Shown here: piece after piece, positions 1 to 64,000 of the stretch | How positions within the stretch are numbered: the stretch's first letter is position 1 | How the letters are laid out: every line of letters begins with the position of its first letter | NCBI RefSeq assembly: GCF_009834565.1 | Contig: NZ_CP019428.1 | Location: forward strand, 6,200,001-6,264,000 | DNA from: Pseudomonas sp. R76 | GTDB lineage: Bacteria; Pseudomonadota; Gammaproteobacteria; Pseudomonadales; Pseudomonadaceae | Length of the DNA: 64,000 nt | Direction of reading: 5' to 3' | Translations under genes and position numbers: made by a program | The notes under the pieces: model-generated | What the model saw: only the letters and a program-made list of their open reading frames with translations | What the model was told of the DNA's origin: nothing | The model's database searches: none

Positions 1-585
1 GTCGTGGTCGACCTGGAAACCAGCGGCCTGAACCTCAACCGTGACCAGGTGCTGTCCATCGGCGCCGTGGTGATCGAGGACGGCGCCGTGGATTTTTCGC
101 AGATGTTCGAGCGCACCTTGCACCGTGCCGAAACCAAACTCAGCCCCAGCGTGTTGATCCACGGCCTCGGCCCCAGTGCGATTGCCGCCGGCAGCGACCC
201 GGCCGAGGCGTTGCTGGAGTTCATGGCGTTTGTTGGCGACAGCCCGTTACTGGCATTCCATGCGCCGTTCGATCAACACATGCTGTGCCGCGCCCTCAAA
301 GACAGCCTGGGTTATCGCCTGGCGCACCCGTTCCTCGACGTCGCCGACATCGCCCCGCTGCTGTGCCCCGAAGCGAATATCCGCGAGGCCGGGCTGGACG
401 ACTGGATCAACCACTTCAAGCTGCAGGTCGGTGAGCGCCATCACGCCAGCGCCGACGCCCTGGCCACCGCGGAGCTGATGCTCATCCTGTTGAGTCGCGC
501 GCGCCAGCAGCACATCGACTCCCCGCAGGCGCTTCAGGCGCGCTTGAGCCAATGGAAACGGCGCAAACAAGCCCCCGGTTTCTAA
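1..585 (+). CDS. 3'-5' exonuclease, DEDDh family (5' end outside window)
   Basis: Partial gene: the reading frame is open from the first base, so the true start lies upstream. The protein has the exonuclease motifs of the DnaQ/PolC epsilon-like family: Exo I DLETSG near the start, Exo II around AFHAPFDQHML with its Asp, and Exo III HHASADALATAE with the His and Asp. These residues bind the two catalytic metals in DEDDh enzymes. The visible part is nearly a whole exonuclease domain, so only a few residues are probably missing. It most likely degrades single-stranded DNA or RNA from 3' ends. It is not the replicative DnaQ itself as far as I can tell, and I give no symbol. Confidence 0.85.
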   Translation, partial: VVVDLETSGLNLNRDQVLSIGAVVIEDGAVDFSQMFERTLHRAETKLSPSVLIHGLGPSAIAAGSDPAEALLEFMAFVGDSPLLAFHAPFDQHMLCRALKDSLGYRLAHPFLDVADIAPLLCPEANIREAGLDDWINHFKLQVGERHHASADALATAELMLILLSRARQQHIDSPQALQARLSQWKRRKQAPGF

Positions 586-587
586 GA

Positions 588-705
588 TCGTACCCACGCT
601 CTGCGTGGGAACGCCGGTGAGGACGCTCCGCGTCCGCTTGTGGCGCAAAACTCAAGCCCCGCACAAGGGACGGGATGCATTCCCACACTGAGCGAGGGAA
701 CGATC
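588..705. repeat. Palindromic repeat, GTTCCCACG family
   Basis: Two inverted arms of the family whose core is CCCACGCTCTGCGTGGG enclose a second, smaller palindrome (GGACGCTCCGCGTCC). The same family recurs at 11311, 17318, 18002, 29806, 30424, 38322 and 55561. It sits just after the exonuclease stop codon. The family also surrounds the RAYT gene at 29886, which is probably its mobilising enzyme. Confidence 0.8.
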
Positions 706-752
706 GCCCGACAGACGCCAATTGCGCCCACTGCTTGCCTCTGACACAATCG

Positions 753-771
753 CGAATAATTCTCGTTAGTT
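753..771 (+). promoter_or_regulatory. Putative Fur box upstream of the ECF sigma gene
   Basis: The AT-rich stretch GAATAATTCTCGTTAG partly matches the Fur consensus (GATAATGATAATCATTATC). It lies about 30 bp before the sigma gene, where iron-starvation sigma genes normally carry Fur sites. The match is imperfect, so this is an inference from position plus partial sequence. Confidence 0.45.
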
Positions 772-798
772 TAAACCTCTTGTATATTCGGTGATGCC

Positions 799-1317
799 TT
801 GTCGTCGGTCCAGACCCCGCACAGTGAGCTTGTTGGCGCGTTGTATCGCGACCATCGCGGCTGGCTGCTGGCCTGGCTGCGCCGCAATGTGGCCTGCCCG
901 AGCCGCGCCGAAGACCTGAGCCAGGACACCTTCATGCGCCTGCTGGGCCGTGACGAACTGCGCGAACCCCGCGAGCCCCGCGCGTTTCTGGTGGCCATCG
1001 CCAAAGGGTTGCTGTTCGACTACTTCCGGCGCGCGGCGCTGGAACAGGCCTACCTCACCGAATTGATGCTGATCCCGGAAAGCGAACACCCCTCGCCGGA
1101 AGAACAGCAACTGATCCTCGAAGACCTCAAGGCCATCGACCGCCTGCTCGGCAAGCTGTCGAGCAAGGCCCGCGCCGCCTTCCTCTATAACCGCCTCGAC
1201 GGCCTGGGCCACGCGCAAATCGCCGAGCGCCTCGGCGTGTCGGTGCCACGCGTGCGCCAATACCTGGCCCAGGGCATTCGCCAGTGCTACGTCGCGCTGT
1301 ACGGCGAGCCGTTGTGA
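799..1317 (+). CDS. ECF sigma factor, FecI-like (iron-starvation type)
   Basis: A 172-residue sigma-70 family regulator with region 2 (LYRDHRGWLLAWLRRN...AEDLSQDTFMRLL, residues ~15-50) and region 4 with a helix-turn-helix (GLGHAQIAERLGVSVPRVRQYL, ~135-160). It should direct RNA polymerase to the promoter of the TonB-dependent receptor downstream. The start is taken as TTG at 799, the first in-frame start after an upstream stop; no clear ATG exists, so the exact start is uncertain. Its stop overlaps the start of the FecR-like anti-sigma gene by 4 bp (GTGA), which implies translational coupling. A possible Fur box precedes it, so iron limitation probably induces it. Confidence 0.88.
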   Translation: MSSVQTPHSELVGALYRDHRGWLLAWLRRNVACPSRAEDLSQDTFMRLLGRDELREPREPRAFLVAIAKGLLFDYFRRAALEQAYLTELMLIPESEHPSPEEQQLILEDLKAIDRLLGKLSSKARAAFLYNRLDGLGHAQIAERLGVSVPRVRQYLAQGIRQCYVALYGEPL

Positions 1318-2282
1318 CGGTGATCAGCACAAAACCGGTGTCGGCGCGTGTGCTGGATGCCGCGATTGCGTGGCAACTGTCCCTCGACTCCGGCGACGGC
1401 AGTGCCGTGGAACAGGAAGAATTCGCCAAATGGCTGGCCAGCGATAAAGAGCATGCACGCGCCTGGCGCCAGCTGGGCATGCTCGACCAACGTTTCAGCG
1501 TGGCCGCAGGCCCGGCGCGGGCGGCGTTGTTGCAGTCACGCGAAGGCATTCGCCAGCGCGTGCGCAAGCTGGGGCGCGGCGTGGCGAGTATCGCGCTGGT
1601 CTGCGGCCTGGCGTTGTTTGCCGGCGAGCGTTACGTGGCGATCCACTATTGGCTGGCCGACCAACGCACCGCCACCGGCGAGCAGCGCACCCTGAAACTG
1701 GCGGACGGCACGCTGATCAACCTCAACACCCACAGCGCCATCGACGTGCGGTTTGATGAAAAACGCCGGCTGATTGTGCTGCAGGAAGGCGAGATTCTCG
1801 TCGAGACCGGCCATAACGATGCCCGCCCGTTTTATGTCCAAACCCGCGACGGCAGCCTGCGCGCATTGGGCACGCGGTTTATCGTCAAACGCGAAGACGA
1901 CGCCACGCGCCTGAGCGTGCTGCAGTCCGCCGTGGCCGCCCAGCCTGAGGCGCTGCACAAGGAACAGATTTTCAAGCAAGGCCAGCAAGTGCTGATGCGC
2001 AGCGACGGCCTCGGCCCGCTGCTTGCCGTGACACCCGCCGCCGACGCCTGGACGCGCGGCATGCTAGTGGTCGACAACGCCCGCCTGGGCGATGTGGTCG
2101 CGGAACTCAGCCGCTACCGCACCGGCTATCTGGGCGTGGATAAAAACGTCGCCGACCTGCGCATCACCGGCAGCTTCCCGCTGCACGACACCACGCTGGC
2201 GCTGAACGCGCTGTTGCCGACCCTGCCGGTGCAGATTGAGCAGCACACGCCGTGGTGGGTGACCGTCACCGCCAAGCCCTGA
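1314..2282 (+). CDS. FecR-like transmembrane anti-sigma / signal transducer
   Basis: A 322-residue FecR-family protein. The N-terminal cytoplasmic part (AIAWQLSLDSG...EEFAKWLASDKEHARAWRQL) resembles the DUF4880 sigma-binding domain. A single hydrophobic segment follows (~residues 90-106, ASIALVCGLALFAGERYVA), then a periplasmic FecR domain (GEQRTLKLADGTLINLNTHS ... REDDATRLSVLQ). GTG at 1314 is chosen because it overlaps the sigma stop by 4 bp; a longer frame from 1284 would run far into the sigma gene. It holds the sigma factor inactive until the receptor's N-terminal domain signals substrate binding. Confidence 0.88.
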   Translation: MTVISTKPVSARVLDAAIAWQLSLDSGDGSAVEQEEFAKWLASDKEHARAWRQLGMLDQRFSVAAGPARAALLQSREGIRQRVRKLGRGVASIALVCGLALFAGERYVAIHYWLADQRTATGEQRTLKLADGTLINLNTHSAIDVRFDEKRRLIVLQEGEILVETGHNDARPFYVQTRDGSLRALGTRFIVKREDDATRLSVLQSAVAAQPEALHKEQIFKQGQQVLMRSDGLGPLLAVTPAADAWTRGMLVVDNARLGDVVAELSRYRTGYLGVDKNVADLRITGSFPLHDTTLALNALLPTLPVQIEQHTPWWVTVTAKP

Positions 2283-2307
2283 GTTTTGCGCAGTTTGGGC
2301 AATGGCT

Positions 2308-2372
2308 ATCGCAGGCAAGCCAGCTCCCACCTTGAAATGCATTCCCCCTGTGGGAGCTGGCTTGCCTGCGAT
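2308..2372. repeat. REP doublet (inverted pair)
   Basis: Two oppositely oriented copies of the REP core ATCGCAGGCAAGCCAGCTC, 20 bp apart, lie between the anti-sigma and receptor genes. The transcript can fold into a long hairpin, which may separate regulator expression from receptor expression. Confidence 0.9.
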
Positions 2373-2480
2373 GGGGCCCTCAAGACCATCCTGAAAAATA
2401 TTTCCACCCAGCCCTATCACTTTTTGAATCTCGCTCGGCACATAGGCAATTGCGAATTACTTCCATTCAGGAGCCGCCCT

Positions 2481-4910
2481 ATGTCCCGCACGCTAGACAC
2501 CTTGTTGCGCCCCAGCCTGTTAGCCGTGGCCATTGCCCTCAGCGCCCCGCTGGCCAGCACCACGCTGATCGCCGCTGAACAGGCTTCCAGCGTGCGCGCC
2601 TACAACCTGCCGGCGGCGCCGTTGGCCAGCACCCTGAACCAGATCGCCAGCCAGGCCGGCCTTGCGCTGACGCTGAATCCTTCGCTGGCAGCGGGCAAGA
2701 CCTCGGCACCGGTCAACGGCCAGTTCGATGCACAGGGCGCACTGCGCGAGGCGTTGCGTGGGACCGGGTTGCAGTTGGAGCAGAGCAGCGCCGGGACGTT
2801 TACGTTGGTGGCGATTCCGGAGGGGGTTGTGGCGTTGCCGGAGACGAGCATCATTGCTCAGGGCAACACCGAAAGTGCCTGGGGCCCGGTGACAGGCTAC
2901 TTGGCAACGCGCACCGCCGCCGGCACCAAGACCGACACCGCCCTGGTCGAAGCACCGCGTTCGATCTCCGTCGCCACCCGGCAGCAGATGCAGGATCGCA
3001 ACGTCCAGAACCTCGATGACGCGGTCAAATACATGCCCGGCATCGTCTCTTCCAGCTATGGCAGCGACACCCGCTACGACTGGATGCGCGTGCGCGGTTT
3101 TGAACCCACGCAATTCCTCGACGGCCTGCCATTGCCGCGCGGTGTGTACGCCAACCCGAAAGCCGAAACCTGGAACCTTGATCGCCTGGCCCTGCTGCGT
3201 GGCCCGGCCTCGTCGATCTACGGCCAAACGCCACCGGGCGGCCTGTTGGACATGGTCAGCCGCCGCCCCAGTGCTGAGTCGAGCAATGCCGTCCAAGTGC
3301 AATACGGCAGTGACAACTACCGCCAGATCAACTTTGCCAGCACCGGCAAAATCGATGATGAAGGCCAGTTCCTGTATGGCCTCAGCGGTGTAGTGCGCGA
3401 CGCCGGCACCCAGGTCGACCACATCGACAACAAGCGCTACAACATTGCGCCGAGCCTGACGTGGAATATCGACACCGATACCAAGCTGACCTTCCTGTCG
3501 CAGTTCACTCGGGACGATACCGGTGCCACCAGCCAGTTTTTGCCAATTGTGGGCACCAAAATCGATTCTCCGTTGGGTAAAGTCTCCCATCATAAGAATC
3601 TGGGCGACCCGGATTACGAATTCTACGACCGCACCTACTACGCATTGGGCTATGCGTTCGAGCACCGCTTCAACGATACCTGGCAGTTCAAGCAGAACCT
3701 GCGTTACACCAAATCGGAGCTTTCATTCCAACAACTGACCGTGGGTGCCTTTGCCTATTATCCAGTAGACGCTACGGGCAACATCGACCGCACCTCGACC
3801 AACGTTGATGAGAACATCGGCCAATTCGCGGTCGACAACAACTTCCAGGCCGACTTCGCAACCGGTGATGTCACCCATACCCTTCTGTTGGGCCTGGACC
3901 ACCAGCGCACCGACACTTCTTACCTGTCGATATACGGTAGCGCCGGGCGCATCAACATCTTCAACCCCGTCAACACTGCACCGGTAGTGCGCCCCCCACG
4001 CACCGATGCGTACTACGACTACAACCAGAAAACCGTACAAACCGGCCTCTATGCACAAGACCAGATGGCTTTGGATAAGTGGCGCCTGACGTTGGGTGGG
4101 CGTGAAGACTGGGTGCATCAAGGCACCACCTACTTCAACAAAAACGATGCGACCAATACTGATCGCAGCAAGAACTTCAGTGGCAACGCGGCATTGAGCT
4201 ACGTGTTTGACTCGGGCTTTGTGCCGTACTTGTCCTACGCGGAATCTTTCCAGCCAGCAAGCAACGCCAGCGTAGACCCACTCAAGTCCTATAAGCCCAC
4301 CGAAGGCAAGCAATGGGAACTGGGGATCAAGTACCAGCCGCCTGGTTCCAACACTTTGCTGAGTGCGGCGATATACGATCTGACGCAGAAAAACGTATTG
4401 GTTACGAGCACCGGCGCAGGTGGCCAATCAGTCACCGACCAAACCGGGGAAGTGAAAGTCAAAGGCCTGGAACTGGAAGCCGTTTCTGACGTGACCGAGA
4501 ATCTCAAGGTCATCGCTGCTTATACCCTGGCCAAATCCGAAGTACAAAAAGGCGAATTCAAAGGCAACCGCCTGCAACTGATGCCCGAGCAGCAAGCCTC
4601 CCTGTGGACCGACTACACCTGGCACAACGGCGTACTCGATGGTTTCGGCATCGGCTTTGGCGCCCGCTACACCGGCAACACTTATGGCGACCAAGCCAAC
4701 ACTTGGCTGGGTAAGGCAAATGCCTACACGGTGTTCGACGGTGCCGTGCATTACGACCTTGGCCGCCTCGACAACAGCCTCAAAGGTGCCTCGGTGAAAC
4801 TCAACGCCACTAACCTGTTCAACAAGGACTACATTTCCACCTGCGATGGCTCCTACTGCTACTTCGGCGACCAACGCAGCGTCGTCGCCAGCGCCACCTA
4901 CCAGTGGTAA
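2481..4910 (+). CDS. TonB-dependent siderophore receptor with signalling (STN) domain
   Basis: An 809-residue outer-membrane receptor. It starts at ATG 2481 behind CAGGAG; the longer open frame reads through the REP and is rejected. It has a signal peptide (~1-32, ending LIAAEQ) and an STN transducer domain (~38-95, YNLPAAPLASTLNQIASQAGLAL) of the kind that talks to FecR proteins. The plug domain (~140-250, EAPRSISVATRQQM ... VRGFEPTQFLDG) and a 22-strand-type barrel follow, ending in an aromatic residue (TYQW). The motif LLRGPASSIYGQTPPGG is typical of ferric-siderophore receptors. The STN domain plus the adjacent sigma/anti-sigma genes indicate cell-surface signalling. The siderophore cannot be read from sequence; uptake of a foreign hydroxamate or ferrioxamine-type compound is plausible. 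Confidence 0.92.
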   Translation: MSRTLDTLLRPSLLAVAIALSAPLASTTLIAAEQASSVRAYNLPAAPLASTLNQIASQAGLALTLNPSLAAGKTSAPVNGQFDAQGALREALRGTGLQLEQSSAGTFTLVAIPEGVVALPETSIIAQGNTESAWGPVTGYLATRTAAGTKTDTALVEAPRSISVATRQQMQDRNVQNLDDAVKYMPGIVSSSYGSDTRYDWMRVRGFEPTQFLDGLPLPRGVYANPKAETWNLDRLALLRGPASSIYGQTPPGGLLDMVSRRPSAESSNAVQVQYGSDNYRQINFASTGKIDDEGQFLYGLSGVVRDAGTQVDHIDNKRYNIAPSLTWNIDTDTKLTFLSQFTRDDTGATSQFLPIVGTKIDSPLGKVSHHKNLGDPDYEFYDRTYYALGYAFEHRFNDTWQFKQNLRYTKSELSFQQLTVGAFAYYPVDATGNIDRTSTNVDENIGQFAVDNNFQADFATGDVTHTLLLGLDHQRTDTSYLSIYGSAGRINIFNPVNTAPVVRPPRTDAYYDYNQKTVQTGLYAQDQMALDKWRLTLGGREDWVHQGTTYFNKNDATNTDRSKNFSGNAALSYVFDSGFVPYLSYAESFQPASNASVDPLKSYKPTEGKQWELGIKYQPPGSNTLLSAAIYDLTQKNVLVTSTGAGGQSVTDQTGEVKVKGLELEAVSDVTENLKVIAAYTLAKSEVQKGEFKGNRLQLMPEQQASLWTDYTWHNGVLDGFGIGFGARYTGNTYGDQANTWLGKANAYTVFDGAVHYDLGRLDNSLKGASVKLNATNLFNKDYISTCDGSYCYFGDQRSVVASATYQW

Positions 4911-4930
4911 TCGGCTGAGTTAATAACCAG

Positions 4931-4951
4931 GCCGTCCTCCGGGGCGGCTTT
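4931..4951 (+). terminator. Hairpin between receptor and PepSY gene
   Basis: GCCGTCC-TCCG-GGGCGGC forms a 7-bp stem (one G-U pair) with a tetraloop, followed by TTT. The T-tract is short, so it probably attenuates rather than fully stops transcription into the PepSY gene. Confidence 0.55.
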
Positions 4952-4973
4952 GGTGTGTCTGAAGGCTAGAAAA

Positions 4974-6077
4974 ATGAAAAGCAAAACCATCCGCCGCTGG
5001 TCCTTCATCCACACCTGGACCAGCCTGATCTGCACCGTCTTCCTCCTGCTGCTGGCCCTCACCGGCCTGCCGCTGGTGTTTCACCATGAGATCGATCACC
5101 TGCTGGGCAACGAACCCGAGCTGGCGCAGATGCCCGCCGACACCCCGCAGCTGAACCTCGAGCAACTGGTGGCGAAAGCCCAGGCGCACCGCCCCGGTGA
5201 GGCGATGCAATACCTGGCGTGGGACGAGGACGACAAGAACGGCGTGATCGCGATCATGGCCGCCACTGCCGGCACCGAGCCCAATTCGTCGCACACCTTC
5301 ATGCTCGATGCGCGCACCGGTGAAGCCGTGGAAACGCCGGCCGCCAACGGCGGGCTGACGCTGTTCCTGCTGCGCCTGCACGTGGACATGTTTGCCGGCC
5401 TGCCGGGCAAGTTGCTGCTGGCATTCATGGGCATTCTGTTTGTAGTCGCGATTGTCTCGGGCACGGTGTTGTACTTGCCGTTCATGCGCCGTTTGAAGTT
5501 CGCCACCGTGCGCCAGGACAAGTCCACGCGCCTGCGCTGGCTCGACCTGCATAACCTGATCGGCGTGGTCACGCTGACCTGGGCGTTGGTGGTAGGCGTG
5601 ACCGGTGTGATCAGTGCCTGCGCCGACCTGATCATCGCCGCCTGGCGCCAGGACAGCCTCAGCGCGATGATCGAGCCGTACAAAAACGCGCCACCGCTGA
5701 CCCAACGCGCACCGGCCACCGAGTTGCTGAGCATCGCCGCCAAAGCCGCGCCCGGCATGCAGCCGGACTTTATCGCCTTCCCCGGCACGCGCTTTTCCAG
5801 TGAGCACCATTACGCGGTGTTCATGAAGGGCAGCACGCACCTGACCTCGCACTTGCTGACGCCGGTGCTGATCGACGCCAGCACCCTCGCCGTCACGGCC
5901 ATCGCCGAGCGGCCCTGGTACATGGACGCCATGGGCATGTCCCAGCCGCTGCACTTTGGTGACTACGGCGGCATGCCGATGAAGATCCTGTGGGCGGTGC
6001 TGGATGTGCTGACCATCATCGTGCTCGGCAGCGGCGTTTACCTGTGGATCGTGCGGCGCAAGGCGGCCAAGGCATGA
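4974..6077 (+). CDS. PepSY-associated transmembrane protein (siderophore/iron-uptake associated)
   Basis: A 367-residue inner-membrane protein with four hydrophobic segments: ~15-37 (SLICTVFLLLLALTGLPLVF), ~150-170 (LLLAFMGILFVVAIVSGTVL), ~195-220 (LIGVVTLTWALVVGVTGVIS) and ~340-362 (ILWAVLDVLTIIVLGSGVYLW). This is the layout of the PepSY_TM family that accompanies TonB receptors; some members are proposed to reduce ferric siderophores in the periplasm. Start ATG 4974 is preferred over the in-frame TTG at 4950 because it follows an A-rich leader and gives a proper positively charged N-terminus. It overlaps the next gene by 4 bp (ATGA), indicating an operon with the receptor. Confidence 0.85.
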   Translation: MKSKTIRRWSFIHTWTSLICTVFLLLLALTGLPLVFHHEIDHLLGNEPELAQMPADTPQLNLEQLVAKAQAHRPGEAMQYLAWDEDDKNGVIAIMAATAGTEPNSSHTFMLDARTGEAVETPAANGGLTLFLLRLHVDMFAGLPGKLLLAFMGILFVVAIVSGTVLYLPFMRRLKFATVRQDKSTRLRWLDLHNLIGVVTLTWALVVGVTGVISACADLIIAAWRQDSLSAMIEPYKNAPPLTQRAPATELLSIAAKAAPGMQPDFIAFPGTRFSSEHHYAVFMKGSTHLTSHLLTPVLIDASTLAVTAIAERPWYMDAMGMSQPLHFGDYGGMPMKILWAVLDVLTIIVLGSGVYLWIVRRKAAKA

Positions 6078-6256
6078 AGCCGCGTCAGTCGAATTTCTGG
6101 AAGGTGTTTGGCATTCCGCTGGGGATTGGCCTGCTCAGTGCGGCCGGGTTGTTTGCGGCATTGCTGGGGGATGGGCTGTGGGATTCGTTGAGTTGGGTCG
6201 GGTTGGGGGTTCCTGCTGTGATTGGTGCTTGGGCGTTGTTCAAGCGGCGCGGCTGA
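6074..6256 (+). CDS. Small two-helix membrane protein of the iron operon
   Basis: A 60-residue protein starting MKPRQSNFWKVFGIPLG with two hydrophobic stretches (~10-30 and ~38-54) and a basic C-terminus (KRRG). It overlaps the PepSY gene by ATGA, so it is almost certainly translated with it. Small membrane proteins of this sort are common at the end of PepSY/receptor operons, but I know no defined function. Confidence 0.7.
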   Translation: MKPRQSNFWKVFGIPLGIGLLSAAGLFAALLGDGLWDSLSWVGLGVPAVIGAWALFKRRG

Positions 6257-6262
6257 GGGCGC

Positions 6263-6320
6263 CATCGCAGGCAAGCCAGCTCCCACATTTGACTGCGTTC
6301 ACAATTCAAAATGTGGGAGC
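6263..6320. repeat. REP doublet with one truncated arm
   Basis: The left arm is a complete REP core (ATCGCAGGCAAGCCAGCTC). The right arm keeps only GTGGGAGCT before the sequence diverges, so one half of the doublet has decayed. Confidence 0.75.
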
Positions 6321-6384
6321 TAATCCACTCGCCAGCCACTGAACAACCCTCTAGGCTAGCCACTGCCCATTTCGAGGAATGCCC

Positions 6385-7014
6385 ATGTCCACGCCCAGCA
6401 TGACCTTGTTCCACAACCCCGCCTCACCCTTTGTGCGCAAAGTCCGCGTGCTGCTGGCCGAGACCGGCCAGCAGGACCGCGTGGCCTTGCACGGCTGCAT
6501 GCCGACGCCGGTCAACCCGGACGCGCATCTGGTGCAGGAGAACCCCGTGGGCAAGATCCCGGCCCTGCGCCTGGCCGACGGCTCGGTGCTGCACGACAGC
6601 CGGGTGATCCTCGATTACCTCGACCACCAGCATGTCGGCAACCCGCTGATCCCCCGTGACGGCTCGGCCCGCTGGCGCCGCCTGACCTTGGCTTCGATGG
6701 CCGACGGCATCATGGATGCCGCCGTGCTGGTGCGTTACGAGACCGCCATGCGCCCGGCAGACAAGCACTGGGCCCCATGGCTGGATGAGCAGCGCAACAA
6801 GATCCGCCGCGCTGTCGCCGAACTTGAGGCCAATGCGATTGCCGAACTGGCCAGCCACTTCGATATCGCCGCCATCAGCGTGGCCTGCGCCTTGGGTTAC
6901 CTCGACTTCCGCCACCCTGATCTGCAATGGCGCACCGCGAATCCCCAGCTTGCCGATTGGTACGCCAAGGTCAGCCAGCGGCCTTCGATGCTAGAGACAC
7001 AGCCACCCGTCTGA
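6385..7014 (+). CDS. Glutathione S-transferase family protein
   Basis: A 209-residue protein. The N-terminal thioredoxin-like domain (MTLFHNPASPFVRKVRVLL ... ENPVGKIPALRLADGSVLHDSRVILDYLD) carries the SPF/VRKV and NP-x-GKIP motifs of bacterial GSTs, and the C-terminal helical domain (~85-205) holds YETAMRP. Two ATGs compete: 6385 is chosen because GAGGA lies 6 bp upstream, whereas ATG 6379 would touch the ribosome binding site. It stands alone between REP elements. The substrate is unknown; members usually detoxify electrophiles or maleyl-type compounds with glutathione. Confidence 0.88.
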   Translation: MSTPSMTLFHNPASPFVRKVRVLLAETGQQDRVALHGCMPTPVNPDAHLVQENPVGKIPALRLADGSVLHDSRVILDYLDHQHVGNPLIPRDGSARWRRLTLASMADGIMDAAVLVRYETAMRPADKHWAPWLDEQRNKIRRAVAELEANAIAELASHFDIAAISVACALGYLDFRHPDLQWRTANPQLADWYAKVSQRPSMLETQPPV

Positions 7015-7031
7015 CATTCACCCCAATACAC

Positions 7032-7122
7032 TGTGGGAGCGGGCTTGCCCGCGATTGCGGCGTGTCATCCAGCACCTCTGTTCCTGACCCACCGCCTTCG
7101 CGGGCAAGCCCGCTCCCACAGT
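7032..7122. repeat. REP doublet
   Basis: Inverted REP arms (GTGGGAGCGGGCTTGCCCGC and its complement) are separated by about 45 bp in the interval between the convergent GST and creD genes. The rest of the gap (7123-7200) holds a creD-overlapping frame, listed under rejected items. Confidence 0.9.
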
Positions 7123-7200
7123 GGAAGGTGGTGGCGTTGAGGAATGTCGCAATGCTTGCGGCCAACTGCGCACCCACCTGCTGATCTTCCCGTAACCCAA

Positions 7201-8562
7201 TCATTGCCCCACCTCCAAATCAACCGGCACCTTGCGCTTGCCCACGCCATACCAATCCAGTTTGCGCGTCAGCACCATCACCGTGCCCAGCAGGCCGAAC
7301 AACAACAGCGAGCCCATCAGCAGCGCGTAATCCTCGGCACTCAGCAGCCCGTACAACAAGCCATACAACGCCGCCAGCCCCGCCGAGAACCCCAGGCCAT
7401 GGGCAACACTGCGCAGCACATGGCACACGTAGAAACCAATCAACAGCACGCAGGCACTCGCCGACAATAGGTACGCCAGGCCAAAGCCAATGTGCTCGGA
7501 CAACGACAACAACAGCAGATAGAAGAACGCCAAGGCAAAGCCCACCAACGCGTATTGAATCGGGTGCACCGCCAGGTTCTTGAGCACTTCGAACAGGAAG
7601 AAGCCGGCAAAGGTCAGGGCGATAAACAGCAGCGCGTATTTGATCGCGCGGTCGCTCTTGAGGTACTGGTCCACCGGGTCGATGAAGCTCACGCCGAAGC
7701 TGCGGCTGTTGAAGTCGTCACACACCTTGTCCCACTCACAGCCGCGCAGGGTTTCTTCCAGGTTGGTGGAGAAGAACGTGGTCTGCCAGTTGGCGGTAAA
7801 ACCTTGCGCGGTGACCTCACGCTGGGCCGGCAGAAAGTTGCCGATAAAGCTGGGGTGCGGCCAGTTCGAGGCCAGCTTGACCTGGCTGGTCTTGCCCACC
7901 GGCACCACTTGCAACTGCTCGGTGCCTTGCAGGCGCAGGTCGAAGGCGAAGTCCAGCGGGGCCGGTTTTTTGCTGTCTTGTTCAGGCAGCATCACGTGCA
8001 CGCCTTCCCCCAGCCACGCCACTTGGGAGCCCGGCGAAAACTCCAGACGCTGGCTGCCCAGCTCCAGTTTCAACGCATTTTCGATGCCGCGAATATCGTT
8101 GATACCCACCGCCAGAAACGCCGGCTCAAAACGATAGTCCGCAAAGTTTTCCGTAATGCCCAACTGCGCAGGCAACTCAAAACGCCCGCTGATGCGGTTG
8201 TCGGCATGGAACAGCCGCGCCTGGTAAATGCCCCGCGAGCGCAGCTCGGTTTGCACCTTGCCGTCGAGCTCAAACCGCTCCGGCAGGAAATACAGACGAC
8301 CACGCACTTCGCTGACTTGCTCGTAGCGCTCGTTGAGTTTTTCATTGAGCTTCCACTCACGGACGGTCTTGCGATACGGCACCACCATCACCGGGCCGGT
8401 GAGGCGCTGGCTGTAGCTGGAGCTGCGGGCGATGTCCATCAAGACGTCGTCGCGCGTCTGCTGACGGTCGCTGATGATGCCGTTGATCATCAGCAATGGA
8501 ATCAGCAACAGCAGGATCAGCAGCGCAATCGCGCCAAGTTTGAAAAGCAAGCTGCGGTTCAT
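7201..8562 (-). CDS. creD: CreD family inner-membrane protein
   Basis: A 453-residue CreD protein. It has one N-terminal helix (LFKLGAIALLILLLLIPLLMI), then a large periplasmic region (~35-300) and five or six clustered helices in the last third (KYALLFIALTFAGFFLFEVL ... YALVGFALAFFYLLLLSLSEH ... LLIGFYVCHVLR). It lies 51 bp downstream of creC on the same strand. In Pseudomonas and Aeromonas, CreD is the main effector of the CreBC system, which responds to PBP4 inhibition and cell-wall stress and affects beta-lactam resistance and biofilm. Its biochemical activity is not known. No TTCAC-N6-TTCAC cre box was seen in the 51-bp gap, so it is probably read through from creB/creC. Confidence 0.93.
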   Translation of the reverse strand: MNRSLLFKLGAIALLILLLLIPLLMINGIISDRQQTRDDVLMDIARSSSYSQRLTGPVMVVPYRKTVREWKLNEKLNERYEQVSEVRGRLYFLPERFELDGKVQTELRSRGIYQARLFHADNRISGRFELPAQLGITENFADYRFEPAFLAVGINDIRGIENALKLELGSQRLEFSPGSQVAWLGEGVHVMLPEQDSKKPAPLDFAFDLRLQGTEQLQVVPVGKTSQVKLASNWPHPSFIGNFLPAQREVTAQGFTANWQTTFFSTNLEETLRGCEWDKVCDDFNSRSFGVSFIDPVDQYLKSDRAIKYALLFIALTFAGFFLFEVLKNLAVHPIQYALVGFALAFFYLLLLSLSEHIGFGLAYLLSASACVLLIGFYVCHVLRSVAHGLGFSAGLAALYGLLYGLLSAEDYALLMGSLLLFGLLGTVMVLTRKLDWYGVGKRKVPVDLEVGQ

Positions 8563-8613
8563 GGGGCTCTCCCTGTTTTGATGGGCAGAGAGTGAGCCGC
8601 GCCTGTGGGAGAT

Positions 8614-10053
8614 TTATGTGGGCAATGTGGAGACTGTGTGGAGATGCAGCACCACTTGCACGCCGCCAGGCACATTGCCGATCTGCAACGCGCCGCCGTG
8701 CAGCTTCATCACTTCCTCGACAAAATTGAGGCCCAGGCCGGTGCTTTTGCGCCCGCTGGCCGGGCGTGGCAAGGAGTAGAAACGCTCACTCAGGCGCGGC
8801 AAGGCGTAGTCGGGAATCGGCGCGGCCTGGTTGAACAGGCTGACCTGCACGTCGTTGTGCTGAGTGTGCGCACTGAAGCGCAAGGTGCCACCCGCTGGCG
8901 TGAAGTCCAGGGCGTTGTCCAGCAAGTTGCCCAACGCCTGGCGCAACAGGAAAGGCTCGCCGAACACCTTCACATCCGCGCCAATCGCCTGTTCGATGTG
9001 CAGGCCGGCGCCTTCGATGCGCGCGCATTGGGCCTTGAGCACATCGTCGACCAAGGTGGCCAGCGGCATGCTGATTTGCTCTTCCAGGCCCTGGCGCTGT
9101 TCCACTTGGGCCAGGTTCAGCAAGCGTTCGATCAACTGCTGCAAGCGCGCGCTTTCACTGTCGATATTGCCGACGAAACGCTGCTGCTGCTCGCGGGTCA
9201 TGTCGCCCTGCAACAGCTCCGCCGCGCCGCGAATCGCCGCCAGCGGGCTTTTCAGTTCATGGGTCAGGGTGTGCACGTAATGCTCGACGTAAGCCTTGCC
9301 CTCCAGCTGCGTGCGCATGTGCTCCACCGCGGTGGACAGTTGCTTGAGTTCGCCACCGCGATAATGCGGCAGCTCGGCGCGCCGACCTTCGCTCACCGCC
9401 TGGGCATACGCGGTCAGCCGGTGCAACGCGCGGCTCAGCCACCAGGACAACAGTGCGCCCAGCAGCAGGCCCAACACCACCAGCCCGGCGCCGTACCACA
9501 GCAGGCGATGTTCGGTGCGATCGACATACGGCTGCAACGAGCTGTTGGGCTTGGCCACGGTGACCACGCCAATGATCTGGCCGTTGTCGCGGATCGGCGC
9601 GCCCACGTGCATCACCGACGAGTTGGGGTCATCCAGCTCATTACGGGTCGAACGCGCGCCATATTCGCCGCGCAGCGTGAGGTACACGTCATTCCATTTG
9701 GAATAGTCCTGGCCGACCGCCTCGCCCGTGGAGTCGAGCAACACAATGCCCTTGGCGTCGGTGACGTAGATGCGGTGGTTGACCTGGTTTTTCGGCAGGC
9801 CCCAAATAGTCGCACCCGGTTGCCGGCTGCCGTAGGCCTTGAGCAATTGCGGCCAGTGGCTCTGGCCGAGGGTGCCGTTCTTCACATCCAGCCGCAGGAT
9901 CTCGGCCAGCAGGTTGGCGGTGTCCACCAGGGTTTCTTCAGTGGACTGGCGCACGCCGGGGCGGATTTCCTTCATCACCGTGTTGAGCACGAAGTAGCCG
10001 GTCAGGCCGATAAACAGCGCATACACCAGGAAAATCCGCAGCCCCAGGCGCAT
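8614..10053 (-). CDS. creC: Sensor histidine kinase CreC
   Basis: A 479-residue membrane kinase: TM1 (~8-27), a periplasmic PAS/CACHE-like sensor domain (~30-185), TM2 (~187-207, LVVLGLLLGALLSWWLS), HAMP, a HisKA box with the phospho-accepting His around residue 265 (HTLTHELKSPLAAIRG), and an HATPase domain with N box LGNLLDNALDFTP and G boxes (STGLGLNFVEEV). Its start overlaps the creB stop by 1 bp (TGATG), so the two are translationally coupled. It phosphorylates CreB in response to envelope or peptidoglycan stress. Confidence 0.93.
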   Translation of the reverse strand: MRLGLRIFLVYALFIGLTGYFVLNTVMKEIRPGVRQSTEETLVDTANLLAEILRLDVKNGTLGQSHWPQLLKAYGSRQPGATIWGLPKNQVNHRIYVTDAKGIVLLDSTGEAVGQDYSKWNDVYLTLRGEYGARSTRNELDDPNSSVMHVGAPIRDNGQIIGVVTVAKPNSSLQPYVDRTEHRLLWYGAGLVVLGLLLGALLSWWLSRALHRLTAYAQAVSEGRRAELPHYRGGELKQLSTAVEHMRTQLEGKAYVEHYVHTLTHELKSPLAAIRGAAELLQGDMTREQQQRFVGNIDSESARLQQLIERLLNLAQVEQRQGLEEQISMPLATLVDDVLKAQCARIEGAGLHIEQAIGADVKVFGEPFLLRQALGNLLDNALDFTPAGGTLRFSAHTQHNDVQVSLFNQAAPIPDYALPRLSERFYSLPRPASGRKSTGLGLNFVEEVMKLHGGALQIGNVPGGVQVVLHLHTVSTLPT

Positions 10054-10721
10054 CAGCTGTGGCTCGGGCTGTAACTGTAGCCGAGGCCGCGATGGGTCTG
10101 GATCGGCTCGGCATCGGCGGCCACGCTACGCAATTTGCTGCGCAGGCTTTTGATATGGCTGTCGATATTGCGCTCATAGCCGGCATCGGCGGGCACGCCC
10201 ACTGCATCGAGCAATTGCTCGCGGCTGAACACGCGCTCGGGTTGCTCGAGCAGGCTTTGCAGCAGGCGGAATTCATGACGGGTCAGGCTCAAAGGCTGGC
10301 CGCGATACTGGATTTGCATGCGCTCCAGATCGATCTGAAACACGCTGGGCGCTACACCTGGGCCGACGCGTTTGAGGATCGCCCGCACCCGCGCCGCCAC
10401 TTCCCGTGGGCTGAACGGTTTGACCACATAATCGTCGGCGCCGATCTCCAGGCCCACCACCCGGTCAATCTCGGCATCCCGCGCGCTGAGGAACATCACC
10501 GGTACTTCGCTGAAACGCCGCAATTGCTTGCAGGTTTCAAAGCCGCTGATGTCCGGCAGGCCGATGTCGAGGATGATCAAGTCGGCGGGCGTCTGGCGCT
10601 GATGGGCCAGCGCCTCCTGGCCAAGGCTCAGCCAGGTGGTGGTGAAGCCCTCGCCTTGCAGGGCGAAAATCAGCGTGTCGGCAATCGCCGCCTCGTCTTC
10701 GACAATCAGGATATGCGGCAT
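10053..10721 (-). CDS. creB: Response regulator CreB (OmpR/PhoB type)
   Basis: A 222-residue regulator. The receiver domain has the acidic pair E8/D9, phospho-accepting D52 (LIILDIGLPDISG) and K near ADDYVVKPF. A winged-helix DNA-binding domain follows (~128-218, LTRHEFRLLQSLLEQPERVFSREQLL ... IDSHIKSLRSKL). It is expected to bind cre boxes and activate creD. It lies 9 bp downstream of the retropepsin-like gene on the same strand, which suggests a four-gene unit. Confidence 0.94.
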   Translation of the reverse strand: MPHILIVEDEAAIADTLIFALQGEGFTTTWLSLGQEALAHQRQTPADLIILDIGLPDISGFETCKQLRRFSEVPVMFLSARDAEIDRVVGLEIGADDYVVKPFSPREVAARVRAILKRVGPGVAPSVFQIDLERMQIQYRGQPLSLTRHEFRLLQSLLEQPERVFSREQLLDAVGVPADAGYERNIDSHIKSLRSKLRSVAADAEPIQTHRGLGYSYSPSHS

Positions 10722-10730
10722 GTGGGTCCG

Positions 10731-11231
10731 TCAGCAGTCCGGTTTGTCGGCAGTGTAACGACGCGCCGGGTTCACCGCTGCACCGAATTCACGCAGGGCC
10801 TTGGCGCCGATCAGCAGCGGGTAGTTGAAGCTGCTGCGGTCGGTGAGGTTGACCTCGACGGTACGCTTGACGTCGCCCAGGCACATTTCCAGGTCGATCA
10901 CCGGGCGCTTGGCCACGGTGGCTTCGTCCTTGTCATCGTCTTCGTCGGCGCGGCTCTTGATCTTGCTGATACGCGAGACTTTGTGTTCGTAGACTTTGTT
11001 GGAAGCGTCCTTGCCGCCGAGGCGGAAGCGCACCCAATCGTCGCCATCGCGGGTGAAGGTCTCGATGTCACGGGCCGACAGCGAAGCGGTCAGCGCGCCG
11101 GTGTCCATCTTGGCCTTGAAGGTTTCGCCGATCTCCGGCAACTGGATGTATTCGTAGCGACCGTAGAGGGTCGGTTCGCCAGCCATGACCGGCAGAGCCA
11201 CTAAGGCAAACGCAGCAAGGAGCAATTTCAC
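10731..11231 (-). CDS. Exported retropepsin-like protein ('ATP-dependent zinc protease' family)
   Basis: A 166-residue secreted protein. GTG at 11231 is chosen because GAGGAA lies about 10 bp upstream and it gives a clean signal peptide (VKLLLAAFALVALPVMAGEP). The mature protein has the DTG motif of retropepsin-like aspartic peptidases (ETFKAKMDTGALTASLSA) and the later LIGAKALREFG. This family (PF05618) is often annotated as a zinc protease, but the DTG motif argues for an aspartic-type fold. An acidic insert RADEDDDKDEA lies near residue 100. It is the usual neighbour of creB in Pseudomonas, so a cell-envelope role is plausible but unproven. Confidence 0.8.
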   Translation of the reverse strand: MKLLLAAFALVALPVMAGEPTLYGRYEYIQLPEIGETFKAKMDTGALTASLSARDIETFTRDGDDWVRFRLGGKDASNKVYEHKVSRISKIKSRADEDDDKDEATVAKRPVIDLEMCLGDVKRTVEVNLTDRSSFNYPLLIGAKALREFGAAVNPARRYTADKPDC

Positions 11232-11310
11232 GAAGTGATTTCCTCGAAAGAAGTAGGCGGATTCTAGACCGCAAAAGCAGCACTTAGTTAGCCCCGCCAT
11301 CAGCAGCTCG

Positions 11311-11336
11311 CTCCCACGCTCTGCGTGGGAACGATC
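11311..11336. repeat. GTTCCCACG-family palindrome (single unit)
   Basis: CTCCCACGCTCTGCGTGGGA forms one hairpin between the divergent zinc-protease-like and acyltransferase genes. This is the minimal unit of the family that flanks the RAYT at 29886. Confidence 0.7.
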
Positions 11337-11345
11337 AGCATAGCC

Positions 11346-11395
11346 TTCACATTGTGAAACATTCGTACGACGATTTGCGATTTGGCCTATAGGCC
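11346..11395 (+). promoter_or_regulatory. Two short palindromes in the acyltransferase promoter region
   Basis: TTCACATTGTGAA (11346-11358) and GGCCTATAGGCC (11384-11395) are perfect inverted repeats 50-95 bp upstream of the acyltransferase start. Either could be an operator; I cannot name a regulator. Confidence 0.35.
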
Positions 11396-11440
11396 AGGCT
11401 TGCTTATCATGGCCCGCCCACAGGATTCCAAGAGTTACTT

Positions 11441-12328
11441 ATGCGCCGCCTGCTCACCGGCTGTTTCGTCACCCTGCTGCTACTGCTCAACACCCTGGTG
11501 CTGTTTGGGCCGCTGATGGTGTTCGCCCTGCTCAAGCTGGTAGCGCCAGGGCGCTATCGCGACTATGCCTCGTGGGCCGTGATGTGGATCGCCGAGACCT
11601 GGGCCGAAATCGACAAGCTGATCTTCGCGCTGTGCATCCCGACCCAATGGGAGATTCGCGGCGGCGGCGACCTGCGCGGCGACACCTCTTACCTGGTGAT
11701 CAGCAACCATCAATCCTGGGTCGACATTCCGGCGTTGATCCAGGCGCTTAACCGGCGCACGCCGTTCTTCAAATTCTTCCTGAAAAAAGAGCTGATCTGG
11801 GTGCCCTTCCTGGGCCTGGCCTGGTGGGCGCTGGATTACCCCTTCATGAAGCGCTACACCAAGGCGTTCCTGGCCAAACACCCGGAGCTGGCGGGCCAGG
11901 ACCTTAAAATCACCAAAGAAGCCTGTGAGCTATTCAAGCGCCAGCCGGTGACCGTGGTGAACTACCTGGAAGGCACGCGGTTCAGCGAGGCCAAACGCAA
12001 GCAGCAGGCCTCACCCTTTGCGCGGCTGCTCAAGCCCAAGGCGGGCGGCGTGGCGTTTGTGCTGGCGGCGCTGGGCGAACAGCTGGATGCAGTGCTCGAC
12101 GTGACCGTCGTCTATCCGCAACAAAAGATTCCAGGGTTCTGGGATTTGATCAGCGGCGCGGTGCCGAAAGTGATCATCGACATTCGCACCCGCGAGCTCG
12201 ACCCGGCGCTGTGGCAGGGCGATTACGAGAATGATCCGGCGTTTCGCCAGACCGTCCAGAACTGGGTGAACCAGCTCTGGAGCGAGAAGGATGCGCGCAT
12301 CGCCCAACTGCGCGCAGAGCGTATTTAG
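11441..12328 (+). CDS. yihG: 1-acyl-sn-glycerol-3-phosphate acyltransferase family protein (YihG type)
   Basis: A 295-residue membrane-associated acyltransferase. It has an N-terminal hydrophobic hairpin (~5-35) and the PlsC motifs in order: NHQSWVD (motif I, catalytic His and Asp, ~residue 88), FLKKELIWVPFLG, then EGTRFSEAK (motif III) and a later Pro-rich region. Length and motifs match YihG, which acylates lysophosphatidic acid and sets the fatty-acid composition of phospholipids. The gene converges on the DUF2780 gene, and the two stop codons overlap by 3-4 bp (TTAG). Confidence 0.88.
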   Translation: MRRLLTGCFVTLLLLLNTLVLFGPLMVFALLKLVAPGRYRDYASWAVMWIAETWAEIDKLIFALCIPTQWEIRGGGDLRGDTSYLVISNHQSWVDIPALIQALNRRTPFFKFFLKKELIWVPFLGLAWWALDYPFMKRYTKAFLAKHPELAGQDLKITKEACELFKRQPVTVVNYLEGTRFSEAKRKQQASPFARLLKPKAGGVAFVLAALGEQLDAVLDVTVVYPQQKIPGFWDLISGAVPKVIIDIRTRELDPALWQGDYENDPAFRQTVQNWVNQLWSEKDARIAQLRAERI

Positions 12329-12897
12329 CTGCCAGTGCCCCAGGCCGAGGCCAGTTTGCCCAGCACCGATTCGTTGGCGCCCTGGCCGCCCAGGTATTGC
12401 AGGATCACCGGCGCAAATTTGCCGATCATGCTGTTATCCATGCCCAGTGCGCTGAACGCGGTGTTCAGGTCGCTGGTGCTCTTCACGTTACCCAGCACGC
12501 TGTCCAGGCCGCTGGTCTTGCTGCCGCCGCTCTGGCCGAGCAGCCCGCTCAAGGCACCGAGGCTGCCCAGGGAATTGCTCCCCGAGAGTTGATCCAGGCC
12601 GGGCACGCTCTTGCCCAGTTGCGAATAGTCATTGCCGCTCAGTTTGTTTTTGGCCAGGCCCAACATCGCGCCGGTGCCGCCCACGGCTTGTTCGGGGGTG
12701 ACGTTCAGTTGCGAGGTCAAGGCGCTCAGCAGGCCTGCGGTCTGGGTGCTCGGGGCTGCTGCAGCGGCCTTTTCATTGCTGCCCTGGGCGCCGGAGACGG
12801 CGTTAGCCACGTCGCCGAGGCTGAAACCTGCCGCAAATACCGGGCTGGCAGCCACGGTCATCAGGCAGGACAGGGCAAAACCGCGTGAAATCTTCAT
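12325..12897 (-). CDS. DUF2780 (VcgC/VcgE) family exported protein
   Basis: A 190-residue protein with a signal peptide (MKISRGFALSCLMTVAASPVFAAG) and a low-complexity Gly/Ser/Leu-rich mature part. LTSQLNVTPEQAVGGTGAMLGLAK is the hallmark of the DUF2780 family. ATG 12897 is preferred to the TTG codon just before it. The function is unknown. It converges on yihG with overlapping stop codons, leaving no room for a terminator between them. Confidence 0.8.
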   Translation of the reverse strand: MKISRGFALSCLMTVAASPVFAAGFSLGDVANAVSGAQGSNEKAAAAAPSTQTAGLLSALTSQLNVTPEQAVGGTGAMLGLAKNKLSGNDYSQLGKSVPGLDQLSGSNSLGSLGALSGLLGQSGGSKTSGLDSVLGNVKSTSDLNTAFSALGMDNSMIGKFAPVILQYLGGQGANESVLGKLASAWGTGS

Positions 12898-13048
12898 CAA
12901 GACAACCTCTGAATGTAAGAGCTAAAAGCAGGCGTTGGACTGACAGCCCCGAAGGATTGTTCCCACTTGGAGATTAGTTCAGAAAACGCCGCATCCAAAT
13001 GCCACGCCTGCGCGTATATCCACCATGCACCGCCCGGAGTTGGATGGA

Positions 13049-13675
13049 ATGAATGCACAAGCTGGTCTACCCTCTGCCTACCGTGCGCCGTCCCGTCGCC
13101 CTCGTTCGAGAGCCTGGAGAAGCCCTATTTCGATCAACGATGCTGACCCCTTGCAGCCTCTGCTGGCCCAGTGTGCCTTGGGCAACCGCCAGGCATTCGA
13201 GACCCTTTACCGCAGCGTTTCGCCACGGCTGCACGGTGTTGCGTTGCGTTTCATGGGGCGCACCGACCTGGCCGAAGAAGTGCTGCAGGAGGCCTTTGTG
13301 CGCATCTGGTACAACGCTTCGCGCTACGAAGCCCATCTGGCGGCGCCCATGACCTGGATGGTGAACATCACGCGCAACCTGGCCATCGACCAATTGCGCA
13401 AACACCGCGAACAGCCCTTGGCCGACGGCCAGCAAGACGCCCTGCTCGACGACAGCCCCAGCGCGCACGAACAACTCGATAGCCTGCGCGAAGCCCGCGC
13501 CCTCAACCGCTGCCTCGACACACTCGACGGCATGCAGCGCCAGTCGATCACCGTGGCTTACTTCCAGGGCCTGTCGTGCTCGGAACTGGCCGAACACTTG
13601 GCCGCGCCCCTGGGCTCGGTCAAATCCTGGATTCGTCGCGGCATGGAGCGCCTGCGCAGGTGCCTTGAATCATGA
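13049..13675 (+). CDS. ECF sigma factor (RpoE/SigK-like)
   Basis: A sigma-70 ECF protein of about 208 residues. Region 2 spans CALGNRQAFETLYRSVSPRLHGVALRFMGRTDLAEEVLQEAFVRIWY and MTWMVNITRNLAIDQLRK. Region 4 is QRQSITVAYFQGLSCSELAEHLAAPLGSVKSWIRRG. The start is uncertain: ATG 13049 (behind GGATGG) or ATG 13025. The basic stretch before ISINDADPLQ is unusual for the family, and the real start could be downstream at a rare codon. It is coupled by ATGA overlap to the anti-sigma gene and starts opposite the DUF2780 gene. Confidence 0.85.
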   Translation: MNAQAGLPSAYRAPSRRPRSRAWRSPISINDADPLQPLLAQCALGNRQAFETLYRSVSPRLHGVALRFMGRTDLAEEVLQEAFVRIWYNASRYEAHLAAPMTWMVNITRNLAIDQLRKHREQPLADGQQDALLDDSPSAHEQLDSLREARALNRCLDTLDGMQRQSITVAYFQGLSCSELAEHLAAPLGSVKSWIRRGMERLRRCLES

Positions 13676-14349
13676 ACTACCAAACCACCGCCCTGCGCCG
13701 CGCCCTGGCCGCCGACTATGCCATCGGGCTGATGCCCGCGACCGCCCGTCGGCGCTTCGACGCGCTGTTACTGGAAGACGCCGCGCTGCGCGTCGAACTC
13801 GGCCATTGGCAGGACGCCCTCGCCAGCCTGACCGGCGCACTGCCCGAGCGGCCGGTGCCGGACCATGTGTGGGCCGGCATCAAGGCGCGTATCGAACCGC
13901 AAGTGCTGCATGTGCCAGCGAAGAAGCCGTTCTGGATGAGCGTTCGCCTGCTGGCGGCCGCCTGCGCGGTGGTCGTCGCTGTGCTGGTGGGTGTGCTCTA
14001 TCAACGTGATATCGGCGCCGAGTACAACGCCACGTTGGTGGCGGCGAATCAGCAACCGGCGCTGCAGATCCAGGCCTTTGGTGATCACTTGCAACTAGAG
14101 CCGTTGACGTTGGCGGCTGTTGAGCCGACGCGTGCCCTGGAATTGTGGGCAATTGCGCCCGGCGGTAAACCGATCTCACTGGGTTTGGTGCCCAGCTCGG
14201 GTAAAGGCCGCATCCAGTTGAGCAAAGAACAGCAAGCGCTGTTGACCGCCCCCGTGACCCTCGCCGTCAGCCTGGAGCCACAAGGCGGTTCACCGACCGG
14301 CCAACCCACCGGACCGGTCCTGTACCAAGGCGCACTGGCCTCGCGCTGA
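13672..14349 (+). CDS. Anti-sigma factor (RskA-like) with one transmembrane helix
   Basis: A 225-residue protein. The N-terminal part (~1-85; ADYAIGLMPATARRRFDALLLEDAALRVELGHWQDAL) fits the zinc-free anti-sigma domain of RskA-type proteins. One membrane helix follows (~95-115, LLAAACAVVVAVLVGVLY), then a periplasmic anti-sigma-K domain (LELWAIAPGGKPISLGLVP ... TLAVSLEPQGGSPTGQPTGPVLYQG) of the class found in ECF pairs that sense oxidative or envelope stress. It overlaps the sigma gene by 4 bp and should sequester that factor. Confidence 0.85.
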   Translation: MNYQTTALRRALAADYAIGLMPATARRRFDALLLEDAALRVELGHWQDALASLTGALPERPVPDHVWAGIKARIEPQVLHVPAKKPFWMSVRLLAAACAVVVAVLVGVLYQRDIGAEYNATLVAANQQPALQIQAFGDHLQLEPLTLAAVEPTRALELWAIAPGGKPISLGLVPSSGKGRIQLSKEQQALLTAPVTLAVSLEPQGGSPTGQPTGPVLYQGALASR

Positions 14350-14365
14350 CACCCCATAAATCCCT

Positions 14366-14452
14366 GTGGGAGCTGGCTTGCCTGCGATAGCGGTGGGTCA
14401 GCCAGAGACAGGTTCACTGGCCGACCGCAATCGCAGGCAAGCCAGCTCCCAC
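14366..14452. repeat. REP doublet
   Basis: Inverted arms (GTGGGAGCTGGCTTGCCTGC and complement) about 42 bp apart, just after the anti-sigma stop codon. Confidence 0.9.
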
Positions 14453-14557
14453 AGTTGATCTTCATCGGCTGGGCGACTTGCTCCTGGCGATGGATGGCGC
14501 TTATAGTTCGGCGGTCGTCCACATGGCGACACGGGTTTGGCGACTCGGGTGAATGGT

Positions 14558-14705
14558 GCAAAAGCTTCTGCTTTTTTGCAGGTTCTTTTGCGTCCGCAAT
14601 AGCTGCTTTCATGGTGGCTGTGCGCGGGAGACCTTCGGGTCTGCCGGTTCCATTCCCGGTTCGCCAACCTGCGTACAGCTGCCACCCATTCGTTTGGCGA
14701 CGAAT
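14558..14705 (+). ncRNA. Structured leader / possible cis-acting RNA upstream of the DUF3077 gene
   Basis: Four stems lie in tandem before the DUF3077 start at 14745. A T-rich hairpin GCAAAAGC-TTCT-GCTTTTTTGC (14558-14579) comes first. Next is AGACC-TTCG-GGTCT extended by CGG/CCG across a G-G mismatch (14625-14646). A small stem GGTT-CGCC-AACC follows (14658-14669), then ATTCG-TTTGGCGA-CGAAT (14688-14705). No convincing protein is encoded in this stretch. I recall similar sequence recurring upstream of small genes in Pseudomonas, but cannot assign it to a named family. Confidence 0.5.
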
Positions 14706-14744
14706 AAGTGTGTAGCCCACCTCTACTTGAATGGGTTTTAAAAC

Positions 14745-15005
14745 ATGAACCGATACATGCCGCTCACCGGCCACGACAGCACCACCCCTTCCCTGCTTAT
14801 CGACACCCAAGTCCCGCTCGACGTACTCCACGACGCGGCCGTCTACCGCATCCGCGCGGTCACTCAAGTCATGGAAAACCTCGCGTTTCGTGAAGGCCTG
14901 AACACCGACAACCTTGTCCTCCAGGACTTCGCCTTGCTCTGCGCCATTCCATTGCGTGACGGGTGCGACCTGCTGGATGTGATCAGCCGACGCTTACAGG
15001 CCTAA
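14745..15005 (+). CDS. DUF3077 family small protein
   Basis: An 86-residue acidic/neutral protein (TGHDSTTPSLLIDTQVPLDVLHDAAVYRIRAVTQVMENLA...) that fits the DUF3077 family common in Pseudomonas. It has no signal peptide or membrane helix. It is preceded by a structured leader and followed by a strong terminator, so it is probably a single-gene transcript. The function is unknown. Confidence 0.75.
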   Translation: MNRYMPLTGHDSTTPSLLIDTQVPLDVLHDAAVYRIRAVTQVMENLAFREGLNTDNLVLQDFALLCAIPLRDGCDLLDVISRRLQA

Positions 15006-15016
15006 ACACCAGACGC

Positions 15017-15045
15017 AAAAAGGGCGACCTACAGGTCGCCCTTTT
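15017..15045. terminator. Bidirectional Rho-independent terminator
   Basis: AAAAAGGGCGACCT-ACAGGTCGCCCTTTT is a nearly perfect 9-10 bp stem flanked by A and T runs on the two sides. It can end transcription of the DUF3077 gene (+) and of the sox-purU-fdhA operon (-), whose last stop codon is 15 bp away. Confidence 0.88.
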
Positions 15046-15059
15046 ATTTGGCCTAAGCC

Positions 15060-16259
15060 TTACGCCGCACTGAACAACTTATGCGGATCAATCACAAACT
15101 TCTTCGGCACACCCGCATCAAACTCGCCATACCCACGTGGCGCGTCATCCAGGCTGATGACCTGCACACCCACAATCTCAGCAATGTTGATGCGGTCCCA
15201 CATGATCGCCTGCATCAACTGGCGGTTGTACTTCATCACCGGCGTTTGCCCGGTGTGGAAGCTGTGGGATTTAGCCCAGCCCAGCCCAAAGCGAATGCTC
15301 AGGCTGCCCATTTTTGCGGCGGCATCCACAGCACCTGGATCTTCGGTCACGTAGAGCCCAGGAATACCAATCTTGCCCGCCACGCGCACCACGCCCATCA
15401 GCGAGTTGAGCACGGTGGCCGGGGCTTCGGCCTTGGCGCCTTCATGGCCGTGGCCACGGGCTTCGAAGCCTACCGCGTCAACGGCGCAGTCGACTTCCGG
15501 CTCGCCCAGCAGTGCGGCGATCTGTTCATGCAGTGGGGTGTCTTTGGACAGGTCGGCAATTTCAAAACCCTGGGCCTTGGCGTGGGCCAGACGGATCGGG
15601 TTGACGTCGCCGATGATCACTACCGCTGCACCGAGTAGACGGGCGGAGGCGGCAGCGGCCAGGCCAACAGGGCCGGCGCCGGCGATGTAGACGGTGCTGC
15701 CTGGGCCAACGCCGGCAGTGACGGCGCCGTGGTAACCGGTTGGCAGGATGTCGGAGAGGCAGGTCAGGTCGCGGATTTTCTCCATGGCCTTGTCGCGGTC
15801 CGGCAGTTTCAGCAGGTTGAAGTCGGCGTAAGGCACCAGCACGTATTCGGCCTGGCCGCCGGTCCAGTCGCCCATGTCGACATAGCCATAGGCGCCACCG
15901 GCACGGGCCGGGTTGACGGTCAGGCACACGCCGGTGTGTTGTTCCTTGCACGAACGGCAGCGGCCGCACGCGACGTTGAACGGCACCGAGACCAGGTCGC
16001 CGATTTTCAGGTTTTCGACGTCGCTGCCCTTCTCGATCACTTCGCCGGTGATTTCGTGCCCCAGGACCAGGCCGGTCTGGGCGGTGGTGCGGCCGCGCAC
16101 CATGTGTTGGTCGGAGCCGCAGATGTTGGTGGAGACCACGCGCAGGATGACGCCGTGCTCAATCTTCCTGCCACGGGGGTCCTGCATTTTGGGATAGTCG
16201 ATTTTCTGTACTTCGACCTTGCCGTTGCCGAGATACACGACACCACGATTACCAGACAT
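15060..16259 (-). CDS. fdhA: Glutathione-independent formaldehyde dehydrogenase
   Basis: A 399-residue zinc-dependent medium-chain dehydrogenase. Catalytic-zinc motif NICGSDQHMVRG (~residues 45-56), GHEITGEV, structural-zinc cysteines CGRCRSCKEQHTGVC, and the NAD-binding GAGPVGLAAAASARLLGA. It matches the Pseudomonas enzyme that oxidises formaldehyde to formate with NAD and no glutathione. It is the last gene of the glyA-soxBDAG-purU-fdhA unit and removes formaldehyde released when betaine-derived methyl groups are oxidised. ATG 16259 has GAGGTG upstream. About 185 bp with a REP separates it from purU, so it may also have its own promoter. Confidence 0.95.
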   Translation of the reverse strand: MSGNRGVVYLGNGKVEVQKIDYPKMQDPRGRKIEHGVILRVVSTNICGSDQHMVRGRTTAQTGLVLGHEITGEVIEKGSDVENLKIGDLVSVPFNVACGRCRSCKEQHTGVCLTVNPARAGGAYGYVDMGDWTGGQAEYVLVPYADFNLLKLPDRDKAMEKIRDLTCLSDILPTGYHGAVTAGVGPGSTVYIAGAGPVGLAAAASARLLGAAVVIIGDVNPIRLAHAKAQGFEIADLSKDTPLHEQIAALLGEPEVDCAVDAVGFEARGHGHEGAKAEAPATVLNSLMGVVRVAGKIGIPGLYVTEDPGAVDAAAKMGSLSIRFGLGWAKSHSFHTGQTPVMKYNRQLMQAIMWDRINIAEIVGVQVISLDDAPRGYGEFDAGVPKKFVIDPHKLFSAA

Positions 16260-16362
16260 GCTTTCACCTCGCTGTTGTTTTTATGGAACCGCGTTGCCCA
16301 GGCAGGCAGCGCGTTTAAGTGCTCGGGTACAGATGCTGTTTTTGCGTTGTTTTTTGGGGCCT

Positions 16363-16439
16363 CATCGCGGGCAAGCCCGGCTCCCACATTTTTTGAAGTG
16401 TGAATACAGTCCCCTGTGGGAGCTGGCTTGCCTGCGATG
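16363..16439. repeat. REP doublet between fdhA and purU
   Basis: Inverted REP arms (ATCGCGGGCAAGCCCGGCTC and GTGGGAGCTGGCTTGCCTGC). They end right at the purU stop codon and may stabilise the upstream mRNA. Confidence 0.88.
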
Positions 16440-16444
16440 GCGAT

Positions 16445-17302
16445 CTAAAGAACGACAGTGCGATTGGCGTTCAAAAACACCCGCCGCTCAATGTGATACC
16501 CCACCGCCCGGGCCAATGTCAGCCCCTCGATATCCCGCCCCTTGGCAATCAAATCCTCGGGATAGTGGCTGTGATCCACCACTTCCACGCCCTGGGCGAT
16601 GATCGGGCCTTCATCCAGGTCGTTGTTGATGTAATGCGCCGTGGCGCCGACCAACTTCACACCCTTGTTGTAAGCCTGGTGATACGGCTTGGCGCCCTTG
16701 AACCCCGGCAGCAACGAGTGGTGAATGTTGATCGCCTTGCCATCCAGTTTGCGGCACAGCTCCGGCGACAGCACTTGCATGTAGCGCGCAAGAATCACCA
16801 GTTCGGCGCCGGTCTCTTCTATCACTTGCCACACCTGACGCTCCTGGGACGGTTTGTCGTTGGGGTCGAGGGGGAAATGGTAGTAGGGAATCTGGTGCCA
16901 GTCGGCCAACGGCTTCAAATCCGGGTGATTGGAGACCACGGCGACCACGTCCATCGACAGTTGGCCGATGCGCTGGCGGTACAGCAGGTCGTTGAGGCAG
17001 TGATCGGCTTTGGAGACCATGATCACCACTTTTGGCCGGTAGTTCGGCGCCGTCAGCTCGAAGATCATGCCGAAGGCTTCACCGCGCGTGGCCAGGCCAG
17101 CACGGAAAGCCTGCTCGTCAAAACCGTCGGGCTGACGGAATTCGACGCGAATAAAAAACCGGCCCGAGAGGCGGTCATCGAACGAGTGGTGCTCGGTGAC
17201 GTAGCAACCCTGTTCGAACAGGTAGCGGGTGACCGCGTCCACCGTGCCGAGCACGCTGGGGCAGTCGGCAGTCAAAATCCATGTATCGGGTGCGCGGCTC
17301 AT
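16445..17302 (-). CDS. purU: Formyltetrahydrofolate deformylase
   Basis: A 285-residue enzyme that hydrolyses 10-formyl-THF to formate and THF. It has an N-terminal ACT domain (~5-80, TWILTADCPSVLGTVDAVTRYLFEQGCYVTEHHSF) and a C-terminal formyl-transferase fold with the catalytic Asn/His/Asp region (INIHHSLLPGFKGAKPY ... ATAHYINNDLDEGPIIAQ). ATG 17302 is chosen; the open frame upstream reads through a palindromic repeat. In this locus it returns folate C1 units generated by sarcosine and dimethylglycine demethylation as formate. It follows soxG by about 50 bp. Confidence 0.93.
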   Translation of the reverse strand: MSRAPDTWILTADCPSVLGTVDAVTRYLFEQGCYVTEHHSFDDRLSGRFFIRVEFRQPDGFDEQAFRAGLATRGEAFGMIFELTAPNYRPKVVIMVSKADHCLNDLLYRQRIGQLSMDVVAVVSNHPDLKPLADWHQIPYYHFPLDPNDKPSQERQVWQVIEETGAELVILARYMQVLSPELCRKLDGKAINIHHSLLPGFKGAKPYHQAYNKGVKLVGATAHYINNDLDEGPIIAQGVEVVDHSHYPEDLIAKGRDIEGLTLARAVGYHIERRVFLNANRTVVL

Positions 17303-17317
17303 AGTGCGTGACTCCTT

Positions 17318-17348
17318 GATCGTTCCCACGCGAAGCGTGGGAACGATC
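17318..17348. repeat. Perfect palindrome of the GTTCCCACG family
   Basis: A single unit, GATCGTTCCCACGC-GAA-GCGTGGGAACGATC, sits between soxG and purU. The symmetry is perfect, so the operon mRNA would fold a 14-bp stem here. Confidence 0.8.
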
Positions 17349-17349
17349 G

Positions 17350-17982
17350 TTATGCGACGACATTCAGGCCGAATTCGGCCGAGGCGTCCTGCAGCCATAA
17401 CCACCAGTAATCCGAGAAGCTGCGACGAATCACCAGCTCCCAGGTGTCTTCGGCGGTGTGGCGGATCACCAGTTGCGACTTGGCGAACACCGTGCCCACT
17501 GCCTTGCCCACCGGGAAGTTGTTGGGGTGCACGTCGTAGCTGGTGGACTTCATCAGCACGTCGCGCACGTTCGGGCCGCTGAGTTCGAGGATCTGCTGGC
17601 CGCCGCTGACGTTGACGATCTGGATGTGCAAATCACCGAGGGCGGCCCGCAGGTTTTGTTCGGCAGCGAATTCTTCACCGCTGGGCACCACCAGCAGCCA
17701 CTCGTCCGGGCCGAGCCATTGCAGGCTGGTTTCGCCTTTGACGATGACTTGCAGGGCGCCGGGCAATTCAATGCCAAGGGCCTTGTGCACGCCGGCAGCG
17801 AAGGCCGCGTCATGGCCATCGCCACGGAGGGTCAGGTGGCCGAGAAGTTTCTTTTCACGCACGGTCACGCCGGCGTTTTTGCGGCCCTTGCCGACCAGGC
17901 TGGCGAGGTCGGCATGGTGCAGCGACGACTCGGCCTTGGCGCCGGAGGTGGGGCGTTGTTGGTAAACATTGGCTGCTGTCAT
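17350..17982 (-). CDS. soxG: Sarcosine oxidase gamma subunit
   Basis: A 210-residue subunit of heterotetrameric sarcosine oxidase with the GcvT-like features of the family (LGPDEWLLVVP, VSGGQQILELSGPNVRDVLMKSTSYDVHPNNFPVGKAVGTVFAKSQLVIRHTAEDTWELVIRRSFS is read as several blocks). It packs against the alpha subunit's C-terminal half. It is the fourth sox gene in the conserved order B-D-A-G, and a GTTCCCACG-type repeat separates it from soxA. Confidence 0.92.
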   Translation of the reverse strand: MTAANVYQQRPTSGAKAESSLHHADLASLVGKGRKNAGVTVREKKLLGHLTLRGDGHDAAFAAGVHKALGIELPGALQVIVKGETSLQWLGPDEWLLVVPSGEEFAAEQNLRAALGDLHIQIVNVSGGQQILELSGPNVRDVLMKSTSYDVHPNNFPVGKAVGTVFAKSQLVIRHTAEDTWELVIRRSFSDYWWLWLQDASAEFGLNVVA

Positions 17983-18001
17983 AAAGCACCTTTCCTAATT
18001 T

Positions 18002-18123
18002 GATCGTTCCCACGCTCTGCGTGGGAATGCCGCCATGGACGCTCTGCGTCCGCTCTTGGGGCGCAGAACGCCCCGGGATGCATTCCCACGCGGACGGTTC
18101 GACGCCTCGACGTGGGAACGATC
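18002..18123. repeat. GTTCCCACG-family repeat between soxA and soxG
   Basis: Outer arms CGTTCCCACG / CGTGGGAACG enclose inner palindromes (GGACGCTCTGCGTCC and GGGGCGCAGAACGCCCC). The right half has decayed (CGGACGGTTCGACGCCTCG). It fills most of the 146-bp gap inside the sox operon. Confidence 0.75.
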
Positions 18124-18128
18124 AGGTG

Positions 18129-21100
18129 TCAGACGTTCTGGCGATCACCTTTCGGGTCAAAGAACACCGAAGACACAATCTCCGCCTCGATCACGCTGCC
18201 ATCCGCTTGCGGCGAAAACACTCGCTCGCCGATGCGCTTCAAGCCGCCCTTCACCACCGCCATCGCGAACGAATAACCCAGCGAGTTATGCGCATAGCTT
18301 GAAGTCACGTGGCCGACCATCTTCATCGGAATCGACTGCTTCGGATCCAGCACCAGCTGCGCGCCTTCCGGCAGCCACACGGTTGGGTCAATCGGCTTCA
18401 AGCCCACCAGTTGCTTACGCTCTTCACGCACGCAGTCTTCACGGTTCATCCCGCGCCAGCCGATCCACGAGAACGGTTTGGTGCGGCCTACACACCAGCC
18501 CATGTTCAGGTCGTCCGGGGTCATCGAGCCGTCGGTGTCTTGCCCGACGATGATGAAACCCTTCTCGGCACGCAGCACGTGCATGGTTTCGGTGCCATAC
18601 GGGGTCAGGTTGTATTTCTTGCCGGCCTCGACGATCTGCTCGAGCACGCCCATGGCGTAGTCGGCCTGCACGTTGACTTCGTACGACAGCTCACCGGTGA
18701 ACGAGATACGGAACACCCGCGCCGGCACGCCGCCGACCAGGCCTTCTTTCCAGGTCATGAACGGGAAGCCGTCCTTGTCCAGGTCGATGTCGGTGACTTC
18801 CGCCAGCAGCTTACGGCTGTTGGGGCCAGACAAGGTCATGGTCGCCCAGTGGTCGGTGACCGAGGTGAAGTACACCTTGAGGTCTGGCCATTCGGTCTGT
18901 TGGTAGATTTCCAGCCATTGCAGCACGCGGGCGGCGCCGCCGGTGGTGGTGGTCATCAGGAAGTGGTTGTCGGCGAGGCAGGCAGTCACGCCGTCGTCGA
19001 AGACCATGCCATCTTCCTTGCACATCAGGCCGTAGCGCGCCTTGCCCACGTCGAGCTTGGTCCAGGCGTTGCTGTAGATGCGGTTGAGGAATTCGCGGGC
19101 ATCCGGGCCTTGAATGTCGATCTTGCCGAGGGTGGACGCATCCAGCAGGCCGACGCTGTCGCGCACGGCCAGGCATTCGCGTTTCACCGCGGCGTGCAGG
19201 TCTTCACCATTGCGCGGGAAATACCATGGGCGTTTCCACTGGCCGACGTCTTCAAACTCGGCGCCGTTTTTCAAGTGCCAGGCGTGCAGCGCGGTGTAGC
19301 GCACCGGCTCGAAAATGTGCCCACAGTGGCGGCCCGCCACAGCGCCGAAGGTGACCGGCGTGTAGTTGGGGCGGAACATGGTGGTGCCCATCTGCGGGAT
19401 GGTCACGTTGAGCGAACGGGCGGCGATGGCCAGGCCGTTGACGTTGCCAAGCTTGCCCTGGTCGGTGCCGAAACCCAGCGCGGTGTAGCGTTTGACGTGC
19501 TCGACCGACTCGAAACCTTCGCGGGTGGCGAGTTCGATGGCGGCGGCGGTCACGTCGTTTTGCAGGTCGACAAATTGCTTCGGCGCCCGTGCGGTAGGTT
19601 TTTCATGCGGCACCTGGAACAGCGCCAAGGTCGGCTCTTCGAGACGGCTCAAGGCTTTTGGCAGTGTGCCTTCCACCGGCGCGAAACCGGCTTCGCTGGC
19701 TGCGCGCACGCCGCCTTCAAAACCATCCGCCAGGGAATCGCCCAGGCCGTAGACGCCATTGATGCCACCGACGCACACGCGTTTTTGCGGTGCTTCACCC
19801 GGCACAAAACCGAGGATGTCTTCACGCCAGGTTGGCTTGCCGCCCAAGTGCGAGGCCAGGTGAACCACCGGGCTGTAGCCGCCGGAGCTGGCGACCAGGT
19901 CGCAGTCCAGCCACTCGCCGGGGCTGGTGACTTTGTGGGCTTTGACGTCGATGGCGGCCACGCGGGCGCCGGTCACGTGCTTGCTGCCACGCGCCTCGAT
20001 CATGGCGCTGCCGGTGAGGATGCGAATGCCTTTGGCGCGGGCTTCTTCAACCAGTGCGCCACGTGGGTTGTGGCGGGCATCGGCAACGGCGACGACGCTG
20101 AGGCCGGCGTCAAACCAGTCCAGCGCCACGCGGTAGGCGTGGTCGTTGTTGGTCGACAACACCAGTTTTTTGCCCGGTGCCACGCCATAGCGACGCACGT
20201 AAGTCGAGACCGCACCGGCGAGCATGTTGCCCGGCACGTCGTTGTTGCCGTACACCAATGGGCGCTCGCACGCGCCGGTCGCCAGCACCACACGCTTGGC
20301 GCGCACCCGGTGAATGCGCTGGCGCACCACACCAATCGGCGCACGGTCGCCGAGGTGATCGGTGAGGCGTTCGTGAATGGTCAGGAAGTTATGGTCGTGG
20401 TAACCGTTGACAGTCGCGCGGGGCAGCAGCACCACATCGTGCAAGGCTTTCAGCTCAGCAATCACGCTGGCAACCCACTCAACTGCCGGCTTGCCGTCGA
20501 GGCTTTCGCGCGAGTCCAGCAAAGAGCCGCCGAACTCTTCCTGCTCGTCAGCAATGATCACCCGAGCGCCGCTGCGCGCAGCCGCCAACGCGGCCGCCAG
20601 GCCGGCTGGGCCTGCGCCCACAATCAGCACGTCGCAGTGACGGTTCATGTTGTCGTAGGTGTCCGGGTCGTTCTCGGTTGGCGAGCGGCCAAGGCCCGCC
20701 GCTTTACGGATGTACTTCTCGTAGGTCATCCAGAACGATTGCGGGTACATGAAGGTTTTGTAGTAGAAACCCGGCGGCATCAGCTTGCCGCCGACCTTGC
20801 CGAGAATGCCCATCATGTCGTTGTTCACGCTCGGCCAGCCGTTGGTGCTGGTGGCGACCAAACCCTGGTACAGCGCCTGTTGTGTGGCGCGCACGTTGGG
20901 AATCTGGGTGGCTTCGGTGGCGCCGATCTGCAGCACCGCGTTGGGCTCTTCGGCACCGGCGGCAAAGATGCCGCGTGGGCGCGAATACTTGAAGCTGCGG
21001 CCGATGATATCGACACCATTGGCCAGCAAGGCGGCGGCCAGGGTGTCGCCTTCAAAGCCTTTGTAGCTCTGACCGTTAAAGGTAAACGTCAGGGCTTTAT

Positions 21101-21146
21101 TGCGGTCGATGCGGCCACCGTTGGACAGGCGATTGATCTGGCTCAT
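18129..21146 (-). CDS. soxA: Sarcosine oxidase alpha subunit
   Basis: A 1005-residue subunit. It has an N-terminal 2Fe-2S-ferredoxin-like fold (~20-100, LTFTFNGQSYKGFEGDTLAAALLANG), an NAD/FAD-binding Rossmann core (~170-, DVLIVGAGPAGLAAALAAARSGA) and a C-terminal aminomethyltransferase (GcvT-like) domain (~600-1000, CLAVRDSVGLLDASTLGKIDIQGPDAREFLNRIYSN). The complex oxidatively demethylates sarcosine to glycine and passes the methylene to THF. The start overlaps soxD by ATGA. The soxBDAG order and full length indicate a functional enzyme. Confidence 0.95.
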   Translation of the reverse strand: MSQINRLSNGGRIDRNKALTFTFNGQSYKGFEGDTLAAALLANGVDIIGRSFKYSRPRGIFAAGAEEPNAVLQIGATEATQIPNVRATQQALYQGLVATSTNGWPSVNNDMMGILGKVGGKLMPPGFYYKTFMYPQSFWMTYEKYIRKAAGLGRSPTENDPDTYDNMNRHCDVLIVGAGPAGLAAALAAARSGARVIIADEQEEFGGSLLDSRESLDGKPAVEWVASVIAELKALHDVVLLPRATVNGYHDHNFLTIHERLTDHLGDRAPIGVVRQRIHRVRAKRVVLATGACERPLVYGNNDVPGNMLAGAVSTYVRRYGVAPGKKLVLSTNNDHAYRVALDWFDAGLSVVAVADARHNPRGALVEEARAKGIRILTGSAMIEARGSKHVTGARVAAIDVKAHKVTSPGEWLDCDLVASSGGYSPVVHLASHLGGKPTWREDILGFVPGEAPQKRVCVGGINGVYGLGDSLADGFEGGVRAASEAGFAPVEGTLPKALSRLEEPTLALFQVPHEKPTARAPKQFVDLQNDVTAAAIELATREGFESVEHVKRYTALGFGTDQGKLGNVNGLAIAARSLNVTIPQMGTTMFRPNYTPVTFGAVAGRHCGHIFEPVRYTALHAWHLKNGAEFEDVGQWKRPWYFPRNGEDLHAAVKRECLAVRDSVGLLDASTLGKIDIQGPDAREFLNRIYSNAWTKLDVGKARYGLMCKEDGMVFDDGVTACLADNHFLMTTTTGGAARVLQWLEIYQQTEWPDLKVYFTSVTDHWATMTLSGPNSRKLLAEVTDIDLDKDGFPFMTWKEGLVGGVPARVFRISFTGELSYEVNVQADYAMGVLEQIVEAGKKYNLTPYGTETMHVLRAEKGFIIVGQDTDGSMTPDDLNMGWCVGRTKPFSWIGWRGMNREDCVREERKQLVGLKPIDPTVWLPEGAQLVLDPKQSIPMKMVGHVTSSYAHNSLGYSFAMAVVKGGLKRIGERVFSPQADGSVIEAEIVSSVFFDPKGDRQNV

Positions 21147-21445
21147 ACCTTCTCTCCAGAAGCCTTGGCGGTAAATTGCGGCTTCTCGCCGATCTTGTAG
21201 GTTTCAAGTATTTCGTAGGTCAGCGTGTCGCGCGTGGCGTTGAAATACTGGCGGCACCCGGCAGCGTGAATCCACAGCTCGTGGTGCAGGCCGCGCGGGT
21301 TATCGCGGAAGAACATGTAGTCGCCCCACTCTTCGTCGGTGCAGGCATTCGGGTCCAGCGGGCGCGGGATGTGCGCTTGGCCGGACGCGTGGAATTCCTC
21401 TTCGGAGCGCAGTTCGCCACAGTGAGGACAGAAGATATGCAACAT
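21143..21445 (-). CDS. soxD: Sarcosine oxidase delta subunit
   Basis: A 100-residue zinc-binding subunit. The expected metal ligands are visible: C6 and C9 (HIFCPHCGELR), H60 and C64 (WIHAAGCRQYF). It bridges the other subunits of the sarcosine oxidase complex. It is 15 bp downstream of soxB and overlaps soxA by 4 bp. Confidence 0.94.
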   Translation of the reverse strand: MLHIFCPHCGELRSEEEFHASGQAHIPRPLDPNACTDEEWGDYMFFRDNPRGLHHELWIHAAGCRQYFNATRDTLTYEILETYKIGEKPQFTAKASGEKV

Positions 21446-21460
21446 GAGGTATTTCTCCTG

Positions 21461-22711
21461 TTAGTGGGCGACGGCCGCAGCGCCGTGTTCGTCGATTAAG
21501 GCACCGTTGTGGAAACGGTCGATGGAAAAAGGGGCTGCCAATGGGTGCATTTCACCCTTGGCCAGGCTGGCAGCAAATACGTTGCCTGAGCCTGGCGTCG
21601 CTTTAAAACCACCGGTGCCCCAACCGCAGTTGAAGAACATGTTCGGCACGGGGGTCTTGGAGATGATCGGGCACGCATCCGGCGTGGTGTCGACGATGCC
21701 GCCCCACTGACGGTTCATGCGCACGCGGGACAGCACCGGGAACATCTCGACGATGGCCTGGATGGTGTGTTCGATCACCGGGTACGAGCCGCGCTGGCCG
21801 TAGCCGTTGTAGCCGTCGATACCGGCGCCGATCACCAGGTCGCCCTTGTCGGACTGGCTGATGTAACCGTGCACGGCGTTGGACATGATCACGCTGTCGA
21901 TAATCGGCTTGATCGGCTCGGAGACGAGCGCTTGCAGCGGGTGGGATTCGATTGGCAGGCGGAAACCCGCCAGTGAAGCCATGTGCCCGGAGTTACCGGC
22001 GGTCACCACACCGACGCGTTTGGCGCCGATAAAGCCTTTGTTGGTTTCCACGCCGATGCACACGCCGTTTTCCTTGCGGAAGCCGATCACTTCGGTCTGT
22101 TGGATCAAATCCACGCCGAGTGCATCCGCGGCGCGGGCAAAGCCCCAGGCCACGGCATCGTGGCGGGCCACGCCGCCACGCCGTTGCACGGTGGCGCCGA
22201 GTACCGGGTAGCGGGTGTTTTTCGAGCAGTCGAGGTACGGAATCTCGTCGGCCACTTGTTTGGCGTTGAGCAGTTCACCGTCGACGCCGTTGAGGCGGTT
22301 GGCGCTGACGCGACGCTCGGAGTCACGGATGTCTTGCAGGGTGTGGCACAGGTTGTAGACGCCACGCTGGGAGAACATCACGTTGTAGTTCAGGTCCTGG
22401 GACAGGCCTTCCCACAGTTTCATCGCGTGTTCGTACAGGTGCGCCGACTCGTCCCACAGGTAGTTGGAACGCACGATGGTGGTGTTGCGCGCGGTGTTAC
22501 CGCCGCCCAGCCAACCCTTTTCGACCACGGCCACGTTGGTGATGCCGTGTTCTTTGGCCAGGTAGTAAGCGGTTGCCAGACCATGCCCGCCGCCGCCGAC
22601 GATGACCACGTCGTAGACCTTTTTAGGGGTCGGCGTGCGCCACATCTTCTGCCAGTTTTCGTGGTGGCTGAGTGAGTGTTTGAAGAGGCCGAAGCCCGAG
22701 TAGCGTTGCAT
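21461..22711 (-). CDS. soxB: Sarcosine oxidase beta subunit
   Basis: A 416-residue FAD/FMN subunit of the DAO family with a Rossmann motif near residue 33 ([19 protein letters not shown]), the family block [13 protein letters not shown] and a conserved [19 protein letters not shown] region. It carries the site where sarcosine is oxidised. ATG 22711 (MQRYSGFG) is preferred to ATG 22717 because GGAG lies 8 bp before it rather than 2 bp. It is 17-22 bp downstream of glyA, so the genes form one operon. Confidence 0.94.
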
Positions 22712-22733
22712 AGTCATTACTCCAAAACCGCGC

Positions 22734-23987
22734 TCAGCGATAAACCGGGAAATCAGCGCACAGGGCAGACACGTGCTTGGCCACGTTGGCCTCGACGTCG
22801 GCGTCGCCGAGGTTGTCGAGGATGTCGCAGATCCAGCCCGCCAACTCGATGCATTGCGGCACTTTGAAACCGCGCGTGGTCACCGCCGGGGTGCCGATGC
22901 GCAGGCCCGAGGTCACGAACGGCGACTGCGGGTCATTCGGCACGGCGTTCTTGTTGACGGTGATGTGGGCGCGACCGAGGGCGGCATCCGCCTCTTTACC
23001 GGTGAGGCCCTGGCGAATCAGGCTGACCAGGAACAGGTGGTTGTCGGTGCCGCCGGACACCACGTCATAACCGCGCTGGATAAACACGCTGGCCATGGCC
23101 TGGGCGTTGTCGATCACTTGTTGCTGGTAGGCCTTGAAGCCAGGCTCCGCCGCTTCCTTGAAGCACACGGCCTTGCCGGCGATCACGTGCATCAGCGGGC
23201 CGCCTTGGGCACCAGGGAATACAGCAGCGTTGAGTTTCTTCTCGATCTCTTCGTTGGCCTTGGCCAGAATCAGGCCGCCACGGGGACCGCGCAGGGTTTT
23301 GTGGGTGGTGGTGGTGACCACATCGGCGTATGGCAGCGGGTTCGGGTACAGGCCGGCGGCAACCAGGCCGGCGACGTGGGCCATGTCGACGAACAGCAGC
23401 GCACCGACCTTGTCGGCAATCGCGCGAAAACGTGGGAAATCCAGGGTCTTGGAGTAGGCAGAGAAACCCGCCACGACCATTTTCGGCTTGTGCTCCACGG
23501 CCAGGCGCTCGACTTCGTCGTAGTCGATCAGCCCGGTGTCGGTATTGATGCCGTACTGCACGGCGTTATAGAGCTTGCCCGAGGACGACACTTTGGCGCC
23601 GTGGGTCAAGTGGCCGCCGTGAGCCAGGCTCATGCCGAGAATGGTGTCGCCAGCATTCAACAGTGCCAGGTACACCGCGCTGTTGGCGGAAGAACCGGAG
23701 TGCGGCTGCACGTTGGCGTAATCGGCGCCGAACAGTTGCTTGGCGCGCTCGATGGCCAGGGCTTCAACCTTGTCGACGTGCTCGCAGCCGCCGTAGTAGC
23801 GCTTGCCAGGGTAGCCTTCGGCGTATTTGTTGGTGAGGCCGCTGCCCTGAGCTTCCATCACACGTTTGCTGGTGTAGTTCTCTGACGCGATCAGCTCGAT
23901 ATGATCTTCCTGACGCTGCTCCTCGGCATTCATCGCCGCCAGCAAAGCGTCGTCATATCCCTGGATCTGGTCTTTTTTGCTGAACAT
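22734..23987 (-). CDS. glyA: Serine hydroxymethyltransferase
   Basis: A 417-residue PLP enzyme. Substrate/fold motifs [13 protein letters not shown], the PLP-lysine motif [16 protein letters not shown] (Lys ~228) and [14 protein letters not shown] are all present. It converts glycine plus 5,10-methylene-THF to serine, consuming both products of sarcosine oxidase. ATG 23987 begins [12 protein letters not shown], and the upstream in-frame codons are leader. Being first in the glyA-sox operon it is a dedicated betaine-catabolism copy; other glyA genes are usual elsewhere in the genus. Confidence 0.95.
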
Positions 23988-24304
23988 CGCGTCTCTCCCA
24001 GCCTTTCGTATTGTTGAGGCCCGTGCAGAGCCCTTTGATGCGATGGTAGGGCTGGTGCACACAGGTCAAATGCCTACGGACGCCACGCAAAGGTGCGTTT
24101 ACGACATGGCCTGGCGCGCAGGCGAACAAAGCGCCGGGATTGCTCACGTCTTACGAGCTGCGGGGGTGGGGAAAAAAACCACCCACTCGCACAAAACACC
24201 AAAAAACTAGCTACGCTTGCCACTCAAACAGCGCCAGCTCATGCATTCGACGCGTTCACCGTTCAATCCGAAAGATTGAACGCCACCCCGTCGAGGAAAC
24301 AGGC
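23988..24304. promoter_or_regulatory. Divergent promoter region of glyA-sox and the LodA-like gene
   Basis: A 317-bp gap. On the glyA side (minus strand, near 24095-24110) the word CATGTCGTAAACGCAC resembles the GTCG half-sites seen upstream of gbcA (CATGTCGCTAATGGAC), but no clear 21-bp partner is visible. On the plus side GAGGAAACAGGC forms the ribosome binding site of the LodA-like gene. Confidence 0.4.
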
Positions 24305-26500
24305 ATGGCGCTACTTAACCAAGTTATTGATATCTGCAAACGTCTGGCTCCCCATGGCTGGCGAAACCTGTTGCTTGGCCATGGTCTCGACATCCTCGCG
24401 CCCAACCTTGACGCCGAACTGGGTAAACCGCTGACCCCAAACCGGACACTTAGCGGTTTTAAAGACTTTGCCTTGACCGGAACGCGCGGTATTGAACCTG
24501 GCAAACCCGCACACAGCCTGCTGTATCACGCTCTGGCCAACGCCAATGTGACCACCGACGCCAGCGGCAACCCACTGCAGGCCTATCCCACGCCGGCAGA
24601 ACTTGAAACCGTCCTCAACTACGTTTACGGCCGCCAGCCGCCCAGCCTTGCGCAATTGCAGGCACGTGCGAATGGGCACCCGATGGCGGTGGTGGTGTTC
24701 GCGGTCGAGTACCGCCCGGCACCGGACACGGTGCACAAGGTCCACGCCGATTTGTGTTTTTCGCGCACCGGCATCGCGCGGGTGGGCACAAAGGCCCCGT
24801 TGTACGACGCGCCGACCCGGGGTTTCCTGCCGTTTGTAGAAGGGGAAGACCACGCCATTCGAGTGCTGCCTGCGCGCTACAGCGCCTACATCGCGGTCCA
24901 GCTCAAAGGCGACCGTGCCAATTTCGGCCCGATGCGCTTTGGCGCAGCAGATGCAGCCGGTGATTTCTGGGTGCCGCTGCATAAACTGTTCAATGGCAGT
25001 GAGTGTGTGGCTGGCATGACCCTTGATCTCAATCTGCACGCACAGCATAAAAACGAAAAGTTACGCCGCATACACTTGGAGCTGGCACCCGATTCCGGCT
25101 GGGGTGAACCCCATATTAGCCAACCGCCCTTCATCACCACCGAAGGCCTCGCGGACTGGCTGCCTGAGCCAGCGTATGGCCCAGGATTAATGGCCGCCAC
25201 GCCCCATGAACATCTGGCTGAAGCCGCCCGATACCTGGGTAAACCGTTGACGTTCAACGTTCCTGAAGACGCTAGCCTCCTGGCTTCCAGCCTGGCACTG
25301 AACGGAAATGCGCCGGAGTTCGTGCATATTCGCCATAAAGTCGATGAGGCGGGCAACGTCATCAATCTCAATCGCCGGGCCGGCATGTTTGATGAGTTGC
25401 AGAAGGGCAATTACAAGGCCCTGCACTACGTGGACTTTACCGCCGATGGTCGAATCCAGGCTCAGTGCGCAGCGCTGGACAACGCCATTCCACAGCGCGT
25501 GGCCGCGTATTCATTGGTTTGCGCACCGGACTTTTATCCCCTGTGCAAGCAGCGCCACCTGATGGAGTGGCTCGAAACCCTGGACCTGCTTACTCAGCTC
25601 ACGATGTTCCGCGTGCAACCGCGGTGCCTGTCCGACACTCGTATGCCCGCCAATATCCAGTCTTTTCCCGAGTCCTTTTCCAGTACGGACGTCAGCATTA
25701 CTGCCATCGTTGCCCAATTTAATACTTCGCCTGCCATGGCCACCCCTCAGCCGAGCGTCCCGTCTGCAAGGTGCGCCTCGTGCCTTCCCGATGCAGGTTC
25801 AGGGGTGTTCGCACCCGGCTGGGATATTGGCACCGGTTTTTACCCAGAGGATTCGAGCAGCATTGAACACCTGGCGGCTTTCAGGCTGGGTAGCCCATTT
25901 CCCGAAGATGCGAAGCTGTGTGCAGCCCTGAGTTCCTTTTGGCCCGCCGTTGCACCCGACTCAGCGCAATCCTATGAGCCGAATGCCGGCGCCGGTCCGA
26001 GCATCAAACCGATGCTGGACCAAGAGATCGGCAAAAATGCCGGGTTCCCCTGGGACGGTGTACCCGCCGCAAAAAAATATATCGCCAATAGCGCCACCCA
26101 TAGGGCCTACGAGACTTTCCGCTACACCGACTATGTGGAAAACGCGCTCAACGGCAAGTTCGCGCTGACGCTGACGGGCAAAGTCGACTCGCAGGAATAT
26201 CAACGTCGTGTCGATGCATGGCGCCGAGTCAGGCTGTCATTGGGCGCCAACGCCAGGGATTGGTTTATCGACTCGTTCAACACTGCAACACCGGACGAGT
26301 CCCACATAATCACTCTCAACACCAACGTTACCGTTACGCCGAATGACGTGGGTTATCGCTTTGAACTGTTTCGCTATGAACGGGTGACATCGCCCGCGTT
26401 CGACCAAGTGCGTATCAAACTCACGGAAACGTTTACTTACCTGGTATGGCCGCAGGTTGTCTTGCGTCAGCAGGGCATCAAGCCTTGGCAGCGCGTTTAG
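24305..26500 (+). CDS. Divergent LodA-like (cysteine tryptophylquinone) protein, putative
   Basis: A 731-residue protein with no obvious signal peptide, starting MALLNQVIDICKRLAPHGWR (ATG 24305 behind GAGG). I do not recognise the first ~350 residues, except the short GIARVG string that also opens LodA proteins. The last third looks LodA-like: a PGWDIG segment (W506), then FPEDAKLC with D535 exactly four residues before C539, followed by FWPAVAPD (W546). In LodA (L-lysine 6-oxidase) an Asp four residues before the CTQ cysteine is conserved and the cysteine is followed by a WWP-x2-RPD block. W583 (FPWDGV) is the best-placed quinone-tryptophan candidate. C490/C493 form a CxxC. The next gene encodes a LodB-like flavoprotein, the known maturase type for this cofactor, which supports the call. 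The substrate is unknown and the assignment is an inference. Confidence 0.5.
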   Translation: MALLNQVIDICKRLAPHGWRNLLLGHGLDILAPNLDAELGKPLTPNRTLSGFKDFALTGTRGIEPGKPAHSLLYHALANANVTTDASGNPLQAYPTPAELETVLNYVYGRQPPSLAQLQARANGHPMAVVVFAVEYRPAPDTVHKVHADLCFSRTGIARVGTKAPLYDAPTRGFLPFVEGEDHAIRVLPARYSAYIAVQLKGDRANFGPMRFGAADAAGDFWVPLHKLFNGSECVAGMTLDLNLHAQHKNEKLRRIHLELAPDSGWGEPHISQPPFITTEGLADWLPEPAYGPGLMAATPHEHLAEAARYLGKPLTFNVPEDASLLASSLALNGNAPEFVHIRHKVDEAGNVINLNRRAGMFDELQKGNYKALHYVDFTADGRIQAQCAALDNAIPQRVAAYSLVCAPDFYPLCKQRHLMEWLETLDLLTQLTMFRVQPRCLSDTRMPANIQSFPESFSSTDVSITAIVAQFNTSPAMATPQPSVPSARCASCLPDAGSGVFAPGWDIGTGFYPEDSSSIEHLAAFRLGSPFPEDAKLCAALSSFWPAVAPDSAQSYEPNAGAGPSIKPMLDQEIGKNAGFPWDGVPAAKKYIANSATHRAYETFRYTDYVENALNGKFALTLTGKVDSQEYQRRVDAWRRVRLSLGANARDWFIDSFNTATPDESHIITLNTNVTVTPNDVGYRFELFRYERVTSPAFDQVRIKLTETFTYLVWPQVVLRQQGIKPWQRV

Positions 26501-26515
26501 AACAGGCCAGGCCCC

Positions 26516-27577
26516 ATGAAGCACTACGACGTCATCATCCTGGGGGCTGGCGCGGCCGGATGTGCGGCGGCCATTTCGTGCGCTCAACACGGCCTGAAAG
26601 TAGCCGTTATCGAGCGCCTGCTGTTTCCACGCGCACGCCCGGGCGAAACCTTGCATCCGGGCATAGAGCCTTTGCTTGCGCAACTGGGCGTGGCTGAACA
26701 CATTCGCGGCGATGCATTCATCCGTCCTGCGGGGACCTGGGTGCAGTGGGATCAAGAGCGACGCTTTGTTCCATTTGGCGAAGATAAAGACGGGCCCTGG
26801 CGAGGGTTTCAAATTCCCAGGGCGACGCTCGATGGGTTGCTGTTGGATCAAGCCATCGCATCCGGCGTGCATGCCCTGCAACCCTGCCAGGCAAAACAGG
26901 TGTTAGTGGAAAAGGGCCGCGTCATCGGCATTCAGACCCAGACAGAGAAGGTGTATTGCAGGCACTTGGTTGATGCGAGTGGCGCGCACGGTTGGCTGGC
27001 TCGCCAACTGGGGCTTACAGCGCGTCACTACTCACCGCCGTTAACCGCCGTGTATGGCTACAAGCGAGGCTGGGTGGAAGAAACGGCACTTGGTATCTTC
27101 GCGGATCAATCGGGTTGGTATTGGACAGCTCACATCGGCCAGGGGCTTTATCACTGGACACGACTGCGTTTTGCCCAAGACAAGCAGCCCAAGGCGTCAG
27201 CGGTGCCGGCCTGCCTGGAACAACTGGCCTGTGAGGGCGCCATCCAGGGTGCCGATGTCACCTGGAGACGCTGTGTTCAAGCGGCCGGCAACGGCTATTT
27301 CATCATCGGCGACGCCGCCAGTGTGTTGGACCCAGGCGCCTCTCACGGCGTACTCAAGGCACTGATGTCGGGCATGATGGCTGCACGCTGTATCGCCGAT
27401 GAAACGGCCAGCCCCGCGCATAGACGCGAAATCTCGCGGCACTATTGCCAATGGTTGCGGGATTGGTTCGAGCACGATGTGCAAAAAATGCGCGCGTTCT
27501 ACGCCGCTCATCCGTTTGCTCCCGATTGGCTCAACACGACGTCAGCCAATGGCCTTGCGGACCACCAACAAGAGTAA
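26516..27577 (+). CDS. LodB-like FAD-dependent oxidoreductase (tryptophan-halogenase superfamily)
   Basis: A 353-residue flavoprotein with an N-terminal dinucleotide fold (DVIILGAGAAGCAAAISCAQHGLKVAVIE in parts), PRARPGETLHPGIEPLL, and the C-terminal FAD motif GDAASVLDPGASHGVLKALMSGMMAA. This last block, DP-x-SHGVLKALMSG, is characteristic of LodB/GoxB proteins, which hydroxylate the tryptophan during CTQ formation on LodA/GoxA partners. The gene starts 15 bp after the LodA-like stop, so the two are co-transcribed. It overlaps the convergent TraX gene tail-to-tail by 36 bp. Confidence 0.72.
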   Translation: MKHYDVIILGAGAAGCAAAISCAQHGLKVAVIERLLFPRARPGETLHPGIEPLLAQLGVAEHIRGDAFIRPAGTWVQWDQERRFVPFGEDKDGPWRGFQIPRATLDGLLLDQAIASGVHALQPCQAKQVLVEKGRVIGIQTQTEKVYCRHLVDASGAHGWLARQLGLTARHYSPPLTAVYGYKRGWVEETALGIFADQSGWYWTAHIGQGLYHWTRLRFAQDKQPKASAVPACLEQLACEGAIQGADVTWRRCVQAAGNGYFIIGDAASVLDPGASHGVLKALMSGMMAARCIADETASPAHRREISRHYCQWLRDWFEHDVQKMRAFYAAHPFAPDWLNTTSANGLADHQQE

Positions 27578-28270
27578 AAAATGCATCGGGTACAAAGCGT
27601 AGGCCCACCGGCGCATGGCCGGTACAGTGACATATTTGGCGCGGCGCAAAAGCAGCAACCCCGCCAATGGCGCGATCAGGCAGGCGGCCAGCCCCAGCAG
27701 CGCAATCACGCTGCCGCTGTTGAGCAGAATCTGCCATTGGTTGGCAGCCACGCAGACCAAGCCCGGTAACACGCTGAAATACCATGGACGGCTGAACACC
27801 AGCAGCATCGCCAACGGCAACAACACACCAAAGAAACCGAACATCAGCTGCGTCGAAAACACACCCGCCAGTATCAGGGCAAGCAGCGCCAAACCTCGGT
27901 CAAAAAGCGCCTTCTGCTGCCATCCTCTGGCAACCAGCAGCCCCAATGCCAATGTCGGCAATACATTCAACGTATCGGCATCGTCGATAAACATCCGGTA
28001 CGGCACTTCGCTGATCACACTGAACAGCAGCAGCCAGCCCAGGTAGCGCCATTGGCCGCTCACGGGCGAATTTCGGACACGGTGCAAATTTGCCGCAATC
28101 GCCAGGCAAAACCACGGAAACGCCAGGCGCCCCGGCACATACAGGCCATCCAGGCTCAGCCCGACATAGCGCAGGTGGTCCAGCACCATGCTCAGCAGCG
28201 CCAACCACTTGAGCAAATCCAGGGCGCCATCGCGCAAGCGTCCGACAGGCATCGTTTGTGTACCGTGCAT
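27542..28270 (-). CDS. TraX family membrane protein
   Basis: A 242-residue protein with about seven hydrophobic segments. The family signature begins at the N-terminus (GALDLLKWLALLSMVLDHLRY) and LAFPWFCLAIAANLHR follows. TraX was first described as an F-pilin N-acetylating protein, but chromosomal relatives such as this one occur away from conjugation genes and resemble membrane acyltransferases. No tra genes are nearby. ATG 28270 (MHGTQTMP) is chosen since GGGGAA precedes it; the ATG at 28291 has no ribosome binding site. Its 3' end overlaps the LodB-like gene by 36 bp. Confidence 0.8.
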   Translation of the reverse strand: MHGTQTMPVGRLRDGALDLLKWLALLSMVLDHLRYVGLSLDGLYVPGRLAFPWFCLAIAANLHRVRNSPVSGQWRYLGWLLLFSVISEVPYRMFIDDADTLNVLPTLALGLLVARGWQQKALFDRGLALLALILAGVFSTQLMFGFFGVLLPLAMLLVFSRPWYFSVLPGLVCVAANQWQILLNSGSVIALLGLAACLIAPLAGLLLLRRAKYVTVPAMRRWAYALYPMHFLLLLVVRKAIG

Positions 28271-28360
28271 AATTCCCCAGTGACTTTGCATTTACAGTGC
28301 GTGCGCACCCGCGACAATCTTGGTTACAGTGCGCACCAACATCGACCACAGGAATGGGCC

Positions 28361-29401
28361 ATGACCGACAAGAGCCAACAATTCGCCAGCGACAACTATT
28401 CCGGCATCTGCCCGGAAGCCTGGGCCGCCATGGAACTCGCCAACCAGGGCCATCAACGCGCCTACGGCGATGATGAATGGACCCACCGCGCCGCCGACGG
28501 TTTCCGTAATCTGTTCGAAACAGACTGCGAAGTCTTCTTCGCCTTCAACGGCACCGCCGCCAACTCCCTGGCACTGTCCTCGTTGTGCCAGAGCTACCAT
28601 AGCGTGATTTGCTCGGAAACCGCCCACGTCGAAACCGACGAATGCGGCGCGCCGGAGTTTTTCTCCAACGGCTCCAAGCTGCTCACTGCCCGCACCGAAA
28701 ACGGCAAGCTGACCCCGGAATCGATCCGCGAGATCGCCCTCAAGCGTCAGGACATTCACTACCCCAAGCCGCGCGTGGTCACCCTGACCCAAGCCACTGA
28801 AGTCGGCAGCGTGTACACCCCGGAAGAAATCCGCGCGATCAGTGTTACCTGCAAAGAGTTGGGCCTGAACCTGCACATGGACGGCGCGCGCTTTTCCAAC
28901 GCCTGCGCGTTCCTCGGCTGCTCGCCGGCCGACCTGACGTGGAAAGCCGGCGTGGACGTGCTGTGCTTCGGCGGCACGAAAAACGGCATGGCGGTGGGTG
29001 AAGCCATCCTGTTCTTCAACCACAAACTGGCTGAAGACTTCGACTACCGCTGCAAACAGGCCGGCCAGCTGGCCTCGAAAATGCGATTCCTCTCCGCCCC
29101 CTGGGTGGGCTTGCTGGAAAACGACGCCTGGCTCAAACACGCCCGCCACGCCAACCACTGCGCTCAACTGCTGAGCAGCCTGGTGGCGGATATTCCCGGC
29201 GTGGAGTTGATGTTCCCGGTACAAGCCAACGGCGTGTTCCTGCAGCTCTCGGAAGCGGCCATCGAGGCCCTGACAGCCAAGGGCTGGCGCTTTTACACCT
29301 TCATCGGCAAAGGCGGCGCGCGCTTCATGTGTGCGTGGGATACAGAGGAAGAGCGTGTAAGAGAATTAGCCGCGGATATTCGGACAGTGATGGGCGCTTA
29401 G
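28361..29401 (+). CDS. ltaE: Low-specificity L-threonine aldolase
   Basis: A 346-residue PLP enzyme that cleaves threonine/allo-threonine to glycine and acetaldehyde. It opens with SGICPEAWAAMELANQGHQ and has the lysine motif LCFGGTKNGMAVGEA (PLP lysine ~208) and LHMDGARFSNACAFL. The aldolase belongs to the conserved betaine cluster of Pseudomonas and is another way to balance glycine. ATG 28361 follows an AGGAATG leader. It probably has its own promoter, because TraX is divergent. Confidence 0.92.
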   Translation: MTDKSQQFASDNYSGICPEAWAAMELANQGHQRAYGDDEWTHRAADGFRNLFETDCEVFFAFNGTAANSLALSSLCQSYHSVICSETAHVETDECGAPEFFSNGSKLLTARTENGKLTPESIREIALKRQDIHYPKPRVVTLTQATEVGSVYTPEEIRAISVTCKELGLNLHMDGARFSNACAFLGCSPADLTWKAGVDVLCFGGTKNGMAVGEAILFFNHKLAEDFDYRCKQAGQLASKMRFLSAPWVGLLENDAWLKHARHANHCAQLLSSLVADIPGVELMFPVQANGVFLQLSEAAIEALTAKGWRFYTFIGKGGARFMCAWDTEEERVRELAADIRTVMGA

Positions 29402-29488
29402 GCGCGACGAATACTGGCGGATTGCCGAGACTGTTATTTGGTATTTCCGACAGCAGCCAACCCTATTTTCATCGACTAGCCTCTTGGA

Positions 29489-29553
29489 ACCCGAAAGGAA
29501 AACGCCGCTGCAGCGGCCACCTTTCGGGTACAACTGCCTGCCGAATAATCGGC
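29489..29553 (+). other. Long hairpin leader before the small orphan gene
   Basis: ACCCGAAAGG (29489-29498) pairs with CCTTTCGGGT (29520-29529), enclosing the perfect palindrome GCCGCTGCAGCGGC (29504-29517). A second stem GCCGA-ATAA-TCGGC (29540-29553) follows. The structures lie between the threonine aldolase stop and the 66-codon gene. They could end the aldolase mRNA or act as a leader. Confidence 0.5.
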
Positions 29554-29584
29554 CGGAAACGGAAATCCAGCAGAGGGTTAGACC

Positions 29585-29785
29585 ATGGAAGTTCAATGCT
29601 ACGCCGCCAAAGCGCAACAAGACGGCAGCCTCAGCAACACGTTCGTAAGCTGGGACGAGTTTCGAAAACTGGCTAACGTCGGTGACACCATCAGGGAGCC
29701 TTCAAGAACCCTGCACATCTATGAAAAAACCTTTGAATTGACAGCCTCAGGCGATCAGTTCTCCATCCAACTCTACGCCCGTTAA
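29585..29785 (+). CDS. Small protein of unknown function
   Basis: A 66-residue protein (MEVQCYAAKAQQDGSLSN...) with no membrane helix or known motif. GAGGG lies 8 bp before ATG 29585, and codon use looks like coding DNA. I do not recognise a family. It is followed by a GTTCCCACG repeat and the RAYT remnant. Confidence 0.6.
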   Translation: MEVQCYAAKAQQDGSLSNTFVSWDEFRKLANVGDTIREPSRTLHIYEKTFELTASGDQFSIQLYAR

Positions 29786-29805
29786 TCCCTAACCAGCCTG
29801 ATCGC

Positions 29806-29860
29806 TGATCGTTCCCACGCTCCGCGTGGGAATGCCTCCCCGGACGCTCCGCGTCCACGC
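29806..29860. repeat. GTTCCCACG repeat immediately upstream of the RAYT gene
   Basis: GATCGTTCCCACGCTCCGCGTGGGAATGC plus GGACGCTCCGCGTCC (joined in the sequence) end 26 bp before the RAYT start. Together with the downstream array this places the transposase gene between copies of one repeat family. Confidence 0.85.
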
Positions 29861-29885
29861 CACAACTCGATTCAAGGACGACTGG

Positions 29886-30418
29886 ATGGGTAGAAGCCGC
29901 TACGTCATCACCGAGCCCGAAAAACCGCATTTCCTGACGTGTACTGTCATGGAGTGGCTACCGCTATTTACCCGCGACTACCTTGTGGGCCATCTCCTGG
30001 ATTGTTGGCGATATCAGCAAAAGCACCATGCGCTACGCCTGTTTGGCTACGTCATTCTCGAAAACCACCTGCACTTCGTCGCGCAAGCGCCTGATCTGTG
30101 CAAGTGCGTCAGTCAATTCAAATCCTTCACTGCTCGCACCCTCATCGACGACCTGCAGCGCAAAGGTGCCGAGCGGTATTACAACGCCTACGCTTCAGCA
30201 AACGGGCACACAAGGCAGATCGGGTTTATCAACTTTGGCAGGAAGGCTCTCATGCCGAACTGGTCTACAGCGAGACAGTGATGCGCCAAAAACTTGATTA
30301 CATCCACCACAACCCGGTAAAGCGAGGGTACGTGGACTTAGCTGAGCACTGGCGATATTCCAGCGCCCGTAATTACGCGGGACGGGAGGGGTTAATAGAC
30401 ATACAAAGGTGGTACTGA
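29886..30418 (+). pseudogene. REP-associated tyrosine transposase (RAYT), frameshifted
   Basis: An IS200-like Y1 transposase of the REP-associated group. The first frame (29886 to ~30176) carries GYVILENHLHFVAQAP with the HLH metal-binding (HUH) motif. The second frame (~30177-30418) carries LQRLRFSKRAHKADRVYQLWQ, KLDYIHHNPVKRGYVDLAEHWRYSSARNY with the presumed catalytic Tyr, and the normal C-terminus. Joining the frames needs one extra base after GAGCGG at 30176, so a single-base deletion has broken the gene. RAYTs mobilise REP/REPIN sequences. No slippery heptamer is present, so programmed frameshifting is unlikely. Confidence 0.85.
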
Positions 30419-30423
30419 GGGCG

Positions 30424-30750
30424 GGACGCGGAGCGTCCCATGAGGCATTCCCACGCGGAGCGTGGGAACGATCGGATGCGGGAGGTTAGAACTCGAATGA
30501 TCGTTCCCACGCTCTGCGTGGGAATGCAGCCCGTGACGCTCCGCGTCACAACTGAAGGCGGAACGCGGAGCGTCCCAAGAGGCATTCCCACGCGGAGCGT
30601 GGGAACGATCGGGTGTGGGAGGTTAGAACTCGAATGATCGTTCCCACGCTCTGCGTGGGAATGCAGCCCGTGACGCTCCGCGTCACAACTGAAGGCGGGA
30701 CGCGGAGCGTCCCATGAGGCATTCCCACGCGGAGCGTGGGAACGATCACG
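30424..30750. repeat. Tandem array of GTTCCCACG repeats containing copies of the gbcB 3' end
   Basis: About 2.5 copies of a 135-137 bp unit. Each unit has two GTTCCCACG palindromes, GTGACGCTCCGCGTCAC and GGGACGCGGAGCGTCCC, and begins with AGGTTAGAACTCGA at 30483 and 30620. The same 14 bases at 30755 are the last codons and stop of gbcB, so the duplication has taken the gene's 3' end with it. Confidence 0.88.
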
Positions 30751-30757
30751 TGGAAGG

Positions 30758-31858
30758 TTAGAACTCGATGCGCACGTCGCCCTTCGGCACGCTGCAGCAC
30801 GACAGGATGTAGCCTTCGGCTTCGTCTTCTTCGGTGATGCCGCCGTTGTGGTCCATCTCGACCTCTCCGCCCAGCTTCATCACCTTGCAGGTGCCGCAAA
30901 TCCCCATACCGCAGGCTTTTGGAATCATTAGCCCAAGTTTGGCTGCCGCTGCGTGGACGGTTTCGCCTGGCGCCACACGGATGCTTTTGCCCGAGGCGAT
31001 AAATTCCACTTGATGCAAGTCGGCCAGGTCGATCTCCGGCGCTTCGGCGGCTTGTTCGGCTTGCTCGACCGCATCGGCACGCGCCTCCGGTGGCGTGGCG
31101 CCGAAGGATTCCTCGTGATAGCGCGCCATGTCGAAGCCCGCCGCTTCCAGCAGGCGCTTCACCGCGTTCATGTAGGGCGTGGGGCCGCAGCAGAACACTT
31201 CGCGCTCGAGGAAATCCGGCACCATCAGTTCGAGCATCTTGTGGTTCAGGTAGCCGCGATAACCCGCCCAGGGCTCGCCCAGGCCGTGTTTCTCGCAGAT
31301 CAGGTGCAGGCTGAAGTTGTCGATCCGCGACGCCATGTGCTCCAGCTCGCGGTGGTAAATGATGTCTTTGGGCGAGCGCGCACTGTGGATAAAGGTCATG
31401 TCGACATTGGCGTTGGTATCGTAATACCAACGCGCCATGGACATCACCGGCGTAATGCCGACACCGCCGCTGAGGTAAAGGACTTTGGGGTTGCTGAAGT
31501 CGATGGCATTGAACAACCCGACTGGCCCGTGCACCGCCAGCTCCTGGCCTTCATGCAGCGTGTCGTGCAGCCAGTTGGAAACCTTGCCGCCTGGCACCCG
31601 CTTGATCGTCACCGAGAAGCTGTACGGCACCGACGGCGAACTGGAAATCGTGTACGAGCGCATGATCGGCTGGCCGTCGATTTCCAGCTCCAGGGTGACA
31701 AACTGCCCCGGCTTGAAAAAGAACAGGATCGGCTGGTCGGCCATAAAGCAGAAGGTGCGCACATCCCAGGTTTCCTGGATGACTTTGACGCAACGGACGA
31801 TGTGCCGACCATTGGCCCAGGTCTGGGTGGTTACCGGATTCAGGAAGCTGTTGGACAT
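30758..31858 (-). CDS. gbcB: Glycine betaine demethylase reductase component GbcB
   Basis: A 366-residue electron-transfer flavoprotein: an FAD-binding ferredoxin-reductase domain (~20-120, RSYTISSSPSVPYSFSVTIKR), an NAD-binding domain (~125-240, VLYLSGGVGITPVMSMARW, FCCGPTPYM) and a C-terminal plant-type [2Fe-2S] domain (~285-366) with CGMGICGTC and a final Cys (ILSCCSVPKG). It supplies electrons from NAD(P)H to GbcA. It is transcribed divergently from gbcA over a shared 283-bp promoter region with a putative GbdR site. Confidence 0.95.
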   Translation of the reverse strand: MSNSFLNPVTTQTWANGRHIVRCVKVIQETWDVRTFCFMADQPILFFFKPGQFVTLELEIDGQPIMRSYTISSSPSVPYSFSVTIKRVPGGKVSNWLHDTLHEGQELAVHGPVGLFNAIDFSNPKVLYLSGGVGITPVMSMARWYYDTNANVDMTFIHSARSPKDIIYHRELEHMASRIDNFSLHLICEKHGLGEPWAGYRGYLNHKMLELMVPDFLEREVFCCGPTPYMNAVKRLLEAAGFDMARYHEESFGATPPEARADAVEQAEQAAEAPEIDLADLHQVEFIASGKSIRVAPGETVHAAAAKLGLMIPKACGMGICGTCKVMKLGGEVEMDHNGGITEEDEAEGYILSCCSVPKGDVRIEF

Positions 31859-31984
31859 GCTGTTCTCCGCAGCCGTATATCGGCCTGATGGTGGCGATTC
31901 TGCGTAACGCGAGAACCACCCATTTACCTATCTGCGACATTCACATACTTATCGCGACCAGCCCCCATACCACGGGGGTTGCGC

Positions 31985-32020
31985 GTCGGGATCAGAGTGG
32001 GCCATGTCGCTAATGGACAA
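31985..32020 (+). promoter_or_regulatory. Putative GbdR operator upstream of gbcA
   Basis: Two half-sites, GTCGGGATCAGAG (31985) and GTCGCTAATGGAC (32006), are direct repeats exactly 21 bp apart. Their agreement is GTCG-x2-A-x3-GA. The spacing is two helical turns, as for AraC-family dimers. They lie 120-155 bp before gbcA and also within the gbcB promoter region. Confidence 0.6.
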
Positions 32021-32141
32021 GGTTCGGCGCATCGGCGGCCCCACACTCGCTCTCAACAAAGACGCTTTCTTTACGCCTTGCAAAGCACCAACCGTAGCCA
32101 CTATTCGCCGGCCACACAGAATAGCCCTGAGGACACACACG

Positions 32142-33437
32142 ATGGACGTCACCGCAACCTTAAGCTTGGGCGATCCGCTGGAACCCGCACGCAAGGCCAC
32201 CGCGCAAATGTTGCAAGAGCGCGAGCGCACCTTTTCGCTGCCGCAGCCGTTTTACTCTGACGAGCGGCTGTTTGATATCGACATGCAGGAGATCTTCCAG
32301 AAAGAGTGGTTGATCGCCGGCATGACCTGCGAGATCCCCACCAAGGGCAATTACCTGACCCTGCAAGTGGGCAAGAACCCGATCATCGTGATCCGTGGCG
32401 CCGAAGGCGTGGTGCACGCGTTTCATAACGTGTGCCGCCACCGTGGGTCGCGCTTGTGCACCAGCGACAAGGGCAAGGTTGCCAAACTGGTGTGCCATTA
32501 CCACCAGTGGACCTACGAGCTGGACGGCCGCCTGCTGTTCGCCGGTACCGAGATGGGCGACGACTTCGACATGAAGCAGTACGGCCTGAAACCCGTGAAT
32601 GTGAAGACTGCCGGCGGCTACATTTTCATCAGCCTGGCGGAGAACCCGCCGGCCATCGATGACTTCCTGTCGACGTTGAACCACTACATGGAACCCTACG
32701 ACATGGAAAACACCAAGGTGGCGATCCAGACCACCTTGTTCGAAAAGGCCAACTGGAAGCTGGTGCTGGAAAACAACCGCGAGTGCTACCACTGCAACGC
32801 GTCGCACCCGGAGCTGTTGAAAACCCTGCTGGAGTGGGACGACGTCACCGACCCGCGCGCCGACCAGGCTTTCAAGGACCACGTGGCCGCCTCCGCTGCC
32901 GCCTGGGACGCTGAAAAAATCCCTTACGCCCACGCCAGCTTCGGCTTGCGTAACCGTATCGTGCGCATGCCGCTGCTCAAGGGCACCGTGTCGATGACCC
33001 TGGACGGCAAACAAGGCTGCAACAAGTTGATGGGCCGCATCAAAAACCCGGACCTGGGTTCGATGCGCATCCTGCACCTGCCGCACTCGTGGAACCACTG
33101 CATGGGCGACCACATCATCGTGTTCACCGTGTGGCCGATCAGCGCTCAGGAAACCATGGTCACCACCAAGTGGATCGTGCACAAAGACGCCGTCGAAGGC
33201 GTGGACTACGACGTGGAGCGCATGCGCAAAGTGTGGGACGCCACCAATGACCAGGACCGTCGCCTGGCCGAAGAGAACCAGCGCGGGATCAACTCCACCG
33301 CTTACCAGCCAGGGCCGTACTCCAAGACCTATGAGTTTGGCGTGGTGAACTTCGTGGATTGGTACAGCGAGCGTTTGCTGAGCAACCTCGGCGCTGCGCC
33401 GGCGCCTTACCTCAAGGGCGTCGCCGCACACGAATAA
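32142..33437 (+). CDS. gbcA: Glycine betaine demethylase oxygenase component GbcA (Rieske)
   Basis: A 431-residue Rieske non-haem iron oxygenase that converts glycine betaine to dimethylglycine and formaldehyde. Rieske ligands are in CRHRGS and CHYHQW (~residues 95-117), and the mononuclear iron ligands start at NRECYHCNASHPEL (two His). ATG 32142 is chosen behind TGAGGA; the frame stays open to 32004, but that would read through the operator. It pairs with the divergent gbcB and is expected to be activated by GbdR in response to betaine/dimethylglycine. Confidence 0.96.
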   Translation: MDVTATLSLGDPLEPARKATAQMLQERERTFSLPQPFYSDERLFDIDMQEIFQKEWLIAGMTCEIPTKGNYLTLQVGKNPIIVIRGAEGVVHAFHNVCRHRGSRLCTSDKGKVAKLVCHYHQWTYELDGRLLFAGTEMGDDFDMKQYGLKPVNVKTAGGYIFISLAENPPAIDDFLSTLNHYMEPYDMENTKVAIQTTLFEKANWKLVLENNRECYHCNASHPELLKTLLEWDDVTDPRADQAFKDHVAASAAAWDAEKIPYAHASFGLRNRIVRMPLLKGTVSMTLDGKQGCNKLMGRIKNPDLGSMRILHLPHSWNHCMGDHIIVFTVWPISAQETMVTTKWIVHKDAVEGVDYDVERMRKVWDATNDQDRRLAEENQRGINSTAYQPGPYSKTYEFGVVNFVDWYSERLLSNLGAAPAPYLKGVAAHE

Positions 33438-33459
33438 CGGCTACACCACCGATCAAAAT

Positions 33460-33547
33460 GTGGGAGCGGGCTTGCTCGCGAATGCAGTGGATCAGCCAAC
33501 CCATCTGGTGACTGACACACCGCCTTCGCGAGCAAGCCCGCTCCCAC
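33460..33547. repeat. REP doublet after gbcA
   Basis: Inverted GTGGGAGCGGGCTTGCTCGC arms about 45 bp apart, 20 bp after the gbcA stop codon. Confidence 0.9.
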
Positions 33548-33572
33548 ATTAGTTATAATCAGTGTTCAATAA

Positions 33573-34151
33573 TTGATCAACTCCCTCGCAACCCTTCACC
33601 ACTCTGCCCTCCAGCCTTCTCCCAACAACTTATCCACAAAGCCACCCACAGCAATTGTGGGCAAGTGCGCTTCCCCCCGAAAATAAATGAAGAAAATCCG
33701 TGACTTATTCAAGTAGTCCGGTTTTAGCCCGACCTGATCATTTATTGATCAAATCTTCGAAAGCCACGGATTACGTGCCCTGTAGCAGTACGCGAACACC
33801 TTATCCACAGAAGCACCAACAGACTTTGGGGGCAAGTTTATCGGCGCTGTGGAAAACCGTGTCAAACCTTCATAAGTCGGGGGTTCCGGCGTTTTAAATC
33901 AACAAATAAGCCAATTTGATCAAATTTTGATCAGACCCATGAAAGCCTTTATTTATAGGGGCTACAGACGATAGCGAACATCTTATCCACAGAAGCGCCA
34001 ACAGACTTTGGGGGCAAGTCTGGATCGGCGAATTAAGTTATTCATGGAAAAACCCTGGAAAAACCGTCAGTTAGCCTGGTTGTTTTTCGTACAGAGGGCT
34101 GCAGGGCTTGAGTTACCGGGGGTGTGGACAACCGCGAACAGGTTATCCACA
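33573..34151. other. Tandem array of perfect DnaA boxes with TGATCA palindromes, no gene
   Basis: This stretch has four copies of TTATCCACA at 33630, 33801, 33983 and 34143 (intervals 171, 182, 160 bp). Each lies in a conserved ~38-bp block ending CAACAGACTTTGGGGGCAAGT or a variant. A minus-strand TTTTCCACA (33848-33856) and TTGTCCACA (34123-34131) add further box-like sites. Between the blocks are TGATCA palindromes (33574, 33735, 33746, 33917, 33928) in AT-rich sequence. The 65-codon open frame at 33700-33897 consists of the repeat itself and is not credible as a gene. The layout resembles a DnaA-binding locus such as a datA- or DARS-like element, or an origin-derived sequence. Confidence 0.65.
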
Positions 34152-34202
34152 GGTGGGTCAACAGGGATTGTGGGTAATCCTAGAAAACACCGCATATCCA
34201 AT

Positions 34203-34340
34203 GTGGGAGCGGGCCTTTCTGTGGGAGCCGGCTTGTGTGGGAGCTGGCTTGCCTGCGATGCAGGCAACTCGGTTTAACTGACAGACCGAGTTGCCTGCAT
34301 CGCGGGCAAGCCCGGCTCCCACAGAAAGACCCGCTCCCAC
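34203..34340. repeat. Nested REP inverted repeat at the etfB 3' end
   Basis: Three REP arms on the left (GTGGGAGCGGG, GTGGGAGCCGGCTTG, GTGGGAGCTGGCTTG) face two on the right. The innermost arms are GCAGGCAACTCGG / CCGAGTTGCCTGC with loop TTTAACTGACAGA. The whole 138 bp folds into one long stem with an unpaired extra arm. Confidence 0.85.
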
Positions 34341-34346
34341 AGGGAA

Positions 34347-35117
34347 TTAGCGCACCACGCCTTCTTCGATGAGCAGCTTGAGAATGGCTTCAGCACCCGC
34401 CTCAGGGCTCAACCCTTTGAGCACTTGCCCGCCACCACCACTGGCCTTGGCCGTGGCAGCCTTCATACGGTCCGCACCGCTCTTGGCCTTGATCACCTTG
34501 AGGCGCTTGGGCCGTGGCTTGGCGGGTTGCAGCAGTGCGTCTGTGAATAACTCGTCCTGTTCGATCTCGACTTCATGGGCCGCCAGCTCACCGCGCTGTG
34601 CAGGGCCGTAGGCGCTCTGGCGTGGCTTGGGCGCGGCGTTATCCACCGTGGCCAGAAACGGCAGGCGCACTTTCAAGCGCCGCCGCTGCCCTCGCGGCAA
34701 CGCCTGAAGCACGTGGGCTACGCCACCTTCGATGGACTCCACCTGCGCCAGCCCGACAATCAGCGGCCAACCCAGTTGTTCGGCCAGCAGGAACGGCAAC
34801 ATGCCTGAGCCTTCGCCGGTTTCCGCCTGGCTGCCGGTCAACACCACTTGGGCGCCGGCACCGCGCAGATACTCACTGAGTACCGGCAAGGCATCGGAAC
34901 CTGCCGGCTGTTCCAGCACCTGCAATTGTGGCAAGCCCATGCCCAGGTAACTGCGCAACGTAGGCTCGTGAATATCGCCGGCGTGCAGCACCTGCAACTT
35001 ATCCCCAGCCATTTGCAGGCCCAGCTCGACCGCCCGAGCATCTTGCTCGGCGCGGCGTGGGCGGCCTGAGGTCGGGTGGGCGCCGATGGACACCAAGCTG
35101 ATTACATTCGTGGTCAT
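34347..35117 (-). CDS. etfB: Electron transfer flavoprotein beta-subunit-like protein
   Basis: A 256-residue ETF beta-family protein (VISLVSIGAHPTSGRPRRAEQDARAVELGLQMAG ... VVLTGSQAETGEGSGMLPFLLAEQLGWPLIVGLAQVE). The C-terminal half has a basic, Ala/Lys-rich linker (PKPRPKRLKVIKAKSGADRMKAATAKA in blocks) that is unusual for typical ETFs. ATG 35117 is preferred to 35123 because AAGGAC is then 7 bp upstream. It follows etfA by about 10 bp. It should take electrons from dimethylglycine (and perhaps sarcosine) dehydrogenation into the respiratory chain. Confidence 0.85.
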   Translation of the reverse strand: MTTNVISLVSIGAHPTSGRPRRAEQDARAVELGLQMAGDKLQVLHAGDIHEPTLRSYLGMGLPQLQVLEQPAGSDALPVLSEYLRGAGAQVVLTGSQAETGEGSGMLPFLLAEQLGWPLIVGLAQVESIEGGVAHVLQALPRGQRRRLKVRLPFLATVDNAAPKPRQSAYGPAQRGELAAHEVEIEQDELFTDALLQPAKPRPKRLKVIKAKSGADRMKAATAKASGGGGQVLKGLSPEAGAEAILKLLIEEGVVR

Positions 35118-35127
35118 GGTCATGTCC

Positions 35128-36348
35128 TTAAGCCGCGTCGCGCTTGGCGCCGTTGCGGTAGGCCTCGACCGCAGCGATCAAGGCTTGCAGAATCGCGGCG
35201 CTCTCGCCGATCACCGACAGGTCGGCACGCTTGATCATGTCGCAGCCCGGATCGAGGTTGATCGCCACCACCTTGTCGCAGGCACCGATGCCTTGCAGGT
35301 GCTGGATCGCCCCGGAAATCCCCACGGCCACGTAAACCCGCGCCGTAACCCAGGTGCCGCTGGCGCCGACCTGGCGATCACGCGCCATAAAGCCATCGTC
35401 CACTGCCACCCGTGACGCACCTTCGGTGGCGCCCAGTGCGGCGGCGGTCTGGTGGAACAGTGCCCAATCCTTCACGCCGTTGCCGCCGGAGAAAATGAAT
35501 TCGGCTTCGGCCATCGGAATCGCGGCCGGGTCCACCGCCACCGCGCCGAGGTCTTCGATGCGCGGCAAGCTGCGCGCCAGGGGTGTGGATAACTCCATGG
35601 CCAACACTTCGTGACGCGTTTCACTGACCGGATCGGCACATTCGGCCGCCGCGAGAATCAGGCGTGGCAATGGTCGGGCCAAATCTTCCTGGCCCGCACC
35701 GGCGCGGCCGATGCACGCCCCGTCCTTGATCTGCCACACGCGTGTGGCCGGGCGTTCCTTGAGGCTCGCAGCAAAACGCCGCCCCAGTTCGCCGCCGCCA
35801 CTGCGGCTGTCCGGCAGCAGCCAATGGCGTGGGTTGTACTGGTTATCCACAGCCCGCAGGCCGTGCACACGTTGTTCCGGTGAATAACCGTCGAATTCGT
35901 GGCCGTCCAGCACCAACAGCCGGTCGACGCCCGCCGTGGCAAAGGCACTTTCCTTGTGTTCGCCAAACACCACCGCCAGCACTGCCCCGTCGCTGCCGGC
36001 GAGTTGCCGCGCCAAGCCAAGTAGATCGCGGTCGTGGCTGCTGAGGCGGCCACCGACCATGTCGGGCACCACGTTGATGTAGAACGCCGGGGCTGTCACC
36101 TGATGCAATGGCAACTGCACGTCCACTGCCGCCGTGCGCTTGACCGCGCCGCCCTGCTGGGCACCGCTGCGGTCGATACGCTTGAGGCCGTTGGGGCCGA
36201 TAAAACCCACGCCGTGCAGGTTTTTGCGGATGACGCCGTTAGGCCCCATCCAACTGTGGAGCGCCGGCTGCATCGCCGCATGCAGCGGGTGCAGGCGGTT
36301 GCGGGCGATCCATTCGGCCCGTGGGTCGCGGCGGATAATGTCGCTCAT
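35128..36348 (-). CDS. etfA: Electron transfer flavoprotein alpha-subunit-like protein
   Basis: A 406-residue ETF alpha family protein. The C-terminal FAD domain has YVAVGISGAIQHLQGI and VVAINLDPGCDMIKRADLSVIGE. The N-terminal ~75 residues (RRDPRAEWIARNRLHPLHAAMQPA...) are an extension absent from ordinary EtfA and are typical of the copy in the dgc cluster. The start ATG 36348 overlaps the dgcB stop by 1 bp (TGATG). It forms the ETF with the next gene and works with DgcA/DgcB. Two perfect DnaA-box 9-mers (35584-35592 and 35843-35851) lie inside the gene. Confidence 0.87.
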   Translation of the reverse strand: MSDIIRRDPRAEWIARNRLHPLHAAMQPALHSWMGPNGVIRKNLHGVGFIGPNGLKRIDRSGAQQGGAVKRTAAVDVQLPLHQVTAPAFYINVVPDMVGGRLSSHDRDLLGLARQLAGSDGAVLAVVFGEHKESAFATAGVDRLLVLDGHEFDGYSPEQRVHGLRAVDNQYNPRHWLLPDSRSGGGELGRRFAASLKERPATRVWQIKDGACIGRAGAGQEDLARPLPRLILAAAECADPVSETRHEVLAMELSTPLARSLPRIEDLGAVAVDPAAIPMAEAEFIFSGGNGVKDWALFHQTAAALGATEGASRVAVDDGFMARDRQVGASGTWVTARVYVAVGISGAIQHLQGIGACDKVVAINLDPGCDMIKRADLSVIGESAAILQALIAAVEAYRNGAKRDAA

Positions 36349-38291
36349 CAATGCACCTCCGCAGGTTCACGCTTAATCGGGGCTTTTGCCGGGGCGGCGT
36401 CTTCGAGCAAAGCGTCGGCCACCAGTTCGGCGATGTCTTTGATCAACGGGCGCGGTTCAACCACACCTTCGAGCATCGCCGTGCACTGCGGGCAACCTAC
36501 GGCCACCAACTCGGCGCCGGTTTCGCGGATGTCTTCCATGCGCATGTCGGGGATACGTTGCTTGCCGGGAATGTCGGTGATCGGTGCACCGCCACCGCCG
36601 CCGCAGCAGCGTGAACGGAAGCCCGAGCGTTGCATCTCCTTGACCTCGATGCCCAGCGCGCGCAGCACTTGGCGCGGCGCCTCGTATTCGCCGTTGTAGC
36701 GGCCCAGATAACAAGGGTCGTGATAGGTCACGCTGTTGCCCTTGTGCTGGCCCAGGTTCAGCGCGCCGTCGCCGATCAACTCGGCCATGAAGGTGCTGTG
36801 GTGCTGCACCAGGTAGTTGCCATTGAACGCGCCGTACTCGTTTTTCAGCACGTGGAAGCTGTGCGGGTCGCAGGTGACGATGCGTTTGAAGCCGTATTTT
36901 TCCAGCGTCTGGATATTGCGCGTGGCCAGCAGCTGGAAGGTGGCTTCATCGCCCAGGCGCCGCGCGACGTCACCGCTGTCACGCTCTTCCAGGCCAAGTA
37001 CCGCGAAGTCGACCTTGGCCGCTTTCAGCACTTTGACGAACGCGCGCAGGGTGCGTTGGTTGCGCATGTCGAAGGCGCCGTCGCCGACCCAGAACAGCAC
37101 ATCGCAGCTGCCTTTTTCGCTCAACAACGGCAGGTTCAAATCCGCTGCCCAGTTCAGCCGACCGCCCGGTGCGAAGCCGCCAGGGTTGTCGGTGGCGATC
37201 AGGTTTTCCAGGACTTCGGCGCCCTTGTTTGGCGTGGCACCTTTTTCCAGGGTGAGGTGGCGGCGCATGTCGACGATGGCGTCGACGTGCTCGATCATCA
37301 TCGGGCACTCTTCCACGCAGGCGCGGCAGGTGGTGCACGACCACAGGGTTTCAGCATCCACCAGGCCGTTGACGATCGGCTGGTGTGGGTTGCCGCTGTG
37401 TTCGCCGACAGGTTTGCCGGGATACGGGCTGCCGGCGAACTTGGCATCGGTGCCACCGGCCAGGCCGACCACCATGTCCTGGATCAGCTTTTTCGGGTTC
37501 AGTGGCTGGCCAGCGGCGAACGCCGGGCACGCGGCCTCGCACTTGCCGCACTGTACGCAGGCGTCAAAGCCAAGCAGTTGGTTCCAGGTGAAATCCTTGG
37601 GTTTTTCCACGCCCAGTGGCGCGGTTTTGTCGCTCAAGTCCAGCGGCTTCAAGCCAGTGGAACGGCCGCCGCCAAAGCGCTCGGCGCGTCGGTGCCAGGC
37701 CAGGTGCAGGGCACCGGCGAAGGCGTGTTTCATCGGGCCGCCCCAGGTCATGCCGAAGAACATTTCCGACACGCCCCACAGCACGCCCAGGCTCAGCAAT
37801 GCCGCCAGCAGCCAGCCACCGAAGTCGGCCGGCAGAATTCCGGCCACCGGCAACGTCACCAGGAAGAAGCTCACCGAGAACGCCATCAGGCTTTTCGGCA
37901 GGCGCATCCACGGGCCTTTCGACAAGCGCGCAGGCGGGTTGCGACGGCGCAGGTAGACGAAGGTGGCGCCGACAAACATCAGCACCGAGGCCAGCAGCAA
38001 GGCGTAACCGAGGATGCGGTTATGCAGGCCGAAACCGTGCACCAGAATCGCCAGCAACGCCGACAGCACAAAGCCCAAGGCGGTGGCGACGTGGGTGTTG
38101 GCAATGTATTTGTCGCGGGCGACCACGTGGTGCAGGTCGACCATGTAGCGCTTGGGCATGGCCAGCAGGCCGCCGAGCAAATCGACTTTGGAGGCACGGC
38201 CACGGCGCCACATGTTCACCCGGCGCAGCGCGCCGAGGACGGCAAGGCCCAGGGCGGCAAAGAGCAGGATGGGAAGAAGGATGTTCAACAT
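36348..38291 (-). CDS. dgcB: Dimethylglycine catabolism protein DgcB (membrane Fe-S oxidoreductase)
   Basis: A 647-residue membrane protein. It has five to six N-terminal hydrophobic segments (~1-220), two [4Fe-4S] ferredoxin motifs (CVQCGKCEAACP and CTTCRACVEECP, ~265-380), and two CCG-type cysteine-rich regions (CDPHSFH and CCGGGGGAPIT, ~490-610) like HdrD/GlpC. It is thought to hand electrons from DgcA or the ETF to the quinone pool. ATG 38291 has GGGAG upstream, and the longer frame reads into a repeat. It is translationally coupled to etfA. Confidence 0.93.
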   Translation of the reverse strand: MLNILLPILLFAALGLAVLGALRRVNMWRRGRASKVDLLGGLLAMPKRYMVDLHHVVARDKYIANTHVATALGFVLSALLAILVHGFGLHNRILGYALLLASVLMFVGATFVYLRRRNPPARLSKGPWMRLPKSLMAFSVSFFLVTLPVAGILPADFGGWLLAALLSLGVLWGVSEMFFGMTWGGPMKHAFAGALHLAWHRRAERFGGGRSTGLKPLDLSDKTAPLGVEKPKDFTWNQLLGFDACVQCGKCEAACPAFAAGQPLNPKKLIQDMVVGLAGGTDAKFAGSPYPGKPVGEHSGNPHQPIVNGLVDAETLWSCTTCRACVEECPMMIEHVDAIVDMRRHLTLEKGATPNKGAEVLENLIATDNPGGFAPGGRLNWAADLNLPLLSEKGSCDVLFWVGDGAFDMRNQRTLRAFVKVLKAAKVDFAVLGLEERDSGDVARRLGDEATFQLLATRNIQTLEKYGFKRIVTCDPHSFHVLKNEYGAFNGNYLVQHHSTFMAELIGDGALNLGQHKGNSVTYHDPCYLGRYNGEYEAPRQVLRALGIEVKEMQRSGFRSRCCGGGGGAPITDIPGKQRIPDMRMEDIRETGAELVAVGCPQCTAMLEGVVEPRPLIKDIAELVADALLEDAAPAKAPIKREPAEVH

Positions 38292-38321
38292 GGTGAAGCT
38301 CCCAAAGACCACGGGGTCAAT

Positions 38322-38433
38322 GATCGTCCCCACGCTCTGCGTGGGGATGCATCCTGTGACGCTCTGCGTCACGACCTAAGAGCGGACGCGAAGCGTCCAG
38401 GGCGGCATTCCCACGCAGAGCGCGGGAACGATC
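38322..38433. repeat. GTTCCCACG-family repeat between dgcA and dgcB
   Basis: CGTCCCCACGCTCTGCGTGGGGA and GCATTCCCACGCAGAGCGCGGGAA flank GTGACGCTCTGCGTCAC and GGACGCGAAGCGTCC. It fills most of the 149 bp between dgcA and dgcB and could reduce dgcB expression relative to dgcA. Confidence 0.8.
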
Positions 38434-38440
38434 AAGTGGG

Positions 38441-40501
38441 TCAGAAATCCTTGCACAGGCGCAGGGCGTCATAGATCGCGGCGTGGGTATTGCGCTGCGC
38501 CACACAGTCACCGATGCGGAACAGCAAGTACCCCTCGCCCGGCTCGCTCAGGCACGGCTGCGGTTTGATCGCGAACAGCGCCTCGATGTCCATCTGGCCT
38601 TTGTTGCGCGAACCTTCCTTGAGCCCGTAATAGAGCGCTTCGTCCGGGCGCACACCGTTCTCGACAACAACCTGATCGACCACGCGTTCTTCCTTGGCGC
38701 CGGTGTATTCGTTCTCCAGCACCGCCACCAGCTTGTCGCCTTCGCGGTAGACCTTTTCCAGCATCATGTCGCCGGTCATGATCACTTCCTTGGGGTACAT
38801 GCTGCGGTAGTAAGTCGGGAACGACGTACCGCCGATGGCCACGCCCGGCTTGATGTCGTCGGTGACGATCTCGACCTGGCAGCCTTTGTCCGCGAGGAAA
38901 TCGGCCACCGACATGCCGGTGAATTCGCAGATGGTGTCGTAGACCAGCACGTTCTTGCCCGGCGCCACCTTGCCGTCGAGCACGTCCCAGCTGCTGACCA
39001 CCAGGCCTTCCGCCGCGCCCCAGTGTTCGTTCTGCTCCAGGAACGGATGCCCGCCCACAGCCAGCACCACCACATCCGGGCGCAGGTCGAGGATCGCATC
39101 GGCATTCGCCGCCACGCCCAGGCGCAGGTCAACGTTCAAGCGCGCCAACTCCAGCTGGAACCAGCGCGTGATGCCGGCAATCTGGTCGCGTTGCGGGGCC
39201 TTGGAGGCGGTGGTGATTTGCCCACCGATAAAGTCTTTCTTCTCGAACAGCGTCACGTCGTGGCCACGCTCGGCGGCAACGCGGGCAGCTTCCATCCCGG
39301 CCGGGCCGGCACCCACCACCACGACTTTGCGTTTGGGCCCTGTGGACTTCTCGATGATGTGCGGCACACCCATGTATTCGCGCGAAGTCGCGGCGTTCTG
39401 GATGCACAGCACGTCCAGCCCTTGGTACTGGCGGTCGATGCAGTAGTTGGCGCCGACGCATTGTTTGATCTGGTCGACCTGGCCCATCTTGATCTTGGCG
39501 ATCAGGTGCGGGTCGGCGATGTGGGCGCGGGTCATGCCGACCATATCCACATAACCGCCTTCCAGAATGCGCGTGGCCTGGTTCGGGTCCTTGATGTTCT
39601 GCGCGTGCAGCACCGGGGCCTTGACCACTTCCTTGATACCGGCGGCCAGGTGCAGGAAAGGCTCCGGTGGATAACTCATGTTCGGGATCACGTTGGCCAG
39701 GGTGTTGTGGGTGTCGCACCCCGAGCCGACCACACCGATAAAGTCGAGCATGCCGGTGTCGTCGTAGTACTTGGCGATTTGCTTCATGTCCTCGTGGGAC
39801 AAGCCGTCCGGGTGGAATTCGTCGCCGCACAGGCGGATGCCCACGCAGAAATCCGGGCCGACTTCCTTACGTACGGCCTTCAACACTTCCAGGCCGAAGC
39901 GCATGCGGTTTTCGAAGCTGCCGCCCCATTCGTCAGTGCGCTTGTTGACCCGCGGGCTCCAGAACTGGTCGATCATGTGCTGGTGCACCGCCGACAGTTC
40001 CACGCCATCCAGGCCACCGGCCTTGGCCCGCGCCGCAGCAGTGGCGTAGTTGCCGATCACGCGCCAGATTTCTTCCGGCTCAATGGTTTTGCAGGTCGCA
40101 CGGTGCACCGGCTCGCGGATGCCCGACGGCGACAGCAGCGTCGGCCAATGCTCGCCATCCCATCGCGAACGACGGCCCATGTGGGTAATCTGGATCATGA
40201 TCTTGGCGCCATGCTTGTGCATGGCATCGGCCAGGTTCTGGAAGTGCGGGATGATGCGGTCATCGGCCAGGTTGACCGATTTCCACCAGCCTTGCGGGCT
40301 GTCGATGGCCACACTGGAAGACCCGCCGCAGATCGCCAGGCCGATCCCGCCCTTGGCTTTCTCTTCGTAATACTTCACATAGCGGTCGGAGGTCATGCCG
40401 CCGTCGGTGGCATACACCTCGGCGTGGGCGGTACTGAGCACGCGGTTGCGGATGGTCAGTTTGCCGATCTGGATCGGCGCGAACATTGCTTCGAAAGCCA
40501 T
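38441..40501 (-). CDS. dgcA: Dimethylglycine demethylase/dehydrogenase DgcA
   Basis: A 686-residue enzyme of the trimethylamine-dehydrogenase/2,4-dienoyl-CoA reductase family: an N-terminal FMN TIM barrel (~1-340, FAPIQIGKLTIRNRVLSTAH ... DGVELSAVHQHMIDQFWSP), a cluster region, and an FAD/NAD domain (~390-, KVVVVGAGPAGMEAARVAAERGH). The [4Fe-4S] motif is incomplete: where relatives have C-x2-C-x2-C-x12-C this one reads CVGANYC then LC, so the second cysteine is Ala. DgcA converts dimethylglycine to sarcosine. It is 16 bp downstream of the DUF5943 gene. Confidence 0.93.
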   Translation of the reverse strand: MAFEAMFAPIQIGKLTIRNRVLSTAHAEVYATDGGMTSDRYVKYYEEKAKGGIGLAICGGSSSVAIDSPQGWWKSVNLADDRIIPHFQNLADAMHKHGAKIMIQITHMGRRSRWDGEHWPTLLSPSGIREPVHRATCKTIEPEEIWRVIGNYATAAARAKAGGLDGVELSAVHQHMIDQFWSPRVNKRTDEWGGSFENRMRFGLEVLKAVRKEVGPDFCVGIRLCGDEFHPDGLSHEDMKQIAKYYDDTGMLDFIGVVGSGCDTHNTLANVIPNMSYPPEPFLHLAAGIKEVVKAPVLHAQNIKDPNQATRILEGGYVDMVGMTRAHIADPHLIAKIKMGQVDQIKQCVGANYCIDRQYQGLDVLCIQNAATSREYMGVPHIIEKSTGPKRKVVVVGAGPAGMEAARVAAERGHDVTLFEKKDFIGGQITTASKAPQRDQIAGITRWFQLELARLNVDLRLGVAANADAILDLRPDVVVLAVGGHPFLEQNEHWGAAEGLVVSSWDVLDGKVAPGKNVLVYDTICEFTGMSVADFLADKGCQVEIVTDDIKPGVAIGGTSFPTYYRSMYPKEVIMTGDMMLEKVYREGDKLVAVLENEYTGAKEERVVDQVVVENGVRPDEALYYGLKEGSRNKGQMDIEALFAIKPQPCLSEPGEGYLLFRIGDCVAQRNTHAAIYDALRLCKDF

Positions 40502-40517
40502 GGCACGGTTCCTCGAC

Positions 40518-41048
40518 TTACAACGGCTTGACGGTGAACAGGCCGTCGTCGTGGCCCTCTTCGGAGCCTCCGTAGACTTGTTCGGCTACGGTGCGGATGT
40601 TGCTGCCACGCGCCTGCAGAATCTGGTCCATGGCGCCGGCAAACCAGCCGGTGAACATGTAGTCGACCTTGCGCCCAACCTTGCCGTACACGTAGACGAA
40701 GGCCGAGTGTTCGAGCTTGACGCTGGCGGTACCTTTGTCGAGGTCAATGTCCTGGATCTTGAACAGGCCCCAGCCGCGTTGCGACAGGCGCTTCATGTAG
40801 TGCTCAAACACCGCGACGCCTTCCAGGCCGTGGCATTCAGCTTCTTTTTCACACCAGTGCCAGGCGGATTTGTAGCCGGCCTTGTAGAGGATTTCGGCGT
40901 AGGCATCTGCGCCCAGCACTTCTTCGATACCGATGTGGTTGTTGACGAAGAAATGGCGCGGCACATACAGCATCGGCAGGGCGTCGGAGGTCCAGACACC
41001 GGTTTCGCTGTCGACTTCGATAGGCAATTGCGGGGCGATCTTGGCCAT
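40518..41048 (-). CDS. DUF5943 / V4R-like protein of the dgc operon
   Basis: A 176-residue soluble protein (PQLPIEVDSETGVWTSDALPMLYVPRHFFVNNH...) with a fold region reminiscent of 4-vinyl-reductase (V4R) small-molecule-binding domains (GLEGVAVFEHYMKRLSQRGWG, SAFVYVYGKVGRKVDYMFTGWFAGAMDQIL). It is conserved immediately upstream of dgcA in Pseudomonas. The function is unknown; a role in dimethylglycine oxidation is inferred from position only. Confidence 0.75.
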   Translation of the reverse strand: MAKIAPQLPIEVDSETGVWTSDALPMLYVPRHFFVNNHIGIEEVLGADAYAEILYKAGYKSAWHWCEKEAECHGLEGVAVFEHYMKRLSQRGWGLFKIQDIDLDKGTASVKLEHSAFVYVYGKVGRKVDYMFTGWFAGAMDQILQARGSNIRTVAEQVYGGSEEGHDDGLFTVKPL

Positions 41049-41125
41049 GGAAACTTAACTCCAGAAAATTCGTTTGGATGCCCCAGGCACCGGATGGCCT
41101 GGGGAAAAGAAATGTTGGCGGTGGC

Positions 41126-42103
41126 TTACTCGCCCCAGACGTCCTTCAGGACATTGACCCAGTTTTCGCCCATGATTTTGCGCACCACGCGCTCGCTGTG
41201 ACCGCGCTTGAGCAGGGTCTCGGTGAGGTTGGGGAACTCGCCCACGGTGCGGATGCCCAGCGGGTTGATGATCTTGCCGAAGCTGGTCAGGCGGCGGGCG
41301 TAGCCCTTGTCGTGGGTCAGCATTTCGAAGAAATCCTGGCCATGGCCCTGGGTGAAGTCGGTGCCGATGCCGATGGCGTCTTCGCCGACGATGTTCATGG
41401 TGTATTCGATGGCTTCGGCGTAGTCGTCGATGGTGGAATCGATGCCCTTGGCCAGGAACGGCGCAAACATGGTTACGCCGACAAAACCGCCGTGGTCCGC
41501 AATAAACTTAAGCTCTTCATCGGACTTGTTGCGCGGGTGCTCTTTAAGACCTGAAGGCAGGCAGTGGGAGTAGCACACCGGTTTTTTCGATTCGAGGATG
41601 ACTTCTTCGCTGGTCTTGGAGCCGACGTGGGACAGGTCGCACATGATGCCGACGCGGTTCATCTCGCCGACGACTTCACGGCCAAAGCCCGACAGGCCGC
41701 CGTCGCGCTCATAGCAGCCGGTGCCGACCAGGTTCTGGGTGTTGTAGCACATCTGTACAACGCCCACGCCGAGCTGCTTGAAGATCTCGACGTAGCCCAA
41801 CTGGTCTTCAAACGCATGGGCGTTCTGGAAGCCGAAGATGATGCCGGTCTTGCCCTGCTCCTTGGCTTTGCGGATGTCGGCGGTGGTTTTCACCGGGATC
41901 ACCAGGTCGCTGTTCTCACGGATCAGGGTCTGGCTGGCCACGATGTTATTGATCGTGGCCTGGAAGCCTTCCCACACCGACACCGTGCAGTTGGCGGCGG
42001 TCAGGCCACCTTTGCGCATGTCCTCGAACAGGTCACGGTTCCACTTGGCAATGATCAGCCCGTCGATAACGATGCTGTCGGCGTGCAATTCGGCTGGGCT
42101 CAT
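41126..42103 (-). CDS. Membrane-dipeptidase-like protein (peptidase M19 family), dgc operon
   Basis: A 325-residue renal-dipeptidase-like metallohydrolase (MSPAELHADSIVIDGLIIAKWNRDL; later CDLSHVGSKTSEEVILESKKPVCYSHC; GEDAIGIGTDFTQGHGQDFF). Normal M19 enzymes open with DGHND; here the position reads DGLIIAKWN, so the HxD zinc motif is not conserved and peptidase activity is doubtful. It is the first gene of the M19-DUF5943-dgcAB-etfAB operon. ATG 42103 has GGGGAC upstream. Its role in betaine breakdown is not established. Confidence 0.85.
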   Translation of the reverse strand: MSPAELHADSIVIDGLIIAKWNRDLFEDMRKGGLTAANCTVSVWEGFQATINNIVASQTLIRENSDLVIPVKTTADIRKAKEQGKTGIIFGFQNAHAFEDQLGYVEIFKQLGVGVVQMCYNTQNLVGTGCYERDGGLSGFGREVVGEMNRVGIMCDLSHVGSKTSEEVILESKKPVCYSHCLPSGLKEHPRNKSDEELKFIADHGGFVGVTMFAPFLAKGIDSTIDDYAEAIEYTMNIVGEDAIGIGTDFTQGHGQDFFEMLTHDKGYARRLTSFGKIINPLGIRTVGEFPNLTETLLKRGHSERVVRKIMGENWVNVLKDVWGE

Positions 42104-42198
42104 CAGGCGTCCCCTTATTGGCGATTCATGCGCCGAATCGTCTGCCGGCGCTTTGGGGCCAGCATATGCCCAGGGGCTGAACGAACCGGGTGCAAAAA

Positions 42199-42264
42199 CG
42201 ACAGGGGAATTGCCGAAAGCGTCAATCCGCGACAAAGGCCTACATGACACGTCTGACTGACGAC
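42199..42264 (-). promoter_or_regulatory. Possible GbdR-type sites upstream of the dgc operon
   Basis: On the minus strand TGTCGCGGATTGAC resembles the gbcA half-site TGTCGCTAATGGAC. GTCG cores occur at 42199, 42230 and 42261, spaced 31 bp (about three turns) rather than 21. The region is 95-160 bp upstream of the M19 gene. Confidence 0.4.
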
Positions 42265-42321
42265 TGTTCTTTGTCTTACGCTTGAGCCAGAATTCCGCAT
42301 CACCTGATATGAGACGGCGCA

Positions 42322-42723
42322 ATGAAATCGATTTTCCTGGCTTTGGCACTCATCGCAACCGGCGTCCACGCGGCCGAAGACACGGACAACACGCCGTGCG
42401 ATGGCATCGAGAACGACAAGCAAACCCTGGAATGCGCCACCTACAACAAGACCACCGCCGAGCAATTGCTCAAGGATAACTATCAAGGCTTGCTGGAACG
42501 CATGGGTTCGACCTATGGCAGCAACAAGTCGCAACTGGCCGACATTACCGCTCGTCTGAAGGATGCCCAGCAGAAATGGGAAAAACTGCGTGACGCCGAT
42601 TGCGCCGTGGACACCTTCCCGGCGGTGAATGGCAGCAAGGACTACGCGATCCAGCAGAATGACTGCCTGGCGCGGATGAGTGATGAGCGGTCGGAGTTTT
42701 TGGAGTCGATTGGGCAGGAATAA
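42322..42723 (+). CDS. LprI-like (DUF1311) exported protein
   Basis: A 133-residue protein with a signal peptide (MKSIFLALALIATGVHAAED) and a lysozyme-inhibitor LprI-type N-terminal domain. Four conserved cysteines are visible (DNTPCDG, LECATYN, DADCAVD, QNDCLARM), and the last part YAIQQNDCLARMSDERSEFLE is typical. The function is likely periplasmic; inhibition of lysozyme is only a family-level possibility. It starts divergently from the dgc operon. Confidence 0.82.
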   Translation: MKSIFLALALIATGVHAAEDTDNTPCDGIENDKQTLECATYNKTTAEQLLKDNYQGLLERMGSTYGSNKSQLADITARLKDAQQKWEKLRDADCAVDTFPAVNGSKDYAIQQNDCLARMSDERSEFLESIGQE

Positions 42724-42763
42724 GCGACAATCCCTGCCACTTTCCTCTGAATCAAGGCCATTC

Positions 42764-43180
42764 ATGACTATCTGCGGCATCGAAATCAAGGGCAGCGAAG
42801 CCATCATCGCTGTCGCCTCACTGGACAGCCAGGCGCTGACACACGTCGCCCTGGCCACCAAGAAAATCGCCCTCGAAGATGACGATGAAGCGGCCAACGT
42901 CAAAGCCTTCGCCGCCCAGGTGAAGGCTTTCGTACAGGCAAACGCGATCACCCGCATTGCGATCAAGAAGCGCAGCAAAAAAGGCGAATTCGCCGGTGGC
43001 CCGACCACGTTCAAGATTGAAGGTGTGTTTCAGTTGCTGGATGGCGTTGAGGTGATGCTGTTGTCGCCGCAGACTATCAATGCGCAGAACAAGAAACACG
43101 GCTTTGAGCTGCCGGCCTCGCTGAACAAATATCAGCATGAGGCCTACAAGGCGGCGTGTTCGGCCCTGCTAAAAAAATAA
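42764..43180 (+). CDS. DUF3010 family protein
   Basis: A 138-residue soluble protein (MTICGIEIKGSEAIIAVASLDSQ ... AIKKRSKKGEFAGGPTTFKIEG ... LSPQTINAQNKKHGFELPASLNKYQHEAYKAA in blocks). It has an RNase-H-like look at the N-terminus. DUF3010 proteins have no assigned role. The gene follows the LprI-like gene by 40 bp and may be co-transcribed. Confidence 0.8.
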   Translation: MTICGIEIKGSEAIIAVASLDSQALTHVALATKKIALEDDDEAANVKAFAAQVKAFVQANAITRIAIKKRSKKGEFAGGPTTFKIEGVFQLLDGVEVMLLSPQTINAQNKKHGFELPASLNKYQHEAYKAACSALLKK

Positions 43181-43198
43181 GCCACAGCAAAGATCAAT

Positions 43199-43285
43199 GT
43201 GGGAGCGGGCTTGCTCGCGAATGCGGTGTGTCAGTAACTGATGTGCTGACTGACCCACCGCATTCGCGAGCAAGCCCGCTCCCAC
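43199..43285. repeat. REP doublet
   Basis: GTGGGAGCGGGCTTGCTCGC arms, inverted, around a spacer with the subsidiary palindrome TCAGTAACTGATG. Confidence 0.9.
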
Positions 43286-43381
43286 AGTTGGTACGCGTGC
43301 ATTTTTGAAGTACGTGGTGGAAGTACTGGAACCGCGATTTATACCTGATTATAGCCTCGACTATAATTGGCTAAAAAACGA

Positions 43382-44326
43382 TCAAACCACCTCCTGTCGC
43401 CGATCCTCCCGCGGGCACTTGGCAAACCTCGCCCGATAGCTGCGGGTGAAATACGACGGCGACTCAAACCCGCACGCAATGCTCACCTCCAGCACACTCA
43501 GGTCGCTCTGGCGCAAGAGCTGCCGGGCTTTTTCCAGGCGCAGGCCGAGGTAGAAGTTGCTCGGCGTATCGTTCAAATGCAGACGAAACAACCGCTCCAA
43601 CTGGCGCCGCGTGACTTTGATCGCGTCGGCCAATGCCAGGGTGCTCAGCGGCGGTTCAGTGTGTTGTTCCATCTCGCCAATCACCTGCACCAACTTCTTG
43701 TTGTTGATGCCGTAGCGCGTGGCGATCTGCATGCGCTGGTGGTCTTTGCGTGGGCGGATGCGGCTGAGTACGAATTGTTCGGAAACCTGGATCGCCAGCT
43801 CCGGGCCGTGGGCCTGGGCGATCAGGTCAAGCATCAGGTCGATGGACGCAGTGCCGCCGGCGCAGGTGATGCGGCGGCGATCGATCTCGAACAGTTCCTG
43901 GGTCACCGTGAGCTGTGGATAAGACTCCTTGAAGGCGTCGATGGCTTCCCAGTGCAGGGTGAGGCGGTGGCCGTCGAGCAAACCGGCCTCAGCGAGCACA
44001 CAGGCGCCAGTGTCGATGGCGCCGAGGGTCACGCCTTCATGGTCGAGGCGGCGCAGCCAGTGTTCCAGCGCGGGTGTGGTGAACTTCAAGGGTTCGAAGC
44101 CGGCAACCACCATCAGCGTCGCGCCTTTTTTCAGCGGTTCCAGCGCCGCGTCGGCGTTGACCGACATGCCATTGCTCGCCAGCACCGCGCCGCCGTCGGC
44201 GCTCAACACATGCCAGCGGTACAGCTCGCCACGAAAGCGGTTGGCCACCCGCAGCGGTTCCAGCGCGGAGATAAAGCCGATGGCCGAGAAACCCGGCATC
44301 AACAGAAAGTAGAAATCCTGGGACAT
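43382..44326 (-). CDS. cdhR: Carnitine-responsive regulator CdhR (GlxA/AraC family)
   Basis: A 314-residue activator: an N-terminal DJ-1/PfpI-like (GATase-1) sensor domain (~1-185; FYFLLMPGFSAIGFISALEPLRVAN, TGACVLAEAGLLDG) and a C-terminal AraC double helix-turn-helix (~215-305; VTRRQLERLFRLHLNDTPSNFYLGLRLEKARQLL, VSIACGFESPSYFTRSYRARF). It is divergent from caiX-cdhCAB, which it should activate in the presence of carnitine. Paired 21-bp repeats lie between them. Confidence 0.9.
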   Translation of the reverse strand: MSQDFYFLLMPGFSAIGFISALEPLRVANRFRGELYRWHVLSADGGAVLASNGMSVNADAALEPLKKGATLMVVAGFEPLKFTTPALEHWLRRLDHEGVTLGAIDTGACVLAEAGLLDGHRLTLHWEAIDAFKESYPQLTVTQELFEIDRRRITCAGGTASIDLMLDLIAQAHGPELAIQVSEQFVLSRIRPRKDHQRMQIATRYGINNKKLVQVIGEMEQHTEPPLSTLALADAIKVTRRQLERLFRLHLNDTPSNFYLGLRLEKARQLLRQSDLSVLEVSIACGFESPSYFTRSYRARFAKCPREDRRQEVV

Positions 44327-44397
44327 GGTGGCGCTCTCGTAGGACGGGCAGCGTGGTCACTGTGATACGCCAGTTCAACGGGCCATTCAAGAGCACA

Positions 44398-44432
44398 GGT
44401 CGCTGCAGTGCAAGAGCGGGTCGCCGCCGTGC
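44398..44432 (+). promoter_or_regulatory. Putative CdhR operator between cdhR and caiX
   Basis: The half-sites GGTCGCTGCAGTGC (44398-44411) and GGTCGCCGCCGTGC (44419-44432) are identical at 12 of 14 bases and exactly 21 bp apart. They lie about 90-120 bp upstream of caiX. Confidence 0.65.
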
Positions 44433-44520
44433 GTTTTGTCGGGCCCGAAGGTACGTAACTTGATCCCACGGCGCACAAAGACGCCGGCCCCCACAATAAC
44501 GACCTGCCGAGGGATCCACC

Positions 44521-45465
44521 ATGAACCGACTGATCAGCCGCTGCGTGCTTGCACTCAGCGCCAGCGCCATTTTGAGCACCAGCGTATTCGCGGCCGACGC
44601 AGAATCCTGCCGGAACGTGCGCATGGGCGTGGTGAACTGGACCGACGTAATCGCCACCAGCGCCATGACCCAAGTGTTGCTCGATGGCCTCGGCTACAAG
44701 ACCAAACAGACCAGCGCCTCCCAGCAAATCATCTTCGCGGGCATCCGTGACCAACGCCTGGATATGTTCCTGGGTTACTGGAACCCGTTGATGACCCAGA
44801 CCATCACGCCGTTCGTCGATGCCAAGCAAGTCAAAGTCCTCGAGAAACCCAGCCTGGAAGACGCCCGCGCCACCCTCGCCGTGCCGACGTACCTGGCGGA
44901 CAAGGGCCTGAAAACCTTCGCCGACATCGCCAAGTTCGAAAAAGAACTGGGCGGCAAGATCTACGGCATCGAGCCAGGCTCGGGCGCCAACACCCAGATC
45001 AAGGCGATGATCGCCAAGAACCAGTTCGGCCTGGGCAAGTTCCAGCTGGTGGAGTCCAGCGAGGCCGGCATGCTCGCCGCCGTCGACCGCGCGGTACGCC
45101 GCAAGGAAGCCGTGGTGTTCTTCGGCTGGGCGCCGCACCCGATGAACGTCAACGTCGCCATGACTTACCTCACCGGCAGCGACGACGCCCTGGGCCCGAA
45201 CGAAGGCATGGCCACGGTGTGGAGCGTTACCTCGCCGACCTACGCCGAACAGTGCCCCAACGTGCACAAGTTGCTCACCAACCTGACCTTCACCGCCGCC
45301 GACGAGAGCCGGATGATGCAGCCGTTGCTGGATCACAAGGACGCCATCGAGTCCGCCAAGCAGTGGCTCAAGGACCACCCGCAAGACCAGCAGCGCTGGC
45401 TCGAAGGCGTGACCACCTTCGACGGCAAGCCCGCCGCGGCCAACCTGCAACTGACCAGCCAATAA
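44521..45465 (+). CDS. caiX: Carnitine-binding periplasmic protein CaiX
   Basis: A 314-residue periplasmic binding protein of the OpuAC/ProX family with a signal peptide (~1-24, ending SVFAADAE). It has the quaternary-amine-binding pattern [28 protein letters not shown] and [12 protein letters not shown] (aromatic cage residues Trp/Tyr). It is about 50% similar by eye to CbcX at 52505 and has no own permease nearby, so it probably delivers carnitine to CbcWV. It is the first gene of the carnitine operon. Confidence 0.9.
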
Positions 45466-45542
45466 CCATATTCGAATCACCGTGTCGCAGCCGCTGTGGG
45501 CTGCGAGCGGCATCACTACGCCCGCCTGTAAGGAACCGCCTC

Positions 45543-46430
45543 ATGAACCACGACGTCATCATCACCTGCGCACTCACCGGTGCTGGCGACACGACCGGCA
45601 GAAGCCCACACGTGCCCGTCACGCCCAAACAAATCGCCGCCGCTGCAGTAGAAGCCGCCAAGGCCGGCGCGACCGTGGTGCACTGCCACGTGCGTGACCC
45701 CGAAACCGGCAAGTTCAGCCGCGACGTTGCCCTGTACCGCGAAGTGATGGAGCGCATCCGCGAGGCCGACATCGACATCATCGTCAACCTCACCGCCGGC
45801 ATGGGCGGCGACCTGGAAATCGGTGGCGGCGAGAACCCCATGGAGTTCGGCCCCAACACCGACCTGGTCGGCCCACTGACCCGCCTGGCCCACGTGGAAG
45901 AGCTGCTGCCGGAAATCTGCACCCTCGATTGCGGCACGCTGAACTTCGGCGATGGCGACACCATTTACGTGTCCACCCCGGCGCAATTGCGCGCTGGCGC
46001 CAAACGTATTCAAGAGCTGGGCGTTAAGCCTGAGCTGGAAATTTTCGACACCGGCCACCTGTGGTTCGCCAAGCAGATGATCAAGGAAGGCCTGCTCGAC
46101 AACCCGCTGTTCCAACTGTGCCTGGGCATCCCATGGGGCGCACCGGCCGACACCACCACCATGAAAGCCATGGTCGACAACCTGCCCGCCGACGCGGTAT
46201 GGGCCGGTTTCGGCATCGGCCGCATGCAAATGCCGATGGCCGCGCAAGCGGTGCTGCTGGGCGGCAACGTGCGGGTCGGCCTGGAAGACAACCTGTGGCT
46301 GGACAAAGGCGTGCTGGCCACCAACGGCCAACTGGTGGAGCGCGCGAGTGAAATCCTCAGCCGCCTGGGCGCGCGGGTCATGACCCCGGCGGAAGGCCGA
46401 ATCAAGATGGGCCTGACCAAGCGCGGCTAA
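45543..46430 (+). CDS. cdhC: 3-dehydrocarnitine cleavage enzyme (BKACE family) CdhC
   Basis: A 295-residue beta-keto-acid cleavage enzyme. Zinc/active-site motifs [10 protein letters not shown] (His-x-His), [17 protein letters not shown] and [13 protein letters not shown] are present. It condenses 3-dehydrocarnitine with acetyl-CoA to give betainyl-CoA and acetoacetate. ATG 45543 has AAGGAA upstream, and the longer open frame overlaps caiX and is rejected. Confidence 0.93.
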
Positions 46431-46454
46431 TTTTTCCAAACACTACTGCACCCT

Positions 46455-46560
46455 GTGGGAGTCGGGCTTGTGTGGGAGCGGGCTTGCTCGCGAATGCGGT
46501 GAATCAGTCACCGAATGCATCAACTGACACACCGCATTCGCGAGCAAGCCCGCTCCCACA
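46455..46560. repeat. REP cluster with an extra arm, between cdhC and cdhA
   Basis: A doublet (GTGGGAGCGGGCTTGCTCGC and complement) is preceded by a third partial arm GTGGGAGTCGGGCTTG at 46455, the same kind of arm duplication seen at 34203. Confidence 0.85.
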
Positions 46561-46608
46561 TTGAACCGGTTACTCATACAGAATTTGCGAATACTTTAGG
46601 AAGTCGAC

Positions 46609-47574
46609 ATGCGCTTTATCACCGAAATCAAAACCTTCGCCGCCCTCGGCAGCGGCGTTATCGGCAGCGGCTGGGTGTCCCGCGCCCTCGCCCACGGCCT
46701 GGATGTAATCGCCTGGGACCCGGCGCCCGGCGCCGAAGCGGCCCTGCGCAAACGCGTCGCCAACGCCTGGGGCGCCTTGGAAAAACAAGGCCTGGCGCCA
46801 GGCGCCTCCCAAGACCGCCTGCGCTTTGTCGCCACTATCGAAGAGTGCGTGAAAGACGCCGATTTCATCCAGGAAAGCGCCCCGGAACGCCTGGACCTCA
46901 AGCTGCAATTGCACAGCAAAATCAGCGCGGCGGCCAAACCGAATGCGTTGATTGGTTCAAGCACTTCAGGCCTGTTGCCGAGTGAGTTCTACGAGGGTTC
47001 CACTCACCCGGAACGCTGCGTGGTCGGCCACCCGTTCAACCCGGTTTACCTGCTGCCGCTGGTGGAAGTGGTAGGCGGCAAAAATACCGCACCCGAGGCT
47101 ATTCAAGCGGCGATGAAGGTGTATGAATCCCTCGGCATGCGCCCGCTGCACGTGCGCAAGGAAGTGCCAGGGTTTATCGCCGACCGCTTGCTCGAAGCGC
47201 TGTGGCGTGAGGCGCTGCACCTGGTCAACGACGGCGTGGCAACCACCGGCGAAATCGACGATGCCATCCGTTTTGGCGCCGGGCTGCGCTGGTCGTTCAT
47301 GGGCACCTTCCTCACTTACACCCTGGCCGGAGGCGATGCCGGCATGCGGCATTTCATGGCGCAGTTCGGCCCGGCGCTGCAGTTGCCGTGGACGTATTTG
47401 CCGGCGCCGGAGCTGACCGACAAGTTGATTGATGATGTGGTGGATGGCACCAGTGAACAGCTGGGCAAGCACAGCATTTCGGCGCTGGAGCGCTATCGTG
47501 ATGATTGCCTGTTGGCGGTGCTGGAAGCGGTAAAAACCACCAAAGCCAAACACGGCATGAGCTTCGCTGAATAA
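46609..47574 (+). CDS. cdhA: Carnitine 3-dehydrogenase CdhA
   Basis: A 321-residue NAD-dependent 3-hydroxyacyl-dehydrogenase-type enzyme that oxidises L-carnitine to 3-dehydrocarnitine. The Rossmann motif is at the N-terminus ([19 protein letters not shown]), followed by [21 protein letters not shown] and the catalytic region [17 protein letters not shown]; the C-terminal domain has [18 protein letters not shown]. It fits the known enzyme length. The REP in front may lower its coupling to cdhC. Confidence 0.93.
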
Positions 47575-47590
47575 CCGCTGTTGATTTCCT

Positions 47591-47660
47591 GTGGGAGCTG
47601 GCTTGCCTGCGATAGCGGTGTACGACTCACCGCCGCCATCGCAGGCAAGCCAGCTCCCAC
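47591..47660. repeat. REP doublet between cdhA and cdhB
   Basis: Inverted GTGGGAGCTGGCTTGCCTGC arms about 24 bp apart. Confidence 0.9.
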
Positions 47661-47694
47661 ATTTTGACCGAGTACATTGTTCGGAATCTACGCC

Positions 47695-48174
47695 ATGCCT
47701 GCACTGACGACTTACACCACCAACATCCAGCCCGACTGGGTAGATTACAACGGCCACCTGCGCGATGCGTTCTACCTGCTGATCTTCAGCTACGCCACCG
47801 ACGCGTTGATGGACACTCTGGGTTTGGACAGTGAAAACCGTGAGGCCAGCGGCCATTCACTGTTCACTTTGGAACTGCACCTGAACTACCTGCACGAGGT
47901 AAAACTGGGTGCCAAGGTAGAAGTGCACACCCAATTGATCGCCCACGATGCCAAGCGCCTGCACCTCTATCACAGCCTGCATTGGGTGGGCGACGACAAG
48001 GAACTGGCGGGCAACGAGCAGATGCTGCTGCACGTCGACCTCGCCGGCCCGCACTCAGCGCCGTTTACCGAAGCGACCCTGGAAAAACTCATCGCCATCA
48101 GCGCTGATCAGGCCGACCTGCCCCGGCCTGCCCTGCTCGGTCGTGTGATTGGATTGCCGCCCAAAAAACACTAA
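47695..48174 (+). CDS. cdhB: Betainyl-CoA thioesterase CdhB
   Basis: A 159-residue hot-dog-fold thioesterase (QPDWVDYNGHLRDAFYLLIFSYATDALMD, the Asp/Asn active-site region of 4HBT enzymes; LFTLELHLNYLHEVKLGAKVEVHTQL). It hydrolyses betainyl-CoA to glycine betaine, so carnitine feeds the gbc pathway. ATG 47695 is chosen. A further start codon with a good ribosome binding site lies 9 bp after its stop and opens the remnant described next. Confidence 0.9.
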   Translation: MPALTTYTTNIQPDWVDYNGHLRDAFYLLIFSYATDALMDTLGLDSENREASGHSLFTLELHLNYLHEVKLGAKVEVHTQLIAHDAKRLHLYHSLHWVGDDKELAGNEQMLLHVDLAGPHSAPFTEATLEKLIAISADQADLPRPALLGRVIGLPPKKH

Positions 48175-48183
48175 GGAATCGCA

Positions 48184-48382
48184 ATGCAAACCGCCGCCGC
48201 TGTTGCCGATTTTCGTACTTGCACTGCCCCTATTCGACTATGCGGCCGTGATGGAAGACCCCGAGGCGTTTCGCGCGCTGTGTGAAATCCCCGTGGAGTT
48301 TCGCAATAAAGACCGTCACAGCGACGATCGCCGGCTGGCGCCGATCATTGCGCTGGATGCAAAGGTAGACCGAGGTGCGGCC
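48184..48382 (+). pseudogene. Deleted gamma-butyrobetaine hydroxylase gene (remnant)
   Basis: TAAGGAATCGCAATG provides a ribosome binding site and start directly after cdhB. The first residues read MQTAAAVADFRT, then the frame is lost and stops after 33 codons. In another frame (from about 48216) LPLFDYAAVMEDPEAF, ALCEIPVEFRNKDRH and APIIALDAKVDRG resemble an internal part of TauD/TfdA-type gamma-butyrobetaine dioxygenases, where P-x2-F-x2-L-x4-VPF and PII-x-LD are conserved. The rest is missing and REP sequence begins at 48382. It would have made carnitine from gamma-butyrobetaine. The family match is from memory. Confidence 0.5.
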
Positions 48383-48465
48383 TTCGCGAGCAAGCCCGCT
48401 CCCACATTAGACCGAGTTCCAAAGTTGGAATGCAGTCAAATGTGGGAGCGGGCTTGCTCGCGAAG
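48382..48465. repeat. REP doublet at the end of the carnitine operon
   Basis: TTCGCGAGCAAGCCCGCTCC and its complement, 42 bp apart, directly abut the broken gene. Confidence 0.88.
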
Positions 48466-48493
48466 AGGCCAGCACAGCCACCACAAACCTCAG

Positions 48494-48600
48494 CAAAAAA
48501 AGCCCCGTCCAGCCGTGACTGGATCGGGGCAGAGTGCTTGGTGTGAGCGTGACATCCCGAGGGTGACCAAACCTTCAAGGTGCGTGCCTGGCGTTCAGTG
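48494..48600 (-). ncRNA. Candidate small RNA on the minus strand with intrinsic terminator
   Basis: On the minus strand GCCCCGATCCAG-TCACGG-CTGGACGGGGC is followed by seven T (48494-48530 region), a textbook Rho-independent terminator with no minus-strand gene to serve. A weak -10-like TAATAG lies about 100 bp upstream on that strand, and a perfect stem GCTCATA-TGGC-TATGAGC (48640s) is further up. Start, size and existence are unproven. Confidence 0.4.
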
Positions 48601-48743
48601 TGCCTATTACTTCTGTCGGTAAATGACCCGAAAACGACCTGCTCATAGCCATATGAGCCATTCGTTGAATCTGCCCTTGCCGACCGGTCGAGGGCCTACC
48701 AGAATCCAAGTCAATCCCCGCTCCCTACACCAGGATGAACGTC

Positions 48744-49007
48744 ATGATGCACGCGGATTTGATTGACCAGGATGACCTGCTGGGCCAACTGCGCTCGCTG
48801 GGTTTTGAAGTGTCCAGCGGTGCTACCGCCGAGCAGGCCTGCGATTGCGCAGTGCGCGGCTTGAGCGCGGCCCGGGCCAAGGCGCTCAAGGGCATGGTGG
48901 AACAGATGTACACCGGCAGCGCGACGATCCTGCCGGCAGTGCGGCAGGCGATCGACAAGCAGTTGTTGCCGGCTTTGGTGCAGTTCAAGCAAAACTCTGG
49001 CGCCTGA
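48744..49007 (+). CDS. Small conserved-looking protein next to gbdR
   Basis: An 87- to 90-residue soluble helical protein (DLIDQDDLLGQLRSLGFEVSSGATAEQACDCAVRGLSAARAKAL...). ATG 48744 is preferred because AGG is 9 bp upstream; ATG 48735 touches it. It has no known domain, and the function is unknown. It sits convergent with gbdR, separated by a REP doublet. Confidence 0.65.
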   Translation: MMHADLIDQDDLLGQLRSLGFEVSSGATAEQACDCAVRGLSAARAKALKGMVEQMYTGSATILPAVRQAIDKQLLPALVQFKQNSGA

Positions 49008-49017
49008 CAGATCGCTA

Positions 49018-49103
49018 TCGCGGGCAAGCCCGCTCCCACCTTTGAATGTATTCACACATCAAAAGGTGGGAGCTGGCTTGCCTGCGATGCAGGCGACTCG
49101 GTC
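49018..49103. repeat. REP doublet abutting the gbdR stop codon
   Basis: Inverted arms around TTTGAATGTATTCAC, followed by GATGCAGGCGACTCGGTCT that runs into the gbdR stop. An almost identical element follows sdaB (50626-50712). Confidence 0.88.
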
Positions 49104-50206
49104 TAGAGCCTTACACTCGCGAAAGTCGACTCATTCCTGGCCTGGCTCAACGCCGACATCGGCCCCGACAACGGTGACAACACCAGCGCCTGCGGAATCG
49201 GCATCATCGCCACTTGCTGGGTGGTGTTGGACCCTACGCGCTCATCCCGTGGTGGAATGCCGAAGTATTCGCGGTAGCACTTGGAGAAGTGCGGCGTGGA
49301 CACAAACCCGCACACCGAGGCCACTTCGATGATCGACATCGGCGTTTGCTTGAGCAACTGCCGTGCACGGATCAGGCGCAGCTTGAGGTAGTAGCGCGAC
49401 GGCGAGCAGTGCAGGTATTTCTGGAACAGCCGCTCCAACTGGCGACGCGACACGGCGACGTACACCGCCAGCTCGTCCAGGTCGATCGGCTCTTCGAGGT
49501 TGGCTTCCATCAACGCAACGATTTCCTGCAGCTTCGGCTGGTTGGTGCCGAGCATGTGCTTGAGCGGCACGCGCTGGTGATCCTGTTCGTTGCGGATGCG
49601 TTCGTACACAAACATTTCGGAAATCGCGGCGGACAATTCACGGCCGTGGTCGCGGCTGATCAGGTGCAGCATCATGTCCAGCGGCGCGGTGCCGCCGGAG
49701 CTGGTGAAGCGGTTACGGTCGAGGGTGAACAGGCGTGTGCTCATGGCCACACGCGGGAAGGCTTCCTGCATCGACGCCAGGCATTCCCAGTGCACGCTGC
49801 AATCAAAACCGTCGAGCAAGCCGGCGCAGGCCAAGGCCCAACTGCCGGTGCACACGGCGCCAAGGCGACGCGACTGGCGCGCCTGGCTTTGCAGCCACGA
49901 CACGTGCTCACGGGTGACGGTGCGCTGGATACCCACGCCGCCGCACACAATTACAGTGTCCAGGGCCGGGGCTTTGTGCATGGAGGCATCGGGGGTGATT
50001 TGCAGACCGTCGCTGGCCCACACCTGGTTTCCGTCGACACTCAGGGTTGTCCAGCGATACAGCTCGCGGCCGGACAGCTGGTTGGCCATGCGCAGGGGTT
50101 CCACTGCGGACGCCAGGGAAATCAGCGTGAAATTGTCCAGCAGCAAAAAGCCGATGGATTGAGGCGCACGGTTCTGGGGTTGAGCCCCGGAGTTGAACGA
50201 CGTCAT
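49103..50206 (-). CDS. gbdR: Glycine betaine-responsive regulator GbdR (GlxA/AraC family)
   Basis: A 367-residue activator with an N-terminal DJ-1/PfpI-like ligand domain (~15-200; SIGFLLLDNFTLISLASAVEPLRMAN, GAVCTGSWALACAGLL) and a C-terminal AraC DNA-binding domain (~235-335; VAVSRRQLERLFQKYLHCSPSRYYLKLRLIRARQLL, VCGFVSTPHFSKCYREYFG). In Pseudomonas GbdR activates gbc, dgc, sox, cbc and phospholipase genes on betaine or dimethylglycine. A C-terminal tail of ~40 residues after the HTH is longer than in CdhR. GAGGAG precedes the ATG. Confidence 0.93.
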   Translation of the reverse strand: MTSFNSGAQPQNRAPQSIGFLLLDNFTLISLASAVEPLRMANQLSGRELYRWTTLSVDGNQVWASDGLQITPDASMHKAPALDTVIVCGGVGIQRTVTREHVSWLQSQARQSRRLGAVCTGSWALACAGLLDGFDCSVHWECLASMQEAFPRVAMSTRLFTLDRNRFTSSGGTAPLDMMLHLISRDHGRELSAAISEMFVYERIRNEQDHQRVPLKHMLGTNQPKLQEIVALMEANLEEPIDLDELAVYVAVSRRQLERLFQKYLHCSPSRYYLKLRLIRARQLLKQTPMSIIEVASVCGFVSTPHFSKCYREYFGIPPRDERVGSNTTQQVAMMPIPQALVLSPLSGPMSALSQARNESTFASVRL

Positions 50207-50625
50207 CGCGGTATCTCCTCACACAAAGCGGGTGATGGCCTCAGGCGAGGCTCTTGTTATTGCGCTCGCCCTGGAAAGGAGAGGCTTTGAATTGATAGAG
50301 CAAATGCCATGCCTAAAATTGAATGGCCATTCAATAACTCCTGAAAACGACCTGATGACGCGTCTATATAAGCCCGCGCAACGAGTGCGGGATATGACCC
50401 GAAAAGGCCATTGGAGCGAGCCTGATCACGGGGTGTGAGCAGATCGGTAGCACTTGTGGGAAGGCGCTTTGAGCGCGTGGGAAAAGTCTGTCACCGCACG
50501 CACGGGTGACGGGTGGTCGGGCGAGGAATCGTCTGAGGGCTACTTGTCTGTTTGCGACGCGCTAAAAGGTGGCGCTTTTGGATCCGGGTGTTCACTTTAT
50601 GAGCAGTTTGGCTGAGCCACCGCTA
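50207..50625. other. Intergenic region between gbdR and sdaB
   Basis: About 420 bp without a convincing gene. It carries the gbdR leader (GAGGAGATACCGCG on the minus strand) and a possible hairpin CTAAAAGGTGGCGCTTTTGG near 50563, and runs into the REP that ends sdaB. The short open frame 50193-50438 overlaps the gbdR start and has no ribosome binding site. Confidence 0.5.
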
Positions 50626-50712
50626 TCGCGGGCAAGCCCGCTCCCACATTTTGACCTGTGAATACATTCAAAGGTGGGAGCTGGCTTGCCTGCGATGCAG
50701 GCGACTCGGTCT
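50626..50712. repeat. REP doublet abutting the sdaB stop codon
   Basis: It has the same organisation and tail (GATGCAGGCGACTCGGTCT) as the element at 49018, with the spacer partly inverted (GTGAATACATTCAAAGG). Confidence 0.88.
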
Positions 50713-52088
50713 CAGCACTCAACCGCACTCACCGCCAACCCACCCCGCGAGGTTTCTTTGTACTTGTCATGCATGTCCGCGCCGGTATCGCGCATGGTAC
50801 GGATCACGCGGTCCAGGGAGATAAAGTGCTGGCCGTCGCCACGCAGGGCCATTTGCGCCGCGTTGATCGCTTTCACTGCCGCAATCGCGTTGCGCTCGAT
50901 GCACGGCACTTGCACCAGCCCGCCCACCGGGTCGCAGGTCAGGCCGAGGTTGTGTTCCAGGCCGATTTCGGCGGCGTTGCACACCTGCTCCGGCGTGGCG
51001 CCGAGAATCTCGGCCAACCCGGCGGCGGCCATGGCGCAGGCCGAACCCACCTCACCCTGGCAGCCGACTTCGGCGCCGGAAATTGACGCGTTCTTTTTGC
51101 ACAGAATGCCCACCGCCGCCGCGCCGAGCAGGTAGTCGACGACGTTGGCTTCAGTGACCTCTTCGCTGAACTTCATAAAGTAGTGCAGCACCGCCGGGAT
51201 GATGCCTGCCGCGCCATTGGTGGGCGCGGTGACCATGCGCCCACCGGCGGCGTTTTCTTCATTCACCGCCAGGGCGAACAGGTTGACCCATTCCATGGCG
51301 CTCAAGGTCGAACCGATCACATTGGGCTTGTTCAACTCCTGCAAGCTGCGATGCAACTTGGCAGCGCGGCGACGCACATTGAGCCCGCCCGGCAGGATGC
51401 CTTCGTGCTTGAGGCCCTGCTCCACGCAATCCTGCATGGCGCGCCACAGCTTCATCAGGCCGCTGCGGATTTCCTCTTCGCTGCGCCAGGTCTTTTCATT
51501 CGCCAGCATCAATTCGGCGACGCGCAGGTTGTGGGTCTTGCACAGCTGCAACAGCTCTACCGCGCTGGAAAAATCATACGGCAGTTCGGTGCGGTCCATA
51601 TCGGCCACGCCGCTTTGCGCCTGGGCTTGATCCACGACAAAACCGCCACCCACCGAATAGTAAGTGTCGCGGTGCAGCTCGCCGTTATCGCCGAACACGA
51701 CAAGGGTCATGGCGTTGGGGTGAAACGGCAGGTTTTCGTCGAGCAGGCGCATGTCGCGCGCCCAGATGAATGGCACCGGCAAACGGCCGTCGAGCAGCAG
51801 GGTGTCGGTCTCGCGCAGGGTGTGAATACGCAGGCCGATTTGCGAGGGGTCGATTGCGTCGGGCCACTCGCCCATCAGGCCCATGATGGTGGCGGTGTCG
51901 CTGCCGTGGCCGATGCCGGTGGCCGACAAAGAGCCGTACAGCTGAACTTCGACGCGCCTGACTTGTTCCAACCATTCACGTTCACGTAATGCCTGGACGA
52001 ACAACGCCGCGGCGCGCATGGGGCCGACGGTGTGAGAACTAGAAGGCCCGATGCCGATCTTGAACAGGTCGAAAACGCTGATAGCCAT
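50712..52088 (-). CDS. sdaB: L-serine ammonia-lyase (iron-sulfur type)
   Basis: A 458-residue single-chain serine dehydratase. The N-terminal beta domain begins FKIGIGPSSSHTVGPMRAA, and the catalytic alpha domain has the [4Fe-4S] cysteines around GCQGEVGSACAMAAAG and CDPVGGLVQVPCIERNA. The chain ends in cysteine (SAVEC, residue 458), the position where in the Legionella enzyme the C-terminal cysteine ligates the cluster as a built-in inhibitor. It deaminates serine from GlyA to pyruvate, the last step of betaine breakdown, and neighbours gbdR as in other pseudomonads. Confidence 0.94.
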   Translation of the reverse strand: MAISVFDLFKIGIGPSSSHTVGPMRAAALFVQALREREWLEQVRRVEVQLYGSLSATGIGHGSDTATIMGLMGEWPDAIDPSQIGLRIHTLRETDTLLLDGRLPVPFIWARDMRLLDENLPFHPNAMTLVVFGDNGELHRDTYYSVGGGFVVDQAQAQSGVADMDRTELPYDFSSAVELLQLCKTHNLRVAELMLANEKTWRSEEEIRSGLMKLWRAMQDCVEQGLKHEGILPGGLNVRRRAAKLHRSLQELNKPNVIGSTLSAMEWVNLFALAVNEENAAGGRMVTAPTNGAAGIIPAVLHYFMKFSEEVTEANVVDYLLGAAAVGILCKKNASISGAEVGCQGEVGSACAMAAAGLAEILGATPEQVCNAAEIGLEHNLGLTCDPVGGLVQVPCIERNAIAAVKAINAAQMALRGDGQHFISLDRVIRTMRDTGADMHDKYKETSRGGLAVSAVEC

Positions 52089-52321
52089 TGCGGTAGAACT
52101 CCTCGATAAGCACGGCCAGGCTTGAACGAGGTGCTACGCTCAGATCGCCCAGATGGCGGCATCATCAAGCTTTTATCCGCCCTCACGGCGTCTCACACCG
52201 ACGCATCCATGCTCACCAGCGTCGCTCCTGTGCGATCAAGCGTTTTGGCCGTTTTTAGCGGTGCAGATCGGTAAAAACAGCGGTTTTGCCTTTGGAAAAA
52301 TCTGTAAGCGACGTCACCGAC

Positions 52322-52354
52322 ACTGGATACGACCATCCCTGTACTGGATACGAC
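52322..52354 (-). promoter_or_regulatory. Putative GbdR operator upstream of cbcX
   Basis: The 12-mer GTCGTATCCAGT (minus strand) occurs twice, at 52322-52333 and 52343-52354, exactly 21 bp apart. It lies about 150-180 bp before cbcX in the 416-bp region shared with the divergent sdaB. The GTCG core matches the sites at gbcA and caiX. Confidence 0.65.
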
Positions 52355-52504
52355 GCACCCTGTAGGCGTCAGATTTTCACTGGTACATGATCAGTCTCGA
52401 CTCGTTTGCAAGGCACCGCGCCGCCGCTTTGTCGCACGCCCCAACCGCAACACTTATAAAGCGCGGCGAATGCCGCCAGAAAAAAGACACAGGAGTCTAC
52501 CCCG

Positions 52505-53452
52505 ATGAAAGGTTCACCCTCGTTGTTGTTGGCCGCCATGCTGAGTCTGCCAGTCCTGGCAAACGCTGCAGAACCGGAACAGTGCAAGACCGTTAACTTC
52601 TCCGATGTCGGCTGGACCGACATCACCGTCACTACCGCAACCACCAGCGAAGTCCTCAAGGGCCTCGGCTACAAGCCACGCACCACGATGATCTCGGTGC
52701 CGGTGACGTACAAGTCGCTGGCCGACGGCAAGAACATGGACATCTTCCTCGGCAACTGGATGCCGACCATGGAGAACGACATCAAGCAGTACCGTGATGC
52801 CGGCACCGTGGAAACCGTGCGCGCCAACCTGGAAAACGCCAAGTACACCCTGGCCGTCCCGGAAGCGCTGTACAACAAGGGCCTGAAAGACTTCGCCGAC
52901 ATCGTCAAATTCAAGGATGAACTGGGCGGCAAGATCTACGGCATCGAGCCGGGCAACGACGGCAACCGCACCATCCAGACCCTCATCGACAAAGACGCCT
53001 TCGGCCTGAAAACCGCAGGTTTCAAAGTGGTCGAGTCCAGCGAAGCCGGGATGCTCTCGCAGGTGGAACGCGCCACCAAACGCGACCAGGCCATCGTGTT
53101 CCTCGGCTGGGAACCGCACCCGATGAACACCCGCTTCAAGATGAAGTACCTGACCGGTGGTGACGACTCGTTCGGCCCCAACTACGGCCAGGCCACCATC
53201 TACACCAACGTTCGCAAGGGCTACACCCAGGAATGCAGCAACGTGGGTCAGTTGCTGAAAAACCTGTCGTTCACCTTGAACATGGAAAGCACCCTGATGG
53301 GCAACGTCCTGGACGACAAGATGAAGCCCGACGCCGCGGCGAAAGCCTGGCTGAAGAAGAACCCGCAAGTGCTCGACACCTGGCTGGCCGGTGTGACCAC
53401 CGTCGATGGCAAACCAGGGTTGGAGGCCGTCAAGGAATACCTCGCTAAGTAA
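52505..53452 (+). CDS. cbcX: Choline/betaine/carnitine-binding periplasmic protein CbcX
   Basis: A 315-residue binding protein with a signal peptide (~1-21, ending LANAAEPE). The pattern NFSDVGWTDITVTTATTSEVLKGLGY, FLGNWMPTMENDIKQY, YGIEPGNDGNRTIQ and VFLGWEPHPMNTRF matches ChoX/CbcX, with aromatic residues forming the trimethylammonium cage. It is the first gene of cbcXWV. Transcription is expected from the region with 21-bp repeats. Confidence 0.93.
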   Translation: MKGSPSLLLAAMLSLPVLANAAEPEQCKTVNFSDVGWTDITVTTATTSEVLKGLGYKPRTTMISVPVTYKSLADGKNMDIFLGNWMPTMENDIKQYRDAGTVETVRANLENAKYTLAVPEALYNKGLKDFADIVKFKDELGGKIYGIEPGNDGNRTIQTLIDKDAFGLKTAGFKVVESSEAGMLSQVERATKRDQAIVFLGWEPHPMNTRFKMKYLTGGDDSFGPNYGQATIYTNVRKGYTQECSNVGQLLKNLSFTLNMESTLMGNVLDDKMKPDAAAKAWLKKNPQVLDTWLAGVTTVDGKPGLEAVKEYLAK

Positions 53453-53460
53453 GTGCTGAC

Positions 53461-53484
53461 CCCAGGCCGGTGCGCTGGCCTGGG
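53461..53484 (+). other. Hairpin between cbcX and cbcW
   Basis: CCCAGGCC-GGTGCGCT-GGCCTGGG is a perfect 8-bp stem 8 bp after the cbcX stop. Such a stem protects upstream mRNA and can give the binding protein more expression than the permease. No T-run follows, so it is not a full terminator. Confidence 0.65.
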
Positions 53485-53518
53485 ATGTTTTCCCCTTCGC
53501 ATGTGGACATTCACTACC

Positions 53519-54364
53519 ATGCTGACTGAACAGAAAATCCCACTAGGCCAGTACATCGCTGCCTTCGTCGAATGGTTGACCAAACACGGTGCCAACTATT
53601 TCGACGCAATCGCATCGACCCTGGAAACGATGATCCACGGCGTGACGTTTGCGCTGACCTGGTTCAATCCGCTGGCATTGATCGGTCTGATTGCGCTACT
53701 CGCTCACTTTATTCAACGCAAATGGGGCCTGACTGTTTTTGTCATCGCCTCCTTCCTGCTAATCCTCAACCTGGGGTACTGGCAGGAAACCATGGAAACC
53801 CTCGCGCAGGTGTTGTTCGCCACCCTGGTCTGCGTGGTCATCGGCGTGCCGCTGGGCATTGTTGCCGCGCACAAACCGATGTTCTACACCCTGATGCGGC
53901 CGGTGCTCGATCTGATGCAGACCGTACCGACCTTCGTCTACCTCATCCCTACCCTGACCCTCTTCGGGCTGGGTGTGGTGCCTGGGCTGATCTCCACGGT
54001 GGTGTTCGCGATTGCCGCGCCCATCCGCCTGACTTACCTGGGTATCCGTGATGTGCCGCAAGAGTTGATGGACGCCGGCAAGGCCTTTGGCTGCTCGCGC
54101 CGTCAGTTGCTCTCGCGGATTGAACTGCCCCACGCCATGCCGAGCATTGCCGCCGGCATTACCCAATGCATCATGCTGTCGTTGTCGATGGTGGTGATCG
54201 CGGCCCTGGTGGGCGCCGACGGCCTCGGCAAGCCGGTGGTCAACGCGCTGAACACCGCTGACATCGCCTTGGGCTTTGAAGCTGGCCTGGCAATCGTGTT
54301 GCTGGCCATCATGCTCGACCGCATCTGCAAACAACCCGACGCCAAAGTAGGGGGTGATGCATGA
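53519..54364 (+). CDS. cbcW: Quaternary-amine ABC transporter permease CbcW
   Basis: A 281-residue membrane protein with about six helices and the permease EAA motif (MDAGKAFGCSRRQLLSRIELPHAMPSIAAG). ATG 53519 begins MLTEQKIPLGQYIAAFVEWL; ATG 53501 in the same frame is possible. It overlaps cbcV by 4 bp (ATGA). Confidence 0.92.
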   Translation: MLTEQKIPLGQYIAAFVEWLTKHGANYFDAIASTLETMIHGVTFALTWFNPLALIGLIALLAHFIQRKWGLTVFVIASFLLILNLGYWQETMETLAQVLFATLVCVVIGVPLGIVAAHKPMFYTLMRPVLDLMQTVPTFVYLIPTLTLFGLGVVPGLISTVVFAIAAPIRLTYLGIRDVPQELMDAGKAFGCSRRQLLSRIELPHAMPSIAAGITQCIMLSLSMVVIAALVGADGLGKPVVNALNTADIALGFEAGLAIVLLAIMLDRICKQPDAKVGGDA

Positions 54365-55542
54365 GCATTATCCGATTCGACAATGTCGATGTGATCTTCT
54401 CCAAAGACCCGCGCGAGGCACTCAAGCTGCTCGACCAGGGCATGCACCGCAACGAGATCCTGAAAAAGACCGGGCAGATTGTCGGCGTTGAAAAAGCCAG
54501 CCTGGACATCGAAAAAGGCGAGATCTGCGTGCTCATGGGCCTGTCGGGCTCGGGCAAGTCGAGCTTGCTGCGCTGCATCAACGGCCTCAACACCGTCAGC
54601 CGTGGCCAGCTGTTTGTGGAGCACGAAGGGCGCCAGATCGACATCGCATCGTGCACGCCTGCCGAGCTGAAGATGATGCGCACCAAGCGTATCGCCATGG
54701 TGTTCCAGAAGTTCGCCCTGATGCCTTGGCTGACGGTGCGCGAGAACATCAGCTTCGGCCTGGAAATGCAGGGCCGCCCGGAGAAAGAACGGCGCAAGCT
54801 GGTGGACGAGAAACTTGAACTGGTGGGCCTGGCCCAATGGCGTAACAAGAAGCCGGACGAGCTGTCCGGCGGCATGCAGCAGCGCGTCGGCCTGGCCCGC
54901 GCGTTGGCGATGGACGCCGATATCCTGCTGATGGACGAACCTTTCTCCGCCCTCGACCCGCTGATCCGCCAAGGCCTGCAAGATGAATTGCTGGAGCTGC
55001 AACGCAAGCTGAGCAAGACCATTGTGTTCGTGAGCCACGACCTGGATGAGGCGCTCAAATTGGGTAGCCGCATTGCGATCATGAAAGACGGCAAGATCAT
55101 CCAGTACAGCGTGCCGGAAGAGATCGTGCTGAACCCGGCGGACGACTATGTGCGCACCTTCGTCGCCCACACCAACCCGCTGAACGTACTGTGCGGTCGC
55201 AGCCTGATGCGCACCCTGGACAACTGCAAACGCATCAACGGTTCAGTGTGCCTCGATCCTGGTGGCGATTCGTGGCTGGACCTGGCCGAAGGCAACACCA
55301 TCCAGGGCGCTCGCCAGAATGGCGCGGTGCTGAACCTGCAGAACTGGGCGCCAGGGCAAGCGGTAGAAGGCCTGGGCCGGGTGCCGACGCTGGTGGATTC
55401 GAATATCGGCATGCGCGATGCATTGCAGATTCGTTATCACACCGGGAACAAGTTGGTGCTGCATGACAGCAACAATAAGGTGGTGGGGATCTTGGGCGAC
55501 AGTGAGCTTTACCACGCGCTGCTGGGCAAGAACCTGGGCTAA
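54361..55542 (+). CDS. cbcV: Quaternary-amine ABC transporter ATPase CbcV
   Basis: A 393-residue ATPase of the ProV/OpuAA family with Walker A GLSGSGKSS, signature LSGGMQQRVGLARAL, Walker B ILLMDEPFSALDP and H-loop VSHD. The C-terminal ~120 residues (after ADDYVRTFVAHTNPLNVL) correspond to the tail where osmoregulated relatives have CBS domains; only a weakly similar region (VVGILGDSELYHALL) is seen. It energises uptake of choline, betaine and carnitine through CbcW with CbcX or CaiX. Confidence 0.93.
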   Translation: MSIIRFDNVDVIFSKDPREALKLLDQGMHRNEILKKTGQIVGVEKASLDIEKGEICVLMGLSGSGKSSLLRCINGLNTVSRGQLFVEHEGRQIDIASCTPAELKMMRTKRIAMVFQKFALMPWLTVRENISFGLEMQGRPEKERRKLVDEKLELVGLAQWRNKKPDELSGGMQQRVGLARALAMDADILLMDEPFSALDPLIRQGLQDELLELQRKLSKTIVFVSHDLDEALKLGSRIAIMKDGKIIQYSVPEEIVLNPADDYVRTFVAHTNPLNVLCGRSLMRTLDNCKRINGSVCLDPGGDSWLDLAEGNTIQGARQNGAVLNLQNWAPGQAVEGLGRVPTLVDSNIGMRDALQIRYHTGNKLVLHDSNNKVVGILGDSELYHALLGKNLG

Positions 55543-55560
55543 GGCTCCCACATTTGATCT

Positions 55561-55590
55561 TGATCGTTCCCACGCTCTGCGTGGGAATGA
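55561..55590. repeat. GTTCCCACG-family palindrome (single unit)
   Basis: TGATCGTTCCCACGCTCTGCGTGGGAATGATCA (in two halves) lies between the convergent cbcV and betT genes. Confidence 0.75.
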
Positions 55591-55607
55591 TCATTCAAGC
55601 CCGACTA

Positions 55608-57599
55608 TCAGCTATAGACACGGCCAAGGAGCTGCCGATGGCTTTCAAACTGATCGAGCACGTCCCGGGTGATCTGTTCCTGGGCAAAGCCCATCAGGTC
55701 GTATTCTTGAGGCCCGTTGTGCAGGTAGACCTCGGCCCGGTAGTAACGTGTGCGCTCTTCTTCGGGCAAGTCGCTCGGTGCCGACGAGTAAGCATCCAGG
55801 CTCACTTCATAGACAAACGGGTTGCCCTCTTCCATCTCGATACGCACACCGATGCAACGCTTGGATTTGCCCAGCAGGGTCTGCACCTCCAGCCCCTGGT
55901 CACGCAGCGCCGTCGCCGCTTCTTCCAGCGCAGGCGTGACGTGCTTGTCCATAAAGCGTTGCACGGTGCCCTGGCTCGGTTGCAGGTCCAGCGCGGTCAG
56001 ACGCTCGCTGAAACCACGACGGCCACGCTCGGCCAATTGCGCCTGCTCCTGTTCGATGGCGACGTCCTGGCGCATGGCCTTGTGCAAACCGAACATAAAG
56101 AAAATCAGCACCACCGAGAACGGCAGCCCCGCCAGCACCACCATGGTTTGCATGGCTTCGAAGTTACCGGCGAACAACAGGCCGATGGTCACCAGGGTGA
56201 TCACCGCCGACCAGAAGATTCGCAACCAGTGCGGCGCATCTTCATCGACGTTGCCGCCTTTGCAGGAAAGGTTGGCCATCATCACCGCGCCGGAATCCGC
56301 CGGGGTCAGGAACAGCACAAAGCCCACGAAGATCGACACGCCGATCACGATTTTCGACGCCGGGTAATGCTCCAGCAATTGGTAGATGGCCATCGACGGT
56401 TGTTCCAGCGCCGTCTTGCCCAGCTCCACAGCACCGTGGTTCAGCACCAGGTCCAGCGCCGAGTTACCGAAGATCGACAACCACGCCAAGGTGAAGCCCA
56501 GCGGGATCAGCAGCACGCCGGCCACCAGTTCACGCACGGTGCGACCACGGGAAATACGCGCGATGAACATGCCCACGAATGGCGCCCAGGAAATCCACCA
56601 GGCCCAGTAGAACAGGGTCCACAGGCCCATCCAGCGCTCGGTCTTGTCGGCGTCGCCTTCGTACACATAGAGGTCGAAGGTTTTCAGCACCAGGCCATTC
56701 ATGTAGTCGCCGATGTTCTGCACAAAGCCGTTGAGCAAGTGCAGGGTCGGGCCGAACAACAGCACGAAGATCAGCAAGCCGCTGAACAGCACGATGTTGA
56801 GGTTGGACAGGCGGCGAATGCCGTTTTCCACACCCGACACGGCGGCGATGGTCGCCACGGTGCTCATCACGATGATCACGATCAGCAGGTTGGTGTTGCT
56901 GTGCTGCATGCCGAACAGGTTTTCAAGCCCCGACGACACTTGCATCGCGCCAATCCCCAGGTTCGTCACCAGGCCGAGCAAGGTCACGAACATGCCGAAA
57001 CCGTCCACCGCGTGGCCGGCCGCGCCTTTCACCCAACGCTCGCCCACCAGCGGGTACAGCGCCGAACGCAAGGCCAGCGGCTGGTTATGCCGGTAGGCGA
57101 AATACGCCACGGCCAGGCCGACCAGGGCGTAGATCGCCCAGCCGTGCAGGCCCCAGTGCAGGAAGGTCAGTTGCAGCGCCTGGCGTGCAGCCATGTTGCT
57201 GGCGGCCGCGCCTTCGGGCGGGTTGAAGTAGTGGTCCAAAGGCTCCGACGCGCCGAAGTACAGCAGCGAGATGCCGATGCCCGACGAGAACAACATGCCG
57301 GCCCAGGCGCCGTAGCTGAAGTCCGGGGTGTCGTCCTTGCTGCCCAGTTTCAATTTACCGTAGGACGAAAACGCCAGGCCGACCACAAACACCAGGTAAG
57401 CGGCGATGACCACCATGTAGTACCAGCCGAAACTTTTCGACAGCCAGGCTTGTGCTACGCCAAGCATGCGCCCGGCCTCCTGCGGGGCGATGATCAGAAT
57501 GGCGGTCAACAACAGAATGAGCGCGGTGGAGGTGTAGAACACCCAACCGTTGACCCGAACCTTTTCCGGCGGGGTCTTTATAAGAGAGGCAGAACTCAT
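55608..57599 (-). CDS. betT: Choline transporter BetT (BCCT family)
   Basis: A 663-residue secondary transporter with about 12 hydrophobic helices (first ~18-38, VFYTSTALILLLTAILII) and the BCCT signature WGLHGWAIYALVGLAVAYFAYR. The cytoplasmic C-terminal extension (~510-663) is the long osmosensory tail of BetT-type carriers. ATG 57599 (MSSASLIK) has GGAG 10 bp upstream. It is divergent from betI-betB-betA over the BetI operator. It imports choline using the proton or sodium gradient. Confidence 0.93.
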   Translation of the reverse strand: MSSASLIKTPPEKVRVNGWVFYTSTALILLLTAILIIAPQEAGRMLGVAQAWLSKSFGWYYMVVIAAYLVFVVGLAFSSYGKLKLGSKDDTPDFSYGAWAGMLFSSGIGISLLYFGASEPLDHYFNPPEGAAASNMAARQALQLTFLHWGLHGWAIYALVGLAVAYFAYRHNQPLALRSALYPLVGERWVKGAAGHAVDGFGMFVTLLGLVTNLGIGAMQVSSGLENLFGMQHSNTNLLIVIIVMSTVATIAAVSGVENGIRRLSNLNIVLFSGLLIFVLLFGPTLHLLNGFVQNIGDYMNGLVLKTFDLYVYEGDADKTERWMGLWTLFYWAWWISWAPFVGMFIARISRGRTVRELVAGVLLIPLGFTLAWLSIFGNSALDLVLNHGAVELGKTALEQPSMAIYQLLEHYPASKIVIGVSIFVGFVLFLTPADSGAVMMANLSCKGGNVDEDAPHWLRIFWSAVITLVTIGLLFAGNFEAMQTMVVLAGLPFSVVLIFFMFGLHKAMRQDVAIEQEQAQLAERGRRGFSERLTALDLQPSQGTVQRFMDKHVTPALEEAATALRDQGLEVQTLLGKSKRCIGVRIEMEEGNPFVYEVSLDAYSSAPSDLPEEERTRYYRAEVYLHNGPQEYDLMGFAQEQITRDVLDQFESHRQLLGRVYS

Positions 57600-57933
57600 G
57601 GCGCAGATGCTCCGGGCAGTGCGAGAGAGAAACACAAGGCAACGGTTATCCCGGGACATCGATTTTTCGGCAGTCGACGGACGGGTGTTATAAAGACACC
57701 CCGAAAATTCTTGAGCCGCGCCGAAGCAGTGGCCAGGCCCTGATACGGCCTGTTTCAAGGGTTTTTGCAGGTGTCAGTGGTTGCCGCTCACAGGTAGGAA
57801 ATATCTGTAGGTAGCGACCATTTGTCGCAGATCTTATTCTTTGTTGATTGAACGTTCAATCAAAACAAAATAGACTGGCCATCAAGCCGACGGACGTTTA
57901 TCGCCCATCGGCAGGCCTAAGGAGAGGTGCTAC
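57600..57933. promoter_or_regulatory. Divergent promoter region of betT and betIBA
   Basis: A 334-bp gap. It holds the BetI palindrome at 57844-57863 and the betI ribosome binding site AAGGAGAGG. A pyrimidine-rich stretch follows the betT start, and no gene is present. Confidence 0.7.
57844..57863. promoter_or_regulatory. BetI operator (perfect palindrome)
   Basis: TTGATTGAACGTTCAATCAA is a perfect 20-bp palindrome with the ATTGAACGTTCAAT core of bet operators. It is 71 bp before betI and 245 bp before betT, so BetI should repress both directions until choline is present. Confidence 0.9.
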
Positions 57934-58527
57934 ATGCCCAAGGTCGGTATGCAACCCATACGCCGCCAGCAGTTGATCGAAGCCACCTTGACGGCCATCG
58001 ATCAGGTCGGAATGGGAGATGCCAGCATTGCGCTGATCGCCCGTTTGGCCGGCGTCTCGAACGGCATCATCAGTCACTACTTTCAGGACAAGAACGGCCT
58101 GATCGCCGCAACGATGCGGTACTTGATGAATGTGCTGATCGAGAACGTCCACGAACGCAGGCTTGCGCTGAAGGACTACAGCCCACGGGCGCACCTTCGG
58201 GTGATCATCGAGGGCAACTTCGACGCCAGCCAAGTCAACGGACCGGCAATGAAAACCTGGCTGGCCTTCTGGGCCACCAGCATGCATCACCCGTCATTGC
58301 ACAGGTTGCAGCGGATCAACGATCAACGTCTGTATTCCAACCTGTGCTGCCAGTTCCGCCGAGTGCTACCGCTGCCGCACGCACGCAAAGCAGCCAGAGG
58401 CCTGGCGGCCCTGATCGACGGTTTGTGGTTGCGCGGCGCCCTGTCGGGAGACGCTTTCGACACGGAGCAGGCGCAACGGATCGCTTACGAATACATGGAT
58501 TTCCAATTGGCCAAGCAGGTGAGTTAG
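57934..58527 (+). CDS. betI: Choline-responsive TetR-family repressor BetI
   Basis: A 197-residue repressor with an N-terminal HTH (~8-54; [41 protein letters not shown]) and a C-terminal ligand domain (~80-195; [43 protein letters not shown]). The first gene of betIBA; a palindromic operator lies just upstream. Confidence 0.95.
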
Positions 58528-58637
58528 AGCACACATAAACGCTCAACCCCTGAACGTCTGCCGCTCAGTGTTGCCAGAAACCCCATGGCCCACTTTCGGC
58601 GGGTAACGCCAACCACTTATGCACTTGCGAGGACTTT

Positions 58638-60110
58638 ATGGCCCGTTTCGAACTGCAAAAACTCTACATTGACGGCGGCTACAGCGACGCTGGCAGCGAT
58701 GCCACCTTCGAAGCCATCAACCCGGCTAACGGTGAAGTTCTCGCCCAAGTGCAACGTGCTACCAAAGATGACGTTGAACGTGCCGTGGTCAGCGCCGAAA
58801 AAGGCCAGAAAATCTGGGCCGCCATGACCGCCATGGAGCGTTCGCGCATCCTGCGTCGTGCCGTCGACATCCTGCGTGAGCGCAACGATGAGCTGGCCGC
58901 GCTGGAAACCCTGGACACCGGTAAAGCCTTCTCCGAAACCCAATACGTCGACATCGTCACCGGTGCAGACGTGCTGGAATACTACGCAGGCCTGGTGCCA
59001 GCCATCGAAGGCGAGCAGATCCCACTGCGCGACACCTCGTTCGTCTACACCCGCCGCGAGCCGCTGGGCGTGGTGGCCGGTATCGGCGCGTGGAACTACC
59101 CGATCCAGATCGCCCTGTGGAAATCCGCACCGGCCCTGGCTGCTGGTAACGCGATGATCTTCAAACCAAGCGAAGTCACCTCGCTGACCACCCTGAAACT
59201 GGCCGAGATCTACACCGAAGCCGGCGTTCCGGCTGGCGTGTTCAACGTATTGACCGGCAGCGGCCGTGAAGTCGGCACCTGGCTGACCGAGCACCCGCGC
59301 ATCGAGAAAGTCTCGTTCACCGGCGGCACCGACACCGGCAAGAAGGTAATGGCCAGCGCTTCCAGCTCTTCGCTTAAAGAAGTGACCATGGAACTGGGCG
59401 GCAAGTCGCCGCTGATCGTGTTCGAAGACGCCGACCTGGATCGCGCGGCCGACATCGCGATGATGGCCAACTTCTACAGCTCCGGCCAGGTCTGCACCAA
59501 CGGCACTCGCGTGTTCGTACCTAAACACCTGCAGGCAGCCTTCGAAGCCAAGATCGTTGAGCGTGTTGCGCGCATTCGCGTCGGCAACCCGCAGGACGAA
59601 AACACCAACTTCGGCCCGCTGGTCAGCTTCGCCCACATGGAAAGCGTGCTGGGTTACATCGCCAAAGGTAAAGAAGAAGGCGCCCGCGTACTGTGCGGCG
59701 GCGACCGTCTGACCGACGGCGACTTCGCCAAAGGCGCCTTTGTTGCCCCAACCGTGTTCACCGACTGCACCGACGAAATGACCATCGTCCGTGAAGAAAT
59801 CTTCGGCCCAGTGATGAGCATCCTCACTTACGAGACCGAAGAAGAAGTGATCCGCCGCGCCAACGACACCGACTTCGGCCTGGCCGCAGGTCTTGTGACC
59901 AAGGACCTGAACCGCGCTCACCGCGTGATTCATCAGCTGGAAGCAGGTATCTGCTGGATCAACGCGTGGGGCGAGTCCGACGCGAAGATGCCGGTGGGTG
60001 GCTACAAGCAGTCGGGCGTTGGCCGTGAGAACGGCATCAGCTCGCTGAACAACTTCACCCGCATCAAATCGGTACAGGTAGAGCTGGGCGACTACGCCTC
60101 GGTGTTCTAA
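58638..60110 (+). CDS. betB: Betaine aldehyde dehydrogenase
   Basis: A 490-residue NAD(P)-dependent aldehyde dehydrogenase. The catalytic glutamate is in [11 protein letters not shown] (~252) and the cysteine in [13 protein letters not shown] (~286), with the N-terminal NAD region PWNYP-like [11 protein letters not shown]. It oxidises betaine aldehyde to glycine betaine. It is 110 bp after betI. Confidence 0.97.
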
Positions 60111-60143
60111 CACCTGAGTGTTGTGTTGCCTGCGAGGCCGCTA

Positions 60144-60223
60144 TCGCAGGCGAGCCAGCTCCCACATTTGGAATGCATTTCCCTGTGGGAGCCGGGCTTG
60201 CCCGCGATGAGGCCCGACCTGAC
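60144..60223. repeat. REP-type repeat between betB and betA (copy 1)
   Basis: An 80-bp REP doublet ending GATGAGGCCCGACCTGAC. It is nearly identical to the copy after betA at 61973-62051, including the spacer TGGAATGCATTT. Confidence 0.9.
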
Positions 60224-60246
60224 CATCTCAAAAGAGGGTGCATCCA

Positions 60247-61950
60247 ATGTCCCAAGAATACGATTACATCATTGTGGGTGCCGGCTCCGCCGGTAACACC
60301 CTGGCGACCCGTCTGACCGAAGACGAAGGCGTCACCGTCCTGCTGCTGGAAGCCGGCGGCCCGGACTACCGTCTGGATTTCCGTACCCAAATGCCGGCCG
60401 CGCTGGCATTCCCGCTGCAGGGCCGCCGCTACAACTGGGCCTACGAGACCGACCCGGAGCCACACATGGACGGCCGCCGGATGGAATGCGGTCGCGGCAA
60501 GGGCCTCGGCGGTTCCTCGCTGATCAACGGCATGTGCTACATCCGTGGCAACGCCATGGACTACGACAACTGGTCGAAACTGCCAGGTCTGGAAGACTGG
60601 ACTTACCTCGACTGCCTGCCGTATTTCCGTAAAGCCGAAACCCGCGACATCGGCCCGAACGACTACCACGGTGGCGACGGCCCGGTCAGCGTGACCACGC
60701 CTAAAGCCGGCAACAACCCGCTGTTCCACGCCATGGTTGAAGCCGGTGTACAAGCCGGTTACCCGCGTACCGACGACCTGAACGGCTACCAGCAAGAAGG
60801 CTTCGGCCCGATGGACCGCACCGTCACGCCTAAAGGCCGTCGCGCCAGCACCGCACGCGGTTACCTGGACACGGCTAAAAAGCGTTCGACCCTGACCATC
60901 GTCACCCACGCCCTCACCGACAAAGTGTTGTTTGAAGGCAAGCGTGCCGTTGGCGTGCGTTACCTGATCGGCGCCGCCGAAGAGCGCGTTGAAGCCCGCG
61001 CGCGCAAAGAAGTATTGGTGTGCAGCGGCGCAATCGCTTCGCCACAACTGCTGCAACGCTCCGGTGTTGGCCCGGCCAAACTGCTGGAAAGCCTCGACAT
61101 CCCGGTGGTCCACGACCTGCCAGGCGTCGGCGAAAACCTGCAGGACCACCTTGAGCTGTACCTGCAATACGCTTGCACTCAGCCAGTGTCGCTGTACCCG
61201 TCGCTGCTCTGGTACAACCAGCCGGCCATCGGTGCCGAATGGCTGTTCAACGGCACCGGCATCGGCGCCAGCAACCAGTTCGAAGCGGGCGGTTTTATCC
61301 GTACCCGTGAAGAATTCGATTGGCCGAACATCCAGTACCACTTCCTGCCGGTCGCGATTAACTACAACGGCAGCAACGGTGTGAAAGAGCACGGTTTCCA
61401 GGCGCACATGGGTTCCATGCGTTCGCCAAGCCGTGGCCGCCTGCAATTGAAGTCGAAGAACCCACGGGACTACCCGAGCATCCTCTTCAACTACATGTCC
61501 ACCGAGCAGGACTGGCAGGAGTTCCGCGACGGCATCCGCCTGACCCGTGAAATCATGCAGCAGCCGGCGCTGGATCAATACCGTGGCCGCGAAATCAGCC
61601 CGGGTATTGAAGTGCAAACCGATGAACAGCTCGACAAGTTCATCCGTGAGCACGCCGAGACCGCGTTCCACCCGTCCTGCTCGTGCAAGATGGGCACCGA
61701 CGAGATGGCTGTAGTGGATGGCGAAGGCCGCGTGCATGGCATGCAAGGTCTGCGCGTTGTGGATGCGTCGATCATGCCGATCATCACCACCGGCAACCTG
61801 AACGCGCCGACGATCATGATCGCCGAGAAAATCGCCGACAAGATCCGTGGCCGCAAGCCGCTGCCGCGCAGCACCGCCGACTACTACGTCGCCGGCGATG
61901 CGCCAGTGCGTGGCAAGCCAATGCGTGAAGTCGGCCCTACCGCGCAGTAA
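60247..61950 (+). CDS. betA: Choline dehydrogenase
   Basis: A 567-residue GMC-family flavoenzyme: FAD motif [19 protein letters not shown] at the N-terminus, [20 protein letters not shown], and the active-site His region [10 protein letters not shown] near residue 470. It oxidises choline to betaine aldehyde at the membrane. ATG 60247 has GAGGG upstream; the GTG three codons earlier is less likely. Confidence 0.97.
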
Positions 61951-61972
61951 CTGATACACCGCGGTGATCCCA

Positions 61973-62051
61973 TCGCAGGCAAGCCAGCTCCCACATTGGA
62001 ATGCATTTCAATGTGGGAGCCGGGCTTGCCCGCGATGAGGCCCGATCTGAC
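61973..62051. repeat. REP-type repeat after betA (copy 2)
   Basis: It matches copy 1 at 60144 over about 79 bp with roughly five differences, in the same orientation. Confidence 0.9.
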
Positions 62052-62149
62052 ACTGCAAAACCCCTCTCCTACACTTTCCTTGATCAGCTCCCCAGCCCAG
62101 GCCTACTCTGTTCGCCTGCCCGCGATGAGCCGCCCACAAGGAAGGCCCC

Positions 62150-63592
62150 ATGTTCGACCACCACGCCACACTCAAAAAGCATTTCAGTGCCCTGCGCACC
62201 ACTGCCGAATTTTTCTCGCTGCGTTACGTGCGCGAATCCGGCCAATACCTGTCGGTCCGCAAGAACGTCGCCGAGCCGCCGCACTTGAACCACGACGAGG
62301 GCGCCATGCTCACCGTGCGTCTCAATGGCGTGGAAGCCTACGCCGCCACAAACGACATCTCCCTTGCTGGCCTGCAAGCCGCCCTTGAGCGTGCTGGACA
62401 GCAAGCCCGACGCATCTTGCCCCACGCCCTGCTCGACCTGCACACGCAGCCGGTGGCCAGCGATGTCGCCGACTACTTGTCGCCTGACCTCGACCAGCCC
62501 TTCCCGTCCCTGAGCGACTGCTACCAACTGCTCGGTGACGAATCGGCCAGCGTGCCCAAGGACGAGCGCCTGGTCAGTTGGGAAGTCAGCCTGGGCACCA
62601 CTCGGGTTGAACAGATTTACCTCAACAGTGCCGGCGCCGAACTGCGCCAGGCCCAGCGCTTCGTCTACCCCGGCCTGAGCGTCACCGCGTTTGACGGCAA
62701 CGACAGCCAGACCCGCACCCTGGGCGGCACCAACTTCGGCCAGCAAGGCAGCGCCAACGTGATTCGCCGCTTTGGCCTGGCCGGCGCCGCCAGCACCGTC
62801 GCCGACCAAGCGCTGCAATTGCTGCTCGCGCCAAACACGCCCCACGGCCCGCGCGACTTGCTGCTGATGCCCGACCAGATGATCCTGCAGATCCACGAGT
62901 CCATCGGCCACCCGCTGGAGCTGGACCGCATCCTCGGCGATGAGCGCAACTACGCCGGCACCAGTTTTGTGAAGGTCAGCGACTTCGGCCACCTGCAATA
63001 CGGCTCGCCCTTGCTCAACGTGACCTTCGACCCGGACATCCCCGAGCAGCTCGCCAGCTACAGCCATGACGACGACGGCACCCGCGCCACCAAGCAGTTC
63101 CTGATTCGCGACGGCCTGCTGCTCAAGCCACTGGGCGGCGCGCTGTCGCAATTTCGCGCCGGCATGCAAGGCGTCGCCAACAGCCGCGCCTGCAGCTGGA
63201 ACCGCGCGCCCATCGACCGCATGGCCAACCTGAACATCGAGGCTGGCGACAAAACCCAGGCCGAACTGATCAGCGGCATCGAGCACGGCATTTTGATGAG
63301 CACCAACCGTTCCTGGTCCATCGACGATGCGCGCAATAAATTCCAGTTCGGCTGCGAGTGGGGCCAACTGATCGAAAACGGCGAGCTCAAGGGCGTGGTG
63401 AAAAATCCCAACTACCGTGCGATTTCCGCGCAGTTCTGGCGCAAGCTCAGCGCCGTCGGCGACGCCAGCACCTTCAAGGTATTGGGCACGCCGAACTGCG
63501 GCAAAGGCGAACCCAACCAGGTGATCCGTGTAGGCCACGCGTCGCCTGCGTGTGTGTTCAGTGATGTCGACGTGTTTGGGGGAGATGCCTGA
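62150..63592 (+). CDS. TldD/PmbA family metallopeptidase-like protein (TldD-like)
   Basis: A 480-residue member of the TldD half of the TldD/TldE family. The metal-binding HExxxH is visible (ILQIHESIGHPLELDRILG, ~residue 248), with further conserved DDDGTRATKQFLIRDG and CSWNRAPIDRMANLNIEAGD blocks. TldD/E heterodimers cleave unfolded peptides. This copy is a second, non-canonical set and may act on a dedicated substrate peptide. The next gene overlaps by 1 bp (TGATG). Confidence 0.87.
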   Translation: MFDHHATLKKHFSALRTTAEFFSLRYVRESGQYLSVRKNVAEPPHLNHDEGAMLTVRLNGVEAYAATNDISLAGLQAALERAGQQARRILPHALLDLHTQPVASDVADYLSPDLDQPFPSLSDCYQLLGDESASVPKDERLVSWEVSLGTTRVEQIYLNSAGAELRQAQRFVYPGLSVTAFDGNDSQTRTLGGTNFGQQGSANVIRRFGLAGAASTVADQALQLLLAPNTPHGPRDLLLMPDQMILQIHESIGHPLELDRILGDERNYAGTSFVKVSDFGHLQYGSPLLNVTFDPDIPEQLASYSHDDDGTRATKQFLIRDGLLLKPLGGALSQFRAGMQGVANSRACSWNRAPIDRMANLNIEAGDKTQAELISGIEHGILMSTNRSWSIDDARNKFQFGCEWGQLIENGELKGVVKNPNYRAISAQFWRKLSAVGDASTFKVLGTPNCGKGEPNQVIRVGHASPACVFSDVDVFGGDA

Positions 63593-64000
63593 TGAACAAC
63601 TTCAAGGCACTGGTGGAATGGCTCAAGCAGGCCATCACCGACAAGGAACAGTTTCACCTGGGTTATGCGGACGAATCGTCCGAGTTCGTGCGCTTCAACC
63701 ACGCGCAAGTGCGCCAGGCCGGGCAAGTGCAACAGGCCAGCCTGAACCTCAAGCTGATCAACGACGGGCGCCATGCCGACCTTGGCATCACCCTGGCAGG
63801 CTCGCCCGAACTGGATCGCCAACGCCTCGCCGAAGGCCTGCAACAGTTGCGCGAAACCTTGCCGCTGCTGCCGCAGGACCCGTACCTGCTGCTCAATCAC
63901 ACCGCCTGGCAAAGCCATAACGAACAGCTGCGGCCGCTGCCGGAACTGGCCCAGGTGCTGGAAGAAATCAGCCAGGCAGCGCAAGGCGTGGACTTGGTTG
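63592..64000 (+). CDS. TldE/PmbA-like partner (3' end outside window)
   Basis: An open frame from ATG 63592 through the window end (136 codons seen): MNNFKALVEWLKQAITD, then SEFVRFNHAQVRQAGQVQQASLNLKLINDGRHADLGITLAG. This resembles the N-terminal domain of TldE/PmbA proteins (R-x-N-x3-VRQ, then a strand with G-R). Overlap TGATG with the TldD-like gene implies translational coupling and a heterodimer. Confidence 0.8.
   Translation, partial: MNNFKALVEWLKQAITDKEQFHLGYADESSEFVRFNHAQVRQAGQVQQASLNLKLINDGRHADLGITLAGSPELDRQRLAEGLQQLRETLPLLPQDPYLLLNHTAWQSHNEQLRPLPELAQVLEEISQAAQGVDLV

What the first reader, a model, noticed from the sequence alone, without database searches (positions are those of the whole stretch)
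24305..27577. A divergent LodA/LodB-like pair: candidate new CTQ quinoprotein
Directly seen: a 731-residue protein and, 15 bp later, a flavoprotein with GDAASVLDPGASHGVLKALMSG, which I know from LodB/GoxB maturases of CTQ proteins. The first protein has D535-x3-C539, the spacing of the conserved Asp and CTQ cysteine in LodA, and a following FWPAVAPD block like LodA's WWP-x2-RPD. Its N-terminal half is not recognisable as LodA, so the substrate could be new. A TraX-family membrane protein is tail-to-tail with it. The island is inserted between glyA-sox and the threonine aldolase, next to glycine metabolism (compare GoxA, a glycine oxidase).
Basis: partly seen in the sequence, partly recalled or inferred. 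Interest (0 to 1): 0.8.

Follow-up and report, generated by a model that had tools for sequence, protein, structure and literature searches.

The report
Undescribed widespread family of CTQ quinoproteins
Two neighbouring bacterial genes look like an enzyme that builds a quinone cofactor from two of its own amino acids and the flavoprotein that helps build it; the pair belongs to a large, unannotated family found in several bacterial phyla, and its substrate is unknown.

The parts
24305..26500 (+). Putative CTQ quinoprotein oxidase, 731 aa plus stop
   Evidence: ORF; 1109 relatives among the 8000 candidates scored; LodA/GoxA fold
24305..24682 (+). Residues 1-126: conserved N-terminal extension outside the LodA/GoxA alignments, helix-rich
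   Evidence: Structure alignments start at model residue 127/128; conserved in A4; secondary structure
24683..26212 (+). Residues 127-636: LodA/GoxA-like core
   Evidence: VIA-align ranges 128-635/636 against LodA and 127/128-631..685 against GoxA
25808..25825 (+). F502-A503-P504-G505-W506-D507 block; A503 sits where LodA has C448 and P. luteoviolacea GoxA has H583
   Evidence: Alignment of FAPGWD with LodA-like F-x-PG-I-E; LodA and GoxA sequences; numbering counted by me
25895..25921 (+). PFPEDAKLC, residues 531-539: D535-x3-C539, predicted CTQ cysteine C539
   Evidence: 80 of 81 rows, one gapped
25937..25960 (+). FWPAVAPD, residues 545-552: W546 (25940-25942) is the predicted CTQ tryptophan
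   Evidence: C-to-W spacing 7 in 197 of 201 sequences, 4 not matched by the pattern; corresponds to LodA W581 in YWWP
26516..27577 (+). FAD-dependent putative CTQ maturase, 353 aa plus stop
   Evidence: ORF; Pfam Trp_halogenase and FAD-binding families; adjacent in 78 of 80 loci
27308..27373 (+). GDAASVLDPGASHGVLKALMSG, GD motif of the FAD protein
   Evidence: Sequence; alignment A3

Best explanation
The pair is an oxidase and its dedicated maturase. The 731-residue protein folds like LodA/GoxA and carries unmodified C539 and W546 when translated. The flavoprotein next door uses FAD and O2 to oxygenate W546, and C539 becomes linked to it, giving cysteine tryptophylquinone (CTQ), with D535 beside the cofactor. 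The mature enzyme forms a Schiff base between the quinone and a primary amine or amino acid, releases the aldehyde or keto acid, and is reoxidised by O2 to give ammonia and hydrogen peroxide. Shown here: fold similarity in a predicted model, conserved D/C/W triad in the right motif, conserved gene pair. Inferred: CTQ formation, the maturase role, oxidase rather than dehydrogenase (no recurrent third gene), amine class of substrate. The substrate probably differs from lysine and glycine, because the residue that is C448 in LodA and H583 in GoxA is A503 here.
Confidence: 0.82

Rival explanations
1. CTQ forms, but between C539 and W583 rather than W546.
For: W583 is 80 of 81 in the alignment, one row gapped; hhalign places it on a conserved tryptophan of LodA-like proteins and on the last tryptophan of QHNDH gamma.
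Against: In LodA and QHNDH gamma the CTQ tryptophan is the second W of the WWP motif, and in GoxA, by my alignment, the second W of SWWA; W546 aligns with it. The tryptophan that W583 aligns with is another one in LodA (QMVEHW) and is Phe in two members that carry LodA_N, L170 and L171.
Confidence: 0.06
2. The protein has the LodA fold but no CTQ; the flavoprotein installs another modification (for example hydroxytryptophan or a halogenated residue) or acts on a small molecule.
For: The flavoprotein's best Pfam hit is tryptophan halogenase, and it groups with FAD proteins of aryl-polyene-like clusters rather than with LodB-like or QhpG rows.
Against: The D, C and W of the CTQ site are all conserved; the pairing persists in 78 of 80 loci.
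Confidence: 0.1
3. It is a glycine oxidase like GoxA, serving the adjacent sarcosine/glycine genes.
For: The pair lies between glyA and TraX-ltaA in the window and in L034-L038; GoxA entries are the best structural matches.
Confidence: 0.08

Closest known systems
GoxA, glycine oxidase of Pseudoalteromonas luteoviolacea (PDB 6byw and others)
   Different: 15-16 % identity in the structural alignments; C-to-W distance 15 (my alignment) against 7; H583 replaced by A503; N-terminal extension of 126 residues; no match to PF17990 or PF18417.
LodA, L-lysine epsilon-oxidase of Marinomonas mediterranea (PDB 2ymw, 3weu)
   Same: Foldseek's first hit; D512-x3-C516 and WW581P correspond to D535, C539, W546.
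   Different: C-to-W distance 65 against 7; C448 replaced by A503; profile similarity very weak; partner flavoprotein in another clade than the LodB-like proteins sampled.
QHNDH gamma subunit (QhpC)
   Same: D33-x3-C37 and W43 in WWP with distance 6; PGWE block like PGWD; its NCBIfam model finds one family member at E 5.6e-4, 22 bits, below cut-off.
   Different: Small subunit of a haem dehydrogenase with three further thioether crosslinks (PMC7876137 passages); the family consensus has no cysteine at the places that align with gamma C7, C27 and C41 (gamma numbering mine).

Membership tests
LodA/GoxA family as defined by Pfam (PF17990 LodA_N, PF18417 LodA_C) | Match to LodA_N or LodA_C profile | tested here: not met
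   No match in any of 32 members (HMMER's filters drop most matches above about 0.1)
LodA/GoxA family as defined by Pfam (PF17990 LodA_N, PF18417 LodA_C) | LodA/GoxA fold | tested here: met
LodA/GoxA family as defined by Pfam (PF17990 LodA_N, PF18417 LodA_C) | Cys and Trp aligned with C516 and W581, and the Asp before the Cys | tested here: met
   80 of 81 rows, one gapped; LodA W581 located in WWP
LodA/GoxA family as defined by Pfam (PF17990 LodA_N, PF18417 LodA_C) | Adjacent flavoprotein gene | tested here: met
   78 of 80 named loci
LodA/GoxA family as defined by Pfam (PF17990 LodA_N, PF18417 LodA_C) | CTQ present and amino-acid oxidase activity | not testable with these tools
   Needs protein chemistry
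LodB/GoxB maturases | NCBIfam LodB (cut-off 400 bits) or GoxB (400 bits) | tested here: not met
   93 and 81 bits for the window's flavoprotein
LodB/GoxB maturases | Groups with LodB-like proteins in a tree | tested here: not met
   20 partner flavoproteins form one clade, 100/96, apart from 10 LodB-like rows, eight of which were found by the GoxB model below its cut-off
QhpG | NCBIfam QhpG cut-off 240 bits | tested here: not met
   120 bits for the window's flavoprotein; all 17 partners scanned match at E up to 0.001 but so do other FAD proteins
QHNDH gamma subunit | NF037958 cut-off 50 bits | tested here: not met
   Best family member seen 22 bits, E 5.6e-4; 2 of 32 members of A1 at best E 0.071
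QHNDH gamma subunit | Accompanying qhp genes (haem subunit, radical-SAM QhpD) | tested here: inconclusive
   No third gene recurs widely around 80 loci; QhpD was not searched for by name

The most novel reading that the evidence does not exclude
A third branch of CTQ quinoproteins, beside LodA/GoxA and QHNDH: a single-chain enzyme with its own maturase lineage, near-constant C-x6-W spacing like QHNDH gamma, a new N-terminal domain and an unknown substrate, spread over nine or more bacterial phyla. It may show how the large oxidases and the small QHNDH gamma subunit are related.
Probability: 0.5. Interest if true: 0.75.

Novelty: new variant of a known kind. Interest (0 to 1): 0.62.

Why it matters
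Few protein-derived quinone enzymes are characterised (recalled). This would add a family with over a thousand members (clustered at 90 % identity) that Pfam and NCBIfam do not see, in cyanobacteria, Bacillus, Nitrospira, Planctomycetes and Pseudomonas, called hypothetical or uncharacterised where a name was listed. It gives a directly testable site (C539-W546), a partner flavoprotein outside the sampled LodB and QhpG groups, and a likely new oxidase specificity, and it bears on how CTQ proteins and their maturases evolved.

Tried and rejected
W583 as the CTQ tryptophan: I first took LodA W581 to be the conserved W of the later W-x2-LGF block and leaned to W583; reading LodA itself showed W581 to be the second W of WWP, and two LodA_N-positive members have Phe in the later position, so I dropped it.

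C-to-W spacing as a way to tell the two tryptophans apart: not decisive, since LodA-like proteins also mostly have a fixed distance from C to WWP (5 in 117 of 128).

QhpG score as evidence that the partner is a maturase: rejected, because FAD proteins of aryl-polyene-like clusters score 123-169 bits against 118-120 for this one.

Neighbour genes as a substrate hint: besides the flavoprotein (68 loci in this cruder clustering), the most frequent cluster is in 15 of 80 loci, a LysR-type regulator by my reading of the sequence. Three-gene island with TraX: rejected. Anti-phage role: no PADLOC match. Foldseek without re-alignment gave nothing under E 1e-3 for either model.

In one search I translated glyA one base out of frame; the glyA identities printed there mean nothing, its positions stand.

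Literature: searches listed no paper that describes this family, judged from titles and abstract starts. PMC4417212: abstract, passages and section 7 seen; it surveyed LodA-like genes by BLASTP and reports a single Firmicutes genome, so it probably did not include this family's Bacillus and Paenibacillus members (my inference). PMC7876137: passages seen.

Full report
What is there. ORF 24305-26497 encodes 731 residues and ORF 26516-27577 encodes 353, 15 bp apart. The first protein has no Pfam match over a cut-off (best 0.28), no NCBIfam match and no PDB match by sequence or profile. The second is an FAD protein of the tryptophan-halogenase/geranylgeranyl-reductase type. The minus-strand gene beyond it is TraX (PF05857).

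Family. A search of 5.8 billion proteins gave 1109 relatives at E up to 1e-3 among the 8000 candidates scored; the 120 listed carry no precomputed Pfam domain and, where a name is given, are hypothetical or uncharacterised proteins. In the genus, 27 of 398 genomes, the window's own included, have a match. A genome-contig scan gave 124 relatives, of which the best 80 were returned. By my reading of their titles: 24 Pseudomonas, 9 other Pseudomonadota, 25 Cyanobacteria, 5 Actinomycetota, 5 Nitrospirota, 3 Bacillota, 3 Planctomycetota, 2 Acidobacteriota, 1 Verrucomicrobiota, 1 Bacteroidota, 1 archaeal MAG (which may be mis-binned) and 1 unassigned bacterium. The scan used two peptide patterns from the family, so it favours members that keep them.

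Gene pair. A profile of the flavoprotein, at over 60 bits, finds it directly downstream on the same strand in 78 of the 80 loci; in L075 and L106 only part is visible, at the end of the stretch. L086 and L110 have none next to the oxidase. No other gene recurs widely: the next most frequent neighbour cluster is in 15 of 80 loci.

Invariant residues. In the alignment of the window protein with the 80 loci, D535, C539, W506, W546 and W583 are each 80 of 81, the remaining row being gapped there; that row is probably L062, whose gene is split into two frames. D535 lies in one of the two scan patterns; the cysteine and tryptophans do not. In 32 members, 31 of them from the protein search, and in a set of 55, D535, C539, W546 and W583 are invariant. 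The sets overlap. C539 to W546 is 7 residues in 197 of 201 sequences (window, 80 loci, 120 proteins, overlapping); four were not matched by the pattern.

Sequence links. Profile comparison with a LodA-like alignment is weak: E 0.047 over 28 columns, and E 0.13 for the core against whole LodA-like proteins. Restricted to the active-site region it is E 0.013 against LodA-like proteins and 4.2e-4 against QHNDH gamma, while LodA-like against gamma is 1.6e-6; the alignments place FAPGWD on F-x-PG-IE, PFPEDAKLC on PWQADF-x2-C, and FWPAVAPD on WWPAQRP. I chose these regions, and each is a single comparison. The curated gamma model finds one family member at E 5.6e-4 (22 bits, below its cut-off). IARVG, D-x3-DG and AYSLV-x-APDF-x-P occur in the same order as LodA's IAR-x-G, DDVSDG and AWVVVA-x-P-x-YAP. 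So the N-terminal half is LodA-like too, after a 126-residue extension.

Which tryptophan. LodA's CTQ is C516-W581 (PMC4417212, passages and section 7). In the LodA chain, D512-FFN-C516 and Y579-W580-W581-P582 are read directly. In GoxA, D678 and C682 are followed by W696-W697-A; that W697 is the cofactor residue is my alignment. In QHNDH gamma the CTQ is Cys37-Trp43 (PMC7876137 passages), in D33-LYG-C37-SDPC-W42-W43-P (numbering mine). The CTQ tryptophan is thus the second aromatic of one motif, with the distance to the cysteine varying (65, 15, 6). In the window protein it is W546 (distance 7). W583 aligns with a later LodA tryptophan that is not the cofactor and is Phe in two LodA_N-positive members.

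Pocket residue. The residue before PG is C448 in LodA and H583 in GoxA (counted; an H583C GoxA structure is listed). Here it is A503, at 90 % or more in the 32-member alignment but below 90 % in the more diverse 55. That C448 and H583 shape specificity is recalled, not tested. It suggests a substrate other than lysine or glycine.

Maturase. All 17 partners scanned match the QhpG, LodB and GoxB models; for the window's own the bits are 120, 93 and 81, all below cut-off. In a 40-row tree 20 partners form one clade (100/96), apart from 10 LodB-like rows and 4 QhpG rows and next to 3 FAD proteins of aryl-polyene-like clusters (98/93). The tool flags long branches, and sampling is thin, so the sister group is unsure. 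The maturase role rests on the pairing, not on its sequence class.

Location. In the window and in L034-L038 the order is soxA-soxB-glyA / pair / TraX / ltaA. Twelve further Pseudomonas regions read at this site have no pair there: in six glyA, TraX and ltaA are contiguous with about 155-325 bp between glyA and TraX; in four glyA is next to ltaA with no TraX found; in two (L132, L133) about 2-3.5 kb of other DNA lies between glyA and TraX. A thirteenth region (L136) is a pair elsewhere in its genome. Gene names sox, glyA, ltaA are my reading. The pair was thus probably inserted beside TraX in one sublineage.

Other CTQ systems. The window's genome has no match to PF18417, PF17990 or NF037958 and one copy of this oxidase.

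Verdict. A divergent family, very probably of CTQ quinoproteins, with its own flavoprotein, close in fold to LodA/GoxA but outside the families as now defined. Confidence 0.82 that it makes CTQ from C539 and W546 and works as an oxidase of this type.

Noticed in passing
L026 (G226), 1471-3081; protein P0125: An open frame joins the oxidase up to residue 666 directly to the flavoprotein from residue 4, lacking the oxidase C-terminus; a near-identical 550-aa metagenome protein has 84 member sequences. In G226 the frame does not contain the oxidase N-terminal part, so it may be decay rather than a working fusion.
   Followed up: partly
L004/L006 (G034), L024 (G379): Broken copies of the oxidase gene in two Pseudomonas genomes, split into separate frames, one with an in-frame stop.
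   Followed up: no
L007 and L029 (G120): One genome carries two full-length oxidase copies about 4 kb apart (72 and 61 % identical to the window protein); in the 1.5 kb held after the second only a short flavoprotein piece is found.
   Followed up: partly
L086 and L110: Oxidase genes with no flavoprotein next to them (Pseudomonas antarctica and an Isosphaeraceae MAG).
   Followed up: partly
L159 6292-7536, L160 5820-7064, L161 5098-6453: FAD proteins in what read like aryl-polyene-type clusters score as high on NCBIfam QhpG as the window's flavoprotein, so that model is not specific below its cut-off.
   Followed up: yes
L039 7902-9197 and corresponding places in L040, L041, L042, L051: In five cyanobacteria the pair lies near genes that read like methionine-salvage enzymes (names by my reading).
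   Followed up: no
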